64,000 nucleotides of DNA from Thiocapsa bogorovii (GTDB lineage: Bacteria > Pseudomonadota > Gammaproteobacteria > Chromatiales > Chromatiaceae), in NCBI RefSeq assembly GCF_021228795.1, contig NZ_CP089309.1, positions 1,054,001 through 1,118,000 of the forward strand, written 5' to 3'. A program made the translations under genes and the position numbers. The notes under the pieces are model-generated. The model ran no database searches and was not told where the DNA came from. It was given only the letters and a program-made list of their open reading frames with translations. This document shows, piece after piece, positions 1 to 64,000 of this stretch (positions are counted from its first letter, which is position 1; each line of letters starts with the position of its first letter).

Positions 1-105
1 GTTTTAAAGGGTCCTGATGTGACGACGCCTGTCTTCAGGGCATTAGGGGGCCAGGATGAGGGCCGGACGGCTCGGCGATCGAGAGCCGTCCGTGAGCGCA
101 GACGA

Positions 106-1596
106 TCAGTGCGTCTCCTTCGCCCCGCGGTTGTAGCGATCCTCGAAGCGCACGATGTCGTCCTCGCCGAGATAGCCCCCGGACTGGACCTCGATCAGCT
201 CGAGCATGATGGTGCCGGGATTCTCCAAGCGATGCGACGAGCCGACCGGGATATAGGTCGACTGATTCTCGGTGAGCAGGAACGCCTTCTCGTCGCAGGT
301 CACACGCGCAGTCCCGGAGACGACGATCCAGTGCTCGGCCCGATGATGGTGCATCTGTAACGACAGCGATTCGCCCGGCTTCACGATCAGTCGCTTGACT
401 TGGTAGCGCGGCCCCTGCCCGATGGCCTCGTAAGACCCCCAGGGACGATGGACCCGCTGGTGGTGGCGATACTCGTTGCGCTGCTCGTGCTGTAGGAATT
501 GGGTCACCGCCTTGACGTCCTGCGCATGCTCTTTGGACACGACCAGGACGGCATCCGGTGTCTCGACCACGATCAGGTCCTCGACCCCGACGGCGGCCAG
601 CATCCGGTGGTGGGCAATCAAGAGATTGTTGCGAGCGTCGTGGACGAAGGCATCGCCGTCGAGCACATTGCCGGCCGCATCCTGATCGCGCACCTCCCAG
701 AGCGCCGACCAGGCGCCGACGTCGGACCAGCCGACATCCAAGGGCACGACGACCGCGGGCGGACCGGCACCCCCGGTGTCCCGTGCCAGGGGCTCCATCA
801 CGGCATAGTCGATCGAGTCGCCCGGACAGGCACCGAAGTGTTCGGCATCCAGACGGAGAAAGTCCCCGTCGTGGGTCGCCGCCTCGAAGGCGTCCGCCAC
901 GGCTTGCGCGATATCCGGACGGAACCGCTCGATCAACCCCAGCCAGAGCGATGCGCGCAAGACGAAAATGCCACTGTTCCAGAGGTATTGGCCGGATTCT
1001 AGATAGCCCTCGGCCGTCTCGACATCCGGCTTTTCGACAAAGCCGTTGAGCAGATAGGCGTTCCCGGCGAGACCGTCGACCTCGTAAGCCGGACCCTGCC
1101 GGATGTATCCGTAGCCCGTCTCGGGCTTGCTCGGAACGATCCCGAACGTGACAACGGCGCCTTCGCGCGCAATCAAGCAGGCATCGGCGACGGCCGCTCG
1201 GAAACCGACCTCGTTGCGGATGGTATGGTCGGCCGGCATCACCAGCAGGACCGGATCGCTCCCGCCTCGGATCGCCGCCAGCGCCGCCAGACTCAGCGCC
1301 GGTGCAGTATTGCGTCCCTTTGGCTCAAGGATGATCTCGGCCGGACGACGACCCATCACGCGAAACTGCTCGGCAACCAGGAAGCGGTGCGACTCGTTGC
1401 AGACCACGATGGGATCGATCTGGCCAACGGCTTGGCGCGGGTGCTCCTCGTCGAGCCCGTCGAGCCGGCGCACCGTCTCCTGCAGCATGGTGTGCTCGCT
1501 GGTGAGCGCCAAGAACTGCTTCGGGTAGGCCTCGCGCGAGAGCGGCCACAGCCGCGTTCCCGAGCCGCCGGAGAGAATGACGGGTTGTAGTGGCAT
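106..1596 (-). CDS. manC/algA: Mannose-1-phosphate guanylyltransferase / mannose-6-phosphate isomerase
   Basis: Bifunctional enzyme making GDP-mannose for exopolysaccharide or O-antigen. The N-terminal nucleotidyltransferase begins with the signature GGSGTRLWPLSR near residue 10, with FVEKP further on; the C-terminal type II PMI cupin has QMHHHRAEHW and HRLENPG. At 496 aa it has the usual length of the AlgA/ManC/RfbA class. I chose ATG at 1596 because an AGGAG lies about 7 nt upstream; the longer frame would start at a TTG inside that ribosome site. It is divergent from the phosphatase gene at 1881, so 1597-1880 should hold both promoters. The sequence cannot tell which polysaccharide it serves. 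Confidence 0.93.
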   Translation of the reverse strand: MPLQPVILSGGSGTRLWPLSREAYPKQFLALTSEHTMLQETVRRLDGLDEEHPRQAVGQIDPIVVCNESHRFLVAEQFRVMGRRPAEIILEPKGRNTAPALSLAALAAIRGGSDPVLLVMPADHTIRNEVGFRAAVADACLIAREGAVVTFGIVPSKPETGYGYIRQGPAYEVDGLAGNAYLLNGFVEKPDVETAEGYLESGQYLWNSGIFVLRASLWLGLIERFRPDIAQAVADAFEAATHDGDFLRLDAEHFGACPGDSIDYAVMEPLARDTGGAGPPAVVVPLDVGWSDVGAWSALWEVRDQDAAGNVLDGDAFVHDARNNLLIAHHRMLAAVGVEDLIVVETPDAVLVVSKEHAQDVKAVTQFLQHEQRNEYRHHQRVHRPWGSYEAIGQGPRYQVKRLIVKPGESLSLQMHHHRAEHWIVVSGTARVTCDEKAFLLTENQSTYIPVGSSHRLENPGTIMLELIEVQSGGYLGEDDIVRFEDRYNRGAKETH

Positions 1597-1880
1597 CGAC
1601 GTACTCCTGGTCAAGGATTCCGGATCGTTTACAAGACGTCAAGATTAACGCAATTCGGTCGATGCGACCTCCGAAGCGGTATGCTCGAGCTCGATCGTCA
1701 CACCGGCACTTCGGGTCGACGTGCCCTCGTGAAGCCCGCCGAGCACGGGCTCCTCGCCGATAGACAACGTCACGCGCAGTTGCATCTTCCCCGCGACCGC
1801 CTCACCTGATCCACCAAGGAGAGCTGCGGCCAACTGCACCCGGACGTTCACACGAACACCGATTTAACCAGAGACCCACG

Positions 1881-2693
1881 ATGAAACCCGACCCGAACCT
1901 GATCGGCGACATCCTGCGCGAAGCCGCAGCCACCGAGATCATGCCGCGCTTTCACAGCATCCTCGCCGAGAGGAAGGCCGACGGCAGCCTTGTCACCGAG
2001 GCGGATTTCGCGACCCAGGCACGGATCGTCGAGGCCATCGCACGGGAGTTTCCGGAAACGCCGCTGTTGGGCGAAGAGATGTCCGCCGAAGATCAAGGCC
2101 GTCTCCTCACCGAGACCGACACCGGCGTCTGGATCCTGGATCCGCTCGACGGCACCGGCAACTACGCCAGCGGCTTCCCCGGCTTTTCGATCTCCCTGGC
2201 CTTCGTCGAGCGCGGACAGGTCACCCTGGGCGTCATCTTCGACCCGGTGCGCGACGAGTGCTTCTCCGCCGTACGCGGGTGTGGTGCGACGCTGAACGGC
2301 GAGTCCATCCGCCCCTTCGCCCCCGGTCCGAAGCTCAGTGATTGCCTGGCGATGATCGACATGAAACGTCTCCCGCCCGAGCGCATCCCCGCGCTGTTTC
2401 GGCCCGGCGGCTTTCGCTCCCAGAGAAACCTCGGATCGGTCGCGCTGGATTGGTGCTGGTTGGCCGCCGGCCGTTACCAGCTCTATCTCCATGGCGGCCA
2501 AAAACTCTGGGACTATGCCGCCGGGCACCTGATCGCATCCGAGGCCGGGGCTGCGTCGCGACTCTACGCCGACCGAGGCGCCACGGAGGCCACCGACTTC
2601 AGCCTGTCCCCCAGACTTGCCGTCGCGGCGTCCGACGACGCGCTGCTGCAACGCTGGCTCGACTTCGTCGACCTGCCGATGCGTTCGGCCTGA
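1881..2693 (+). CDS. Inositol monophosphatase family phosphatase (CysQ/SuhB-like)
   Basis: Mg-dependent phosphatase of the IMPase/FBPase superfamily, 270 aa. The metal-binding motifs are visible in order: GEEMS near residue 63, LDPLDGTGNY (DPxDGTxN) near residue 88, and KLWDYAAGHLIASEAGA (WDxAAGxLI..EAGG) near residue 212. Substrate is unclear from sequence: inositol-1-phosphate, 3'-phosphoadenosine phosphates or a sugar phosphate are all handled by this family. Start ATG 1881 is preceded by an AGAG-type site. It is followed 64 nt later by the Sel1-repeat gene, possibly co-transcribed. Confidence 0.9.
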   Translation: MKPDPNLIGDILREAAATEIMPRFHSILAERKADGSLVTEADFATQARIVEAIAREFPETPLLGEEMSAEDQGRLLTETDTGVWILDPLDGTGNYASGFPGFSISLAFVERGQVTLGVIFDPVRDECFSAVRGCGATLNGESIRPFAPGPKLSDCLAMIDMKRLPPERIPALFRPGGFRSQRNLGSVALDWCWLAAGRYQLYLHGGQKLWDYAAGHLIASEAGAASRLYADRGATEATDFSLSPRLAVAASDDALLQRWLDFVDLPMRSA

Positions 2694-2757
2694 GCGGCAC
2701 GTGCCCTCGCGCAACGGCACCGGCATCCCCCGACACCATCACCACGAGGAATCCAGC

Positions 2758-3201
2758 ATGACCGAAGAGATCACCGACCTTGACATGGCCCTGTCGAGCG
2801 GCATTACCGCCTTCGAATACAAACAATTCTCGCGCGCCGCGGGCCTCCTTTCGCCGCTCGCCGAGCAGGGGATCCCAGACGCCCAATATCGAATCGCCAT
2901 CATGGCCCAGAACGGTCTCGGCATGCTGCCCAACCCACTGCTGGCCTACACCTCCATGAAGCGCGCGGCCGAAGCCGGCCTCGCCCTCGCCCAGCACGGG
3001 CTCGCCTTCATGTACATGGAAGGCGAATGCACCGACAAGAATCCGGAAAAGGCCGTGCATTGGTTCAAGAAGGCTGCCGAGCAAGGTCTCGTCGGCTCCC
3101 TGACCACGCTCGCCATGATGTACGAGCAAGGCCACGGCGTGGAGAAGGATCTCGACGAGGCTAACCGGCTCTATCGGCTTGCCGGTTTCGACGAACGTTG
3201 A
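2758..3201 (+). CDS. Sel1-like tetratricopeptide repeat protein
   Basis: A 147-residue all-helical repeat protein. Sel1-type units are visible: PDAQYRIAIMAQNGLGM, ALAQHGLAFMYMEGECTDKN, AVHWFKKAAEQG and LTTLAMMYEQGHGVEKD. These repeats act as protein-protein scaffolds; no catalytic residues and no signal peptide are seen, so it should be cytosolic. ATG 2758 has ACGAGGA upstream, whereas the longer frame begins inside the preceding gene. The partner is unknown. Confidence 0.85.
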   Translation: MTEEITDLDMALSSGITAFEYKQFSRAAGLLSPLAEQGIPDAQYRIAIMAQNGLGMLPNPLLAYTSMKRAAEAGLALAQHGLAFMYMEGECTDKNPEKAVHWFKKAAEQGLVGSLTTLAMMYEQGHGVEKDLDEANRLYRLAGFDER

Positions 3202-3312
3202 TCCGAGCCGTGGAACTCGGATCGCTCGATGCCGGCGCGACCGGGCCGTATCCACACCCAGACGGCTGGCTAGCCATGAGTAAGCACCGCAGGTATACTA
3301 CGCAGCTGCGTT

Positions 3313-3399
3313 GCCGGGGTGGCGAAATTGGTAGACGCATCAGACTCAAAATCTGACGGTGGCAACACCATGCCGGTTCGAGTCCGGCCCTCGGTACCA
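3313..3399 (+). tRNA. tRNA-Leu (anticodon CAA)
   Basis: Class II tRNA of 87 nt with encoded CCA. The acceptor GCCGGGG pairs with CCTCGGT (two G-U pairs), the anticodon stem TCAGA/TCTGA encloses loop CTCAAAA giving anticodon CAA, a long variable arm follows, and the T arm carries GGTTCGAGTCC. The gene is intact, but its 3' part from 3342 is the attL core: the same 58 bp recur at 24246. The working 3' half may therefore have been supplied by the island. Confidence 0.96.
3342..3399 (+). repeat. attL: 58-bp island core repeat in tRNA-Leu
   Basis: The bases from the anticodon stem to the CCA end of tRNA-Leu are repeated exactly at 24246-24303. This is the classic footprint of a tyrosine-integrase element using a tRNA anticodon loop as attB. 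The repeat stops exactly at the CCA end. Confidence 0.93.
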
Positions 3400-3410
3400 A
3401 TAAAAGACAA

Positions 3411-3441
3411 GGGGTTAGGCCAAACGCCTAGCCCCTTTTTT
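3411..3441 (+). terminator. Rho-independent terminator after tRNA-Leu (island-borne copy)
   Basis: The stem GGGGTTAGGC/GCCTAGCCCC (one G-U) with a 5-nt loop is followed by six T. The same stem occurs after attR at 24315. The bases between CCA and the hairpin differ, so the island appears to bring its own terminator to the reconstituted tRNA. Confidence 0.85.
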
Positions 3442-3459
3442 GTTGCTGGACCTGTCCGC

Positions 3460-3621
3460 GTCGCACTCTCGTCGCACTGCAAAACAACACCCCACAACAA
3501 GAGCACCACCCGCAACCTCCCCCGCTAGACCATCTGTCCACGCCTGCGATCGACCGACCTGGAGCAGCAAAACCGACCCTCGGGGCGCCCGTTTTCCGCC
3601 GTACTGCGACCTAAGTGCGAC
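3460..3621. promoter_or_regulatory. Candidate integrase arm-type sites (left end)
   Basis: GTCGCACT occurs twice with an 11-bp period at 3460-3467 and 3471-3478. It occurs again inverted at 3603-3610 (AC variant, ACTGCGAC) and 3614-3621, also 11 bp apart. The direct pair recurs within a 23-bp identity at the right end (24124-24142). Helically phased tandem sites inside both ends are what arm-type integrase or excisionase binding looks like. The rest of 3442-3865 holds no convincing gene. Confidence 0.6.
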
Positions 3622-3865
3622 GAAACACCGCATGATGCCTGTGATGTCATTTCAGTACATAAGGTTAGAAGCTAAGTGCTTCAGACTTTGTATCTGATGT
3701 TGGCGTTTGCGGTGCTTTATCGTAGACTGTTGGTGAAGAGAAGCAGGCCCCGAATCGGCGGCAACCGAAACGAGGCCCTAACCACCACCAGCCTGATGAT
3801 GAGGTTCGGCAATGGCTACCGCGAAGTATACCGCCCGCAACAGCATGACCATGGGAGCCTGACCC

Positions 3866-4969
3866 ATGGCAAGCATCACGGAACACAGCACCAGCACCGG
3901 CGCCAAGAGATACCGCGTCGAGATTCGCCTGAAGGGCTACCCGGCTCAGTGCCAGACCTTCGAGCGAAAGACCGACGCCCGGCGATGGGCGAGCCAGACG
4001 GAAGCCGCGATCCGCGAGGGACGGCACTTCAAAACAGCCGAAGCCAAGAAACACACACTCGCCGACCTGATCGACCGCTACACCCGCGACGTGCTGCCGA
4101 GACCCCCTCGCAAGTCCAAGCGCCCGCGCGGGGAGCGAAGCAAGCAAATCATTAAGGCGCAGCTCGAATGGTGGAAGGCAGAACTCGGCGCCTACACCCT
4201 CGCCGACGTGACGCCCGCCAAGATCGTCGAGGCCCGCGACAAGCTCGCCAGATCCACCAAGCGCGACGGCACGACCTTCTCGCCCTCTACCGTGGTCCGC
4301 TACATGGCCCCGCTATCCCATGCCTTCGGGATCGCGGTTCGCGAATGGGGATGGCTGGACGATTCGCCGATGCGAAAGGTAGACCGGCCGTCCGAACCGG
4401 ACGGCCGCGTCCGATTCCTGTCCGGCGAGGAGCGCACCGCCCTCCTGAACGCCTGTACCGAATCCAAGAACCCTTGGCTCTACATCGTCGTTCTTCTCGC
4501 CCTGTCCACCGGCATGCGCAAGGGTGAACTGACGAATCTGCGCTGGCCGGACCTGGATCTCCCGAATCGACGGATCACCCTGCGCGAAACCAAGAACGGC
4601 GAGATCCGCGTCGTGCCGTTGGCCGGCCCTGCGCTTGAGGCACTGAAAGCACATGCCAAGGTCCGCCGCCTGGATACCGATCTCGTGTTTCCAGCCCCGG
4701 CGAAGCCCCCGAAGGCCGTCAAGCCGATGGATTTCCGGGCGGCGTGGGAAGCGGCACTGAAGCGCGCCGAGATCACCGATTTCCACTTCCATGACTTGCG
4801 CCACACCACGGCTTCCTACCTCGCCATGAACGGCGCGAGCCTCGCCGAGATCGCGGAAGTCTTGGGACACAAGACCCTCGCCATGGTGAAGCGTTACGCG
4901 CACCTCTCCGAAGCCCATACGGCCGGCGTGGTCGAGCGGATGAACCGCGCGATCTTCGGGGAGGGTTGA
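3866..4969 (+). CDS. int: Tyrosine recombinase (island integrase)
   Basis: Catalyses site-specific integration and excision of the island at tRNA-Leu. In this 367-aa protein the catalytic set is complete: R218 (STGMRKGEL), K243 (TKNGE), H309 and R312 (HDLRHT), H335 (LGHKT) and Y344 (KRYAHLS). The N-terminal 60 residues resemble an arm-binding domain, and residues 65-165 the SAM-like core-binding domain. It is the first gene inside attL and reads into the island, as usual for tRNA-targeting elements. It ends 3 nt before the next gene. Confidence 0.95.
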   Translation: MASITEHSTSTGAKRYRVEIRLKGYPAQCQTFERKTDARRWASQTEAAIREGRHFKTAEAKKHTLADLIDRYTRDVLPRPPRKSKRPRGERSKQIIKAQLEWWKAELGAYTLADVTPAKIVEARDKLARSTKRDGTTFSPSTVVRYMAPLSHAFGIAVREWGWLDDSPMRKVDRPSEPDGRVRFLSGEERTALLNACTESKNPWLYIVVLLALSTGMRKGELTNLRWPDLDLPNRRITLRETKNGEIRVVPLAGPALEALKAHAKVRRLDTDLVFPAPAKPPKAVKPMDFRAAWEAALKRAEITDFHFHDLRHTTASYLAMNGASLAEIAEVLGHKTLAMVKRYAHLSEAHTAGVVERMNRAIFGEG

Positions 4970-4972
4970 GGG

Positions 4973-5560
4973 ATGACCCCAACCGTTGACTGGATTCGTT
5001 TTCTAGTCCTGATGGACGGGCAGTGTGAGCCGGGGCTTTCGGAATACGAGGTCTCGGAGTCCATGGCAAGGCTGGCACACCCCGGCGAGGAGGCATGGGA
5101 TGAGATGACTGCAATCGAGCGAGCCGATTGGCGCGTCATTCAGCAGGAATCACAGCTCGCCCTACCCTGCCACCCGAGCGACGTGAAGCGATGGGCCGAC
5201 AGTCAATTCCTGGATATCAGCCAAGAGCTGCAATACGCGATCAATGACGAGGAGATCGAGCGCATCCGCTTGAGTGAGCCCGAGCCAAGCGGAGCGCCTG
5301 GACGGATTGATTCCAGCGAGGTCGCGCGGGCGCGGGCCGACAAGCGGTGGGCGAAGCTCAATTCAGCGAAGACCGAGATCGAGCGCGAGGCGTTGCCCAT
5401 GATTGTGCGCGGACAGATGAACCACGCTCAGATCGCCGCCGAACTCCGAGAGCGCGAGGAATTCAAGGCGTGCAGTCCTGCGCAGATAAGGAATGCCGTG
5501 AAGACCGCATGCAGGGAAGCGGGGCGTGAAGACCTCATCCTCGGCATCAAGCCCACCTGA
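4973..5560 (+). CDS. Hypothetical protein downstream of integrase
   Basis: A 195-aa soluble, acidic protein I do not recognise. ATG 4973 has GAGGG just upstream, overlapping the integrase stop, so the two are probably translated from one mRNA. The C-terminal third (about residues 130-185) has helix-turn-helix-like character (HAQIAAELREREEF, then PAQIRNAVKTACREAG), suggesting DNA binding. A role as excisionase partner or regulator is only a guess from position. Confidence 0.7.
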   Translation: MTPTVDWIRFLVLMDGQCEPGLSEYEVSESMARLAHPGEEAWDEMTAIERADWRVIQQESQLALPCHPSDVKRWADSQFLDISQELQYAINDEEIERIRLSEPEPSGAPGRIDSSEVARARADKRWAKLNSAKTEIEREALPMIVRGQMNHAQIAAELREREEFKACSPAQIRNAVKTACREAGREDLILGIKPT

Positions 5561-5592
5561 CCGCCGACAGACCCCAGGGTATGCATTATCCG

Positions 5593-5612
5593 ACCCCCGC
5601 ATATGCGGGGGT
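5593..5612. promoter_or_regulatory. Perfect 20-bp palindrome upstream of AlpA-like gene
   Basis: ACCCCCGCATATGCGGGGGT is an uninterrupted palindrome between the hypothetical gene and the AlpA-like gene. A partial echo (CGCATAAGCGGGG) follows directly. No T-run follows, so an operator is likelier than a terminator. Confidence 0.45.
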
Positions 5613-5709
5613 TCACGCATAAGCGGGGCAGACGCGCCCCCAATTCGCGCCGAACATGCTCAACAACAAGCGGCAACACCTGCCCCTTGAAGCACTCACA
5701 AGGCATGTT

Positions 5710-5922
5710 ATGGCGAACCGAAACCTTCTGACCGTCAAGCAATTCGCCGACGCCAACCCCGCATTCACCGAAGCCGGGATCCGCTGGCAGATTTTCAATG
5801 AGAGGCACAACGGGCTCGCCGAGTCCGGCGCGATCCTGCGTCGCGGGCGCCGCGTCTACATCGACGTGGACCGCTATTTCGCTTGGCTCGATCAATCCAA
5901 TGGCGTGCAGGCTGCGGCGTGA
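5710..5922 (+). CDS. AlpA-like excisionase/regulator
   Basis: A 70-aa winged-helix protein of the type placed between integrase and replication genes in P4-like islands. NLLTVKQFADANPAF forms the MerR-like helix-turn-helix, then GIRWQIFN, GAILRRGRRVYIDVDRYFAWL provides the wing and final helix. Such proteins control integrase expression or act as recombination directionality factors. I prefer ATG 5710 over 5656, because the family normally starts right before the HTH and the upstream ATG has no ribosome site. Confidence 0.75.
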   Translation: MANRNLLTVKQFADANPAFTEAGIRWQIFNERHNGLAESGAILRRGRRVYIDVDRYFAWLDQSNGVQAAA

Positions 5923-5934
5923 GGGGATCGGCCA

Positions 5935-6132
5935 ATGAATCCGACCCCCAAAAACAGGCGCGGCCCGACCGGGGACGAGACCGGGCGAGCCGCCGAACAC
6001 CAACCAGAACAGCGGCTTAATCGTAGCATCGAGGTCGGCATCTGTCGCGCCGCCGTCGCTGCTTGCCTCGCCGGTATTGCAATCACCGTGTGGGCTTTCG
6101 GTGTCGGCTCGGCTCTCGGAGGTGCAGCATGA
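5935..6132 (+). CDS. Small single-pass membrane protein
   Basis: 65 aa. The polar N-terminal half is rich in Pro, Arg and Glu; a hydrophobic helix follows (about residues 38-62, AAVAACLAGIAITVWAFGVG). GAGGGG precedes the ATG. The stop overlaps the start of the primase-helicase gene by ATGA, suggesting coupled translation. No known family; it might be a membrane anchor or a small regulatory protein. Confidence 0.65.
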   Translation: MNPTPKNRRGPTGDETGRAAEHQPEQRLNRSIEVGICRAAVAACLAGIAITVWAFGVGSALGGAA

Positions 6133-8723
6133 TGCAGCTAGCGCGATCGAAAGGCCCCGTCACCAACACCGCGCTGGAAACCTGGACGCTCACGTTCGAG
6201 GAGCTGACGGAGACGTTCCAGCGGACCCCGCGCGTCGGGCGCAAGGATGGAAGCTACTTCGTGCGCGGCCCCTTTTCCGAGGGCTACCCGACCCGCGGCG
6301 ACGCGCATATCACCGAGGCGGCGCTGCTGATACTGGATGGAGACAGCACGCTCGACCCCGAAACCGGCGAGATCACCCCCGGCGCACCTCATCCCATGCT
6401 GGTGCATGAGGCGTTGCGCGATCTGGACATTGCCCATGTCGTCTATACGAGCGCGAGCCACGGACAACCCGGCAAGGGGAACCGCTACCGCGTGTTGATC
6501 CCGGCGACGATCCCCGACACGACGGCGCTGTCCGCTTGCGTGGAGTGGACTAGCGACCAACTGCACCGCGCAGGCGTGGCGGTGGCGGACGTGAAGGAGA
6601 ATCACACCTGGAGCCAGCCGTGGTACTTCACGCGCAAGGCAACCCCCGAGGCCGAGTATTTGGTCTATGTCTGCGACACCGAGGAAGTCTTCGACGTGGG
6701 CGCGTGCGTCGCGTGGAAGGCCGCGCAAGATCCGCTGACCCCGCAGACACTGGAAGCGGCGGCGCTGGCGGGACCGAAACACGGATCGGGCGGCGGACTG
6801 TTCCGCCAGTACAACGCGCTTCACGGCAACCCCGAGGCCATGCTGGCAGTCTTGCAGGGGCACGGCTACGCGCTGAAGAACCGATCCGGCACGCTCAACG
6901 GGGAGCCGGTCTATCGGTTGTTGGCCCCCGGCTCGACGAGCAGCACGCCCGGCGTTGCGCTCTACAAAGCCCGCGACGGGCGATGGTTGGTTGCCAGTCA
7001 TCACGGCGCGCATGACCCCCTGAGCGCGGCCCCGAGTAACGACGCCTTCGATTTGCTCAGGATCTTCGAGCACGGCGGCGATCAGGCCAGAGCGATGAAC
7101 GCTTGGCGCAAGATCCTGGACCCCCGGCCGGTAGTGCGCATCGTGGGCGGGGCACTTCCCGGCAACCTCAGCGCGGCGGCGAAGGCGTTGGCGGGCGTGC
7201 AGCCCCCGGCTGTTTTTCAGCGCGGGCAGACGCTCTGTCGAGTGGCGCACCTGGAAGAGACCGGCGAGATCCAAGGCTGCACCATCCCCAAAGGAACGGC
7301 CACCATCGTGACCCTGCAACGCGCGGGGCTGATGGTCGAGCTTGGCAGGGCGGCCAAGTGGGAGCGCAAATCCGAAAACGACGAATGGTATGAAGTCGAC
7401 CCGTGCAGCAAGGTGACGGCGGCGCTGCTGGAAGGCGTCGGCAATTGGGAGGGAATGCCGAGCCTCTTGGGAATCAGCGAGGCCCCCATCCTGCGCGACG
7501 ACGGTACCTTGCATGCACAAGCGGGGTATGACCGGGCGACCCGGCTCTATGTCGAGGGGCGCTTTCCCGGATTCCAGCTGCCGGAGCGCATCTCTCTTGA
7601 CGATGCCCAACGGGCGGCGGCGTTCCTGCTCCAACCCTTTCTGGAGTTCCCGTTCGTCGAGAGTCGGCTGGATCATGCCGTGGTGCTGGCTTACCTGCTG
7701 ACCCTCGCACTGCGCCCGCAGATCCAGACGGCCCCCCTGGTCTGCGTATCGGCCACCACCCCCGGCACGGGGAAGGGGTTGTTGGTCGAGGCGTGCAACC
7801 TACTGGTGCGTGGGCGCGACGCGGCCATCATGCCCGCCATTCAAGGCACCAGCGCCGAGGAGGAGACCCGTAAGCGGATTACGGCCCTGCTGCTGCAAGG
7901 CGTCTCGTCGATCAACCTGGACAACTGGACCCGACCCATCGGCGGCGAGGCGCTGAACGCCCTGCTCACGGCCGGGGAATGGTCCGATCGGATCTTGGGG
8001 CGTAGCGAGACGGTTTCGCTGCCGGCGCGTCTCGCCCTCGCGGCCACCGGCAACAATCTCAGCGTGCGGGGCGACATGACCCGGCGAAGCCTGCTGATCC
8101 AACTGGACGCAGGCGTGGAGCGGCCCGAGCTGCGCGCCTTCAAGGAGCCGAACCTGACAGGCATGGTGACACGGCGGCGCGGCGAGCTGCTGGCGGCGCT
8201 GTTCGCCATCCTCAAAGCCTACCGGCAAGCGCATCAACCGGGCGTGTGCGAACGGCTGTTGGGGCGTTTCGAGCCGTGGAGCATGGCGGTTGCGGCGCCG
8301 ATTCGCTGGCTCGGGTATCCCGATCCGACCGAATCACAGGCCCGCTTGCGCGAAGCAGACCCGGAGGCCGACAAGCTGGAGCTGTTCCTGAGCGCGTGGT
8401 TCGACATCCGGGGCGCGCAATGGACCACGGCGGCTGAACTGCTGCGCGAGGCCGAGGCGGTGGACTCATTCAGCACGACGCACAATGCCAAGCGTGCGGC
8501 ACTCTCCGAGGCCCTGCTGGATGTCGCCAACGACGGGCGCGGGCGGATCAACCGCAAGGCGCTTGGATGGTATCTGCGCCACTTCGAGGGACGCATCGCG
8601 GGCGGGTTGCGCTTGATGAAGAAACCGCGCATCGGCAGCACCAAGGTCGCCCATGAGTACCGCGTCGAACGGCTCGCGGACTCACATTGGGCTGCCACCG
8701 GCACGGTCGGGCACCCGTTTTGA
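6129..8723 (+). CDS. Primase-helicase / replication protein of the island
   Basis: An 864-aa protein with an N-terminal RepB-like primase region. LILDGDSTLD near residue 75 and SASHGQPGKGNRYRVLIPAT near residue 110 fit the acidic and His/Arg catalytic strands of archaeo-eukaryotic type primases. A helicase domain follows, with Walker A TTPGTGKG near residues 540-550, an acidic strand SSINLDNW near residue 595 and the sensor ATGNN near residue 640. Phage P4-type islands use such fusions to replicate after excision. ATG 6129 overlaps the upstream stop. The inverted TAGGGTTTC array begins 10 nt after the stop and is a natural origin candidate. Exact family assignment needs profile searches. Confidence 0.8.
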   Translation: MMQLARSKGPVTNTALETWTLTFEELTETFQRTPRVGRKDGSYFVRGPFSEGYPTRGDAHITEAALLILDGDSTLDPETGEITPGAPHPMLVHEALRDLDIAHVVYTSASHGQPGKGNRYRVLIPATIPDTTALSACVEWTSDQLHRAGVAVADVKENHTWSQPWYFTRKATPEAEYLVYVCDTEEVFDVGACVAWKAAQDPLTPQTLEAAALAGPKHGSGGGLFRQYNALHGNPEAMLAVLQGHGYALKNRSGTLNGEPVYRLLAPGSTSSTPGVALYKARDGRWLVASHHGAHDPLSAAPSNDAFDLLRIFEHGGDQARAMNAWRKILDPRPVVRIVGGALPGNLSAAAKALAGVQPPAVFQRGQTLCRVAHLEETGEIQGCTIPKGTATIVTLQRAGLMVELGRAAKWERKSENDEWYEVDPCSKVTAALLEGVGNWEGMPSLLGISEAPILRDDGTLHAQAGYDRATRLYVEGRFPGFQLPERISLDDAQRAAAFLLQPFLEFPFVESRLDHAVVLAYLLTLALRPQIQTAPLVCVSATTPGTGKGLLVEACNLLVRGRDAAIMPAIQGTSAEEETRKRITALLLQGVSSINLDNWTRPIGGEALNALLTAGEWSDRILGRSETVSLPARLALAATGNNLSVRGDMTRRSLLIQLDAGVERPELRAFKEPNLTGMVTRRRGELLAALFAILKAYRQAHQPGVCERLLGRFEPWSMAVAAPIRWLGYPDPTESQARLREADPEADKLELFLSAWFDIRGAQWTTAAELLREAEAVDSFSTTHNAKRAALSEALLDVANDGRGRINRKALGWYLRHFEGRIAGGLRLMKKPRIGSTKVAHEYRVERLADSHWAATGTVGHPF

Positions 8724-8732
8724 GGGCGAAAA

Positions 8733-8885
8733 TAGGGTTTCTAGGGTTTCTAGGGTTTTTTTTCCTCAGAGAAAGTTTTGGGCTGATGAAGTCAGTTTCG
8801 CCAGAACACCGACGTGGGGAATATCCCCTTCCCCGGACGATACTTTCACCGGGCTCAAGAAACCCTAGAAACCCTAGAAACCCTA
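8733..8885. repeat. Inverted arrays of 9-bp TAGGGTTTC units (candidate origin)
   Basis: Three tandem 9-mers TAGGGTTTC run at 8733-8759, the last ending in T. After a 99-bp spacer come three exact reverse-complement units, GAAACCCTA, at 8859-8885. The spacer contains a near-palindrome GGGGAATATCCCC. Iteron-like units next to a primase-helicase suggest a replication origin; a long-range hairpin is an alternative. The remainder of 8724-9116 holds no gene. Confidence 0.7.
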
Positions 8886-9116
8886 TCCGGGGCGAAGCAG
8901 CAGAAGACCGGCACCTCCAACCAGAGACCGATGACCGCCTGAACACCTCGCGGCAACCACCACCCCGCAAACCGTCGAGTGCACCCGGCGCGGCTGCATG
9001 TTGAAGCACGCTGATCCGGCGTTTTGGTCCCGACCGATTGATCGGGGTCTTGGAACATGGCGAGACGAGCCGGCACAAGGCATGATACGTGTCTGTTTGC
9101 GCGACTGGAGTCGAGA

Positions 9117-11135
9117 ATGGCGGAAATGACAGGCTCGGGGACGTCCTTGGCGGACTTCATTTGGAAAAACGCCGAGGATCTCTGGGGGGATTTCAAGCAC
9201 ACGGATTTCGGCAAGGTTATCCTGCCCTTTACCCTGCTCCGGCGTTTGGAATGCGTGCTGGAACCCACTCGGGCGGAAGTGCGCGAGGCGTATCTGACGC
9301 ATCGGGACAGTGGTATGGCCCTGGACCAGATCTTACCCGGTATCTCGGGTTTCCCTTTTTACAACACCTCTGAGTACTCCCTGGCGACATTGGGCGGTAC
9401 CAAGACGCGTCAAAATCTCCAGGACTATATTGCCCGTTTTTCGGACAACGCCCGCGTCATCTTTGAGCAGTTCGAGTTTGGAAACACCTTGACGCGCTTG
9501 GACAAGGCGGGGCTCCTCTTCAGGATCTGCCGGAATTTCGCGACGATCGACCTGCATCCCGATGCGGTCCCCGATCGGGTCATGAGCAATATTTACGAGC
9601 ACCTGATCCGTCGCTTCGGCGCCGAGGTCAACGAAGGCGCCGAGGACTTCATGACGCCCCGCGATGTGGTCCACCTGGCCACCACACTCGTGCTGGACCC
9701 GGACGACGCCCTGTTCGAGTCAACGCCGGGTCTCATTCGGACCCTCTACGATCCGGCCTGCGGGACAGGCGGCTTTCTCACCGACGCCATGAACCATGTC
9801 GCCGATCACGGCAGCCGCTTCCAGGTGCCGCCAGCGCTCATTCCACACGGACAGGAACTTGAACCCGAGACCCATGCCGTTTGCCTGACGGCCATGCTGC
9901 TGCGTACCCTGGAGACCGATCCAGGGCGCGATCTGTCGCAGAACATCAAGCTCGGCAGCACGCTCTCCGACGATCAGTTTCCCGGCGAGCGCTTTCATTA
10001 TTGTCTTGCCAATCCTCCCTTCGGTAAGAAGTGGGAGAAAGATCAAAAGGATGTCACGCGGGAGCACAGGGAGAAGGGCTACGCCGGCCGCTTCGGTCCC
10101 GGCCTGCCGCGCATCAACGACGGCTCCATGCTGTTCCTGCAGCACCTGGCCAGCAAGATGGAGTGCCCCGAGCACGGCGGCGGGCGCGTGGCGATCGTGC
10201 TGTCAGGGTCACCACTGTTCAACGGCGGAGCGGGTTCCGGCGAGTCCGAGATCCGGCGCTGGCTGCTGGAGCACGACCTGGTGGAGGCCATTGTCGCTCT
10301 TCCCACGGAGATCTTCTTCCGTACCGGGATTGGCACCTACTTGTGGATCCTCTCCAACCGAAAACCGGTCGAACGAATTGAGAAGGTGCAGTTGATCAAC
10401 GCCACCGACCTGTGGACCTCGATCAGGAACGAAGGCAACAAGCGGCGGATCGTTAGTCCCGAGCAGATACGCGAGATCGCCGACGTCTATGCCGCGGCCG
10501 AAACTCGCGGCATCAGCCGGATGCTCGACTATCGCACCTTCGGCTACCGGCGCATCAAGGTGCTGCGTCCGCTGCGGATGGTGCTAAGCATCGACGAAGA
10601 GCGACTTCCGCGCCTGCACGTCGCCAATGCCTGGCTGAAGTTGTCCGACGAGCAGCGAAGGACCTGGGAAGCGGCGCTCAAACCACACTTGGGTCAGGAA
10701 TACCCCTTCCTCTGGGCGGAGTCGTTCGTCGGGGAGGTGACATCGATCTGTTCCGCCGCCGGCAAGGTCGGCAAGCCCTTCGTCAAAACGCTGATCGATG
10801 TCTTCGGCAAGAAGGACCCCAACGGAGATCCGGTCCGTCGGCCGAACGGCGTGCTGATTCCCGACCCCGATTCGACCGACTACGAGAACGTCCCCCTCGG
10901 CCAAGACATCGAAGACTATCTTTCCAGGGAAGTCCTGCCCCATGTGCCGGATGCCTACATCGACGAGGACTTTCTCGACGAGAAAGATGGACAAATCGGC
11001 CGGGTCGGCTATGAGATCAACTTCAACCGCTTCTTCTACCGCTACGAGCGTCCCCGCCCCTTGGAGGAGATCGACGCCGACCTGAAACAGGTCGAAGCCG
11101 AGATTGCCGAACTGCTTGGAGAGGTCACGACATGA
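9117..11135 (+). CDS. hsdM: Type I restriction-modification system, methylase subunit HsdM
   Basis: N6-adenine methyltransferase subunit, 672 aa. An N-terminal HsdM helical domain (SLADFIWKNAEDLWGDFKHTDFGKV) is followed by the SAM-binding motif DPACGTGGFL near residue 212 and the catalytic NPPFG near residue 299. ATG 9117 follows GGAG by about 9 nt; the longer frame lacks a ribosome site. It is the first gene of a six-gene operon in which every junction is a 4-bp overlap (ATGA or GTGA). Confidence 0.94.
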   Translation: MAEMTGSGTSLADFIWKNAEDLWGDFKHTDFGKVILPFTLLRRLECVLEPTRAEVREAYLTHRDSGMALDQILPGISGFPFYNTSEYSLATLGGTKTRQNLQDYIARFSDNARVIFEQFEFGNTLTRLDKAGLLFRICRNFATIDLHPDAVPDRVMSNIYEHLIRRFGAEVNEGAEDFMTPRDVVHLATTLVLDPDDALFESTPGLIRTLYDPACGTGGFLTDAMNHVADHGSRFQVPPALIPHGQELEPETHAVCLTAMLLRTLETDPGRDLSQNIKLGSTLSDDQFPGERFHYCLANPPFGKKWEKDQKDVTREHREKGYAGRFGPGLPRINDGSMLFLQHLASKMECPEHGGGRVAIVLSGSPLFNGGAGSGESEIRRWLLEHDLVEAIVALPTEIFFRTGIGTYLWILSNRKPVERIEKVQLINATDLWTSIRNEGNKRRIVSPEQIREIADVYAAAETRGISRMLDYRTFGYRRIKVLRPLRMVLSIDEERLPRLHVANAWLKLSDEQRRTWEAALKPHLGQEYPFLWAESFVGEVTSICSAAGKVGKPFVKTLIDVFGKKDPNGDPVRRPNGVLIPDPDSTDYENVPLGQDIEDYLSREVLPHVPDAYIDEDFLDEKDGQIGRVGYEINFNRFFYRYERPRPLEEIDADLKQVEAEIAELLGEVTT

Positions 11136-12241
11136 ATCAAGTGTTCCTGAAACCGCGACTGGTCGGTCGCCGTTTCGACGAGCATACGCTTCCCCTCGAA
11201 ATCCTGACGGACTTCGCCGCTCTGGAATCGATGCTTGTCGAGGTGGCCAAGCGTGAGTTTCGGCAGGCGAATCCCAGTCGCGCCCGCATTCCGAAAGGCT
11301 TCACCAAAGGATTCGAGCTGCATCTCACCGCCGTCGAGAGTGGCAGCGCGGTTCCGGTCATTGCAATCGTGTTTCCTTCGCTGCTCCCACCATCGGCTGT
11401 CGACTACTTCGAGCAGGCCAGAGACAAGATCATCGAGGCGATTGCCAGCGTCGAGCTGGGTCAACAGCCGACTCTGGCCCCGGAGCTGCTGCGCTACTTC
11501 GACCGATTCGGGCGTGGGCTTCGCGAGGGGGAGGCGATCGAATTCACGCGCTCCGGCGGACAGACGACCGCATTGACGCCCGCGATTCGAGAACGGCTGT
11601 TGCGCGCCTCTCAGGCTGAAGAGTGGACCGAGGAGGTCACGCTCAAGGGACGTATTCCCGAGGTCGATCAAGCGGACCTGACCTTCGAGCTGGAGCTGAG
11701 CGATGGCCTCAAGCTTAAAGCGCCACTCGCGGAGCAGCAACGCGAGACCGTTCTGCAAGCCTTCGCGACCTACCGCGAAGGACAGATCGTCGCGGTGCAG
11801 GGTGTCATCAAACGCGATCGCGCCGAGCGTCCGAAGTCATTCGAGTCCATCGAACACATCAGCCCATTAGATGCGCTGGATGTCGAAACCCGCCTTGAGG
11901 AGCTTGCGGCGCTCCCTGACGGATGGCTCGATGGCAGAGGCAAACGCCTTGATCCTGTCGCCTTGCGTTCCTTGGCACAGGCGTTCGACGACTACTTCGA
12001 TTCCCAGCTGCCGCTACCGTACCTCTACCCGACGGCTGAAGGCGGGGTTCAAGCCGAATGGAGCCTGGGCGATTGGGAGGTCTCGCTAGAGATCGACCTC
12101 GGGGGTCGCACGGCCCTCTATCAGGCGGTGCGGTTGAGCACGGACCAGACGCGTGAGCGGACGATTGATCTATCGCTCGGGCAAAAGGAATGGGGCAGGC
12201 TCAATGAGGAGTTGTGGAGCCTGGGGGGGGTTGGCGCGTGA
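11132..12241 (+). CDS. Unrecognised RM-operon protein A
   Basis: 369 aa, soluble, of unknown function, inserted between hsdM and hsdS. The N-terminal half is a mixed alpha/beta domain with an SGSAVPVIAIVF strand. A middle segment about 190-245 (VTLKGRIPEVDQADLTFEL to EGQIVAVQGVIKRD) looks like a small beta-barrel. The C-terminus has YLYPTAEGGVQAEWS and WEVSLEIDL. It starts within the hsdM stop (ATGA) and its own stop overlaps the next gene, so stoichiometric co-expression with the RM subunits is likely. Confidence 0.85.
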   Translation: MNQVFLKPRLVGRRFDEHTLPLEILTDFAALESMLVEVAKREFRQANPSRARIPKGFTKGFELHLTAVESGSAVPVIAIVFPSLLPPSAVDYFEQARDKIIEAIASVELGQQPTLAPELLRYFDRFGRGLREGEAIEFTRSGGQTTALTPAIRERLLRASQAEEWTEEVTLKGRIPEVDQADLTFELELSDGLKLKAPLAEQQRETVLQAFATYREGQIVAVQGVIKRDRAERPKSFESIEHISPLDALDVETRLEELAALPDGWLDGRGKRLDPVALRSLAQAFDDYFDSQLPLPYLYPTAEGGVQAEWSLGDWEVSLEIDLGGRTALYQAVRLSTDQTRERTIDLSLGQKEWGRLNEELWSLGGVGA

Positions 12242-12618
12242 GGTCTGAAACGCTGTTGCTCCGCCAGATCCACCCGAACTTCGTCCAAGCAGGCCGTGCG
12301 ACCTCGCAAGCGTTTCGCCCCACGCCGAAGGACGAGCAGCGATTGTCCGTGGATAACGGAGACTTGATCGAGGCGGAGGCCGCCTGGAAGCGTTTTGTCA
12401 GCAATCCAGCCTGCTCCTCGGCTGGTGTCATGGCTGTGCTCCACGGGGAATGCGATGCCCAGTCACTGGCCGTGATCGAGGATGGCGTCCCCTATCCCGA
12501 ACACTGCTCCATCGATTTCTCTGCCTTCGAGAAGCGCGAGATCGAGCGCAAGGCCAAGCACTTGTCCCGCCAGGCACAGGGCCGGGGTTGGCTGTTCGAG
12601 GCGAGTGGAGCGGCATGA
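12238..12618 (+). CDS. Unrecognised RM-operon protein B
   Basis: 127 aa, unknown function. GTG 12238 overlaps the preceding stop (GTGA) and follows a G-rich ribosome site; its own stop overlaps hsdS (ATGA). Visible segments are TLLLRQIHPNFVQAG, FRPTPKDEQRLSV, AGVMAV and PEHCSIDFSAFEKREIERKAKHL, ending RGWLF. It sits directly behind protein A, suggesting a two-gene module with a shared function. No toxin, nuclease or DNA-binding motif is evident. Confidence 0.83.
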   Translation: MRSETLLLRQIHPNFVQAGRATSQAFRPTPKDEQRLSVDNGDLIEAEAAWKRFVSNPACSSAGVMAVLHGECDAQSLAVIEDGVPYPEHCSIDFSAFEKREIERKAKHLSRQAQGRGWLFEASGAA

Positions 12619-13128
12619 GTCACTGCAAGCCATATCCAGCATACAAGGATTCAGGGTCAGCCTGGATCGGCCAAGTCCCCGAGCATTGGATTGTAGCGAA
12701 GCTGGCATTTCGGTACCACGTAGCGCTGGGCAAGATGCTCGATGAGAAGCGGATCAAGGGGCATCACTTAGTTCCCTATTTGCGCAACCAGGATGTGCAA
12801 TGGGGGCGGATCAATACCATCGGCTTGCCAGAGATGGACATCGTCCCAGAAGAGATGGACCGGTATTCGGTATCTCAGGGCGATCTATTGGTTTGCGAGG
12901 GTGGTGAAGTGGGCCGTGCAGCGGTTTGGCGAGGACCAGACGGGGTCTTCGGCTACCAGAAGGCGCTCCACCGACTTCGGCCAGTATCGTCTGATTCGGA
13001 TATAGCCGAGTTCATGTATTACTCGCTGATCGCGGCGAGCGTTTGCGGGACATTTCAGGAAGGGGATACAAAATCGACGATCTCACATCTCCCGGCAGAG
13101 AAGTTCCGCACGTATCGCTTCCCTTATC

Positions 13129-14631
13129 CTCGACTTTGGCCATTTCCGGGCCTCGGCGGAAGCGCCGCGAGGCGCCGGGAGCGACGGTGACAGACCCGAT
13201 TGATGTGGCGGCAGAGGGCCGCGGACGGTATCGTCCGATGTCGACCAAAACCTCGGACCTGCCCGCGGATGTTCCCTCTGCCAGCCTCGATTGTATCTGT
13301 TCTGCAGCCCTTTGCCTGCCTGTTCACCGCGCCGACCCTGGCGCATCTGCACGTCTTGCTCACGGGAACGCTGCTGGCGCAAGGACCACGCACGGTGACG
13401 GCGGCACTGCGGGCGATGGGGCTGAGCGCGGAGCGGCGCTTCGAGCGTTACCACCGGGTGCTGAATCGGGCGCGTTGGTCGTCGCGCCAAGGGGCGCGGA
13501 TTCTGCTGGGGTTGTTGCTCGGGATGTTGCCGGCGCAGGTGCCGATCGTGGTGGCGGTCGACGAGACGCTGGAACGGCGCAAGGGCGCGCGCATTCGAGC
13601 GAAGGGGATGTATCGCGATGCGGTGCGCTCCTCGCGCGGCAAGGTGGTGACCTGTTTGGGGCTGGAGTGGATCTGCATGGCGTTGTTGGTGCCCGTGCCG
13701 TGGAGCACGCGGCCTTGGGCGCTGCCCTTTCTCACCCGCTTGGCGCCGTCGAAACGGGCCGACGAGGCGGCCGCGCGGCACCATCGCACGGTCGTGGAGC
13801 TCACCATCGGGATGGTCTGGCTGGTCTCGCGCTGGCTGCAGCAACGCCGCTGGATCCTGCTCGGCGACGGCAGCTACTCCTGCATCCAGCTGGGGTGGGA
13901 AGTGCTGGCTGCGCAAGCGACCCTGATCACGCGCCTGCGCCTGGATGCACGCCTGTTCGCCTTTCCCGAGCCGGTGCCCGCCGGGCGGCGCGGCCCCAAG
14001 CCGAAGAAAGGCGGCGTACTGGCCAAGCTCGCCACACGCGAGGAAGCGGCGCACACCCGAGGCGAGGAGGTCGCGATTCAATGGTACGGACAGCCCAAAA
14101 CGCTGCGCCTGCTCAGCGAGGTGTGTCTGTGGCACACCGCGGGATGGCCGCCGTTGCCGATTCGCTGGGTGCTCGTGGTCGATCCCGAGGGCCGGCTGCC
14201 GACGCAAGCCTTCTTCACCACCGACCTGAACATGGCGCCGGCCCGCGTCGTGGAGCTGTTCGTCCAGCGCTGGTCGCTCGAGGTCACCTTCGAGGAAGTC
14301 CGTCGCCACCTCGGCGTCGAGACCCAGCGCCAGTGGAACGACCTGGCGATCGCACGCACCACGCCGATGCTGATGGCGCTGTTCTCGCTCGTCTGTCTCA
14401 TGGTCTACCGGTGGCGCGAGCGCTGGGACGCCCTGCCGCGCTCCACGGCCTGGTATCTGAAGTCCCACGCCACCTTCTCCGATTGCCTGGCCCTGGTGCG
14501 GCGCACCATCTGGGCCGAGGAGAATTACGCCTACTCACGGTCCGAGGGGGAGATGGTCCTAATTTCGTCCAAGCGACTCGATCGCCTGCTGGAACAGCTC
14601 GCGGCGACCGCCTAGATTGGCCAAAGTCGAG
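13129..14631 (+). mobile_element. 1503-bp DDE insertion sequence, copy 1 (in hsdS)
   Basis: The terminal inverted repeat is CTCGACTTTGGCCA / TGGCCAAAGTCGAG (14 bp, perfect), flanked by the direct repeat TTATC at 13124-13128 and 14632-14636. One transposase gene fills it. A second copy of identical length, with an identical transposase, lies at 26044-27546. IS4-superfamily architecture; I cannot fix the family by eye. Confidence 0.93.
13200..14615 (+). CDS. DDE transposase of the 1503-bp IS (copy 1)
   Basis: 471 aa. The likely DDE acids are in VVAVDETLERR (near residue 120), LGDGSYSC (near residue 222) and the C-terminal QRWSLEVTFEEVRRHLG (near residue 360), which resembles the Y/W-R-E signature of IS4-superfamily enzymes. 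The antisense strand is also open over 461 codons, an effect of high GC. The protein is identical to that of copy 2, implying recent transposition. Confidence 0.92.
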   Translation: MMWRQRAADGIVRCRPKPRTCPRMFPLPASIVSVLQPFACLFTAPTLAHLHVLLTGTLLAQGPRTVTAALRAMGLSAERRFERYHRVLNRARWSSRQGARILLGLLLGMLPAQVPIVVAVDETLERRKGARIRAKGMYRDAVRSSRGKVVTCLGLEWICMALLVPVPWSTRPWALPFLTRLAPSKRADEAAARHHRTVVELTIGMVWLVSRWLQQRRWILLGDGSYSCIQLGWEVLAAQATLITRLRLDARLFAFPEPVPAGRRGPKPKKGGVLAKLATREEAAHTRGEEVAIQWYGQPKTLRLLSEVCLWHTAGWPPLPIRWVLVVDPEGRLPTQAFFTTDLNMAPARVVELFVQRWSLEVTFEEVRRHLGVETQRQWNDLAIARTTPMLMALFSLVCLMVYRWRERWDALPRSTAWYLKSHATFSDCLALVRRTIWAEENYAYSRSEGEMVLISSKRLDRLLEQLAATA

Positions 14632-15438
14632 TTATCCTGACTTGCTCGAACAAGAACAAATTTGTCTCGCCCTCGACCGCGAAACCGCCCGCATCGACGC
14701 CCTCATCGCCAAGAAGACCCGCTTCATTGAGCTGCTGAAGGAGAAGCGCCAGGCGCTCATCACCCACGCCGTCACCAAGGGGCTGGACCCGGACTTGAAG
14801 AAGAGGGATTCCGGGGTGGAGTGGATTGGGGAGGTGCCAGAGCATTGGGAGCGGTACCGAATGGCTATTCTCTTTGACGAAGCGATTAGAGTCGGCGTCG
14901 CTGATCTCCCGATCCTGTCCATTTCAATCCACGACGGCATCACCGATGAAGAACTGAATCCAGAGGATCGGGAAAGACAAATCTACCACATCGAGGACCG
15001 CACGAAGTATAAACGGGTTTTGCCAGGGGACATAGCCTACAACATGATGCGTGCATGGCAAGGCGCATTCGGGGCTGTGCGAGTCGAGGGACTTGTCAGT
15101 CCAGCATACGTCGTCGCACAGCCCAAACGGGTTTTTCGCACGGAGTACGTTGAGCACTTGCTGCGCACACCGATGGCCGTTGAGGAGATGCGGCGCTTTT
15201 CTCGCGGAATTGCCGATTTCCGAATGCGGCTTTATTGGGAGTACTTCCGAGACGTATGTGTGTGTTTGCCATCCGTGGACGAGCAAGACGCCATCCTTGA
15301 TTACATCCAACGAGAAACCATTCGAATCGATGCGCTATCAATTAAGACTCAACACAGCATCGACCTCCTCAAAGAACGCCGCGCCGCCCTCATCACGGCC
15401 GCCGTCACTGGACAGATTGACCTGCGGGAGGATGCCGC

Positions 15439-16758
15439 ATGAGCACCTTCTGCGCCGTCAATGACGACGCCCTGATCGCTTTGATCCGGCAGGCCGGCCG
15501 CCGCATCGTCTACATCGGCCCAGGACTCTACCTGCCCGTTGCGAAGGCGCTGAGCGATCGCTTCGATGAGATCGGAAAGCTGGAAGTAACCCTGATCCTC
15601 GATGCGGATGAGGATGTGTGCCGCATCGGATTCGGCGAGATCGCCGCGCTTCAGGAGGTCCACCGCCAGACCCAGCGAGCCGGGTTCTATGTTCGCTACC
15701 AGCCGGCGCTTCGCATTGGTGTCCTTCTGGCCGATGACCGAACGCTCGTCTGGTCGCCAACGCCGCGCTCAGTCGAGGACGCGCCCGAAACCGCCAATCC
15801 GTCGGCGTCCGCCGTGGACAAGGCCCCCAATGGCCTCTTTCTTGGCGCAAACCCCGGCGAGCAGATCGCGCAAGCCGTCTGCGCCGAGGGGACCGATACC
15901 CATCAACGCGATGCGGAAATCGGCACGCGCGCGGTGAGCCCGGAGCGGGTCGCCGAGGTCGCCAAGGCACTGGCCGACAACCCACCGATTCCGGTCGATC
16001 TCGCGCGTGTGACGCGGGTTTTCAGCACCAAGCTTCAGTTCGTCGAGCTCAAGGTGAAGGGCGCCAAACTGGCGCGGCGGCAGATCCGCATCTCCAGTGA
16101 CCTTCTCAACGCCGATGCGTCCGAACAGTTGCGGAGCCTGCTGGACGCAAAGTTGCGCGCATTCGCGGACTTCAAGGATAGGGAGATCGAGGTGCCGATG
16201 TTCGTCCGGGGCGAGCCGGCGTTCGACAAAAGTAGCAACCCGTTGCTGGAGCCCGTCAGCGAAGCGACCTTGAGCCGGGAGCGCCACGCGATCGAGTCGG
16301 ACTTTCTCTACGACATACCGGGCTTCGGGCGTCTGATGGAGCGGACGCGGCGCGCTGAGTTCGAGGCACGGGTCGAGGCTTACGAGACCCGTTTGATGGC
16401 CCACTCGGAGGGCATGCGCAAGACCATTGCTCGGGAAGCAGAGGAGATCATCCGCGATACGGTCAACTTGATTGGCGAACGGATTGCCCGAGCGACTGCG
16501 TCACCTGGCCACACTGTCATTGACCGGGGCAAACTGGCCGATGAGTTGCACAAGACCTTGAGCCGGGTCGAGGATGAGGCGCCCACGGTCAACTACGTCT
16601 TCAAGGAAGTGACCTACGAGCAGACGCAGGACGAGGATTTCCGCAAGAAGCTGGACCGGGCGCTGCCCGCGACCGTGAAGCGTCGGCTGGGGAACTGGTA
16701 CGAGAAGTTCAGCGCCGCGAAACAGGTTCAAGAAGCGAATAACGAGATCCAGCCATGA
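15439..16758 (+). CDS. RM-operon protein C with degenerate PLD-like domain
   Basis: 439 aa, between hsdS and hsdR. The N-terminal 115 residues read like a phospholipase-D fold (RRIVYIGPGLYLPVAKAL, then VTLILDADED). At the expected HxKxxxxD position the sequence is RIGVLLADD, so the catalytic His and Lys are missing. Two regions about 300-370 are charged and helical (FEARVEAYETRLMAHSEGM, TIAREAEEIIRD) and may be coiled. ATGA overlaps at both ends. A structural or sensing role in the complex is an inference. Confidence 0.83.
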   Translation: MSTFCAVNDDALIALIRQAGRRIVYIGPGLYLPVAKALSDRFDEIGKLEVTLILDADEDVCRIGFGEIAALQEVHRQTQRAGFYVRYQPALRIGVLLADDRTLVWSPTPRSVEDAPETANPSASAVDKAPNGLFLGANPGEQIAQAVCAEGTDTHQRDAEIGTRAVSPERVAEVAKALADNPPIPVDLARVTRVFSTKLQFVELKVKGAKLARRQIRISSDLLNADASEQLRSLLDAKLRAFADFKDREIEVPMFVRGEPAFDKSSNPLLEPVSEATLSRERHAIESDFLYDIPGFGRLMERTRRAEFEARVEAYETRLMAHSEGMRKTIAREAEEIIRDTVNLIGERIARATASPGHTVIDRGKLADELHKTLSRVEDEAPTVNYVFKEVTYEQTQDEDFRKKLDRALPATVKRRLGNWYEKFSAAKQVQEANNEIQP

Positions 16759-19700
16759 ATGGCGATACCGCGCATCGGGAAAGGCATTTCGAGGCATCCA
16801 TCCTTGCCCAGTTGGAAAAGGAGGGCTGGCTGGTCGGCGACACGCGCCACTTCGACATTGAGCACGCGCTCTATCCCGACGACCTCATCGCCTGGCTGGA
16901 GGAGACCCAACCCGAGAAGTGGGCGAAGCTCCAGAAGGATCACGGCGAGCGCGCACGCGCGGTGCTGCTGGATCGTCTTGTCGGAGCATTGGAGCGGCAA
17001 GGCACCATCCATGTGTTGAGACGCGGCTTTTCGATCGCCGGGTGCGGTCACATCGACCTCTCCGAGACCGCGCCCAAAGACCGGCGCAACGCGGACGTGC
17101 TCAAGCGCTATGCCGCCAACCGATTGCGGGTAGTGCCCCAACTCCAGTATCACCCAGCGCGCAAGCTGGCGATCGATCTGGTGTTCTTCATCAACGGGCT
17201 GCCGGTGGCTACCGTGGAGCTGAAGACCGACTTCACCCAGTCGGCCGAGGCGGCCATGGAGCAATACCGAACCGACCGACTCCCGTTCGATCCCAAGACC
17301 AAGCGCCGCGAGCCGTTGTTGACCTTCAAGCGCGGGGCGATCGTCCATTTCGCCATGTCCGATTCGGATGTTCGCATGGCGACCCGGCTCGACGGGGAGA
17401 ATACCCGCTTCCTGCCCTTCAACCGGGGCCATGAGGGGCGCGCGGGCAATCCGCCGCGCGCCGATGGGGATTATCCGGTCGCCTACATGTGGGAGTGGGT
17501 CTGGCAACGGGATGCCTGGCTGCGGATCTTCCACAGCTTCGTCTATATCGAGAAGAAGGATGCGGTGGACCTGCGCGGCAACTGGTCCAAGCGCGAAACC
17601 CTCATCTTTCCGCGCTTCCATCAGTGGGAGTCGGTCAACGCGATGGTCGCCGACGCCAAGCCTAACGGGCCGGGTCTGTCGTATCTCTGCGAGCACAGCG
17701 CCGGCTCGGGCAAGACCAGCACCATCGCTTGGACCGCGCACGATCTCGTCAAGTTGCGCCGGGACAACGGCGAGCCGGTTTTCAACAGCGTCATCATCGT
17801 CACGGATCGCACGGTGCTGGATAGCCAGCTCCAGGACGCCGTCAAGCAGATCGACCATCAATTCGGGATGATCGCGGCGATCGACCGGCAGACATCCGCG
17901 AAGCCCAAGAGCAAACAGTTGGCGGATGCCCTGTTGGACGGTACCCCCATCATCGTGGTGACCATCCAGACCTTTCCCCATGCCCTGGAGGCTATCCTCA
18001 CGGAGGAAGGTCTGAAGGACAAACGATTCGCGGTGATCATCGACGAGGCCCACAATTCTCAGACCGGTACCACGGCGACCAAGCTCCAGGCCGTGCTCTC
18101 GCTGACAGCCAAGGGCGATCTAGCCGAGCTGACCGTGGAGGAATTGCTGGAGAGACTCCAGAAATCCCGCATTCGCCCCAAGAACATCAGCTACTTTGCC
18201 TTCACGGCGACGCCCAAGCATTCCACATTTGAGTTATTCGGGACGCGACCTGACCCCTCGCGACGGTCTGCGAAGGACAATCTGCCTGGGTCGTTTCGCC
18301 GTTACCGCATGCGTCAGGCCATTGATGAGGGCTTCATCCTTGACGTGCTGCGCGGTTACGTGCCCTACCAGACGGCTTTCAATCTGGCCAAGCAGTTCGA
18401 GGACACCAAGCGGGTGAGCGGCAAGCGCGCTAAAAAAGCGCTGGCGCAGTGGATGACCCTGCACCCCACCAACGTCACCCAGAAGGTCCAGTTCATCATC
18501 GAGCACTTCAGCCGTAACGTCGCCCCGTTGCTGGATGGCAAGGCCAAGGCGATGGTGGTGACCAGCTCACGCGCGGCGGTCGTGCGCTACAAGAAGGGCC
18601 TCGACCGTTACATCGAGACCCACCCGGAGCATTCAGGAATCCGTGCCCTTGTGGCTTTTTCCGGCAAGCTCACCGGCAAGCAGGTGATGCATGCCGATGA
18701 CGAGCGTCTGGCAGAGGACGTTTTTGAAGTGGGCGCGGGCGAGGAGTTCACCGAGATCAGCATGAACCCGGGCCTGCCAAGCCCGGATCTGCGCCGGGTT
18801 TTCGACCGCCCCGAGTATCGGGTGATGCTGGTCGCCGACAAATTCCAGACGGGCTTCGACCAGCCGAAGCTGGTGGCCATGTACATCGATAAGAAGATCG
18901 CCAACGATGTCGAGATCGTCCAGACCTTCTCGCGCCTCAACCGGACGCATCCCGGCAAGGACGAAACCTTCATCATCGATTTCGTGAACGACCCCGAGAA
19001 TGTGCGGCGCGCTTTTGCGATGTTCGACGAGGGCGCGCGCATCGAGGAGGCGCAGGATCCCAATGTTGTCTACGAGATCAAGGATGCACTCGACGCGGCC
19101 GGTCTATACGAGCCCGATGACCTCGCGGATTTCAAGGCGGCGCGCTTCAAGAGCCTCCGCGACATCGCCAGTGCGCGCGATCCCCAGCACAAGGCACTCT
19201 ACGCCGCGACCGAGCGCCCTACGCGGCGGTTCAACGAGCGGTTGAAGGTCCTGCGTGATGCGGTCAGCACCTGGGAAGGGGCTTTCGAGAAGGCCCATCG
19301 CGAGGGCAACACGGTCGCCGAGAAGGCAGCCGACTACCAGCGACGCGACTTCGCCAAACAGATGGCGGATCTGACGAGCTTCAGAAGCGGACTCAGCCGC
19401 TTCTGTCGCGCCTACACCTATATCGCCCAATTGATTGATCTCGGCGAACCCGAGCTGGAGAGCTTTGCCGCCTTCGCCAAGCTGCTGCGCAAGCGGCTGG
19501 ATGGGGACACGCCCGAGACCATCGACCTGAAAGGGCTGTTGCTGACCGGCTTCGACATCAAGGCCAAGCAGGACGATGTCAAACCCGAGACCGACAAACC
19601 GTCATTGAAACCGATGGGGCCGGGTGGCGCGAGTGGTCCGGATGACCCCGACTACCTGAAAGAGATCATCGAGCGACTGAATCGACTGTTCGGCGATGCT

Positions 19701-20000
19701 GCTCCACTGCGAGACCAGGCCGTCTTCGTCAACCACATCGTCTCGATCGCCAAGGAAAACGCGGTAGTCATGGCTCAAGTCGAGAACAGCGCGCGGGACC
19801 TGGCTTTGAAAGGCAGTCTGCCCGGAGCGGTCAGGCAGGGCGTCGTCAGGGCACTCAAATCCCACCAGGGGCTTGCGATGCGTGTCCTGAGAGAAGACCG
19901 GCAGGCGATGGATGGGCTCACGGACATCGTCTTCGAGCTGATTCATAGCGGCCGTTTGATTGACCTGGATGATACGAACATGGGCATGACACCTGAGTGA
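16755..20000 (+). CDS. hsdR: Type I restriction endonuclease subunit HsdR
   Basis: 1081-aa motor and nuclease subunit. The RecB-like nuclease centre is at about residues 140-160 (AIDLVFFINGLPVATVELKT, D...ExK). SF2 helicase motifs follow: Walker A SAGSGKTST near residue 315, DEAH in VIIDEAHNSQTG near residue 428, FAFTATPKH, and motif VI-like VADKFQTGFDQP. The C-terminus is the helical region that binds the methylase core. It overlaps the preceding gene by ATGA and ends the operon. Intact in sequence, but useless for specific cleavage while hsdS is broken. Confidence 0.94.
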   Translation: MNGDTAHRERHFEASILAQLEKEGWLVGDTRHFDIEHALYPDDLIAWLEETQPEKWAKLQKDHGERARAVLLDRLVGALERQGTIHVLRRGFSIAGCGHIDLSETAPKDRRNADVLKRYAANRLRVVPQLQYHPARKLAIDLVFFINGLPVATVELKTDFTQSAEAAMEQYRTDRLPFDPKTKRREPLLTFKRGAIVHFAMSDSDVRMATRLDGENTRFLPFNRGHEGRAGNPPRADGDYPVAYMWEWVWQRDAWLRIFHSFVYIEKKDAVDLRGNWSKRETLIFPRFHQWESVNAMVADAKPNGPGLSYLCEHSAGSGKTSTIAWTAHDLVKLRRDNGEPVFNSVIIVTDRTVLDSQLQDAVKQIDHQFGMIAAIDRQTSAKPKSKQLADALLDGTPIIVVTIQTFPHALEAILTEEGLKDKRFAVIIDEAHNSQTGTTATKLQAVLSLTAKGDLAELTVEELLERLQKSRIRPKNISYFAFTATPKHSTFELFGTRPDPSRRSAKDNLPGSFRRYRMRQAIDEGFILDVLRGYVPYQTAFNLAKQFEDTKRVSGKRAKKALAQWMTLHPTNVTQKVQFIIEHFSRNVAPLLDGKAKAMVVTSSRAAVVRYKKGLDRYIETHPEHSGIRALVAFSGKLTGKQVMHADDERLAEDVFEVGAGEEFTEISMNPGLPSPDLRRVFDRPEYRVMLVADKFQTGFDQPKLVAMYIDKKIANDVEIVQTFSRLNRTHPGKDETFIIDFVNDPENVRRAFAMFDEGARIEEAQDPNVVYEIKDALDAAGLYEPDDLADFKAARFKSLRDIASARDPQHKALYAATERPTRRFNERLKVLRDAVSTWEGAFEKAHREGNTVAEKAADYQRRDFAKQMADLTSFRSGLSRFCRAYTYIAQLIDLGEPELESFAAFAKLLRKRLDGDTPETIDLKGLLLTGFDIKAKQDDVKPETDKPSLKPMGPGGASGPDDPDYLKEIIERLNRLFGDAAPLRDQAVFVNHIVSIAKENAVVMAQVENSARDLALKGSLPGAVRQGVVRALKSHQGLAMRVLREDRQAMDGLTDIVFELIHSGRLIDLDDTNMGMTPE

Positions 20001-20379
20001 GCGGAGGATTGCGGCAGAGCCTCATTCGCGCCGCGAAAATTTGAGCACGATGCTTGGAGCTGACAACAATCGAGGAGCATGAGCGATAACTGTAGAACGA
20101 AGCGAGGCCGCGCGGCGCGCGTCGAGTGAGAACCTGAAGAAGGCTCGGGCGGCCATGTTGGAGCCGAAGAACGCTTGGGCGAGGTCGCAGCGCACGGCGG
20201 CAGGGAACCGCGGGCGACGCTGGAAGACGGTTGCATGGGCGCTGGCGAAGCTGGAACGGAGCCGCGAAGATGGTGGATTGTCGGAAACGCCGGCTACTGG
20301 CCGATCGTCACAGTAACGACTTGACTGTTTCGTCACAGTGACGATACTGAAGCACCCCATCCTGTTACAGTGACGCGAC
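20001..20379. other. Intergenic region with operator-like repeats
   Basis: 379 bp between hsdR and the next gene. 20001-20300 shows no recognisable gene. The last 75 bp carry three copies of the CGTCACAGTGACG-type palindrome described separately. Confidence 0.6.
20306..20375. promoter_or_regulatory. Three palindromic CGTCACAGTGACG-type operators
   Basis: Copies at 20306-20318 (CGTCACAGTAACG), 20331-20343 (CGTCACAGTGACG) and 20363-20375 (TGTTACAGTGACG), the last ending 4 nt before the ATG of the next gene, where a ribosome site should be. Two further exact palindromes lie inside that gene at 20631-20643 and 20676-20688. The placement suits autorepression. Confidence 0.6.
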
Positions 20380-20889
20380 ATGACCGAACGGATGAAGCGA
20401 CCCGCCCGCACCGGCGCCCAACGCCAACGCGAGCTGCGCATCAAAGCCCTGGAGTTGTTGAGCGGCGACGAGGACGCCATTGCAGCGGCCCCCGTGAGCG
20501 CGATTCTTGAGGCCATCGCCCCGGCATTCCGCAAGGGCGATCCGTTCGCGGTCGCGGATCTCGTCAACGAGCTGCTGCGGAGGATGGACACCCCGCACCG
20601 ATTCAAGCTGACATGGATTGATCTTGATCGCGTCACAGTGACGCAGCAACCCGAACCCGAGACGGCACCCCGCATCGTCACTGTGACGACTCAATCCGAG
20701 ACGCCACCCGGCCCGAAGCCGGCGCGCGGATACTCCCCCGAGGTGCGACGCATGGCACTCTCCATGGCCGATGCAGGCATATCGAGCAGGGAGATTGTCG
20801 ATGCCATCAAGGCGGCACACGGCAAGGCACCCGACCTGTCCAACATGGCAAAGTTGCTGCGGCAGTGGCGCGCGACGCTAGCCGACTGA
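20380..20889 (+). CDS. Putative autoregulated DNA-binding protein
   Basis: 169 aa, family not recognised. It has a basic N-terminus (MKRPARTGAQRQRELRIKALELL), a middle low-complexity stretch encoding two VTVT motifs that coincide with palindromic operator copies, and a C-terminal helical segment YSPEVRRMALSMADAGISS plus REIVDAIKAAHG that looks like a resolvase-type helix-turn-helix. No Shine-Dalgarno is visible; the third operator sits in its place. I infer a regulator binding the nearby palindromes. Confidence 0.72.
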   Translation: MTERMKRPARTGAQRQRELRIKALELLSGDEDAIAAAPVSAILEAIAPAFRKGDPFAVADLVNELLRRMDTPHRFKLTWIDLDRVTVTQQPEPETAPRIVTVTTQSETPPGPKPARGYSPEVRRMALSMADAGISSREIVDAIKAAHGKAPDLSNMAKLLRQWRATLAD

Positions 20890-20909
20890 TCCGAACAGGA
20901 GAAAGCAGG

Positions 20910-21320
20910 ATGGCGAAATTTCAGAAAGGCGAGAGCGGAAATCCCCGGGGGCGACCGCCCGGCGTCGTCAGTCAGATGAAGCTGCGGGCGAGCATCGAGA
21001 AGGACCTCCCCGAGATCCTGGCTGCGATGGTGACGGCGGCGAAGGGCGGGGACACCACGGCGGCGCGGCTGCTGCTCGACCGCGTGCTGCCGGCGCTCAA
21101 GCCAGCAGACCAGCCTGTGACCTTGCCACTGGCCGGTACGGATCTTGGCGGCGATGGCAGGGAGATCATTGCCGCGGTTGGTGCGTCGATCGTGACACCG
21201 GAGCAGGGCGGCCGATTGCTGGCCGGTCTGGGGTCGCTCTCGCGTGTCATCGAGACCGACGAACTACTGAAGCGCGTCGTGGCGCTGGAGGCGGCATCCC
21301 ATGGCAAGCCCACTGAGTAG
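20910..21320 (+). CDS. DUF5681-like phage-type protein
   Basis: 136 aa. It opens with the characteristic FQKGESGNPRGRPPG seen in proteins beside phage small terminase genes, followed by a helical segment (ILAAMVTAAKGGDTTAARLLLDRVLP). ATG 20910 has AGGAG 12 nt upstream; the longer frame overlaps the preceding gene. The function of this family is not established. The last 20 nt overlap the next small gene. Confidence 0.8.
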   Translation: MAKFQKGESGNPRGRPPGVVSQMKLRASIEKDLPEILAAMVTAAKGGDTTAARLLLDRVLPALKPADQPVTLPLAGTDLGGDGREIIAAVGASIVTPEQGGRLLAGLGSLSRVIETDELLKRVVALEAASHGKPTE

Positions 21321-21489
21321 GCGTGTCGAGACCTTGGAAAAAGCACGCGGAGCCGCGCAACAGAACATTGACCTGTTCGGCTTCAAGATCACCACCACGC
21401 AGCTCCGTGAAATCCTCTTCGGCCTTCCGCAGCGATCCATCGGTCCGAAGCCAGATCCATCAGGAGAACGCGAATGTCTATCGCCCTGA
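21301..21489 (+). CDS. Small phage-type protein, coiled N-terminus
   Basis: 62 aa starting MASPLSRRVETLEKARG. It overlaps the DUF5681-like gene by 20 nt, with GGAGG upstream. Its opening is similar to that of the next gene (MSIALTRRVEALE), so the two are probably paralogous or share a partner. Function unknown. Confidence 0.6.
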   Translation: MASPLSRRVETLEKARGAAQQNIDLFGFKITTTQLREILFGLPQRSIGPKPDPSGERECLSP

Positions 21490-21673
21490 CACGCCGGGTC
21501 GAAGCACTGGAAAATCGCATAGTCCCCCAGGCGGTCATCGTGCTCCGCACCTGCGAGGCTTGCGGCCACGCCCTGGTCCTTGACGACCTCGATAGTCGGT
21601 GCGGGACACATCCGCGCCTCGCCGCCCCCGAGCGCGCGACCGTGATTCGTGTCCAGTTCAACGACTCGACGTC

Positions 21674-23417
21674 ATTAGCCCGGATGTTTCATAAACCGAC
21701 ACAGCCGACACTGGCCTCGCGGATTTGCGCGGCGCTGGGCGTCACCGAGGGCGATGACCGGGACGCCGCGGGGGTTGAATGGTGGAAATACCGAGCGGCA
21801 ACGGGCTTGATCAACGGGGCACGAGTAGTTTTGTCGCCGCGCAGGCGTACGATGCCCTGCCCGAGGTGGGCATAGTCGTCGTGCGCGTGCTGAAATCCCC
21901 GTGCGGGGATGTATGTGCGTCTAGGCGGGCGCCGCCCGGGGCTGCGCGTTGAAGAGCCTCTCGGTGACCTGCTGCAACAGCGTCTTGACCGGACAGCTCG
22001 AGGGCAGGTGCAGGCGCACGCGGTCTTTGTACTGCACCACGCGCACGGCGAGCTTGAACAGTTTGATGATCACGGTGGCAGGCTGGGCGTTGGCCAGTTC
22101 CGTGCCGACGAGGACCTCGGTGCGCAGCGTTTGGTGCAAGACGTAAGCGGCGCAGGAGAAGAACAAGCGCATCTGATTGGCCAAGAAGGTGCTGTCGGAA
22201 GTGCGATCGCTGGCCAGATCGTTCTTGATCATTTTGATGAAGTTCTCGTCCTGGCCGCGCGCGCAGTACAGATCGCGGTAGACGCACTCGGGACTGGGCA
22301 AGTCCAAGGAGGTGACGACGAAGCGGAGGTTGTCGCCGCGCGCCGTCACCTCGGCTTTGAGGATGGTCCGACACGCGCCGGGCCAGGAACCGGCACGGTA
22401 GTCAACCTCGTGGTAGGTGCGGGTCCGCTCGGGTACGTCGGCGTCGGCGCGCCGGGCGTTCTCGATGCGCAGCGCATGGAGCTTGCGGGCGTCGGCCAAG
22501 AACGGCTCGGCCCGTGGCGTGAGAGCCCGGTTACCCGCCAGGCCGAAGATGAAATCCGTCAACGGATCGGCCATCGCCAAGGCCATCAACTCGGGGTTGG
22601 AGAAGTGTCCGTCGCCGCGCAGGATGATGCGTGTGCGTGGCCACGCGGCCCGCAGCCGCTTGAGCACGCGCTTGAGGATCATCGCGTTCTCGGCGCCGGT
22701 GGGGCGCTTGCCGGGACGCAGCACCGCGGTGATGAACTTCCCCGAGAGGCCCTCGAAGAGAAACAGCGGCAAGTAGCAATGGTTGCCGTAGTGATGATTG
22801 TAGAACGCGAACTCCTGCTGGCCATGGGTGGCGTCTTCGGAGTGGTCCATATCGAGCACGATCACCTGCGGCGCCTTCGGGTAGCTGGCGATGAAGGCCT
22901 CGACGAAGGCCTGCGCCATGCGGTAGAGGTCGCGCGCGCCGACCCCATTCTCCAAACGCGAGAAGGTCGGCCCGCTGGCCAGGTCCGTCGTCGCATCCAG
23001 CGGCTTGCGCTCCAGCCCCAGCTTGAACAGCGCATCACGGCGCAGCGCATTGGCGTCGTTGCCGTCTTCGTAAGCACAGGCGATCTGGTAGACCCGTTGC
23101 GCGATCAGCTCACGCATCGGATGGGTGGTGTAGGACGGATGGCGCCAATCATCGATCGCTGCGCTCAACCGCTCGGTCAGGCCGATCTGCCGATCAACCC
23201 CGCGCAGAATCATGGGGCCAAAGTCAGACGACATGGCGCCGCCGTCGAAGTCGCCGCGGACCGTGAAACCGGCGACCGGGGGAAAACGCAGCTGTTCCGG
23301 GGTAGACTCGGGCATGGGCGACCTCGTTTAGCTTCTTCCGAAGCGTTCTTGGCGGAACAGCCATTTTATCAATGGGTTGAACGAGAGTCGCCCTTTTTTA
23401 TGAAATATTCGGGTTAG
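21674..23417 (-). mobile_element. IS1380-family insertion sequence
   Basis: The ends are imperfect inverted repeats: TAGCCCGGATGTTTCATAAA near 21677 and, on the other strand, TAACCCGAATATTTCATAAA ending near 23416. The transposase lies between them on the minus strand. A target repeat is not clear; GTC at 21671 and 23418 is the best candidate. Boundaries are good to a few bases. Confidence 0.82.
21921..23315 (-). CDS. IS1380-family transposase
   Basis: 464 aa. The DDE residues are probably in VIVLDMDHSEDATHGQQE (about 150-165), IILRGDGHFSNPELM (about 230) and the C-terminal CARGQDENFIKMIKNDLASD region (about 350), all typical of this family. ATG is at 23315 on the minus strand. A hairpin ATCCCC/GGGGAT sits just past its stop (21894-21909). 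The gene looks intact. Confidence 0.92.
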   Translation of the reverse strand: MPESTPEQLRFPPVAGFTVRGDFDGGAMSSDFGPMILRGVDRQIGLTERLSAAIDDWRHPSYTTHPMRELIAQRVYQIACAYEDGNDANALRRDALFKLGLERKPLDATTDLASGPTFSRLENGVGARDLYRMAQAFVEAFIASYPKAPQVIVLDMDHSEDATHGQQEFAFYNHHYGNHCYLPLFLFEGLSGKFITAVLRPGKRPTGAENAMILKRVLKRLRAAWPRTRIILRGDGHFSNPELMALAMADPLTDFIFGLAGNRALTPRAEPFLADARKLHALRIENARRADADVPERTRTYHEVDYRAGSWPGACRTILKAEVTARGDNLRFVVTSLDLPSPECVYRDLYCARGQDENFIKMIKNDLASDRTSDSTFLANQMRLFFSCAAYVLHQTLRTEVLVGTELANAQPATVIIKLFKLAVRVVQYKDRVRLHLPSSCPVKTLLQQVTERLFNAQPRAAPA

Positions 23418-23458
23418 GTCCAGCGCGTTAACGATCACCCGCCCGGTGCTCGCAACTG

Positions 23459-23701
23459 CTATGGTGAAGCACCTTTCTTCCACCTCGGCAGATCATACCT
23501 TTTAGTGGCCCACTCGTTGAACTGTTGGCCTGCTACTACACCTGCAACTAATCGAATACCAGCAAGAACACGCCAGATGCCTTGTAACACCCAATACTTC
23601 AGCCAATCCAGAAACCCCGTATCGGACACCTTCATCAGGTCGCGCAGCAGGGTCGCTGCTAGCCCGTAGGCTTCCGCTGCTTCATCTTCCGAACTCGGCA
23701 C
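23459..23701 (-). CDS. Small hypothetical protein with hydrophobic segment
   Basis: 80 aa from a GTG start. The acidic N-terminus (MPSSEDEAAEAYGLAATLL) is followed by a hydrophobic stretch (WVLQGIWRVLAGIRLVAGVV) and a basic tail. No ribosome site is evident. It might be an island accessory gene or a chance frame. Confidence 0.4.
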   Translation of the reverse strand: MPSSEDEAAEAYGLAATLLRDLMKVSDTGFLDWLKYWVLQGIWRVLAGIRLVAGVVAGQQFNEWATKRYDLPRWKKGASP

Positions 23702-23737
23702 GAATGTCGAGGATTCAGTCTCGCGTGGCGTCGAGGT

Positions 23738-24050
23738 CTACTTGGCTTTCGCCCGCGAGAGTAAAGCCGCCCGGTTCTGCTTGACGGTCTCAAGTCGCGT
23801 TTTGGCTCGCTGGTTCAGTTCGTGATGCTTGTTCGTCGCTGATCGCCTGTTCAAGCGGGTCGAGGTAAGTGTCGGTGTCGGACTTCTCATGTTGTGTCGC
23901 GATCCGCTCGACCAGTGCGTCATAGGACGGCACCGAGCCGCTACAGAAAACCACAGGTCGCGCGGCTGGTGCGGGGGAGTGCAGTCGGATGCCCGGCGAA
24001 ATCTCCCTCCGCAAACTTGCGGAATCAGAATCCACGAACGGCCTCGGCAT
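23738..24050 (-). pseudogene. Frameshifted hypothetical protein at island right end
   Basis: One minus frame reads SYDALVERIATQHEKSDTD and YLDPLEQAISDEQA. Another continues HHELNQRAKTRLETVKQNRA and LLSRAKAK. The two halves join with a single frameshift near 23825, suggesting a decayed gene of about 100 codons. No family is recognised. Confidence 0.35.
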
Positions 24051-24123
24051 TGGTCCTGGGCGCGCCAGACCCGCCCGCGCTCGGAGTGCACCTCCGACGA
24101 GGGGCGACCGGGACTTGTGCCGC

Positions 24124-24142
24124 GTCGCACTCTCGTCGCACT
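24124..24142. promoter_or_regulatory. Candidate integrase arm-type sites (right end)
   Basis: GTCGCACT at 24124-24131 and 24135-24142, period 11 bp, is embedded in a 23-bp segment identical to 3456-3478 at the left end and lies about 105 bp inside attR. See the left-end entry. Confidence 0.6.
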
Positions 24143-24245
24143 TGCCCCCAAATTTCGCCAGTTATCCACAACAACCAACAGCAAGAGCTAGGGTGTAATG
24201 TACTGTTTTCCCTATCGTTACTTGTTGTGGTTGATGGTTTTCCCA

Positions 24246-24303
24246 AGACTCAAAATCTGACGGTGGCAACACCATGCCGGTTCGAGTCCGGCCCTCGGTA
24301 CCA
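24246..24303 (+). repeat. attR: 58-bp copy of tRNA-Leu 3' half
   Basis: Exact copy of 3342-3399. It lacks the 5' half of the tRNA, so it is not a functional gene. It marks the right end of the island and the original position of the chromosomal tRNA 3' end. Confidence 0.93.
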
Positions 24304-24314
24304 TTTAGAAACAA

Positions 24315-24344
24315 GGGGTTAGGCAAAACGCCTAGCCCCTTTTT
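24315..24344 (+). terminator. Original chromosomal tRNA-Leu terminator
   Basis: GGGGTTAGGC/GCCTAGCCCC stem, 5-nt loop and five T, 12 nt after the attR CCA. This was presumably the tRNA terminator before the island arrived; a near copy follows the intact tRNA. Confidence 0.8.
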
Positions 24345-24351
24345 CGTTGCA

Positions 24352-24645
24352 TTAGGACTCCATGGCCCACCGAGCGCAGCCGCAACGAAGAGCTGCCCGC
24401 CTCATCGCACCACCTTTATCCACGACAGCGACACCAAAGATAGAAGGTTTTCGCCGATCCTCCGCGACAGGCTCGAACAGCACCCGCCCAACCTGATTCG
24501 TCTCAACAGCAAACGCATAGGCATCTTGATCGCCGTCGATGAGATCGTCGGCCGGGGGCGCAGGCTCCGCGAAATCAGTCGGATCCGGCCAATCCGACGA
24601 GACGATGACTCCGAGCACGCCCCACGGATCCCGGTCGAACCCCAA
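24352..24645 (-). CDS. Small acidic hypothetical protein
   Basis: 97 aa from a TTG start (no ATG or GTG in frame after the upstream stop). The body reads like a folded protein (DPWGVLGVIVSSDWPDPTDF, AYAFAVETNQVGRVLFEPV). No family is recognised and no strong ribosome site is seen, so this could be a decayed gene. Confidence 0.4.
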   Translation of the reverse strand: MGFDRDPWGVLGVIVSSDWPDPTDFAEPAPPADDLIDGDQDAYAFAVETNQVGRVLFEPVAEDRRKPSIFGVAVVDKGGAMRRAALRCGCARWAMES

Positions 24646-26043
24646 ATCGCCTAAAGAGGCGAGTCAGGGAATGCACATTTGTCAGCCATTCCGGCCAAAC
24701 CGCTCGCCCCGCTTCTCCGGTCTCTTCAGCTGAATTCAACCTAACTTCAGCGGTAATTCCCGCACAGGCTGCCCTGTTGCCACCAACAGTGCATTCGCTA
24801 GTGCCGGTGCTAACGGCGGAACACCCGGTTCACCAATACCACCCGGCTCTTCCTCGCTTTGGACGATCAATACCTCTATCTCTGGAGTTTCATGGATACC
24901 CAGAATCGGATAATTATGAAAGTTACTCTGCTCCACCCGGCCATTCTTGATCGTGATTTTTGATTTTGTGGCTGCCGATAGGCCGAATACGATTGAGCCC
25001 TCCATCTGTTGCCTGACGATGTCCGGGTTGATCACGATGCCGCAGTCAATGGCACACGTGACCTTCTTGACTCTCCAACCATCCGTTGCGGTCGCGGCCA
25101 CTTCGACAACCTGGGCGACATGACTACCCCAGCGGGAAACCACCCCGGCACCCATTGCAACTCCACGACCCAAACCGTTGGACCAATTGGCGCTGTCTGC
25201 CACCATCTCCAGGACCTTCCGCAGCCGAGGTTGATCACCAAGCAGTTTAAGGCGTAATTCGACCGGATCCTGCTTTCCCGCCAAGGCCAATTCATCCAGG
25301 AAATGCTCAACGGCAAACACATTATAGTGCGGAGCCACGGAACGCCAAGCGCCTTTCGGAATGATTGTCGCGTAGTCAAGCACCGAGACGCGAGAATGAC
25401 CGATCGCATAGGGATGAGGTGCTGCGCCTTCGGCCGATACGTTATGACCCGCGACAAGATGGTCCCAAGCAACCGGCATTCCATTGTCATCCAGGACTCC
25501 TTTCAGCTTATGAAGAGTCATCGGATGATAGTGGTCGTGCTGTACGTCCTCTTCCCGCGTCCAGACCAACTGGACCGGTCTATTGTAGTGTTGCGCGATC
25601 TTCACAACTTCCGCGACATAGTCCTGCTGAAGTCTCCTGCCGAAGCCGCCACCAAGCAATGTAGTATGGACGTCGACACTCTCATCACGAAAACCGAGCA
25701 GTTTTTCCCTAACCTCTTCCAGACCGCGCCTGATCTTCGACTGCGTAATCGACTTTGCAACATTGTAAGCCGCACTTGGAGATTGCGTTGGCGCCCAGAT
25801 TTCCAGTCGTCCGTCGTCCCTGAAATGAGCGGTACAATTCATCGGCTCCAGCGGCACATGCGCCTGGAAAGGTTGCAGATACTCCGCCTCCACAAGTGTT
25901 CTGTGTTCCGCAAATGCTTCGGCTATATCACCGGCTTCCCATGCAACCTCACCATCTTCTACAGCACCGCTGCGTAGTCCTTCGATAATCGAATCAGTCG
26001 TCAGATTTCCCTTTTCACCATAATCCCAATCGATCTTCAACGC

Positions 26044-27546
26044 CTCGACTTTGGCCATTTCCGGGCCTCGGCGGAAGCGCCGCGAGGCGCCGGGAGCGAC
26101 GGTGACAGACCCGATTGATGTGGCGGCAGAGGGCCGCGGACGGTATCGTCCGATGTCGACCAAAACCTCGGACCTGCCCGCGGATGTTCCCTCTGCCAGC
26201 CTCGATTGTATCTGTTCTGCAGCCCTTTGCCTGCCTGTTCACCGCGCCGACCCTGGCGCATCTGCACGTCTTGCTCACGGGAACGCTGCTGGCGCAAGGA
26301 CCACGCACGGTGACGGCGGCACTGCGGGCGATGGGGCTGAGCGCGGAGCGGCGCTTCGAGCGTTACCACCGGGTGCTGAATCGGGCGCGTTGGTCGTCGC
26401 GCCAAGGGGCGCGGATTCTGCTGGGGTTGTTGCTCGGGATGTTGCCGGCGCAGGTGCCGATCGTGGTGGCGGTCGACGAGACGCTGGAACGGCGCAAGGG
26501 CGCGCGCATTCGAGCGAAGGGGATGTATCGCGATGCGGTGCGCTCCTCGCGCGGCAAGGTGGTGACCTGTTTGGGGCTGGAGTGGATCTGCATGGCGTTG
26601 TTGGTGCCCGTGCCGTGGAGCACGCGGCCTTGGGCGCTGCCCTTTCTCACCCGCTTGGCGCCGTCGAAACGGGCCGACGAGGCGGCCGCGCGGCACCATC
26701 GCACGGTCGTGGAGCTCACCATCGGGATGGTCTGGCTGGTCTCGCGCTGGCTGCAGCAACGCCGCTGGATCCTGCTCGGCGACGGCAGCTACTCCTGCAT
26801 CCAGCTGGGGTGGGAAGTGCTGGCTGCGCAAGCGACCCTGATCACGCGCCTGCGCCTGGATGCACGCCTGTTCGCCTTTCCCGAGCCGGTGCCCGCCGGG
26901 CGGCGCGGCCCCAAGCCGAAGAAAGGCGGCGTACTGGCCAAGCTCGCCACACGCGAGGAAGCGGCGCACACCCGAGGCGAGGAGGTCGCGATTCAATGGT
27001 ACGGACAGCCCAAAACGCTGCGCCTGCTCAGCGAGGTGTGTCTGTGGCACACCGCGGGATGGCCGCCGTTGCCGATTCGCTGGGTGCTCGTGGTCGATCC
27101 CGAGGGCCGGCTGCCGACGCAAGCCTTCTTCACCACCGACCTGAACATGGCGCCGGCCCGCGTCGTGGAGCTGTTCGTCCAGCGCTGGTCGCTCGAGGTC
27201 ACCTTCGAGGAAGTCCGTCGCCACCTCGGCGTCGAGACCCAGCGCCAGTGGAACGACCTGGCGATCGCACGCACCACGCCGATGCTGATGGCGCTGTTCT
27301 CGCTCGTCTGTCTCATGGTCTACCGGTGGCGCGAGCGCTGGGACGCCCTGCCGCGCTCCACGGCCTGGTATCTGAAGTCCCACGCCACCTTCTCCGATTG
27401 CCTGGCCCTGGTGCGGCGCACCATCTGGGCCGAGGAGAATTACGCCTACTCACGGTCCGAGGGGGAGATGGTCCTAATTTCGTCCAAGCGACTCGATCGC
27501 CTGCTGGAACAGCTCGCGGCGACCGCCTAGATTGGCCAAAGTCGAG
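26044..27546 (+). mobile_element. 1503-bp DDE insertion sequence, copy 2 (in iorB)
   Basis: Same length and same 14-bp inverted ends as copy 1. It is flanked by CAACGC at 26038-26043 and 27547-27552, a 6-bp target duplication where copy 1 shows 5. It lies outside the island and opposite in direction to the gene it interrupts. Confidence 0.93.
26115..27530 (+). CDS. DDE transposase of the 1503-bp IS (copy 2)
   Basis: 471 aa, identical to the transposase at 13200-14615, with the same DDE motifs (VVAVDETLERR, LGDGSYSC, SLEVTFEEVRRHLG). The identity indicates that one copy is a very recent daughter of the other or that both came from a third copy. Confidence 0.92.
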   Translation: MMWRQRAADGIVRCRPKPRTCPRMFPLPASIVSVLQPFACLFTAPTLAHLHVLLTGTLLAQGPRTVTAALRAMGLSAERRFERYHRVLNRARWSSRQGARILLGLLLGMLPAQVPIVVAVDETLERRKGARIRAKGMYRDAVRSSRGKVVTCLGLEWICMALLVPVPWSTRPWALPFLTRLAPSKRADEAAARHHRTVVELTIGMVWLVSRWLQQRRWILLGDGSYSCIQLGWEVLAAQATLITRLRLDARLFAFPEPVPAGRRGPKPKKGGVLAKLATREEAAHTRGEEVAIQWYGQPKTLRLLSEVCLWHTAGWPPLPIRWVLVVDPEGRLPTQAFFTTDLNMAPARVVELFVQRWSLEVTFEEVRRHLGVETQRQWNDLAIARTTPMLMALFSLVCLMVYRWRERWDALPRSTAWYLKSHATFSDCLALVRRTIWAEENYAYSRSEGEMVLISSKRLDRLLEQLAATA

Positions 27547-28370
27547 CAACGCATCCTTGGCTTTGAATGCCGTCCAGGTGTCCGAAGCGACCACCACGAC
27601 GCCTTCATGGATCTGCAGAACATCTTCAACACCCGAGATATTTTTTGCCCCTGTTTCGTCCACATGTCTGGGTTTGCCGCCAAAAACCGGACAATGGGTG
27701 ATGGTCGCGTACAGCATATTCGGAAGCTTGATGTCCATGCCGAAACGCGCTTTGCCGTTGATCTTTTCAGGGACATCGGTTCTGGGAACAGGCTGACCAA
27801 TGATCGTAAACTCATCCTGTTCTTTGAGGAAGACCCTATCAGGGATAGATTGTTTCACCGCAGCCGCGATAAGCTCTCGGTAGGGTTTCTCGCGTCCGGA
27901 AGGGATATGAATAACCGTACCCAGTACCGCCCGACATTCACCGGAAGGAACCGCCCATTCTTCAGCTGCCGTATTGATCAACACTTCCCGAGCAATGGCA
28001 CCTGCTTGCCTGAGTGTCATCCATCCTTTGCGAATACTGCTGCTGCCTCCGGTCATCTGGAAACCGTACACCGGATCCAGCGAGGCATGCTCAACACCGA
28101 CAAGACTCCAATCGACCTCGAGCTCTTCGGCCACCATCATTGGCATGAGAGTATAGGGACCCTGCCCCATCTCGCTCTCGGCGACGATAACCGTAATCAC
28201 ACCATCTGATTCAAGCCTGAGCCAGGCATTTGGAGAAAAGCCGCTGGATTGACTACGATTGTCATCCTGGTCATCGGCGGTGCAGCTCCAGCTCATCCCA
28301 AGCACCAAGCTCGATCCCGCCATCGCTGTACCGAGTTTGAGAAACCTTCTTCTGTCGGGACGGAATGCCT

Positions 28371-28841
28371 TCATTTGCCCTCTCCCCGCGAAGCGAGTCT
28401 ACTTGCTACGACTTTGATGGCCTGACGGATTCTGGGATATGTTCCACAGCGGCATAGGACCCCTGACATCGCCTGATCAATATCCTCATCCGAAGGTTCG
28501 TCAGTTTCGCGGAGCAGTGCAATCGCGCTCATGATCTGCCCGGACTGACAGTAACCGCATTGGGGAACTTGAAGCTCTTCCCATATCTGCTGCACAGGAT
28601 GCTTGTTGTCGTTCGAGATACTTTCAATGGTAGTTATTTCCTCGCCTTCCGCCCGCCCGAATGCTGTCAAGCACGACCGTACCGCCTCCCCGTTAAGGAG
28701 AATCGTGCACGAGCCACAAGCGCCTATACCACAGCCGTATTTCGTACCCGTCAATCCCAGATGATCTCGAAGTACCCAAAGAAGCGGCGTGTCCTGTTCC
28801 GCGTCGACCGTGTAAAGCTTTCCATTGACCGAAATTTGCAT
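28371..28841 (-). CDS. iorA: IorA-like [2Fe-2S] small subunit
   Basis: 156-aa electron-transfer subunit of a molybdenum hydroxylase. The plant-type ferredoxin cluster is [23 protein letters not shown] (Cys near 37, 42, 45, 57 in that run). The second all-helical cluster is CGYCQSGQ plus [17 protein letters not shown] precedes ATG 28841. It is translationally coupled to iorB by ATGA. Family members oxidise N-heterocycles or aldehydes; the substrate cannot be read here. Confidence 0.9.
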
Positions 28842-29458
28842 GATGCGATCCTAATCCAGTCTTGAGGAGGGTCTATTCAATCACGTGCCGGCATACAAGG
28901 TCGACAGCAAGGGTTAAAATTCATTGAGGATGAATTCAAAAAACGAAATCACATAGCCCTCATCATTCGCGCAACCGGCTGGAATATATAGACCCCAAGC
29001 GCCCGTGCGAGCCGCACCGGGGCTTGAAACGCGAGGTTAGCGAGGGCGGGAGGGTCGGTCAATGCTCCGCCAAGACGGCTGGCGGCTCTCTCGCCTGGTC
29101 GACGTCGACGCACTCAGGTGTAGACGGTAGGTCCGGCCAATTGTGAACGGCGAAGGGGGTGCGCTTGACCTTCCCGAGCAGTGCGATAAACCGGGCCGGG
29201 CCGGAAGGGCTCCCGCATCAACCAGGATGCGCCGAACGGCAGCGGAAATCCGAACACGTCGGACGTCCCAAGCAGCGCTGTCGCTGCATCGAGCGGCTGC
29301 CTGGCGGCCGCATCTGTCTACCGAACCGACGGAAAGGGTTTGACTCAGAGGAGCACGGGCATCGAGCCGATACGGCGCGGCGTTTGCTAGGGCAGCGTGA
29401 CCTCTTGCACGACTCAACACCGGCAGCTCGCCGGGCTCAACACGAAAGGGGATCCGTG
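28842..29458. other. Intergenic, AT-rich then GC-rich, no recognisable gene
   Basis: 28842-28990 is AT-rich and should hold the iorAB promoter. 29040-29450 is open in several frames but rich in Arg, Ala and Ser in all of them, and I recognise no domain. It may be decayed sequence. Confidence 0.5.
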
Positions 29459-29875
29459 ATGGCTCCGCGTCTGATCATGTATCACAAGCAGTCCACCAGC
29501 GCCCGAACCCGGTTTCTGAGACTGCCCTACGGCGGCGTCTGCGGTTTCGACGCCCTGCCGGACGAGGCCGTCGTCGAGGAGAACGGCACGATCTCGCCGA
29601 AGGTCGTGACCCACCCCGCACGGGTCCTGCGCGACGCCGAGGTCCGCCTCGGTCTTCCGAGCGGCAGCCTGGAGATGGAACCGGGGTTTCGTTGCGAGGT
29701 GGCCGCCGGGGACGAGCGAACGCAGGTCTTTCTCGCCCGATTCACGAGCATCGATCCCCCGTTCGAGACGGCGCAGGCACACGGCAGCAGCTTCATCGAC
29801 CTGACCCAAGCACGCGGCCTTCCGCCGGTCGAGCTCGATCTGCTGCGACGCAGCTACGAACGGATCTTGGGCTGA
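29459..29875 (+). CDS. Hypothetical protein upstream of the mod cluster
   Basis: 138 aa, family not recognised. It starts MAPRLIMYHKQSTSARTRFL after GAAAGGGG; the GTG one codon earlier is an alternative. Mixed alpha/beta, soluble, no signal peptide, no conserved cysteines. It lies between iorAB and modE, but no functional link is visible beyond position. Confidence 0.7.
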   Translation: MAPRLIMYHKQSTSARTRFLRLPYGGVCGFDALPDEAVVEENGTISPKVVTHPARVLRDAEVRLGLPSGSLEMEPGFRCEVAAGDERTQVFLARFTSIDPPFETAQAHGSSFIDLTQARGLPPVELDLLRRSYERILG

Positions 29876-30101
29876 TCGAGCAAGCCCGGCGGACCGCGGG
29901 CGGGACGCGATCCGGTATCGCATGCACAAGCCGCGAATCTCCCCGCCTCGCGTGGGAGTCGCCCCGGTGCAATACCGCTCCCGTTGTAGGGTTCACGCGC
30001 AAGACGGGCCGATTGTCGCAACCCCAACAGAGCGCGGGCGCGAGCACCGCGGCAAGGACCGGTTTCGAATGGCGATCCACTGAATGGCAGGAGCCAGCAC
30101 C

Positions 30102-30506
30102 ATGACTAATGCGCAGTGCATCTACGGACGTCGGCCCGCCCCGGGGGAGCCCGGGTTGGCGCCCGATTGTCGGCCGTCCTGGCGCGAAGATTTGGGCCCG
30201 GTTTGGCTCGACCGTGTCGTGCCGCCCCGCTCGTTCCAGGTGTATCGAGATCACGAGATCCCCGCTCGCAGGGTCGTCGGCCATGACGGGGACGACGTTC
30301 CCTGCTTCCAAGCCTATGACTACCGACGGCTCGATGTCCGCTCGGACGACGACGAGGAATACTATCTCGCGGTCGCCTACAGCGAGTCCCTCAGTGCCTG
30401 GCGTCTGCACGACGGACGCTGGCTGGTGTACCGCCGTGTCGAGCCGCTCGGCGAGGAGGACGCAGCAACCTGCGTGCTGAGCATCGACGATCGGATGCCG
30501 CGGTAA
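30102..30506 (+). CDS. Hypothetical protein
   Basis: 134 aa, acidic, soluble. ATG 30102 is chosen because AGGAG lies about 9 nt upstream, which makes the ATG at 30084 part of the leader. The C-terminal half reads as beta strands (RVVGHDGDDVPCFQAYDYRR, EYYLAVAYSESLSAWRLHDG, RWLVYRRVEPL). No known domain is recognised. Confidence 0.68.
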   Translation: MTNAQCIYGRRPAPGEPGLAPDCRPSWREDLGPVWLDRVVPPRSFQVYRDHEIPARRVVGHDGDDVPCFQAYDYRRLDVRSDDDEEYYLAVAYSESLSAWRLHDGRWLVYRRVEPLGEEDAATCVLSIDDRMPR

Positions 30507-30614
30507 AATCGATCCGACGCCGAGCCATGCTCGGAGACGTGGTGAAGACGCGCGCGACCGTGCATGCCCTTGTTGCGACATTCAGGCATGTTTCGTGCTT
30601 TTCTTTCGGAAACG

Positions 30615-30638
30615 TTATATTTTTGTGAATATAGCGAA
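30615..30638. promoter_or_regulatory. ModE box upstream of modE
   Basis: CGTTATAT-N8-ATATAGCG, an inverted repeat matching the known ModE operator pattern (CGnTATAT..ATATAnCG). It sits 25 bp before the modE start and implies autoregulation. Confidence 0.8.
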
Positions 30639-30663
30639 ACCGCCGGACGCTTCCACGGACACG

Positions 30664-31476
30664 ATGACAGACAGGCCCGACGACCGTATCGACACCGCCG
30701 CCTCGCTCTGGCTGGACCGCAACGATCAGGGATTCGTCGGTCGCGGACGCATCGAGCTGCTGCGCCGAATCGGTGCAACCGGGTCGATCTCGCAAGCCGC
30801 CAAGGCGATGGGCATGTCCTACAAACACGCCTGGGACGCCGTGGATACGATGAACAACCTGTCTCCGCAACCGCTGGTGCAGCGACGCACCGGCGGGCGC
30901 CATGGCGGGGGCACGGCGCTCACGGACGAGGGCCGACGTTTGATCGCCGTCTACGAGGCGGCCGAGCGGGAGCACAGAAAATTCCTCGCGCGACTGCGCG
31001 AAGGCATCCGCGATTTCGATCGCTTTCACACCTTGATCGGAGCTTTGAATATGAAGGTCAGTGCCAGAAACAACCTGCGCGGGGTCGTCGCGTCCGTCAA
31101 ACCGGGCGCGGTCAACGCCGAGGTCACACTCGATGTCGGCGGCACGCCGCTGGTCGCCATCGTCACCAACGAGAGCGTCCAGTCGCTCGGACTCGCGCCG
31201 GGCGTCGAGGCCTATGCCTTGATCAAGGCGTCGTTCGTCATTCTGACGACCGAGGACGGCGGGCTCAAGACCTCGGCGCGGAATCGGCTTTGCGGGACGG
31301 TCGAGCGCGTGACCGACGGGGCCGTCAATACCGAGGTGGTACTGGCCCTCGACGGCGGCGCCCGCCTCACCGCCATCATCACCATGGAGAGCACCAAGGA
31401 TCTCGGAATCACCGAGGGGGGGCGTGCCTGTGCACTGATCAAGGCGCCTCACGTCATCCTGGCGATCAAAGACTAA
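30664..31476 (+). CDS. modE: Molybdate-responsive regulator ModE
   Basis: 270-aa repressor-type regulator. The N-terminal winged helix-turn-helix is at about 20-90 (RIELLRRIGATGSISQAAKA, GMSYKHAWDAVDTMNN). Two tandem Mop/TOBE domains follow, each opening SARN-L-G-V, about 130-197 (LRGVVASVKPGAVNAEVTLD) and 205-270 (LCGTVERVTDGAVNTEVVLA); these bind molybdate. ATG 30664 follows the family length and places the ModE box outside the gene. With Mo bound it should shut down itself and modABC. Confidence 0.93.
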   Translation: MTDRPDDRIDTAASLWLDRNDQGFVGRGRIELLRRIGATGSISQAAKAMGMSYKHAWDAVDTMNNLSPQPLVQRRTGGRHGGGTALTDEGRRLIAVYEAAEREHRKFLARLREGIRDFDRFHTLIGALNMKVSARNNLRGVVASVKPGAVNAEVTLDVGGTPLVAIVTNESVQSLGLAPGVEAYALIKASFVILTTEDGGLKTSARNRLCGTVERVTDGAVNTEVVLALDGGARLTAIITMESTKDLGITEGGRACALIKAPHVILAIKD

Positions 31477-31509
31477 GCACTCGCCGAAGCGCTCTTCAAA
31501 CGCGCGCCG

Positions 31510-32326
<817 letters not shown>

Positions 32327-32336
32327 GCACAGGTGC

Positions 32337-32368
32337 CGCTCGGGGGTGCGCAGCCGGATCCCCGAGCG
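32337..32368 (+). terminator. GC-rich hairpin between modA and modB
   Basis: Perfect 9-bp stem CGCTCGGGG/CCCCGAGCG with a 14-nt loop, 10 nt after the modA stop. There is no T-run, so it is more likely an mRNA-stabilising or attenuating hairpin than a full terminator. It would let the binding protein outnumber the permease. The rest of 32369-32584 holds no gene. Confidence 0.5.
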
Positions 32369-32584
32369 ACACCTCGGGCGGCATGACCTGCCCGGGTGAT
32401 CGAGCACCGCATGCTGCTGCCGCGGGGCCTGTTGTGCTCGCGGGCGTTGGAGGCGATCGCCTTTGCCGAGACGCGGTTCAATCACAACCTGCCCGCCCCT
32501 AAGATCGGGTTTGCGCCGGGTTGCCCGAGGGTAGCGCGGCTGTGTACCACACGTTTCCGAATCGCTCCATGAAGGGATCGCGCG

Positions 32585-33262
32585 ATGTTCTTGAATGAAA
32601 CCGACCTGCAGGCGATCTGGCTCACCGTGCGGCTCGCGGGTGTGACCACTCTGATTCTCTTTGTTGTCGGCACCCCCGTTGCCTGGTGGCTGAGCCGGAC
32701 CCGCTCGCGCTGGAAGGGCCCGGTCGGTGCAGTGGTCGCGCTGCCCTTGGTGCTGCCGCCCTCGGTGCTCGGGTTCTATCTGCTCGTGGCCATGGGGCCG
32801 AACGGGCCGGTGGGACAGCTCACCCAGGCGTTGGGAATCGGACTGCTGCCCTTTACCTTTTGGGGTCTAGTCGTCGCCTCGGTCTTGTACTCCCTGCCCT
32901 TTATGGTGCAGCCGGTGCAGAACGCCTTCGAGGCGATCGGCGATCGTCCTTTGGAGGTCGCGGCCACCTTGCGGGCCTCGCCGCTGGATACCTTCTTCAC
33001 CGTGGCCCTCCCGCTGGCGGCGCCCGGGTTCGTAACCGCCGGCATCCTGACCTTCGCCCACACCGTCGGCGAGTTCGGTGTCGTGCTGATGATCGGCGGC
33101 AATATCCCCGGTGTGACCCGGGTCGCCTCGGTGCAGATCTACGACCATGTCGAGGCGATGGAATACGGCGACGCCCACCGACTGGCCGCCGTGATGCTGG
33201 TCTTCTCCTTCTTGGTCCTGCTCGCGCTCTATCTCTGGCGCCCGAGCCAGAAGAACACGTGA
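32585..33262 (+). CDS. modB: Molybdate ABC transporter permease ModB
   Basis: 225-aa inner-membrane permease with about five transmembrane segments. The coupling motif that contacts ModC is [20 protein letters not shown], then [22 protein letters not shown], a textbook EAA loop. It ends 7 nt before modC. The gene is intact. Confidence 0.93.
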
Positions 33263-33269
33263 GCGCGCC

Positions 33270-34355
33270 ATGGAACCGATCAATGCACGCTTCAACCTCG
33301 ACTGGCCCGGCTTCAACCTTGCCGTGGACTTGGAGCTCCCCGGTCGCGGAGTTACTGGCCTCTTCGGTCACTCGGGCTCGGGCAAGACCACGCTGCTGCG
33401 CTGTATCGCCGGCCTGGTCCGGGCGCCCGAGGGTCGCCTCGTCTTCCGGGGCGAGGTCTGGCAGGACGCGAACATCTGGGTCCCGACCCATCAACGCGCG
33501 CTGGGCTATGTCTTCCAGGAGGCCAGCCTCTTCACCCATCTCAAGGTGATGGGAAACCTGCGTTACGGCCAGAAGCGGGCCCGCTCGCGGGTGGCACGCT
33601 CGGATCGGGTCAGTCTCGAGCAAGCGATCGAGCTGTTGGGGATCGGTCATCTTCTCGAGCGCCGGCCGGCCAGCCTCTCCGGCGGCGAGCGCCAGCGCGT
33701 CGCCATCGCCCGCGCCCTCGCGTCCAGCCCGCAGGTGCTCCTCATGGACGAGCCGCTGGCCGCCCTCGACATTGCGCGCAAGCAGGAGATCCTGCCCTAC
33801 CTCGAGCGACTGCACGACGAGCTGGCGATCCCGGTGCTCTATGTCAGCCATGCACCGGACGAGGTCGCACGCCTGGCCGATCATCTGGTGGTGATGGACG
33901 CAGGGCGCGTGCTCGCGAGCGGCCCGCTCAAGGACACCCTGGCGCGGCTGGACCTGCTGCTGGCCTTCTCCGAGGACGCCGGCGTCGTCATCGATGCCGT
34001 TGTCGCCGCACACGACAACAACTATCACCTGTCGCGTCTGGATTTCCCCGGCGGCAACGTCGTCGTCGCTCAACGCAAGGAGCCGGTCGGTCACCGCCTG
34101 CGCGTACGCATCCATGCCCGCGATGTCAGTCTGACCCTGGAGCGTGCCACCGGCACCAGCATCGCCAACCTGCTGCCCGCCACCGTCGTCGAGATCGCCG
34201 ACGCCGACACCCCCGCCCATTGTCTGGTGCGCCTGGATGCCGGCGGCACGCCCCTGATCGCGCGCATTACCCGCCGCTCGCTGGACCATCTCGGCGTCGC
34301 CCGCGGCAAGCCGATGTGGGCGCAGATCAAGGCCGTGGCGCTCTTGGGTGATTGA
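33270..34355 (+). CDS. modC: Molybdate ABC transporter ATPase ModC
   Basis: 361 aa. Walker [13 protein letters not shown] near residue 33, Q-loop [10 protein letters not shown], signature [15 protein letters not shown] near residue 135, Walker [13 protein letters not shown] and the H-loop YVSHAPDEV. The C-terminal Mop/TOBE domain ([19 protein letters not shown], then [20 protein letters not shown]) can bind molybdate for trans-inhibition. It is the last core gene of the modABC operon. Confidence 0.94.
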
Positions 34356-34442
34356 GCAATACCTCATCGCATCCGAACCGGGATGGTGCCTTCGGGATTC
34401 GGACGCTGTGTCCCCGATTCCGGATCTTGCACGAGAGAACCG

Positions 34443-34985
34443 ATGCCGAAATTCCTGACGCCATTCGTCACCGCACTCTTGATCGGCGTTGCAGCCGCGT
34501 CTGCGGCGCACGACACCCATGTCGAAACAAGCCCTGTTGCCTCCGAGAGTCTGACCCTGAGTGGTTCAGTGCAGACACCGGTGGTTTTGTCTCTGGCCGA
34601 CCTGGAGGGTTTTCCCCCGCAACAGGTGGGTGAGGTGGAGATCATCTGCCAGAGTGGCGCGAACAGGGGCAACAAGGAAAATCTGCGCGGCGTCCTGCTC
34701 AAAGACGTTCTTGAACGGGCCGGCTTGGCGGCCGCCAGTCCGCGTGAATTCCGCCGAATGGCCGTCATCGCCAAGGCCACCGATGACTACCAAGTGGTTT
34801 TCTCCTGGGCCGAAATCTTCAACTCGTCGGCCGGCGACGGCATCATTGTTTACTTCCGAAAAAACGGCCTGCCCCTTGGAAACGAGGAGGGGCGGATCGC
34901 CTTGATCTCGACTCGGGACACCTTAACCGGACCGCGCAACGTCAAATGGCTGAGCGAGATCGAGGTGCGCCTGGTTGCAAAATGA
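34443..34985 (+). CDS. Periplasmic sulfite-oxidase-fold (molybdopterin-binding-like) protein
   Basis: 180 aa with a Sec signal (MPKFLTPFVTALLIGVAAAS). It resembles a lone oxidoreductase molybdopterin-binding domain: LTLSGSVQTPVVLSLADLEG, then EIICQSGANRGNK, in which the Cys falls at the cofactor-ligand position, then LRGVLLKDVLERAGL. Full SUOX/YedY enzymes are longer, so whether it binds cofactor is uncertain. It follows modC by 87 nt and may belong to the Mo regulon. Confidence 0.78.
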   Translation: MPKFLTPFVTALLIGVAAASAAHDTHVETSPVASESLTLSGSVQTPVVLSLADLEGFPPQQVGEVEIICQSGANRGNKENLRGVLLKDVLERAGLAAASPREFRRMAVIAKATDDYQVVFSWAEIFNSSAGDGIIVYFRKNGLPLGNEEGRIALISTRDTLTGPRNVKWLSEIEVRLVAK

Positions 34986-35063
34986 GCCGGACCTCAGCCT
35001 GAGTCGGGGCACGCGTTTTGCGCCGGCCCCTCCCACCCGACAATATCCACCAAGAGTCACCCG

Positions 35064-35941
35064 ATGACGTCCACCTTATCTTCCGCGCTCGACGATCACG
35101 CCCTTCAACAACTACTCAATGAGGATGTGAGCTTCGGCGATCTCACCACCGAGTCGCTCGGAATCGAGGCCCGACCGGGGACGATCCGGTTCTTCGCGCG
35201 TGACCCGATGACGGTCTGCTGCAGCGAGGAGGCCGCACGCCTCCTCACCCTCTGCGGGGCGGATGCCTATGTCCGTACCCCGTCCGGCACGCCGGCGGAA
35301 ACCGGGACGCTCTTGCTGGAGGCAACCGGCACTGCCGCAGCCCTCCACCGCGCCTGGAAGACCGCCCAGACCCTGATGGAGTGGTCCTCCGGAGTCACGA
35401 CTAGTACAGCCGAGACCTGGCGAGCGCGCGACGCGCGGACCCGCACGCCGTGGTGGCCGGAACGCGCAAGAACACCCCCGGCACGCGCCGTCTGACGACC
35501 AAGGCGTTCCGCGCCGGCGGGGCGGTGATGCATCGTCTCGGCCTGTCGGAGACGCTTCTGGTGTTTGCCGAGCATCGGTTGTTTCTCGATCGGGAAGGCC
35601 CGACGGAAACGATTGCACGGCTGCGTCGAGCGTGTCCGGAGAAGCGCGTCGTGGTCGAGGTGAGCACGCACGCGGAGGCCCTCGCCTGGGCCGATTGCGA
35701 TGTCCTGCAACTGGAGAAGTTCACGCCCGACGGCGTTGCCGCGGTCGTCGCTGCACTGGCCGCCGCGGGCTCGACGGCCTTGGTCGCCGCTGCCGGCGGC
35801 GTTCATGCCGGCAGCGCCGAGGACTATGTCCGCGCCGGGGCGAGACTGCTGGTCACCTCTGCTCCCCACTTCGCAAAGCCTCGTGATGTCCAGGTGCGCT
35901 TCGCCAGCGACGGTGCCGACGCGGTCCGAGTGTCGCCTTGA
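35064..35941 (+). pseudogene. modD: ModD-like phosphoribosyltransferase, single-base frameshift
   Basis: Nicotinate-nucleotide pyrophosphorylase-like protein found with mod genes. Frame 1 (35064 to about 35417) runs LLNEDVSFGDLTTESLGI to WKTAQTLMEWSSGV. The continuation in another frame has ADPHAVVAGTRKNTPGTRR, VVVEVSTHAEAL and LLVTSAPHFAKP. Adding one G between 35417 and 35418 gives a continuous 292-aa protein (AET-VASARRADPHAVVAGTRK). This is either a true recent mutation or an assembly error. Confidence 0.85.
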
Positions 35942-36193
35942 CAGGGACTGAGTAGCTGTCTAGCCTGCCCTGAGGTTGCCTTGGGCCGCCGTAAGGCGCC
36001 GCAAAGGCCCGTTAAATCTCCTGATTCATCACGCGCCCATGCACCGGGCCTCGGCCGGTCTGCTCCAGCGGGCCGGCGCACCGTCGAGGCTAGTCCGACG
36101 CATGACCGGCGCGAGTACGTCAGGTGATCCAGTCGCCCGGGAATAGACTGCGGGAATGTCGGCTTTTTCATCAGGGTCGAGGAAGCAGGGACC

Positions 36194-38539
36194 ATGCCCA
36201 ACGGCGTCGAGAAGGCGTTGACCGCGCAGACGCGGCCGTCGCAGGAACAACGCTCGCAAGACGCGGGGGACCCGAGCACGCGCGAAGCCAAGATCCAAGC
36301 ACCCGACGAGCCCTCCTCGATCCCCGCGGACTTCATTCCCCGGGAAGCAGGGCCTGCACTCGAGACATCTCCCACCGCCTCGTCACGATCGGTCGCGGAC
36401 TCGGGGGCGAATCATCAGGCCGGCTCGAACCTCGATGGCGTTCCCCCGGCCTGCCCTCCACCCAACCTCCCCGAGACCTGGTACCGGCGCTTGGTGGAGA
36501 ATCAGCCGGACCTGATCTGCGGGTTCCTGCCCGATACGACCCTCACCTACGTGAACCTGGCCTACGCCCGATTTTTCGGGGCCCGCCCCGAAGAGCTGAT
36601 CGGCCGGCGCTTCATCGATTTCCTCGCCGTCGAGGATCGCGCCGGGGTGCTGAAGCAGCTGGCGAACATGGTCCCGGAAAGCCCCGAGTACCAGTACGAG
36701 CATGAGACCCGCGGCGTCGACGGCGAGCCGCGCTGGCATCTGTGGCACGACTTCGCCCTGTTCGATGACGCGGGTCGCCCGTGCGAGTTCCAGTCCATCG
36801 GCGTCGACGTGACCGAACGCCGGCGCATCGAGCAGGCCCTGCGCGAGAGCGAGTATTTTCTGCGCAAATCCCAAGAGATGGCGGGCCTGGGATCCTACCG
36901 CTTCGATCCCCGTGCCGATCGTTGGGTGAGCTCCTCGCAGCTCGATCGGATCTTCGGGATCGGTGATGACTACCCGAGAGACGTGGCGGGTTGGCTCGCG
37001 CTCATCCACCCCGAGCAGCGCGGGGAGATGGCGTGCTATTTGCGCGAGACCGTCCTGACGGCGCACGAGCCCTTCTCCCGCGAGTACCGCATTCTGCGAG
37101 CCATCGACGGGGCAGAACGCTGGGTTCTCGGGCGCGGGGAGCTCGAGCTGGACGGCGACGGGGCACCGGTCGGCCTGATCGGGACCATCCAAGACATCAC
37201 CGAGCGGCGGCACCTTACCGACCGGCTGGCTCACGATGCCAGTCACGATCCCCTGACCGGCCTGCTCAACCGGGCGGAGCTGGAGCGCCGCCTGCAGGCG
37301 GCGTTGGCCGAGTCAAGGGCCGGCAGCCTGCATCACTCCTTCTGCTACATGGACCTGGATCAGTTCAAGGTGATCAACGACACCGCCGGGCACGCGGCCG
37401 GGGACGAGCTGCTCAAGGAGATCGCCCGGTTGCTCTCGAGCATGATTCGCGAGCGCGACAGCTTGGCCCGAATCGGCGGGGACGAGCTTGGGCTCCTGCT
37501 CTTCGACTGCCCCCTGACACTCGCCGAGCCGATCGCCCGACGGATCGTCGAGCGCGTGCGGGGGCTTCACTTCAACTGGGGCGGGCGCAGCTACCGAACG
37601 GGCCTGAGTATGGGCGTCGCCGAGATCCGACCGAAGACCGCCGACACCGCCACCATCCTCTCGGAGGCCGACATCGCCTGCTACATCGCCAAGCAGACGG
37701 GTCGCAATCGCTACCACCTGTATTGCAGCGAGAACGGTCAGACCGCCTCCCACCACAACGACATGCTGAACGCCGCCGGGGTGCGCGATGCCCTCGAGCA
37801 GGACCGCTTAAGGCTCTACTACCAGCCTATTGTAAGCCTCGGTTCGCCCGACACGCCGCCGGTGCGCTACGAGGCGCTGTTGCGCGTCGTGCCCGAGAAC
37901 GGAGAGGGCGAGCCCGCACTCCCACCCGGGTTCATCGGCGCCGCGGAGCGCTTCGGGCTGATGGACGAGATCGACCGCTGGGTCATTGCCCGCGCCCTGC
38001 ACGACCATGGGTCGGGATCGGAGTCCCCGGGGGCGCGCATCGCGATCAATCTCTCCGGTAGCTCCCTGAGTGACGAAACCCTGCTGGCCTACATCGAGGG
38101 GCAAATCGATGCATCCGGCATGGCCCCCGAGCGCATCTGCTTCGAGATCACCGAGACCGCCGGCATCCAGAATTTGGACCACGCGCTCGATCTGATGACC
38201 GCGCTGAAAGCACGCGGCTGTCACCTGGCACTGGACGATTTCGGCAGTGGACTGTCGTCCTTTCACTATCTGCGGCTGCTGCCGGTGGACTACCTGAAGA
38301 TCGACGGCGGCTTCGTCCGCAACATCGCGGAGAACGCCAGCGACCGGACCCTGGTGGAGGCCATCAACCGCATGGGCCACACCCTGGGCATCTCCACCGT
38401 CGCGGAATACGCCCATAGCGAGGCGGTCGTCACGCGCCTGCGCATGCTCGGCGTGGACTACGCCCAGGGTTATCACTTTGGCCGGCCCGCCCCCTGGGTT
38501 ACCCCTGAGCCGCGGTCGGGTGGGGAAACTCCACTCTGA
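36194..38539 (+). CDS. PAS-PAS-GGDEF-EAL c-di-GMP signalling protein
   Basis: 781 aa, no transmembrane segment. A disordered N-terminus (1-90) precedes PAS 1 (about 95-210), PAS 2 with PAC (about 215-335), GGDEF (about 345-500) and EAL (about 515-770). The cyclase motif is GGDEL (near 428), a degenerate last residue. The phosphodiesterase motifs look complete: YEALLR (near 558), ETAG, ALDDFGSG and LKIDGGFV. It may act mainly as a c-di-GMP phosphodiesterase. AGGAAG precedes the ATG. Confidence 0.92.
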   Translation: MPNGVEKALTAQTRPSQEQRSQDAGDPSTREAKIQAPDEPSSIPADFIPREAGPALETSPTASSRSVADSGANHQAGSNLDGVPPACPPPNLPETWYRRLVENQPDLICGFLPDTTLTYVNLAYARFFGARPEELIGRRFIDFLAVEDRAGVLKQLANMVPESPEYQYEHETRGVDGEPRWHLWHDFALFDDAGRPCEFQSIGVDVTERRRIEQALRESEYFLRKSQEMAGLGSYRFDPRADRWVSSSQLDRIFGIGDDYPRDVAGWLALIHPEQRGEMACYLRETVLTAHEPFSREYRILRAIDGAERWVLGRGELELDGDGAPVGLIGTIQDITERRHLTDRLAHDASHDPLTGLLNRAELERRLQAALAESRAGSLHHSFCYMDLDQFKVINDTAGHAAGDELLKEIARLLSSMIRERDSLARIGGDELGLLLFDCPLTLAEPIARRIVERVRGLHFNWGGRSYRTGLSMGVAEIRPKTADTATILSEADIACYIAKQTGRNRYHLYCSENGQTASHHNDMLNAAGVRDALEQDRLRLYYQPIVSLGSPDTPPVRYEALLRVVPENGEGEPALPPGFIGAAERFGLMDEIDRWVIARALHDHGSGSESPGARIAINLSGSSLSDETLLAYIEGQIDASGMAPERICFEITETAGIQNLDHALDLMTALKARGCHLALDDFGSGLSSFHYLRLLPVDYLKIDGGFVRNIAENASDRTLVEAINRMGHTLGISTVAEYAHSEAVVTRLRMLGVDYAQGYHFGRPAPWVTPEPRSGGETPL

Positions 38540-38779
38540 CGACCCACCGCGAAGACGACCCACCGCGAACAGGCAAGAAAAGGGTCCGCCACTTCGCTGA
38601 CCCCACGTAAGACGATACCGATCGAGACTGGCCCCGAGCCCGAACCCTCTGCATTTTAGGCCCCGGCCGCACCGAATCTACGGCCCGCGTCCGATGCCGC
38701 GCCGGTACTCCATCCACGAACGGTGAGACCGTAGACGCGGCTTAAACACCAAACCCGACAATCCACCGAGAGTAAGAAC

Positions 38780-40042
38780 ATGAGATCAGCCAAACGAATC
38801 CTGCTGTCCGTTATCCTGATCACCCTGCCGTTGACCGCGCTGGCGGGCACGGAGTCGATTGTGCTCGGCATGGGTTGCTTCTGGGGCGCGGAGAAGCGCA
38901 TGTCAGAGATTCCCGGCGTCGTCGACGTCGAGGCAGGCTATGCAGGCGGCGATGCCGAAACCGTAGGCTACGAGGATGTGCTCAGGACGGAGAAGACAAG
39001 CCTGCGCGGCAAAAACGTTCCGCGCAATCATGCGGAGGTCGTCAAGGTGAGCTTCGATCCCGACCGGGTGAGCCTGGAGACCGTCCTGAAGACATTCTGG
39101 GAAAGCCACGACCCCACACAGGGCGATCGTCAGGGCAATGACGTGGGCAGCAACTATCGCAGCGCCATCTTCACGGTCAGTGAGGCCCAGGAGGCGGTGG
39201 CGCAGAATACCCGCGCAAGCTACCAGCAGGCGCTGACCGAGGCCGGCTACGGCCCCATCACCACGAAGATCGCGCCGCTGCGCCACTATAATCGCGGCGA
39301 GGAGTATCACCAGGACTATCTCAAGAAGAATCCAAACGGCTATTGCGGACTCGGCGGCACGGGCGTGGCCTTTCCCGGAGAACCCGCCAAGGCGATGCCT
39401 GTCCCCTTGGCCGCGGATCAGCTCCAATTCGATCGGCAGTTGATCCTGTTCGAGGCGCAGGACTGTCCCTTCTGCGAGCGCTTCCGCGCCGAGGTGCTGG
39501 ACGGCTGGCAGGCCGAGGTTCCCATCGCAGCGACACTCGCCCCTAAGCCGCCCGAGGGCTGGACGCTGGAGAAGACCCTGTTCGCCACGCCGACCATCGT
39601 CCTGTTCGAGAAGGGAAAGGAGGTCTCGCGATACACCGGCTACCAGGGTGATCAGGACCGCTTCTGGACATGGCTGGGCTTCCAAGTACTGACGCCGGAG
39701 CAACAGCGCATCGCCTTCGAGCAAGGCACCGAGCCGGCGTTCACGGGCTCCCATCTCGACGAGAAGCGCCCGGGCGTGTTCGTCGACCCCATCACCGGCG
39801 CACCCCTCTTCCGCAGCGACACGAAGTTCGAGAGCGGCAGCGGGTGGCCGAGCTTCTTCAGCCCGGTCGAGGGCGCGATTACGCTCCATGAGGACAAGAC
39901 GCACGGCATGCGCCGGGTCGAAGTGCGCAGTGCAAGCTCGGGCATCCACCTGGGCCACGTCTTCGACGACGGCCCACCGCCCACGGGCAAGCGCTACTGC
40001 ATCAACGGCAACGTCCTGAGCTTTGTCGCAAACGCCGAATAG
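38780..40042 (+). CDS. msrAB: MsrA-thioredoxin-MsrB fusion, exported methionine sulfoxide reductase
   Basis: 420 aa with a signal peptide (ILLSVILITLPLTALAG), so periplasmic. The MsrA domain (about 24-190) has catalytic GMGCFWGAEK (C33) and EEYHQDYL. A middle thioredoxin-like domain (about 215-310) has CPFC at 229-232. The MsrB domain (about 315-420) has GSGWPSF, HLGHVFDDGP and catalytic RYCING (C407). The zinc CxxC pairs of many MsrB are absent. Repairs both sulfoxide epimers; the internal CPFC could recycle it. Confidence 0.93.
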   Translation: MRSAKRILLSVILITLPLTALAGTESIVLGMGCFWGAEKRMSEIPGVVDVEAGYAGGDAETVGYEDVLRTEKTSLRGKNVPRNHAEVVKVSFDPDRVSLETVLKTFWESHDPTQGDRQGNDVGSNYRSAIFTVSEAQEAVAQNTRASYQQALTEAGYGPITTKIAPLRHYNRGEEYHQDYLKKNPNGYCGLGGTGVAFPGEPAKAMPVPLAADQLQFDRQLILFEAQDCPFCERFRAEVLDGWQAEVPIAATLAPKPPEGWTLEKTLFATPTIVLFEKGKEVSRYTGYQGDQDRFWTWLGFQVLTPEQQRIAFEQGTEPAFTGSHLDEKRPGVFVDPITGAPLFRSDTKFESGSGWPSFFSPVEGAITLHEDKTHGMRRVEVRSASSGIHLGHVFDDGPPPTGKRYCINGNVLSFVANAE

Positions 40043-40159
40043 ATCATGGCCGGGATGGATGGATCGGTGGGCAAGTCGCCTGAACTGCCGGGCGCACGTG
40101 CGCTCGGAACAAGTTGCGACGACGATTGCGGTCGTCCTGTCCTTGTCTCGGAGATCGCC

Positions 40160-40774
40160 CTAGGCCGCCGCACGCAGCTCTTCCGTGGCGGAAGAGATGA
40201 CTCGAAGCGCGGAACGCATCAAGAGCCACACGAGACCGAGGGCGACCAGGATATCGGCCCAGCCCGAACCCGTGAGCCAAACCACGCCCGCGGCGACAAA
40301 CACGGAGAGATTCGATGCGATGTCGTTTCGCGAGCACTCCCACACGGAACTCATATTCACATCTTCGTGACGATGTCGCCAAAGCAGGTAGAGACACAGC
40401 GAGTTCGCGAACAGACCGAGAAGACTGAAGACGCCCATGACCTCGAAGAGAGGAACGCTGGGCACCACCAGTTTGTAAGCGATCTGAGCCGCGACGACGC
40501 ACGCGGCCAGGAAAATCAGAGCACCTTTGAAGAGGGCAACCTTCGCCTTGACGGCCGCGCCTCTGGAAACGGCGTACAGGCTCAGACCATACGTCAACGC
40601 GTCTCCGAGATTATCGAGGCTATCGGCCAGCAGCGCCGTCGAGTTGCCGTAAAACGCGCCCGCCGCGATGACCAGGAACATGACGGCATTGATGCCGAGC
40701 ACGATGTTCAGCGTTCCGCGCTGCCGTTCGCGAAGTGCGTCGATGGAACACTCGTTGCCGCAACAGTCACTCAT
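40160..40774 (-). CDS. Cation diffusion facilitator family transporter
   Basis: 204-aa membrane protein with about six helices and no long cytosolic C-terminal domain. The N-terminus is Cys-rich (MSDCCGNECSID). The metal site has LLADSLDNLGDA in helix 2 and CSRNDIASN in helix 5, where many CDF proteins have HxxxD, so the binding set is atypical. Substrate is unknown (Zn, Co, Fe or Mn type efflux). It is divergent from the phosphodiesterase gene. Confidence 0.85.
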   Translation of the reverse strand: MSDCCGNECSIDALRERQRGTLNIVLGINAVMFLVIAAGAFYGNSTALLADSLDNLGDALTYGLSLYAVSRGAAVKAKVALFKGALIFLAACVVAAQIAYKLVVPSVPLFEVMGVFSLLGLFANSLCLYLLWRHRHEDVNMSSVWECSRNDIASNLSVFVAAGVVWLTGSGWADILVALGLVWLLMRSALRVISSATEELRAAA

Positions 40775-40900
40775 AGCGCAAGCCTCTTGACGGACCCCCC
40801 AGGGGCGCCGTTGAACCGGAACGAGGTTAGCCGGGACCTTCCGCGACGGTCAAGCCGCCCAGTCGCGTCCCGACACGCACCGCCGACGGAGATCTGCCCG

Positions 40901-41974
40901 ATGCAGCGCCGACTCGTCATTCTCCGCGTCCTTTTACTCTTGCCGTTGGCCACCGCCATGACACCGATGACAGCCGCCACACCCGATGCCGCTCCGGACA
41001 CGGCCTCAGCCCCGATCATCATCGCCCACCGCGGCGCCTCCGCATACCTGCCCGAGCACACCTTGGAGGCAAAGGCGATGGCTCATGCGATGGGTGCCGA
41101 CTTTCTGGAACAGGATGTCGTTCTCACCCGCGACGCCCAGGCGATCGTCCTTCACGACCTCTATCTGGAGGACATCACCAATGTCGCTCGGCGCTATCCC
41201 GACCGCGCGCGTGCCGACGGGCGCTGGTACGCGATCGATTTCAGCCTGGCCGAGATCCGCGGTCTGCGTCTGCACGAGCGCCTGGACCCGGCCACCGGCC
41301 AACCGGTCTTTCCCGAGCGGTTTCCGCCCGATTCCGATCTGTTCCGGATCCACACGCTCGAGGAAGAGCTCAACTTGATTCGCGGCCTGAACCGCTCGAC
41401 CGGACGGGCCGCGGGGATCTATGTGGAGTTGAAACACCCCGCGTGGCATATCGCCGAGGGCCAGGATCCCATACCGGTCTTGATGCGCGAGCTGGATCGA
41501 GCCGGCTATCGCGGCCCGGAGGACCGCGTCTATATCCAGTGCTTCGAACCCGACACGCTCAAGCGTTTAAGGGACGAGATCCGCACGCGGATCCCCTTGA
41601 TTCAGCTGATCGGCGAGAACGCCTGGTCCCCGGATCTACCGGTCGACTTCGACCGGATGCGCACCCCCGAGGGCCTGGCAGCCGTGGCCGAGTACGCCCG
41701 CGGGATCGGCCCCTGGATCGGCCAGATCCATCAGGGCTTAGACGAAGCCGGCGCCCACCGGATCACTCGATTGGTCGCCGACGCCCATGCCGCCGGACTC
41801 CTGGTCCATCCCTACACTCTTCGCCGCGACGCGCTCCCCGAGGGCTTCGCCGATTTCGACGCACTCCTGCGGTTCTTCCTCGTGGATCAGGGTGTCGACG
41901 GTGTCTTCACCGACCATCCTGATCTCGTCGTTCGATTGACGAGAGGGCTCATCGGTCAGGATCAGCCGGAGTAG
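40901..41974 (+). CDS. glpQ: Periplasmic glycerophosphodiester phosphodiesterase
   Basis: 357 aa with a signal peptide (LVILRVLLLLPLATAMT). Catalytic motifs of the GDPD TIM barrel are IIIAHRGASAYLPEHTLEA (His and Arg), FLEQDVVLTRDAQAIVLHD (acids and second His) and YVELKHP. It hydrolyses deacylated phospholipids to glycerol-3-phosphate. The frame is open 285 codons further upstream, but GGAG lies 10 nt before ATG 40901 and the signal peptide begins there. Confidence 0.92.
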   Translation: MQRRLVILRVLLLLPLATAMTPMTAATPDAAPDTASAPIIIAHRGASAYLPEHTLEAKAMAHAMGADFLEQDVVLTRDAQAIVLHDLYLEDITNVARRYPDRARADGRWYAIDFSLAEIRGLRLHERLDPATGQPVFPERFPPDSDLFRIHTLEEELNLIRGLNRSTGRAAGIYVELKHPAWHIAEGQDPIPVLMRELDRAGYRGPEDRVYIQCFEPDTLKRLRDEIRTRIPLIQLIGENAWSPDLPVDFDRMRTPEGLAAVAEYARGIGPWIGQIHQGLDEAGAHRITRLVADAHAAGLLVHPYTLRRDALPEGFADFDALLRFFLVDQGVDGVFTDHPDLVVRLTRGLIGQDQPE

Positions 41975-42375
41975 ACATCGGCGAGGCTCGAGCCCACTCC
42001 ACTGCATCGACGAAAAGGCCCCGACGCTCGATCGATGTTGGATATTGGGCCTGTTGTTGTCGCGAATGCGACACCCCGCCGTCGCAGCGGGCATTTTCTC
42101 TCGTAGTTTGTTGAAACGTCAGCCGGGATGATTGGCCTATTATTTGCCTTCACGTAAAGAAGTACGCCAGGACCATAGATCGATTGCATGGCACCGACCC
42201 ACAGACCCAAGCCGAGAACACAGACAAACGCAGCCCGCCACTCAATGCGAGAGCGGTCGTCCTCACTGCTTAAGGCGATGGCTGCGAAAACTTCCATGCT
42301 CGGTTTGCGGTGCCTGCCGTGACCACGGACAGCGCACCGGCCGCCTATCCGAACGCGAGCTCGGGCTCCTGACGG
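41975..42375. other. Intergenic with possible small minus-strand membrane ORF
   Basis: 401 bp. The minus strand from 42297 to 41962 encodes 111 aa with one hydrophobic stretch (AAFVCVLGLGLWVGAMQ, then SIYGPGVLLYV) and an Arg-rich tail. It lacks a ribosome site and I do not recognise it, so it is not called as a gene. Confidence 0.35.
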
Positions 42376-42771
42376 ATGAGCACGACACAAACCCAGCCCG
42401 CTTCGGCACTCGACAAACGCAAGCTACTCGTCTGCGCCAGCGCCGACTTGACGGACCGTCAGCATCGCATCATCCCCGTGCTGTTTAAGCACGAGCCGCA
42501 GAGCGCCATCGTGTTGCGTCATGGCGGCAAGGTCTACGCCTACTTGAATCAATGCGTGCACATGGTGCGACGTCTGGACTGCATGCACGACGCGGTCTTC
42601 GATGCAGCGCACGCGCACCTGCGCTGCTCCATGCACGGTATCGTTTACGACCCAACCACAGGCGAATCCTTGAGTGTGTTGTGCTCGGGCGAGCGACTCG
42701 AGCCCTTGCGCTCCATGGAGATCGACGGTCAGATCTATCTCGTGGACAAACGCGTGACGGGTCTGACCTGA
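42376..42771 (+). CDS. Rieske-type [2Fe-2S] protein
   Basis: 131 aa. The Rieske ligands are C60-x-H62 (NQCVHM) and C84-x2-H87 (RCSMHGIVYDPTTGES). No membrane anchor or signal is seen, so it resembles cytosolic Rieske ferredoxins. Redox partner unknown; it stands alone between intergenic stretches. Confidence 0.88.
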   Translation: MSTTQTQPASALDKRKLLVCASADLTDRQHRIIPVLFKHEPQSAIVLRHGGKVYAYLNQCVHMVRRLDCMHDAVFDAAHAHLRCSMHGIVYDPTTGESLSVLCSGERLEPLRSMEIDGQIYLVDKRVTGLT

Positions 42772-43246
42772 TCCTGATCCCGGCGATTTTCGATCTCGCC
42801 GGCGCCTGCAATGCGCGGCAGGCTGAGACGAGACGGAGGATCGCGTGTGCGCCGAGCTGGGCCTTTGTTCTCGGTCCCGTCGAGCATGAGCACAGCACGA
42901 TCGATCTTCGCCCGTTCGCCCGATCACGCGGATCGAATCTCCGGGGTCATATCGCCTCCTATCGCGGTGTCGGCGCCGCGTCGACGAGTCGTCAGGTGAT
43001 TTCCGGGAAAGGATCTACCGGCAGTGCCGAACCAAGAAGCCGGCGGGCGGCCCGAGCTCGGCGCCCTCCCTTTTGAACCGCACCAGATACCGCACCCGTT
43101 CGCAACAAATAACGGGGCAGATTTATTTCCTGCGGAAAAAGAGAGAGGAAAAGGGGCTACCATTTAAGGCGGAGAGTCGCGTGTCGCTCGTGAAAATGCT
43201 TAGGCGACCGGTCGAGCCATCACCATTCGTTTTTCGGGAGGGACTG
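42772..43246. other. Intergenic with decayed nifZ-like fragment
   Basis: 475 bp without a convincing gene. 43044-43090 is a near copy of 45480-45526, the 3' part of nifZ (GCGGCCCGAGCTCGGCGCC core). A GAGAGTCGCGTGTC segment near 43172 recurs near 45108. These look like remnants of a local duplication. Confidence 0.5.
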
Positions 43247-43666
43247 ATGCGCAGAATTTGGTTAACGACCTTCATCTTGCTGGCGGCGGTTCGGATCGCC
43301 GATGCGGCCCAGTGGCCTGTGGAGATCTTCGAGCGCATGGACGACAAGCGAATCGTCGTCTTTCTCTCCGATGACGACATCGAAACCGACCCGGCCTGGA
43401 GTCCTATCGAGGGGGGACCGCCGCTCACCCTTGCCGCGGTGATCCAAGAGCTGAATACATGGATCAAGGACAACGCCGACCTTGCGGGTTTCGACATTCA
43501 TGAAATCAAGTTAAAGGGCATCCCACATCATGAGGTCGACCGTCATTGGTACTATCTCGTTCAGCTGCACAAATTAGTCGATGGCCGCCCGGAGCGGCGC
43601 TATGCCGCGGTCCTGATGAACGGCAAACTCGTCCCGGCGATACGCGAACCCGCGTCAGTGAAATGA
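43247..43666 (+). CDS. Small secreted hypothetical protein
   Basis: 139 aa with a Sec signal (MRRIWLTTFILLAAVRIADA). GGGAGGG lies 6 nt before ATG 43247. The mature part contains WPVEIFERMDDKRIVVFLSD, then a helical central part and WYYLVQLHKLVDGRPERRYA near the end. No known family; probably periplasmic. Confidence 0.78.
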   Translation: MRRIWLTTFILLAAVRIADAAQWPVEIFERMDDKRIVVFLSDDDIETDPAWSPIEGGPPLTLAAVIQELNTWIKDNADLAGFDIHEIKLKGIPHHEVDRHWYYLVQLHKLVDGRPERRYAAVLMNGKLVPAIREPASVK

Positions 43667-44151
43667 AGAAACGGGTTGCGGCGGGAGCACATCGGCCATT
43701 TTCAGCGGCCTCGATAACTGCAAAGAGAAAGTCGGCCTAGGGACCGGAGGCGAAGGCCGATCGGCGCGCCATTTCGAATGGATCCGCCGAGGAGCGTCAC
43801 TCATGACCGGAGCGACGAGATCCACCTCGGCCTTCGGGAGAAAGCCATCAGGCTCGGGCTCGCGCAGCTGCCCGCGGCCCTTAAAAATGCGACCGCGACG
43901 CGAGATCACAGCACTCGAACTGGCTCCCACCAGTTGGGGTGGCGCGATGCACGCGCTATCTCGATACTTCGTACGCGTTTGGCGTGCACACGAGGGTGTG
44001 TGCTGTCTTCTTAATGCCCCTATGAAGATACGTCACGTTGCGTTGCAGCTTGGCGGCGCCAAAGACGCGACGCACCGAGTGCTCATCGCACCTTCGCCAC
44101 GATGCGTTGGCGGCACAATCTCCCTGTGCGCCGCGATTAGTACGTTCTGCT
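43667..44151. other. Intergenic, nothing recognised
   Basis: 485 bp. Open frames exist but are Arg- and Ser-rich, lack ribosome sites and show no known motif. Confidence 0.5.
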
Positions 44152-44646
44152 TCAGGCGCTCAGAGTCTTGATCGCAGAGATGACTCGCGCGCAGGCTTCT
44201 GCGCAGTCCTTGCACTCGATGTGCTTGTCCTCGTGCACCCGGCATTCCTTCTCGCAGTCTTCGCAGGCCTGCATACAAACCGCTGACAGCGCCTTCACAT
44301 AGGGTGAGTTTGCCGCGAGCTGGTACGAGAAGGCCTTGCAAATGGGCAGCATCTCGTTGACTTTCTTCGCGCAATCGGCGAGCGTCGTGTCGCCCTCCTG
44401 AAACGCGACCAGGCAATGCGCCGAGCATTGTTGGGCCGCGACGACGCACTCGTTGACTGCTCGGAGTACGTCGGGGCTCTTCGGGGCATGATCTTCATGG
44501 CGGTGGCCGGGCGTATCGCCTGCGATGCCGACGCCAGAGGCGAGAGCGAGGCCTGCGGCGCCGGCACCGATCAGTAGCGAGCGGCGACTGGTCCCACGAG
44601 TTGGATCACATGAAGCCTCGTTCTTGACACGTTCGTAGTCGCTCAT
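44152..44646 (-). CDS. csp1: Tat-exported four-helix-bundle copper storage protein (Csp1-like)
   Basis: 164 aa. The twin-arginine leader is SRRSLLIGAGAAGLALASG. The mature helices carry 12 Cys in the pattern of DUF326/Csp proteins: ECVVAAQQCSAHC, ADCAKK, PICKAF, VCMQACEDCEKEC and ECKDCAEAC. Csp1 proteins bind many Cu(I) ions inside the bundle. Export suggests periplasmic Cu storage. No copper efflux genes are adjacent, only a CDF transporter about 3.4 kb away. Confidence 0.9.
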   Translation of the reverse strand: MSDYERVKNEASCDPTRGTSRRSLLIGAGAAGLALASGVGIAGDTPGHRHEDHAPKSPDVLRAVNECVVAAQQCSAHCLVAFQEGDTTLADCAKKVNEMLPICKAFSYQLAANSPYVKALSAVCMQACEDCEKECRVHEDKHIECKDCAEACARVISAIKTLSA

Positions 44647-45418
44647 GAGTTGGGAATCTCCTATCGGTGTGGTTGTTAATCGATCCGCCGCCTCCGGTCG
44701 CGCAGAAGAACCGCCGCCAGTACAGGAAACATAAACAAGTTGATTCCCGAAACGCCGGGCCGCGCATCGTTTGTTTGGCGACTGTCAACGCCGCTTTCAA
44801 GGGAGTGGCGACCTGGATCCCAGCCTCCCGAGCCGGGAAATTGTACGCAGCGTGAATACCTTGCGGCCCGCCCGTGGGCCGACGGCAATTCGATAGGTGA
44901 TCGAGTTACCGATCAGTCGGTCCATCGGCCCGGCCTCCGGGCCATCTCCGATCAGACAGCGATTCTACGTGTCCCGCTCCAGCAGCCCCTCGCGTTGCAG
45001 AAAGCGCCCGACCCGTTCGGCGGTGGTCTGCGTCAGTTCGCCCAGCTCGGCGGTGGTCGGGGCGTTCATCGGGCGAAACCGGTGCAGCCTTCAATCGGCC
45101 CCTCGGAGAGTCGCGTGTCCCTCGTGATACCTCGCGGGGGCATCCTGCTGCCGCGAGGACTCGGTCCTTGGCGACGGCCTTTGGCCTGGGTTCGCCCTGC
45201 GGTCGCGGTCGCGCCCGATCCCCGTTGGTCCGCCGGGCACGACCGCGACCCCAAATGGCTTGACGGTGTGGGATGCGCTCTGCATGTTGCCTGCGCGGCT
45301 TAGGGACTCCTGCCCCTTCGCCACTGCGGCAACACGCTCGCGCCCACGCCTACCCGGGACTACGCGCCTTCGCGTCGCTCTCCATGGCGCGCAGCGGCGG
45401 TGACGCGGGGCGTGCGGC
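44647..45418. other. Intergenic with IS91-type debris
   Basis: 772 bp between the copper storage gene and nifZ. Its centre holds the IS91 transposase remnant listed separately. 45100-45418 shows no gene. Confidence 0.55.
44815..45087 (-). pseudogene. IS91-family transposase C-terminal remnant
   Basis: The minus strand reads RLHRFRPMNAPTTAELGEL, then AERVGRFLQREGLLERDT, a TAG stop near 44971, and on in frame GPMDRLIGNSITYRIAVGPR and GRKVFTL. This matches the C-terminal region of Y2/IS91 transposases with one stop and truncated ends. Non-functional. Confidence 0.75.
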
Positions 45419-45709
45419 CTAAACGCCCTCTCCAGGTGCGCGATGCAACAGGGTGCTGAGCTCCTCTGGCCAACACCCCGCAGGCGGCCCGAGCTCGGCG
45501 CCATCCCCTTCGAACCGCACCAGGTACAGCTCCCGTTCGGGGTCCTCTTCGAGGTGTCCGATGTTGAGGATGACGCCGCGGGTCCCGGCGGCTGCGATCA
45601 AGGCATCTTCGGCGAGATCCGGGATGCCGCCGTCGTTGTAGATGTCCGAGGCGGCGTAGACCAAATCGCCGGGACCTAAATGACCGAGCTCCAATTCACT
45701 GAGATCCAT
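45419..45709 (-). CDS. nifZ: NifZ-family nitrogenase maturation protein
   Basis: 96 aa. PGDLVYAASDIYNDGGIPD, AEDALIAAAGTRGVILNIGH and ELGPPAGCWPEEL are the NifZ hallmarks. NifZ helps mature the second P-cluster pair of the MoFe protein. AGGAG lies just before ATG 45709; a longer frame is open upstream but has no such site. Divergent from nifU, with a sigma-54-type promoter at 45899-45885. Confidence 0.88.
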   Translation of the reverse strand: MDLSELELGHLGPGDLVYAASDIYNDGGIPDLAEDALIAAAGTRGVILNIGHLEEDPERELYLVRFEGDGAELGPPAGCWPEELSTLLHRAPGEGV

Positions 45710-45847
45710 CAAAGACTCCTGTTGTTGAGATGTGTTGTGGGATTCGCGACCCGACACAGGCGGGCTGTCGTTCGAGAGCCGACATCGACGGGTCAGGGAC
45801 AGGTCTCGAATCTTTATAAACCAATGAGATACATGAAACAGACGGCG

Positions 45848-45862
45848 TGGCACACGGTTTGC
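45848..45862 (+). promoter_or_regulatory. Sigma-54 promoter for nifU
   Basis: TGGCAC-N5-TTGC, a perfect -24/-12 element, about 95 bp before the nifU start. NifA activation is expected for nif genes, but no TGT-N10-ACA site was found by eye in 45650-45957. Confidence 0.8.
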
Positions 45863-45884
45863 TGCATGGCTCGGCAAGACAGAC

Positions 45885-45899
45885 GCAAAACTCAAGCCA
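45885..45899 (-). promoter_or_regulatory. Probable sigma-54 promoter for nifZ
   Basis: On the minus strand TGGCTT-N5-TTGC keeps the invariant GG and GC with correct spacing, about 175 bp before nifZ. It lies past the nifU promoter, so the two transcripts would overlap at their 5' ends. Confidence 0.55.
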
Positions 45900-45957
45900 C
45901 GGCCTGAGCATCCGTCCCGACTCACTCGCTCATCGCAACGCCAACCGGAGACACGCA

Positions 45958-46842
45958 ATGTGGGATTACTCGGAAAAGGTTCAGGAGCACTTCTTCAATC
46001 CCCGCAATGCGGGCGCGGTCGCGGATGCCAATGCGACGGGTGACGTGGGCTCCCTGTCCTGCGGGGATGCGCTGCGCCTGACCCTCAAGGTCGATCCGGA
46101 GAGCGAGGTGATCCTCGATGCCGGCTTCCAGACCTTCGGCTGCGGCTCGGCCATCGCCTCGAGCTCCGCGCTGACCGAGATCATCAAAGGTATGACGCTC
46201 AACGAGGCGCTCGAGGTCACGAATCAGGACATCGCCGACTATCTCGACGGACTACCCGCCGAAAAGATGCACTGCTCGGTGATGGGTCGCGAGGCGCTGC
46301 AGGCGGCGATCGCCAACTATCGCGGCGAGGAATGGAAGGACGACCACGAGGAAGGCGCCCTGGTGTGCAAGTGTTTCGCGGTCGATGCGGTTCTGATTGA
46401 AAACACCGTCCGGTCCAACGGTCTCTCCACCGTCGAAGAGGTCGCGAACTACACCAAGGCGGGTGGCGGCTGCTCGGCCTGCCACGAGGGCGTCGAGGCC
46501 ATCCTGAGCCGCGTCCTCGCCGAGCAGGGTAAGGCGTTCGACCCTTACGCCAAGGCACCCGAGGCGGCAGCGACAGGCGGCGGACGCAAGCTCGGCAATC
46601 TGGAACGGATCCGCCGCATCGAGCGCTCCATCGAGGCGATCCGCCCGAACCTGCAGCGCGACCACGGCGACGTGGAGCTGATCGACATCGACGGCAAAAA
46701 CGTCTACGTCAACATGACAGGCGCCTGCGTGGGCTGCCAGATGGCATCGACCACGCTCGATGGGATCCAGCAGCGCATCGTCGAGGACCTCGGCGAGTTC
46801 GTGCGGGTGCTGCCGTCGAAGGCGATGCGCAAGAGCGCGTAA
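45958..46842 (+). CDS. nifU: Nitrogenase Fe-S scaffold NifU
   Basis: Full three-domain NifU, 294 aa. The IscU-like domain has C35 (SCGDALR), C62 (GCGSAIASS) and C106 (MHCSVMG). The central [2Fe-2S] ferredoxin domain has C137/C139 (VCKCF) and C172/C175 (GCSAC). The C-terminal Nfu domain has C257-x2-C260 (ACVGCQMAS). It assembles clusters from sulfur given by NifS. CGGAG precedes ATG 45958. Confidence 0.96.
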
Positions 46843-46927
46843 GAGCCGCCAGCCGCCAGCCGCCAGCGAAAGGAAAGTCAATGACGGAATACCGTGCGGC
46901 CGGGCTTGCTCATCGCAGCGGTCGGTA

Positions 46928-47000
46928 GGGTGGACGAGCCAAAGCGAAGTCCACCAAGCCCTGCGCATGCGTCGGTGGACTGCGCTGCGCTCGTCCACCC
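46928..47000. repeat. REP-like inverted repeat between nifU and nifS
   Basis: GGGTGGACGAGC at 46928 and its reverse complement GCTCGTCCACCC ending at 47000 enclose an inner pair GTCCACC/GGTGGAC. This is a dispersed-type intergenic palindrome that could form a cruciform or a processed 3' end for nifU mRNA. A triple CCGCCAGC repeat precedes it (46852-46865). Confidence 0.65.
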
Positions 47001-48099
47001 GACGGCTCCGATCAGCAAGTGGCCGAGTTGATGAGCGTCCCGCCTACGGCGCGAGAGCGCACCAGAATGCCGGAGGCAGACAGCCGCACTCCAATACCAC
47101 CGAAGGTTTCACGAGGCCATCAATCCATGACGACTCCACCCGACACCCAAGGCATCTATCTCGACAACAACGCCACCACCATGGTCGCGCCCGAGGTGGT
47201 CGAGGCCATGTTGCCCTTCTTCACGGAGCAGTTCGGCAACGCCTCCTCGATCCATGCCTACGGCAACCGGGTCGGTCATGCCATCAAGCAGGCGCGGCAG
47301 CAGGTGCAGGCTTTGCTCGGGGCCGCGCAGGACTCCGAAATCGTCTTCACCTCCTGCGGGACCGAGTCGGATTCCACCGCGATCCTCTCCGCCCTCACGG
47401 CGCAGCCGGAGCGTAAGGAGATCATCACCACGGTCGTGGAGCATCCGGCGATCCTCGCGCTCTGTCAGCACCTGGAGACCGAGGGCTACAAGGTCCATTA
47501 CCTCCCGGTCGACGGCAAGGGTCGGCTCGATATCCAGCAGTACATGGATCTGCTTTCCGATCGCGTCGCGATCGTCTCGGTGATGTGGGCAAACAACGAA
47601 TCCGGCACACTCTTCCCGGTGCAGGAGATGGCGGAGCTGGCGAAATCGGCCGGCGTGCTCTTTCATACGGATGCGGTACAGGCCGTCGGAAAGCTTCCCA
47701 TCGATCTGAAGGACACCGCGATCGACATGCTCTCGCTCTCCGGACACAAGCTGCATGCGCCCAAGGGCATCGGTGTCCTCTATCTGAGGCGCAACACGCG
47801 CTTTCGTCCCTTGCTGCGCGGCGGGCATCAGGAACGCGGCCGGCGTGCCGGCACCGAGAATAGCGCATCCATCGTCGGGCTCGGCAAGGCGTGCGAGATG
47901 GCGATGGTGCACATAGACGAGGAGAAGACCAGAGTCCGGGCCATGCGCGATCGGCTCGAGCAAGGCATCCTCGCGGCGGAGAGTAAGCCGGGTCCTCACC
48001 GTCGGTTAGGCTGATGTTTGTGTTCTCTGTTTGCCGCCTGGTTTCCCGGCGGTGCCACATGATCTCGGCCATACGACGGTTTGTTCCCGGCTCCTCGCA

Positions 48100-48132
48100 G
48101 AACCGGACTTGGAGTGTTACACCATCCGGCTC
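48100..48132 (-). ncRNA. Group II intron domain V
   Basis: Minus-strand hairpin: outer helix GAGCCGGA paired with TCCGGTTC, inner part GGTG-TAA-CACTCC. This is the catalytic core element of group II introns. It contains the stop codon TAA of the reverse transcriptase. Confidence 0.8.
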
Positions 48133-49451
48133 CCAGCTTGAGTCTTCCACCAAGGAACGGGGTAGAGGTCGTGAATGATCCGCGCCGTCGGGAGCATGGG
48201 CTTGATGACCGCGTAGAAGCGCTTCCAGGTCAACGAGCGACGTTGGCTGCGCCGGTTGAGCCATTTGAACAACAGGCCCGTTGCGGCGTAAAGGTAACCC
48301 GATACGCCCCGGCTATTGCCGCTCACACCGTAATACTGGATGTGTCCGCGCAGATGCCGGATCAGGTACGCCACCATCGCCCGCCCGCCTCGCGCCCGCA
48401 ACCCCCGCAGACGCTCGCTCAGGAGCTTGAGCTTCTTGCCGACCCGCTTGCCGTCGCTCTTACGCCCGACAACAAAGCGCCCCCGCCGGCTCTTCCCGAC
48501 ACAGTGAGTGAAGCCGAGGAAGCTGAAGGTACGCGGTCCGGGCGTCTCCGCCCGCGTCCGACCCAGCTGGTCGCTGCCGAAACGCAGCAGCGCCGTTTTG
48601 CTCGGCTCGACCTCCAGGTCGAACTGCGCCAGCCGTGCGGTCATCTCGGTGAGAAAGGCCCGTGCATCGCCTTCGTGCTCGAAGCAGGCCACATAGTCGT
48701 CGGCATAGCGAATCAGGTACGCCCGTCCCGTGCAGGTCCCCGCAAAGCGTTTCTCGAACCAAAGGTCGAGGACGTAGTGCAGGTAGATATTGCTCAGCAC
48801 GGGCGAGACCAGACCCCCTTGTGGGGCGCCCTCTTCACTGGCCGTGAACGCGCCGTCCTCCATGATGCCGGCCTTCAGGAACCGCCGCACGATCCGCAAC
48901 AGATTGGGATCGCCGATGCGGTGCTCCAGGAAGTCCATGAGGTGGGAGTGTGACAGATGATCAAAGAAGCCTTTGATGTCCGCCTCCACCACCCACTGCG
49001 TGCGCCCGTTGGTGATGACCTCGGCCACCCGGCGCAGCGCATCGTGCGCGCTGCGACCCGGCCGAAACCCGAACGAGCAGTCCCGAAACTCCGGCTCCCA
49101 AATGGCCTGAAGGATGCGGCCGAGGCGATCTTGGACCAGGCGGTCCTCGAAGCTCGGCACCCCCAACGGCCGATAACGGCCGTCCCCTTTCGGGATGTAG
49201 GTGCGCCGCACCGGCAACGGCCGGTACCCCAGACGGCGAATCCGTGCCGACAGATCCTCCAGACGCGCGTCCAGACCCACTGCATAGTCGTCCTTCCTAA
49301 CCCCGTCGACTCCGGGCGCCTTGCGTCCGTCCTGGCGCTCGAAGCTTTCGCGCAACCCCTCCGGGTCAAACAACATGCCCATCAGGGACGTGAACCGCGT
49401 GTGCGGTTCCGCGCGCGCCATCAGTGTGAAACGCTCAAGCTTGCTGGTCAC
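48117..49451 (-). CDS. ltrA: Group II intron reverse transcriptase/maturase
   Basis: 444 aa from GTG 49451, with GAGG about 13 nt upstream; a frame 26 codons longer exists. RT motifs: KAPGVDGV, RPLGVPSFEDRLVQ, WVVEADIKGFFDH, GAPQGGLVSPVLSNIYLHY and YADDYVACF (catalytic YADD). The maturase X domain follows (LIRHLRGHIQYYGV). There is no HNH endonuclease domain, so homing would use replication forks or other primers. It ends GSRMV, with the stop inside domain V. Confidence 0.93.
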   Translation of the reverse strand: MTSKLERFTLMARAEPHTRFTSLMGMLFDPEGLRESFERQDGRKAPGVDGVRKDDYAVGLDARLEDLSARIRRLGYRPLPVRRTYIPKGDGRYRPLGVPSFEDRLVQDRLGRILQAIWEPEFRDCSFGFRPGRSAHDALRRVAEVITNGRTQWVVEADIKGFFDHLSHSHLMDFLEHRIGDPNLLRIVRRFLKAGIMEDGAFTASEEGAPQGGLVSPVLSNIYLHYVLDLWFEKRFAGTCTGRAYLIRYADDYVACFEHEGDARAFLTEMTARLAQFDLEVEPSKTALLRFGSDQLGRTRAETPGPRTFSFLGFTHCVGKSRRGRFVVGRKSDGKRVGKKLKLLSERLRGLRARGGRAMVAYLIRHLRGHIQYYGVSGNSRGVSGYLYAATGLLFKWLNRRSQRRSLTWKRFYAVIKPMLPTARIIHDLYPVPWWKTQAGSRMV

Positions 49452-50584
49452 GGTCAGAGTCCTCTCGGTGTAGGGCCGTGTTTCACTCTTGCGTTGTCTC
49501 AAACCGCCACCCCTTCGCTCCGCCCGCATTACCGGGTATCAACGCTACTATAGGTGGCTCCGACTTCCGCGCATCGCTGCCCGCGTCCTCGCTTTTGACA
49601 CTTGTTCGCGGGTGCCCGCCTCCGACGGACCGATACACGGATCTCCCTGGTTACCGCGTGCTCTCGATGTCAGGCTCGATACGGCCTCGGACCCGGGGAG
49701 TACCCGTGCCACTCGCCATGACGCGACACGGACTGTTGCCTGCCGGAGGGACAAACCCGTCGGCACTCCCGACCAAATGTTTCGGGGCTCAACACCTTCA
49801 AGGTCGGCTCCACCCGTTACCTTTGCACCTCGCCTGCTGTCGTGCCTACGCATCGACGCGGCTGTTACCAGCCGCGCCGCAAGGCTCGATACCGGGCTCG
49901 TGGCTAGCGATTACCCAGGCGGGAGTTCCACCCGCTAGAACACGCGGCCTTGCCAGGCCGCACTGTCCCCAATTGCTTCGTGACGGGCGACCCGACCAAC
50001 CGCCTGCCCAACACCAGCAACATCGCCTTTGAATACATCGAGGGCGAGGCGATCCTCCTGCTGCTGAACAAACTCGGCATCGCCGCCTCGAGCGGCTCCG
50101 CCTGCACCTCCGGTTCGCTCGAGCCCTCCCACGTGATGCGCGCGATGGGGATCCCTTTTACCGCCGCCCACGGCACCACACGCTTCTCCCTCTCGCGCTA
50201 CAACCGCATGGAGGAGATCGACCGAGTCATCGAAGCCGTGCCGCCGATCGTCGCCAAGCTGCGCAAGCTCTCGCCCTATTGGTCCGACACGGGTCCTGTA
50301 TCCGATCCGGCCGCCGCTTTCGCACCGGCCTACGCCTGACCGAAACGCCCCGTCGGACCCGTCCGGCGGCGCGCCGATCACCAACCTTTTTCGGCTCGGC
50401 GGGCTCGCAAGTCGCACGTCCGTGTGCGACCAAGCCGATACCGATCCGCTGAGGCCGAGGATCCACCCGTGGCGTCGGCCCCAGCTGCCAGGTCTGCGCC
50501 GTCCGGCAACCCTTGCCGTTTCCGTGAAATCCGCCGCGCGAAATCGCCTATGCTTGTCCTCGACCTCGCAGCGGACAGCACGAC

Positions 50585-51991
50585 ATGACGCGCGCCTCCA
50601 CCCAAGCCGATCCCCGCCCCGCCGACCCGCGTCCCGCGGGCATCGCACAGCACGGCGATTGCCCCGAGCCGACGGCAGAGGCGACCTGGATCCATGTCAT
50701 CCGAAAGATGGACGAGACCTACGCGGATCTGATCCGGCATCAGAGCGAGCTCGAAGAGAAGAACAGCGCCCTGGAGGATGCCCAGCAGTTCATCGCGAGC
50801 GTGCTGGCCTCCATGACGGATGTCCTGATCGTGTGCGACGTCCAGGGGCGCATCCAACAGGTCAACCGCGCATTGGAAACGTTGACGGGTTGGAGCGAGG
50901 CCGATCTGCGCGGGCGACCCTTCCTGGCCCTGCTCGCCGAGCACTGCCTGCCCATGGCCAGCAGCTTCGCGCAACAGATCCGCGCCGAGGCCATCCACGA
51001 CTGCGAGCTTGCACTCAAGGGCGTGGACGAGGAGGTCCCGCTCGCGGTGAACTGCACCTCGCGGTACGACCACCGCGGACGTCTGGTCGGCATGGTCCTG
51101 ATCGGTCGTCCGGTCGGCGAGCTCCGCCGTGCCTATCGCGACCTGGCCCAGGCACACGACGACCTCAAGCGCGCCCAGGGTCGCCTGGTGAACGCCGAGA
51201 AGATGGCTTCGCTTGGCCGGCTCGTCGCCGGCGTAGCGCATGAGCTGAACAACCCCATCAGCTTCGTCTATGGAAACGTGCATGCCCTCTCGCGCTATCG
51301 CGAGCGGCTGCTGCGCTATTGCGCGGCGGTCGACGCCTCCGGACCCTCCACCGAGCTGCAGGCGCTCAAGGCGGAGCTGCGCATCGAGCGGCTTCTGGCG
51401 GATCTCGATCCGCTGATCAAAGGCACGCTCGAAGGCGCCGAGCGCGTCCGCGACCTGGTGCAGGATCTGCGCTGCTTCTCATCCGGCCAGCAGGGCGAAT
51501 CCACCCGCTTCGATCTTGTCCACCTGGTCCGTACGGCGGTGCATTGGGTGACCAAAGGCGAACGCAGGGAGATCGAGACGACGCTCGACCTCCCCGACAC
51601 GGTGACGATCCAGGGACATCCGGGACAGATCCATCAGGTCCTCATGAACCTGGTCCAAAACGCACTCGACGCGATGCGGGACAACACGCAGCCACCGCGA
51701 CTGTCGATCACCGCCGGACAGGAGGAGACGACCGCCTGGCTCAGCGTCCGGGACAACGGCCCCGGCATCGACGAGCAGGACCTGAGCCGCATCTTCGACC
51801 CCTTTTTCACGACCAAACCGGTCGGCCAGGGAACCGGACTGGGACTGTCGATCAGCTACAGCATCGTCGCCGACCATCGGGGCAACCTGACCGCCGAAAA
51901 CCACCCGGATGGCGGCGCCGAATTCCGCCTGGAGCTGCCGCTGAGTCGCGACGCGATGCCCGAAACAGGGCCCAACCAAGATGCCCCTTAA
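50585..51991 (+). CDS. hupT: Hydrogenase-regulating histidine kinase HupT
   Basis: 468 aa, soluble. A PAS domain (about 75-190, FIASVLASMTDVLIVCD) is followed by the H-box GRLVAGVAHELNNPISF near residue 223, N-box NLVQNALDAM, G1 DNGPGI and G2 GQGTGLGLSISYS. The match to HupT/HoxJ rests mainly on position directly before hupUV. These kinases sense H2 through HupUV and phosphorylate HupR; no hupR is in the window. ATG 50585 has no clear ribosome site, so M42 is possible. Confidence 0.88.
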   Translation: MTRASTQADPRPADPRPAGIAQHGDCPEPTAEATWIHVIRKMDETYADLIRHQSELEEKNSALEDAQQFIASVLASMTDVLIVCDVQGRIQQVNRALETLTGWSEADLRGRPFLALLAEHCLPMASSFAQQIRAEAIHDCELALKGVDEEVPLAVNCTSRYDHRGRLVGMVLIGRPVGELRRAYRDLAQAHDDLKRAQGRLVNAEKMASLGRLVAGVAHELNNPISFVYGNVHALSRYRERLLRYCAAVDASGPSTELQALKAELRIERLLADLDPLIKGTLEGAERVRDLVQDLRCFSSGQQGESTRFDLVHLVRTAVHWVTKGERREIETTLDLPDTVTIQGHPGQIHQVLMNLVQNALDAMRDNTQPPRLSITAGQEETTAWLSVRDNGPGIDEQDLSRIFDPFFTTKPVGQGTGLGLSISYSIVADHRGNLTAENHPDGGAEFRLELPLSRDAMPETGPNQDAP

Positions 51992-51997
51992 TATCAC

Positions 51998-52082
51998 TGA
52001 ACCGCGTCACCGCGGAGGCATCCCGAGTCCGCTGCGCGACGCAATCCCCGACGGCTTCATGCGCGACACCGGACGCGGTTCA
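51998..52082. repeat. 85-nt element with 11-bp inverted ends, before hupU
   Basis: TGAACCGCGTC at 51998 and GACGCGGTTCA ending at 52082, immediately before the hupU ATG. An 84-nt relative with the same ends follows hupV (54794-54877). The interiors differ but both are GC-rich. Confidence 0.7.
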
Positions 52083-52084
52083 CA

Positions 52085-53080
52085 ATGAACCTGTTATGGC
52101 TCCAGTCCGGCGGGTGCGGCGGCTGCACGCTCTCGCTGCTCGGCGCCGAGGCACCGGGCCTGTTCGAGACACTCGGCGGCGCCGGGATCCGTGTCCTCTG
52201 GCACCCCTCGCTGAGCGAGGCGAGCGGCGGCGAGGTGCTCGATCTGCTCGCCCGCGTCGAAACGGGCGAGGTGGCGTTGGACCTGCTCTGCATCGAAGGC
52301 GCGCTCCTGCGCGGACCGAACGGCACAGGCGCCTTTCACCGGTTTGCCGGCACCCGCACACCCATGATCGACTGGGTGAGGCGTCTGGCGGCCCGAGCGC
52401 ACTACTGCCTCGCGATCGGCACCTGCGCCGCGTTCGGCGGGGTCACCGCCGGCGGCTCCAATCCCACGGATGCCTGCGGACTCCAGTTCGAGGGGACATA
52501 CCGCGGCGGTCTGCTCGGCACCGACTATCGCTCCGGGGCCGGCTTGCCGGTGATCAATGTCGCCGGCTGTCCGACCCATCCCGACTGGGTCACCGAGACC
52601 CTCATGGCGATCGCCTTGGAGGGACTCACGACCCAAGACCTGGATGCCTACGCCCGCCCCCGGATGTACGCCGACCAATTGGTCCATCACGGCTGCCCAC
52701 GCAACGAATTCTACGAATACAAGGCGAGCGCCCGCACACCGTCGGATCTCGGCTGTCTCATGGAGCATCTGGGCTGCCTCGGCACCCAGGCCCACGCCGA
52801 CTGCAACACTCGACTCTGGAACGGCTCGGGCTCCTGCACGCGCGGCGGCTATGCCTGCATCAACTGCACCTCGCCCGAGTTCGAGGAACCGGGCCATGCC
52901 TTTGCGGAAACTCCCAGCCTCGCCGGCATCCCGATCGGCCTGCCGACCGACATGCCCAAGGCCTGGTTCGTTGCGCTCTCCTCGCTGGCGAAGGCCGCAA
53001 CACCGGAGCGACTGCGCAAGAACGCCGTGTCGGACCATGTCGCGGTACCGCCGACGATTCGGCCGACAAAGTTGCGGTGA
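52085..53080 (+). CDS. hupU: H2-sensing [NiFe] hydrogenase small subunit HupU
   Basis: 331 aa, with no Tat leader, which separates regulatory HupU/HoxB from exported HupS. The cluster ligands are visible: SGGCGGCTLS, GTCAAFGG and GCPTHP (proximal), HHGCPRNEFYEY with GCLGTQAHADC (distal), and RGGYACINCTSPEF (medial). It carries electrons in the H2 sensor with HupV. Confidence 0.93.
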   Translation: MNLLWLQSGGCGGCTLSLLGAEAPGLFETLGGAGIRVLWHPSLSEASGGEVLDLLARVETGEVALDLLCIEGALLRGPNGTGAFHRFAGTRTPMIDWVRRLAARAHYCLAIGTCAAFGGVTAGGSNPTDACGLQFEGTYRGGLLGTDYRSGAGLPVINVAGCPTHPDWVTETLMAIALEGLTTQDLDAYARPRMYADQLVHHGCPRNEFYEYKASARTPSDLGCLMEHLGCLGTQAHADCNTRLWNGSGSCTRGGYACINCTSPEFEEPGHAFAETPSLAGIPIGLPTDMPKAWFVALSSLAKAATPERLRKNAVSDHVAVPPTIRPTKLR

Positions 53081-53184
53081 TCCGAAAAGCCTCCGGCACC
53101 CAGCCGCCAGCCGCCGACTTTTCCGACGTAAGACATCTTCGCAACGTTGATCCGCCTCGACACTCGTCCGCAAGGGAAACCAGC

Positions 53185-53337
53185 ATGACGATCGAAACAG
53201 ACTCTTTCCCTTTGCAGTCGTGTGGCTCCCATGACCCGCACCAGCCAACCGGCCCATGGTCGGACACTCGGGGCTCGAGCCCGTGGGCTGGAGGCCGGCG
53301 GCGAGAGGCTGGACGCCCGCGGTACTCCCCCGAATGA
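53185..53337 (+). CDS. Possible 50-aa ORF coupled to hupV
   Basis: Starts MTIETDSFPLQSCGSHDPHQ after AGGGAAACC, and its stop overlaps the hupV start by ATGA. The C-terminal half is low complexity. It may be a translational leader rather than a functional protein. Confidence 0.3.
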   Translation: MTIETDSFPLQSCGSHDPHQPTGPWSDTRGSSPWAGGRRREAGRPRYSPE

Positions 53338-54779
53338 GCACACTCACCTTGGGCCCGTTCAACCGCGTCGAGGGCGACCTGGAGGTTCAGCTCGAGGTCA
53401 CCGACGGACGCGTGCGCAAGGCCCGCGTCAACTCGCCCCTTTATCGCGGCTTCGAGCAGATCCTCCAAGGCAAGGACCCGCGCGATACCCTGGTGATCAC
53501 GCCGCGGATCTGCGGGATCTGCTCGGTCTCTCAGTCGGTGGCCGCGGCCTATGCGCTGGCGGACGCGGCCGGGGTCGCCATGCCGCCGAACGGCGAACTG
53601 GCCACCAACCTCATCCTCGCCTGCGAGAACCTGGCCGACCATCTGACCCATTTTTATCTGTTTTTCATGCCGGACTTCGCACGTCCGGTCTATGCCGACC
53701 GGCCTTGGTATGCGGACACCGAGATGCGCTTCCGGGCCCTAAGTGGCTCGGCAGCGGGAGTGGTCCTGCCGGCGCGCGCGCACTTCATGCATCTGATGGG
53801 CCTGCTCGCCGGCAAGTGGCCGCACAGCCTGAGTCTGCAACCGGGCGGAACCGCCAAGCCGGTGCAGGCGCAGGAGCGCATCCGATTGCTCGCCATCCTC
53901 GGTGCCTTCAGACGTTTTCTGGAGCGCGAGACCTTCGGCGATCCCTTGGAGACCCTCGTCGCGCTGGACAGTGCTAGCGCCCTCGACGCCTGGGCTGCAC
54001 GCGACCCGGGCCGAGGCGACCTGCGCCGCTTCCTGCAGATCGCGGATGACCTCGGCTTGGCCCGTCTGGGACGCGCGACCGATCGCTTCATGAGCTACAG
54101 CGCTTACCCGAGCGGGGGCGACCGTCTTTTCCGAACCGGTCTTTGGGCCGACACGGGTCCGCAGCCTTTGGACATCGCGTCGATCGCCGAAGACCCGAGC
54201 CACAGCTGGATGGTCGGAGGCGACCCTTTGCATCCCGCCGACGGCGTGACCATCCCCGATGCGGAGAAGGCGAACGCCTACAGCTGGTGCAAGGCCCCGC
54301 GACTCGCGGGCGGGGTGATCGAGGTCGGCGCGCTGGCCCGTCAGCTCATCGACGGCCATCCCCTGATTCGCGACCTGGTGTCTGAATCCGGCGGGAATGT
54401 GCGGAATCGCGTCATCGCGAGACTACTCGAGCTTGCGCGTGTCCTGATGGCGATGGAGGACTGGGTCAAGGCAATCGCGCCGGGCGAGCCCTTCTGCGAG
54501 CAGACAGCAATCCCGGACGAGGCAATCGGCGTAGGACTGGTCGAGGCCGCCCGCGGCAGCCTGGGCCACTGGCTCACGATCCGCCGAGGTCGCGTCCTGA
54601 ACTACCAGATCATCGCCCCTACCACCTGGAACTTCTCCCCGCGCGATGCCGCCGGCGTCCCGGGCGCCTTGGAGCAAGCCCTCGTCGGGGCTGAGGTGCG
54701 GCCGGGCGAGACCACACCGGTCGCCGTGCAACACATCGTGCGCTCGTTCGACCCCTGCATGGTCTGCACGGTCCACTGA
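53334..54779 (+). CDS. hupV: H2-sensing [NiFe] hydrogenase large subunit HupV
   Basis: 481 aa. NiFe ligands are in the L1 motif RICGICSVSQS near residue 60 and the L2 motif DPCMVCTVH, which is the C-terminus itself. Regulatory hydrogenases lack the cleavable extension, as here, so no HupD processing is needed. The RVEGDLEVQLEV opening is standard. A 253-bp gap separates it from hupU, whereas these genes are usually adjacent. ATG 53334 overlaps the small upstream ORF stop. Confidence 0.94.
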   Translation: MSTLTLGPFNRVEGDLEVQLEVTDGRVRKARVNSPLYRGFEQILQGKDPRDTLVITPRICGICSVSQSVAAAYALADAAGVAMPPNGELATNLILACENLADHLTHFYLFFMPDFARPVYADRPWYADTEMRFRALSGSAAGVVLPARAHFMHLMGLLAGKWPHSLSLQPGGTAKPVQAQERIRLLAILGAFRRFLERETFGDPLETLVALDSASALDAWAARDPGRGDLRRFLQIADDLGLARLGRATDRFMSYSAYPSGGDRLFRTGLWADTGPQPLDIASIAEDPSHSWMVGGDPLHPADGVTIPDAEKANAYSWCKAPRLAGGVIEVGALARQLIDGHPLIRDLVSESGGNVRNRVIARLLELARVLMAMEDWVKAIAPGEPFCEQTAIPDEAIGVGLVEAARGSLGHWLTIRRGRVLNYQIIAPTTWNFSPRDAAGVPGALEQALVGAEVRPGETTPVAVQHIVRSFDPCMVCTVH

Positions 54780-54793
54780 ACCGGGTCTGCCAC

Positions 54794-54877
54794 TGAACCG
54801 CGTCCGGCGGTTGCCCTATCGGTCAGCGTTGCGCCGAGCCTCGCCCCCATCCGATCACGACGGAGAGACGCGGTTCA
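54794..54877. repeat. 84-nt element with 11-bp inverted ends, after hupV
   Basis: TGAACCGCGTC at 54794 and GACGCGGTTCA ending at 54877, a relative of 51998-52082. It begins 15 nt after the hupV stop and could end the hupUV transcript, or be a MITE-like repeat. Confidence 0.7.
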
Positions 54878-55185
54878 GGATGCTTTTTGCTTTTCGTGAA
54901 CCGGTCACCCACCACCGGCAATCATCGCGACGCGCCAACACCCCGGGATCGACGACTTGCAGTCGTCTTCTTCGGCTGCCCTGACAGACGGCGAGGTCGA
55001 GCCCAAAGCGAGGATCCCGAGAACCGCTCCGCCCCCAAGAAAGGGGTCAAAAGGTTCAACACCAAGTCAAACAGCGCGGCGAGAGAATACCCTTGCTACG
55101 TGAGTCGTTGTCGTAATCGACGACAACGACGATCGGATTCGGTGCTCGATTTGTTTCTGACGCGTCGATCGGAAAGCCCCGCCTT
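54878..55185. other. Intergenic with strong hairpin at 55104-55130
   Basis: 308 bp, no gene seen. GTCGTTGTCGT/ACGACAACGAC is a perfect 11-bp stem with 5-nt loop AATCG. Neither side has a T-run. Confidence 0.55.
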
Positions 55186-55470
55186 TCAATCCGGCCAAAC
55201 CCTTCGACGACTTTGGTAGGCCTCGGCCGGTGATGCATCGGCAGCCCCGGAAGTCGGCCGCTTGCGCGCAACGGGCCGCGCGGCGGCGCCCGCCGAGGTC
55301 GGCTTTGCGCGCCTCGCCGGGGCCGCTGCCGTCTCACCCGCAGGCGCTTGCGCGCCCGCCGGCCCGGCATCACCCGGCTGGCCCGCGTCGCTTTTGGCCT
55401 TGCGGATGGAATCCACCAAGCGGCGCTCGGTGCGGGCGGTGTTACGCGTGGTTTTGGTCGGGGTCGTCAT
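55186..55470 (-). CDS. Small disordered basic partner of ParA (McdB-like candidate)
   Basis: 94 aa. The N-terminal helix (TRNTARTERRLVDSIRKAK) is followed by an Ala/Pro/Gly-rich disordered middle, and the C-terminus reads YQSRRRVWPD with Trp at the third last position. The start lies inside the 3' end of the ParA gene (29-nt overlap). Proteobacterial McdB proteins are small, disordered and have an invariant Trp near the C-terminus, so this is a candidate cargo adaptor. No carboxysome gene is in the window, so the cargo is unknown. Confidence 0.72.
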   Translation of the reverse strand: MTTPTKTTRNTARTERRLVDSIRKAKSDAGQPGDAGPAGAQAPAGETAAAPARRAKPTSAGAAARPVARKRPTSGAADASPAEAYQSRRRVWPD

Positions 55471-56095
55471 GGTCGAAGATCTCCGCGATCAGGTCGTTGA
55501 TCTCGGCCGCCGCGGCGGCACCGCGACGACCTGCTTGGAAGACGCTGCGCCCCTCGAGCACGCAGAGACGATGGATGGAGCGGCGCTGCAGGGAGGTTCG
55601 GGCGACCGGCAGGTCCAGCTCGGCGACGGCCTCGGGCATCAGGCGCGAGAGGGTCGTGCGCGGCTCCATCTGGCTCATCACGATCAAGGCCCGCAGTCGC
55701 GGGTTCTCGGGGCGCAATTTTTCGATGACGCGGGCGAGATGACTGGTTGCCCAGAGGTCCATCGGCGAAGGCTGGAGCGGGATCAGCGCATGGTCGGCGA
55801 GGCGCAGTGCGTGCTCGGTCTGCGGTGCCTTGATGGACGGAGGACAATCGATGACGACATGGTCGTGGACATCGCGCAGGGCCTGAACCGTCTTCTCGAG
55901 CCCGAAGGCGGCGGCCACCACGGCAGGCAGCGCGGCGTTCTCGTCCCCGGTCAGGCGCCATTGATAGGCGGACTGCTGAGGATCGGCGTCGACGATGACG
56001 ACCGATCCCCGCCGCGCCAGTCCCGCGGCGAGATTCAAGGACAAGGTGGTCTTGCCCGTGCCGCCTTTGTTGCCGACGACGGCGACGATGCTCAT
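55442..56095 (-). CDS. ParA/MinD-type positioning ATPase (McdA-like candidate)
   Basis: 217 aa. Deviant Walker A NKGGTGKTT (signature K10 and K15), Walker A' VIVDADPQQSA and Walker B VVIDCPPS. ATG 56095 has GAGG about 10 nt upstream and starts right before the P-loop, as in orphan ParA proteins lacking an N-terminal HTH. Such ATPases form gradients on the nucleoid to position cargo. No parB or centromere repeats are seen, which argues against plasmid or chromosome partition. Confidence 0.88.
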   Translation of the reverse strand: MSIVAVVGNKGGTGKTTLSLNLAAGLARRGSVVIVDADPQQSAYQWRLTGDENAALPAVVAAAFGLEKTVQALRDVHDHVVIDCPPSIKAPQTEHALRLADHALIPLQPSPMDLWATSHLARVIEKLRPENPRLRALIVMSQMEPRTTLSRLMPEAVAELDLPVARTSLQRRSIHRLCVLEGRSVFQAGRRGAAAAAEINDLIAEIFDHDDPDQNHA

Positions 56096-56312
56096 CGGCC
56101 GGCCTCGTGTCGGAGGTTCTGTGCTGTACAGGGGACAAGCGGCACGGGTTTCGTCAAGGTCTCGACCTCGGCCATCGGCGGACATTGGAGCTGGGCCAAG
56201 GCTAGGCGGTGTGATCGAGCGGCGTCAAGCGCGCGACGCACTCCAAGGGCCGTTCAACTGCCGGTTCTTAGGTTAAACTCGGGGCTTGTCTCGCTCTGCC
56301 GATGATCCGCCC

Positions 56313-56750
56313 ATGTCGACGCCACTCTACGAAAAGGACTTCTACCAATGGCTGGAGTACACCACCGACCTCGTGCGCGAGGGTCGTTTCGAAGAGATCG
56401 ATCGCGAGCTGCTGATCGACGAGCTCGAGAGCATGGGTAAACGAGACAAGCGCGAGCTCGCGAACCGACTCATCATTCTCATGGCCCGCCTGCTGAAATG
56501 GCAGCATCAACCCGAGGCCCGAAGCTCCGGGTGGATCGGATCGATCGCCGAGCAGCGCGTCCAGATCGCCGGGCAGCTCGAAGACAGCCCGTCGCTGAGA
56601 GGCATGCTCCCGGACGCAGCCGAAAAGGCCTATCCGAAGGCCATCGCGCTAGCCGTTCGAGAAACCGGTCTGCCGCCCGATCGCTTCCCTGCCGATTGCC
56701 CGTTCTCGCTTTCGCAGTTGCTCGACGAGACCTTCTTCCCTGAGTCCTGA
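56313..56750 (+). CDS. DUF29 family protein
   Basis: 145 aa. LYEKDFYQWLEYTTDLVREG, then IDELESMGKRDKRELANRL and RLLKWQHQPEAR form the DUF29 helical pattern. Function unknown; the family is common in cyanobacteria and purple bacteria. ATG 56313 begins right at the domain. It ends 4 nt before the large AsmA-like gene, so the two are probably co-transcribed. Confidence 0.85.
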   Translation: MSTPLYEKDFYQWLEYTTDLVREGRFEEIDRELLIDELESMGKRDKRELANRLIILMARLLKWQHQPEARSSGWIGSIAEQRVQIAGQLEDSPSLRGMLPDAAEKAYPKAIALAVRETGLPPDRFPADCPFSLSQLLDETFFPES

Positions 56751-56754
56751 TCGT

Positions 56755-59700
56755 TTGCCCTCATCGCAGAAACAACACGCTGCCTCGCCCCGACCCGCCC
56801 GACGCCGGGTTCTGCTCGTCGCGGCGCTCCTCCTCGGGTTGACCGCGGCGCTAGCGCTCTCGGTCCATCCCCTTCTGAATAGCCGTTGGCTTCAGGATCG
56901 CCTGACCGAATACAGCGGCCTGAGCATCGCTTGGGACTCGGCGCGTTTTTACCCGAGCGGTCAACTCCGGCTTCGGGACTTGCGCATCGCGCGCGACGAC
57001 CCGGACTGGCCCCTCGCCCTCGCCCTGCATGAGGCGTCCGTGCAACTTGAGCTGCGCGCGCTCCTGCACCGAGAGCTTCGGATCTCGAGGCTCGATGCCG
57101 AGAATTTGCGCTCTCTGCGCTTCGGCGCCTATCGGCTGGAGGGCGACGGCGGCCTGACGCTCGAAGGTGCCGGGTTGCGCCGTGATCACATCGACGTCGA
57201 CAGCCTGCGTTTCGACCTTTACAAGGCGAGCGTGCTGCGCGAGGACGCGGTCTTGTCGCGCGATCTGACAATCGATGCACATCTGCACCTCGCGCCGCTC
57301 ACCCTCGCCGAAAACCCGGGCGCACAGATCCTGCGCTTCATCTCGGGCGATCTGAATCTCTCGGCGAAGGCCGATGCCTGGGACCTCTTCAACGATTATC
57401 TGCGAGAGATCCCCTGGTTAAGCCTGTCCGGATATGGCGACCTCACGGCCGCGCTGTCGATAGACCGGGGCCACCTCAAACCCGGCAGCCAGCTTCGGCT
57501 CGACTCGCCCGCGCTCGGCGTGACGCTCCGGGCCGGCGCTGACATCGGCGCGGATGCCGGTGGCGCATCGCGGCCGATCGGAGGCAACACCCTCTACCGA
57601 CTCGACGGTGCCGGCCGCGTCGAGATTCAGGTGATCTCCGATGAGCTGAGCCAAACCGAGACCATCCTCGGGATCGACCTCACCGACGTTGAGATGCGCG
57701 ACCAAGGCGATGACGCGCGCTTCCTCGACAGCCGACAATTTCGCCTGGAATCTCGACTCGCCGGGGCCGACCTCCTCCAAACCCCGGACCTGCCGGAACA
57801 AACCGAGCTCAGATGGACATCGGCCGTCGTCCCGGATGTCGCGGTCTTCTCGCGTTATCTTCCGCCGGGTGGCCCGGTGGCCCTGCGCGGCGGACTGGCC
57901 GGACTGGATGCCGTCCTGACCTGGGAGGACGACCGACTGCATGGTGTGCTCGATCTGCATGGCGACAATGTCCGACTCTCCCTGCTGGAGACCGACGTCG
58001 AGGGCAAGCTTCAGCTCGACCTGCGCATCAACGGCATGAACCCGACCGATCAGACGCTGGACCTCTCGGGTACCCGGCTGACCCTCGAGGCGCTCGCCGA
58101 CCCGCAACCACGGCAATCGGCCCCCTTGATCACCCGATTCACGCTCGACGAGGCCAAGTTCCGGCTCACCCGCCCGATCGTCGAGTTGCGCGCCATGGAT
58201 CGGCGCCCCGATCCCATCCCCATCGACGGGCGAGTCCTGATCTCGGGCGAGGTCAACCACCTCGGCTTCTTCGACGCCTTCCTAGGTCGGACGCTGGGGG
58301 GCCGCGGCATCCAACTCGACGGCAGCGGCACCCTGGTCGCCGAGCTGAACATCGTCGACGGCACGCCGGCGAAAGGGAGCGGTCTCACGGTCGATGCCGG
58401 CGCGCTGAGCGCCCGTCTCCTGGACTTCGAGATCGGCGGCGCCGGGGCACTCGATGCCCGGTGGCAAGAGGGCGACGCAGGCGAAACGCTCACGCTGGGG
58501 ACCCACTTCACCGAGGCCAGTCTGCGGCACCGCGAGGAGTCCCGACCGCTGCTCGAGTCGGCCGCCATCGCACTGGACATCGAAATACCCGCGCCGTCCG
58601 CACAAGCCTTGGCCGACATCTCGGCCGATGCTGCACGCGTGACCTTGCGCTGGGACGGCGCCCGGATGCCGGATATCGGCGTCATCAACCGCTATCTCCC
58701 GGATCAGGCGCCCTTTCGATTCCGCGGCGGCAGCGCACTGAGCGAGGGCGAGATCCGGCTCGGCGAACAGCGCGCCGGCGGCAAACTTGCGCTCACGGGC
58801 GAGGGCATCCGGGGCGAGCTGTTCGAGACCCCGGTGGAAGGCCGGATCGGTCTCGATCTGGCACTGCAAGACGTCGGCCTCGACGGCACGACGCTGGACC
58901 TCTCCGGCACCCGCCTGGAGCTGCAAGCCGGCGGAGACCCCCGAAACGAACGACTGAGCAGCGTACTGACGTTCGAGGAGGCCCGTTTCACCGATTGGCT
59001 GGATGCCGAACGCAAGCCCAACCCGGCCATGCAAGGCAGGATCCTGCTCGACGGGCAGGTGACCCAGCTCGGTTTCCTGGACAACTTCCTACCGAAGTCA
59101 CACGGCGTGCGGATCCGCGGCGAGGGACGGCTGGCGGCCGATCTGAGGCTCCGCCTCCAGACGCTCGCGCCCGGCAGCCAGGTGCGCATCGACGCCGATC
59201 CGCTCCAGGTCGACTTCCTCGACTATCGCGCGCACGGCAAGGGTCGGCTGAGCTTGAAGACCGAGGGCGAGGCCCGTGACCCGGGCGCCGAGCTGGATCT
59301 GACGCTGGCACGCGTGTCGCTGGGACGACAGGACGGCTCGGCAGACTACATCGAAGGCGAAGACTTCAGCCTCAACAGCCGCACGCCCCACCTGAAAGCC
59401 GCGACCGGAGCCGATCGCATCAACGACGTCCGCACCCGGATCGCCCTTCCCAAGGCTCAGCTCAAGGATCTGTCCGTCTACAACCGCTACCTGCCCCAGG
59501 ACGCCGGGCTCGAGCTCCTGTCCGGCAGCGCGGACCTGACGATGCTCTTCAACCTCGACGGACAACAGGCCGACGGCGAGATCAGCCTGAGCAGCACCGA
59601 TACACGCCTGCGGTTGGACGAGCAACGCCTCGGCGGCAATCTCAGGCTGGAGGCACGCCTGCGCAAGGGCGACATCGCGACCATGACCTTCGACGCCTCC

Positions 59701-60240
59701 GGCTCCGGCATTCGCCTCGACGGGGTCACGCTCAGCGCACCCGACGGCAGCGAGACCGCCGATTGGTGGGCACAATTGCAGCTCGACGAGGCCCGCCTGG
59801 TCTGGGCCGAGCCGCTCCGACTCGAATCCCGTCTGGAGCTCGGCATGCGCGACACCGGCCCGCTGGCCCGGCTCTTCATCGCCCAAGCGCGTGAGCGCGA
59901 CTGGCTCGGCCGGCTCCTCACCGTGCCCGACGTCGAGGGCTCGGCCAGGATCGAGCTCCGCGACGAGAGCATCCACATCTGGAACGCCCGGCTCAGCGCC
60001 GGCAAGCTCGTCTTGTTCGCCGATCTGCTGATGCGCGACAAACTCCTCAACGGCGAGCTCTCGGCGGTGGTCCAGCCCTTCAGCGTCTCGGTCAGCCTCA
60101 CCGACAGCCAACCGAGGCTGCATCTCTTCCGTTCACCCGGCCTGCCGGACGCGGACATCGAGAACCCTCCCGCAAATCGGCAGACGATACCGGCGTCCCA
60201 ATGGCCCGCGTATCTCGAGGGGTTGGTCGGCCCGGACTAG
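56755..60240 (+). CDS. Large AsmA/DUF748-like periplasmic protein with internal repeats
   Basis: 1161 aa from TTG 56755. One N-terminal transmembrane helix (VLLVAALLLGLTAALALSV) anchors a long beta-rich periplasmic part. Three related blocks recur, centred near residues 360, 640 and 905. Each opens with a YLP motif (FSRYLPPGG, INRYLPDQAP, YNRYLPQDA), contains a LDLSGTRL-like turn and ends with an LDEA/FEEARF strand. This resembles AsmA-family proteins, some of which move lipids between membranes. Family placement and function are inferences. Confidence 0.72.
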   Translation: MPSSQKQHAASPRPARRRVLLVAALLLGLTAALALSVHPLLNSRWLQDRLTEYSGLSIAWDSARFYPSGQLRLRDLRIARDDPDWPLALALHEASVQLELRALLHRELRISRLDAENLRSLRFGAYRLEGDGGLTLEGAGLRRDHIDVDSLRFDLYKASVLREDAVLSRDLTIDAHLHLAPLTLAENPGAQILRFISGDLNLSAKADAWDLFNDYLREIPWLSLSGYGDLTAALSIDRGHLKPGSQLRLDSPALGVTLRAGADIGADAGGASRPIGGNTLYRLDGAGRVEIQVISDELSQTETILGIDLTDVEMRDQGDDARFLDSRQFRLESRLAGADLLQTPDLPEQTELRWTSAVVPDVAVFSRYLPPGGPVALRGGLAGLDAVLTWEDDRLHGVLDLHGDNVRLSLLETDVEGKLQLDLRINGMNPTDQTLDLSGTRLTLEALADPQPRQSAPLITRFTLDEAKFRLTRPIVELRAMDRRPDPIPIDGRVLISGEVNHLGFFDAFLGRTLGGRGIQLDGSGTLVAELNIVDGTPAKGSGLTVDAGALSARLLDFEIGGAGALDARWQEGDAGETLTLGTHFTEASLRHREESRPLLESAAIALDIEIPAPSAQALADISADAARVTLRWDGARMPDIGVINRYLPDQAPFRFRGGSALSEGEIRLGEQRAGGKLALTGEGIRGELFETPVEGRIGLDLALQDVGLDGTTLDLSGTRLELQAGGDPRNERLSSVLTFEEARFTDWLDAERKPNPAMQGRILLDGQVTQLGFLDNFLPKSHGVRIRGEGRLAADLRLRLQTLAPGSQVRIDADPLQVDFLDYRAHGKGRLSLKTEGEARDPGAELDLTLARVSLGRQDGSADYIEGEDFSLNSRTPHLKAATGADRINDVRTRIALPKAQLKDLSVYNRYLPQDAGLELLSGSADLTMLFNLDGQQADGEISLSSTDTRLRLDEQRLGGNLRLEARLRKGDIATMTFDASGSGIRLDGVTLSAPDGSETADWWAQLQLDEARLVWAEPLRLESRLELGMRDTGPLARLFIAQARERDWLGRLLTVPDVEGSARIELRDESIHIWNARLSAGKLVLFADLLMRDKLLNGELSAVVQPFSVSVSLTDSQPRLHLFRSPGLPDADIENPPANRQTIPASQWPAYLEGLVGPD

Positions 60241-60443
60241 CCCCGTGCGTACGTGCCTCGGTCATTGACAAAGCCTCGGGCGGGGGGCTAGCGTCGGGCC
60301 GCCGCTGTCGCTGCAGGAGGTGCGACAACGCAGGAGTAGTCGCACTTGGGGGCGCGCCTGCAGTGTTTTCACCGGCGACAATGGTGCGCGGTTTTCCCAC
60401 GAAGGCACACACCGTTTCACCAACCAGGAGCATCGATCCAAAC

Positions 60444-60857
60444 ATGAACGCGAAGAACAGCGGACTCGGAAGGTCATTCTCTCGCGCAACCGGCGGGGCG
60501 CTTGCGCTCTGCGCACTGCTGTCTTTCAGCGGCTGCGCTCAGATCCAACAATCGGAGACCCAAAGCACGGAGCGCATGTTGGCCGCGGCCGGTTTCCAGA
60601 TGAAGTTCGCCAAGACCCCGGCCCAAAGCGCGCAGGTCGCCGCCCTGCCCCAACGCAAACTCACCCGCACGACGGGTCCGGACGGCGCCATTCGCTTCGT
60701 CTGGGCCGATGCGACCGATTGTAAGTGCATCTATGTCGGAACCGAGGCGGCATACGACCGCTATCAAAAGCTCGGAGTCCAGCAGGAGATCGCCGAGGAA
60801 AACGAAATGGCCTCGATGGACTGGGACTCCTGGGGCGGTTGGGGACCCGCGTGGTAG
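60444..60857 (+). CDS. Small lipoprotein
   Basis: 137 aa. The signal and lipobox ALALCALLSFSGC put the lipidated Cys near residue 31. The mature part has ERMLAAAGFQMKFAKTPAQS, an IRFVWADATDCKCIYVGTEA strand pair with two Cys, and ends DSWGGWGPAW. No known domain. AGGAG lies 14 nt before the ATG. Confidence 0.78.
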   Translation: MNAKNSGLGRSFSRATGGALALCALLSFSGCAQIQQSETQSTERMLAAAGFQMKFAKTPAQSAQVAALPQRKLTRTTGPDGAIRFVWADATDCKCIYVGTEAAYDRYQKLGVQQEIAEENEMASMDWDSWGGWGPAW

Positions 60858-61023
60858 CCTGATCCGAGCCCGGCTTGGCGGGCGGCGTCCGACCAAGGAC
60901 GCCGCCCGCCAATCGACGATGACGGCCTTGGTGCCGACCGGCCTCTGCGCCGAGATTCCGGGGCGCCTTGGGTGTTGAGCGCAAAGCCCAAAACACCTCG
61001 TCCGTTATCATGAGCAGCGCGCG

Positions 61024-62484
61024 ATGGCGCCGCGAGACTCTATGCGTCTGAGCATCCGCCGCAAGCTCTTCCTAAGCCATTTCTTGGCCGTGCTGCTGGT
61101 ATCCGGCAGCATCGGAACCTACTTCTACTACAGCGCGGTGCAAAGCCTGGTCGAGAGCATCCGGCTGCGCCTCCAGAGCAGCGCGGCCCTATTAGGCCAG
61201 ACCCTGGACGCCCGTGAGGTCGAGGGCATTCGGGATGCCTCCGATTCGGACAGCGACACCTATCGGCGCCACCTCGACCTCCTGCGCGATCTCTCCCGCG
61301 CCAATCCCGACATCGCCTATGCCTATATCATGCGGCGCAGCGGCGTTCGGGTCTTCTTCGTCCTCGACTCGGACGAGTCGGAGCGACAAGCCCTGCCGGG
61401 ACGCGAGTACAAGGACCTCACCCCGGCCCTACTACGGGGATTTCACAATCCCTCCGTGGACGCTCAGGTCTATCGGGACGAGTGGGGATCCTTCATGTCC
61501 GGGTACTCGCCCCTTCGAAACGCCCACGGCGAGTATCTGGTCGGTCTCGACATGCGCGCCGATGAGTTCGAGCGCAAGCTGGCCACGATCCGCCTTGCCG
61601 GCGCACTCTCCTTAACGCTTTCCATGATCCTTGCCCTGCTGTTCAGCCGCGCCCTCTCGGTTCATTTCACCAGGCCGATCCAGATGCTGGTCGAGCGCTG
61701 CCGGGCAATCGCCCAAGGCGATGCCGATTACGCGGTTCGGATTCACAGCGGCGACGAGTTGGAGGAGCTGACGGACGCCTTCAACGCCATGTCGCGCCGA
61801 GTGATCCAGAGCCGCATGGAAGCCGACGCCGCCCAGCGGTCGGCCGGGCAGGCCAGGGATCTCTTGGAGCGAAGGGTCTCGGAGCGCACGCGTGAGCTGA
61901 CCGACACCAATGCGAGGCTGCTCCACGAAGTCGGGGAGCGCGCAAGGGCCGAGGAGATGCTGGCTCAAGTGGCGCGGACGGATCCCTTGACCGGCTTAAT
62001 GAATCGGCGGGCCATGCTGGAGCAGTTGGACATCCATGCCACTCGCTTTCAGCACAGCAACACGCCGTGCAGCATCCTGCTGGCCGACATCGATCGCTTC
62101 AAGAGCATCAACGATACCTTCGGACACGATGCAGGGGATCAGGCCCTGAGTCAGACCGCGAAGGAATTGACCCAAGGTTTGCGGCCCCGAGATCTGGTCG
62201 CCCGCTGGGGCGGCGAAGAGTTCCTGTTCCTGCTCCCGGACAGCGATTCGACAGCGGCGTTGGTCGTCGCCGAACGGGTTCGGAGTATGGTTGCCGCCAA
62301 ACCAATCCGGTTCGGAGACAAGATTCTCCATTTGACCTTGAGTGTAGGCGTCGCAAGCTTCCGCCCCGACGAATCCATACACCACTGCATCAAGGCGGCC
62401 GACAAGGCGCTCTACCGGGCAAAGCGCGCCGGACGTGACCGCGTCGTTGTCACCGAGGCGTCCAGCGAAAACGACGAACACTGA
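61024..62484 (+). CDS. Membrane diguanylate cyclase (sensor-HAMP-GGDEF)
   Basis: 486 aa. TM1 (about 17-37), a periplasmic sensor domain (about 38-190), TM2 (about 195-215), HAMP (about 216-270), coiled linker, and GGDEF domain (about 310-475). The active motif is intact, RWGGEEFLFLLP near residue 395, with ADIDRFKSINDTFGHDAGD before it. It should make c-di-GMP in response to an external signal. The ATG at 61042 is an alternative start. Confidence 0.92.
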   Translation: MAPRDSMRLSIRRKLFLSHFLAVLLVSGSIGTYFYYSAVQSLVESIRLRLQSSAALLGQTLDAREVEGIRDASDSDSDTYRRHLDLLRDLSRANPDIAYAYIMRRSGVRVFFVLDSDESERQALPGREYKDLTPALLRGFHNPSVDAQVYRDEWGSFMSGYSPLRNAHGEYLVGLDMRADEFERKLATIRLAGALSLTLSMILALLFSRALSVHFTRPIQMLVERCRAIAQGDADYAVRIHSGDELEELTDAFNAMSRRVIQSRMEADAAQRSAGQARDLLERRVSERTRELTDTNARLLHEVGERARAEEMLAQVARTDPLTGLMNRRAMLEQLDIHATRFQHSNTPCSILLADIDRFKSINDTFGHDAGDQALSQTAKELTQGLRPRDLVARWGGEEFLFLLPDSDSTAALVVAERVRSMVAAKPIRFGDKILHLTLSVGVASFRPDESIHHCIKAADKALYRAKRAGRDRVVVTEASSENDEH

Positions 62485-62660
62485 GAGACATCCGATAGGT
62501 ATGGATCGACCTGCCAATGTCCGCCTAAGTGCTCGGACAAGCGCGCCCATCTCAACGTCGGACATCGACCGGGACCTGGCCGACGTGCTCGCCGAGGGTG
62601 CCGCAACGGCGGATCATGCGAACCTCAAGGGACCTCGAAGCAGGGCATGCGGCACGAGGT

Positions 62661-63989
62661 TCAGCGCGGAGCATCCGTCTCGCGCGGCAGCAGCGACTCG
62701 GCGTACATGGGCGAGATATCGGAATATTGCCGTGCCGTGTAATGCGCCGTAACGACGGCGAGCATCAGCGGCAGGACGATCTCGTAGTCCATCGTCATCT
62801 CGAAGACCATCAGGATCGCCATCAAGGGGGCGTGAGTCGTCCCGGCTAGCATGGCCCCCATGCCGACGACCGCGTAGGCACTCGGCGGCGCGGTCCCGAC
62901 CGGCAAGACCGCGTGAACAAGGGTTCCGAACAGCACACCGAGCAGCGCGCCGACGAAGAGGGTCGGGGTGAAGGCGCCGCCCACGGCACCGGAGCCGTGG
63001 GTCGCCGCGGTCGCAAGCATCTTCAGCACCATCACGGTCAGGAGTGCCTGCCAGACCCAGGGCTCGTTCAACACGGTGTTGACCACGCTGTAACCATTGC
63101 CCCAGACCGCGGGCTCGTAGACCGAGATGGCACCGACGATCAGCCCCCCGATGGCCATACGCGCGGCCAGCGGCAAGGGCATCCGAGCGAACGCGCGATG
63201 CGAACGCCCGAGCAGACTCAGGAAGACCGGCGCCAGGTGTCCCGCCGTGATGCCGAGCAGAAGGTAGAGCCCCAGCTCCCAGTCGCTGACCAACTGGAAT
63301 TCGGGAATCTCGTAGACCGGCGCGTACCCCATGATGTCGTGGACGGTCACGCTGGAGATGACCGCGGCGACGATCAGCGGGCCGATGAACTCCAAGGCGA
63401 TGGAGCCGAGCACGATCTCGGCGACGAAGATGGTCGCCGCAATCGGTGCATTGTAGGCCGCAGCGAGCCCCGCCGCCGCCCCCGCCGCAACCAGAAGCCG
63501 CATGCGATCGCGCGGAAACCGGGCGACCCGACCGACGACCGAGGCGACCATCGCGGCCAACTGCACCATCGCCCCCTCGCGCCCGATGGACCCGCCGGTC
63601 GCCACCGTCACCAAGGACGAGGCCGATTTGACCAGGCTGTGGCGGACGCTGATCCACCCATCGCCGATTGCGACCGCCTCCATATAGTCGGTGGTCTTGC
63701 GCCCGCGCAGCCGTCCCCCGATCTGCGCCAGGATCAACCCGGCCACCAGACCACCCGCAGCGGGGGCCAGCAGGCGCTGCCACGCCGGCAGCGACTCCGC
63801 CATCACGACCAAGCTGCCGCTCTGACCCGCGAGCACCCGCTCCAAGGCGTGGATGCCCTCGCGAAACAGTACGGTAACCAGGGCGCCGAGCAACCCGCTG
63901 AGGGCGGCCAGCAGAAGCAAGACCAAATCGCCGCGACGCCAGGCGAGCAGCAGCGCGACGCGCCGAGGCGGCGCCGTCGCGACATCCAC
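62661..63989 (-). CDS. clcA: ClC-type chloride channel / transporter
   Basis: 442 aa, about ten or more membrane helices. Selectivity motifs: TGGSIGREGAMVQL (GREGP-like, with Ala for Pro), AAGLAAAYNAPIAATIFVAE and GGAFTPTLFVGALLG. No CBS domains. The GTG at 63989 is the last possible start inside the window; the true start could lie beyond the edge. Confidence 0.9.
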   Translation of the reverse strand: MDVATAPPRRVALLLAWRRGDLVLLLLAALSGLLGALVTVLFREGIHALERVLAGQSGSLVVMAESLPAWQRLLAPAAGGLVAGLILAQIGGRLRGRKTTDYMEAVAIGDGWISVRHSLVKSASSLVTVATGGSIGREGAMVQLAAMVASVVGRVARFPRDRMRLLVAAGAAAGLAAAYNAPIAATIFVAEIVLGSIALEFIGPLIVAAVISSVTVHDIMGYAPVYEIPEFQLVSDWELGLYLLLGITAGHLAPVFLSLLGRSHRAFARMPLPLAARMAIGGLIVGAISVYEPAVWGNGYSVVNTVLNEPWVWQALLTVMVLKMLATAATHGSGAVGGAFTPTLFVGALLGVLFGTLVHAVLPVGTAPPSAYAVVGMGAMLAGTTHAPLMAILMVFEMTMDYEIVLPLMLAVVTAHYTARQYSDISPMYAESLLPRETDAPR

Positions 63990-64000
63990 CCCGGCGTCCC

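Follow-up and report, generated by a model that had tools for sequence, protein, structure and literature searches.

In Thiocapsa bogorovii BBS, formerly T. roseopersicina BBS (PMC10892978), the gene for the nitrogenase-associated cysteine desulfurase, nifS, lies in two pieces about 2 kb apart. What lies between the pieces, how it came to be there, and what becomes of the sulfur supply of nitrogenase and of the genes downstream are the questions addressed here. The locus is contained in a stretch of 64,000 nucleotides, called the window below, taken from a genome of 5,649,927 bases assembled as a single contig. A search of the open-licence literature for 'group II intron' together with 'Thiocapsa' found no paper.

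An antisense group II intron in nifS

The sequence between the two pieces of nifS is 1986 nt long (Table 1). Read on the minus strand, it begins with GTGCG, which fits the GUGYG 5' end of group II introns, and contains a conserved ribozyme core, a reading frame for an RT/maturase with the YADD motif, and domains V and VI, these last as a match below the gathering threshold of their family. The domain V-VI stretch (47978-48133) folds with a z score of -5.08. The RT resembles the solved group II RTs when compared with PDB structures. An endonuclease domain was not found in it by a Pfam search, in which RVT_1 was the sole match at E values up to 0.001.

Both ribozyme parts and the RT are encoded on the minus strand and nifS on the plus strand, which rules out a sense-strand intron. 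The initial annotation, which described nifS as split by an antisense group II intron that cannot be spliced out of the nifS mRNA, and the gap as about 1.98 kb long with a GTGCG 5' end and an RT frame, is borne out in these respects.

Table 1. Features of the nifS-hupTUV region and of the mutY copy of the intron. Positions are those of the window except for the mutY copy, which is given by its place in the genome.
Feature	Position	Strand	Basis and remarks
nifZ, intact	45419..45709	-	PF04319, 44.2 bits (cut-off 27)
Sigma-54 (-24/-12) consensus TGGCAC-N5-TTGC upstream of nifU	45848..45862	+	only zero-mismatch match in the window
nifU, intact	45958..46842	+	TIGR02000, 470.4 bits (cut-off 273.3)
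nifS 5' part, PLP domain with Lys	47127..47977	+	TIGR03402 profile 1-274; 98% aa identity to T. marina
Group II intron, 1986 nt, antisense to nifS	47978..49963	-	ends from six copies, G123 head-to-tail copies and empty site
Intron domains V-VI	47978..48134	-	RF00029, 33.1 bits, below gathering threshold 40, E 3.6e-4; match ends at deduced 3' end
Intron-encoded RT/maturase, 470 aa	48117..49529	-	TIGR04416, 320 bits (cut-off 300); YADD
Ribozyme part matched by group-II-D1D4-6	49682..49928	-	RF02005, 139.8 bits (gathering threshold 49)
nifS 3' part, catalytic Cys	49964..50339	+	TIGR03402 profile 274-379; 100% aa identity to T. marina
IBS1 of the target, GGGGACA	49964..49970	-	complementary to the intron's single TGTCCC, taken as EBS1
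hupT, histidine kinase	50585..51991	+	PAS/HisKA/HATPase; 97% to T. marina orthologue, same order
hupU, H2-sensor hydrogenase small subunit	52085..53080	+	PF01058, PF14720; under NCBIfam small-subunit cut-offs
hupV, H2-sensor hydrogenase large subunit	53334..54779	+	PF00374, 255.9 bits
mutY intron copy (L004)	G000:C1:2351407-2356371 (2.35 Mb)		full copy, sense to mutY

In the related genome G123 copies of the intron abut head to tail (...CTCTCC/GTGCG..., the slash marking the boundary), which fixes both ends at once. A 3' end at TTAC was rejected, because nifS would then lose its frame and because CTCTCC is the end of the head-to-tail copies. The corresponding site of T. marina (L032) is uninterrupted and reads ...CTCGCGGC/TGTCCCCAATTGC...; it is 96.7% identical to the joined nifS flanks over 91 bases, and the mismatches lie away from the junction. 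Because T. marina keeps the exact uninterrupted site, the insertion was accompanied by neither duplication nor deletion of the target. An uninterrupted nifS is also found in 79 of the 80 loci fetched (the best 80 of at least 584 confirmed relatives), the remaining one being cut by a contig end. In the eight genus genomes in which nifS exceeds its cut-off the gene is a single frame; in other genomes the flanks of the intron copies were read in part.

The six similar copies of the intron in the genome could have been mis-joined, which would make the split an artefact of assembly. This is extremely unlikely: according to the genome paper, the assembly is a hybrid of Nanopore and Illumina reads (PMC10892978), and the junction matches both the target consensus of the intron and the exact empty site of T. 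marina.

The two halves of NifS match successive parts of the TIGR03402 profile with 457.6 and 170.5 bits, each below the cut-off of 530.75 bits, and a single frame spanning both is absent. The break falls between the motifs SGHKLHAPKG and SGSAC, whose lysine and cysteine we take to be the PLP lysine and the catalytic cysteine of NifS, just where it had been placed initially; the neighboring nifU and nifZ, described there as intact, pass their cut-offs. The halves had also been called well preserved. Comparison with T. marina gives 29 synonymous and 7 nonsynonymous changes in the N-terminal part, 21 and none in the C-terminal part, and pairwise dN/dS values of 0.04-0.13 for nifU, hupT, hupU and hupV. 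Neither half shows decay by this pairwise measure, which would miss a very young loss. As nifS is free of such decay and its intron is identical to the copy at 12181-14166 of the genome, the sequences point to a recent insertion.

The break leaves the lysine and cysteine parts whole, and a TTG in the end of the intron is in frame with the C-terminal part, so that two separately translated fragments might be imagined to reassemble into a working NifS. However, an in-frame ATG ahead of the catalytic cysteine is lacking, inspection by eye finds no ribosome-binding site at the TTG, and the N-terminal part acquires intron-encoded residues, all of which makes such a split enzyme very unlikely. Very probably, a group II intron lacking an endonuclease has recently retrotransposed, in antisense orientation, into an off-target site in nifS of BBS, and no complete NifS is made.

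Copies, targets and the direction of the replication fork

Copies of the intron were scored among the best 40 candidates per genome, and the counts are to be read as at least the numbers given. In BBS the matches listed comprise five full copies, 99.5-100% identical, and a sixth that is split into parts of 99.7% and 95.1% identity. In this sixth copy (L007; G000:C1:4157642-4159916) the RT is interrupted by another sequence of about 310 bp, the second part being only 95% identical. Related introns of about 0.8 kb that have no RT reading frame form a cluster at G000:C1:4450893-4463399 (L008-L015); similar pieces are present in several relatives, and these introns are presumably mobilised in trans. 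In G123 two full introns and a shorter ORF-less one stand head to tail with no spacer (L166, L171; G123:C1:4654110-4658859). Matches to the intron, many of them short pieces, occur in 69 of the 194 genomes of the family, and the copies that were read in related genomes have the same ends and the same target.

The target, deduced from 49 distinct 5' flanks and 37 distinct 3' flanks in BBS and related genomes after dropping flanks that are another intron copy themselves, is mostly GGGGNCA/G. The G at -7 is conserved in 41 of the 49 and the G at +1 in 33 of the 37. The nifS site, GGGGACA/G, matches this consensus. The sequence GGGGACAG was found 12 times in the 400 kb sampled on both strands; therefore, many sites could serve as targets.

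At several home sites (L165, L181, L186 and others) the intron is preceded by TTCCGGGGACA or TTCAGGGGACA and followed by GTTTACT or GTTTACC. This repeat-like flank sequence, sometimes near a Y1-transposase-like frame, may be the usual target of the intron. A transposase-like motif occurs at 3 of 30 loci (L121, L176, L186); a fourth match, at L005, is unconvincing, and an NCBIfam search of the L005 flank gave no match. In the genome, ATTCCGGGGACAG is matched once exactly and 10 times with one mismatch, and its reversed control 2 times; AAAWNNGGGACAGACC is matched twice exactly and twice with one mismatch, and its control once. Few exact home-site words exist in the genome, and a REP-like intron home next to Y1 transposases is a lead.

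The orientation of the copies can be related to replication. In BBS dnaA is located at 2.816 Mb. The GC skew turns between 2.52 and 2.80 Mb: in 20 sampled stretches it has a negative sign up to 2.6 Mb and a positive one beyond, apart from minor deviations at 0.28, 3.08 and 3.92 Mb. The intron copies lie on the minus strand at 0.012, 1.10 and 2.35 Mb and on the plus strand at 4.16, 5.20 and 5.59 Mb, so that all six among the matches listed are co-directional with the fork. Since the copies at 0.012 and 5.59 Mb are beside the terminus, within 0.05 Mb of the dnaA antipode, they are not safely assignable to a replichore; without them, 4 of 4 run with the fork. Five related genomes were picked for having 1-3 contigs and full or long copies. 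Among their listed matches the with-fork counts are 5/6 in G123 (its tandem pair counted once), 3/4 in G185, 3/3 in G028, 2/4 in G105 and 1/1 in G107. Over the six genomes this amounts to 20 of 24 copies with the fork and 4 against (two-sided binomial 0.0015 if the copies are independent). The replichores in G105 and G185 are backed by the GC skew and those in G123 loosely so, whereas the skew of G028 and G107 is too noisy for this purpose; in G028, G107 and G123 the replichores rest on dnaA. Leaving out G028 and G107 gives 16 of 20 (0.012). Outside this tally are the shorter ORF-less copies, several of them oriented against the fork (G123:1570330 and G028:343649 among others).

A bias of this kind is described for RmInt1 of Sinorhizobium meliloti, which inserts mainly into the lagging-strand template. 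According to the reports on it, RmInt1 has, like the BBS intron, an RT without an endonuclease domain, recognizes its target by IBS pairing, and occasionally inserts ectopically into genes, oxi1 among others, as happened in nifS (PMC5894124, PMC8914252). The missing endonuclease and the strand bias fit an RmInt1-like intron, the likeness being one of these features. Unlike the case of RmInt1, the home sites of the BBS type share the short GGGGNCA/G motif, and the gene struck is nifS. As a group II intron retrotransposition the nifS event is of an ordinary kind; its place is unusually informative.

The process of insertion may thus be pictured as follows. The intron RNA would reverse-splice into the lagging-strand template at nifS, where the nascent lagging strand would serve as the primer for copying the intron. 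Transcription of nifS, on the plus strand at 1.10 Mb, is head-on to the fork; as the intron inserts along the fork and nifS faces it, the intron would come to lie antisense to nifS. The nifS mRNA would then be beyond repair by splicing, and no complete NifS could be made.

The antisense orientation might also be due to chance. Four of the 24 copies do run against the fork, two of these among the four in G105, the skew is noisy in two genomes, and two BBS copies are at the terminus. The unanimity in BBS, the excess over the six genomes, which persists when G028 and G107 are left out, and the bias established for RmInt1 nevertheless make chance unlikely, and an orientation set by the fork is the preferred reading.

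The copy in mutY is instructive in this respect. The two mutY pieces cover positions 7-257 and 259-348 of the NF008132 profile, and the first passes TIGR01084 (348.7 bits against 286.5). Here the gene runs with the fork, the intron is in sense orientation, and the flanking frames would join in frame after splicing, which fits an intron that can be spliced from the mRNA. The nifS and mutY copies are each other's control, and the comparison suggests that the direction of a gene relative to the fork decides whether the intron inactivates it or is spliceable. Poor splicing of the mutY intron could make BBS a mutator.

Sulfur supply and nitrogen fixation

The initial annotation had left two alternatives: either nif-specific sulfur mobilisation was lost, or another desulfurase covers it. 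Both are supported by the present analysis, which narrows them. TIGR03402 is exceeded in 70 of the 194 genomes of the family and in 8 of the 11 genus members; BBS has the split nifS only, and two other genus members have no match over the cut-off. A search of the BBS genome with the TIGR03402 profile found no second nifS. IscS exceeds its cut-off in none of the 11 genus genomes and in 14 of 38 relatives. The sole other NifS/IscS-type gene of BBS (L029 and L272; G000:C1:5443000-5450000) is truncated to the first 162 of 383 residues, whereas its counterparts in T. marina, G185 and G123 have 383 aa. Only one of the four other desulfurase-like matches passes a desulfurase cut-off. This is an intact SufS-SufE-like fusion, whose SufS part reaches 539.9 bits with TIGR01979 (cut-off 475.1) and whose SufE part, with 88.6, stays below the 160 required. 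Two further class-V proteins of BBS pass no desulfurase cut-off.

The rest of the nitrogenase machinery is well represented. NifH and nifD are over their cut-offs, as are nifK (757.4 bits against 427.3), nifN (570.1 against 326.8), nifE (636.5 against 505.1) and nifB (644.7 against 343.65); judged by their profile matches, nifHDK, nifEN, nifB, nifU and nifZ are intact in BBS. The main text of the genome paper states, by citation, that BBS is a diazotroph, and contains no occurrence of nifS, intron or cysteine desulfurase (PMC10892978). A complete loss of function fits poorly with this statement, unless another source of sulfur covers for NifS.

Without NifS, the assembly of nitrogenase clusters would be impaired, or its sulfur would come from the SufS-SufE-like fusion or from elsewhere. 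Diazotrophy maintained by the fusion, or by the free sulfide that is abundant in a purple sulfur bacterium, feeding NifU is a real possibility that falls short of being probable; it bears on the consequence of the insertion and not on the insertion itself. Apart from the nif genes over their cut-offs, the diazotroph statement and the score of the SufS part, it is favored by reported precedents: Methanococcus maripaludis, which has no cysteine desulfurase, takes sulfide as its sulfur donor, and Methanosarcina acetivorans is able to fix N2 in the absence of NifSU (PMC10500019). The statement on BBS, however, is a citation and not a test of the sequenced stock, and intact nif genes prove little because the insertion is young. 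The data fit equally an impaired N2 fixation and one in which SufS-SufE or sulfide takes the place of NifS. BBS would in any case represent a natural nifS knock-out in a genus without an IscS over the cut-off in the 11 genomes searched, and as such tests how dispensable NifS is.

The hupTUV genes downstream of nifS

The gap between nifS and hupT is 245 bp. The gene hupT, named by its position beside hupUV, is followed by hupU and hupV on the strand of nifS, and T. marina has the genes in this order too. Hydrogenases of purple sulfur bacteria are studied in BBS as a model strain, and its hupTUV genes are reported to be present but unexpressed (PMC10892978, PMC3325256, citing Kovacs et al. 2005).

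The only exact promoter consensus found upstream of hupTUV is the sigma-54 site before nifU, on the far side of the intron. It is identical in T. marina, and its consensus has 1 exact match in the 400 kb sampled on both strands. A NifA upstream site (TGT-N10-ACA) was not found near nifU in 45650-45965. No sigma-70 consensus was found in 45600-50700, where only 0.7 would be expected by chance, and with so low an expectation real promoters of non-consensus sequence would be missed. In the same interval there are 4 terminator-like sites, no excess over the 3.0 expected by chance; none was found in the nifS-hupT gap, and one lies at 48000-48016 on the plus strand, just inside the intron past the N-terminal part of nifS.

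Polarity would be expected of an untranslated 2-kb antisense stretch that separates hupTUV from the promoter. A single insertion may thus account for two traits of BBS, removing NifS and cutting hupTUV off from the sigma-54 promoter of nifU, a reading that is possible but rather doubtful. If true, it would explain why hupTUV are intact, with low dN/dS relative to T. marina, and yet reported silent, the nifS lesion offering a physical cause for the silence of the H2 sensor; its companion, if true, would be N2 fixation in BBS with SufS-SufE replacing NifS. A strain lesion that disables H2 sensing is described in Rhodopseudomonas palustris CGA009, in which hupV carries a frameshift (PMC6981441). 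Unlike that strain, where a hydrogenase gene itself is broken, BBS has intact hupTUV and a break only in the upstream gene, with a hypothetical effect.

Polar silencing is weakened by several considerations: 1) the nif genes may have been repressed when the published silence was measured; 2) hupT adjoins nifS only in T. marina among the loci compared; 3) the sequence just before hupT is conserved. In a comparison of nifS loci, 80 of them named and 12 unnamed, hupT directly follows nifS in T. marina alone (L032 and L208, the same species twice). In T. roseopersicina DSM 217 (L210) and G153 (L211) it is found 5-6 kb further downstream, the genes between being presumably cobalamin genes in DSM 217. 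In G123 a partial match to hupT is found 5.8 kb beyond nifS, and in G185 and G023 none was found in the stretch fetched after nifS. A stretch of about 110 bp immediately ahead of hupT is conserved in these different contexts and may hold a promoter of this gene.
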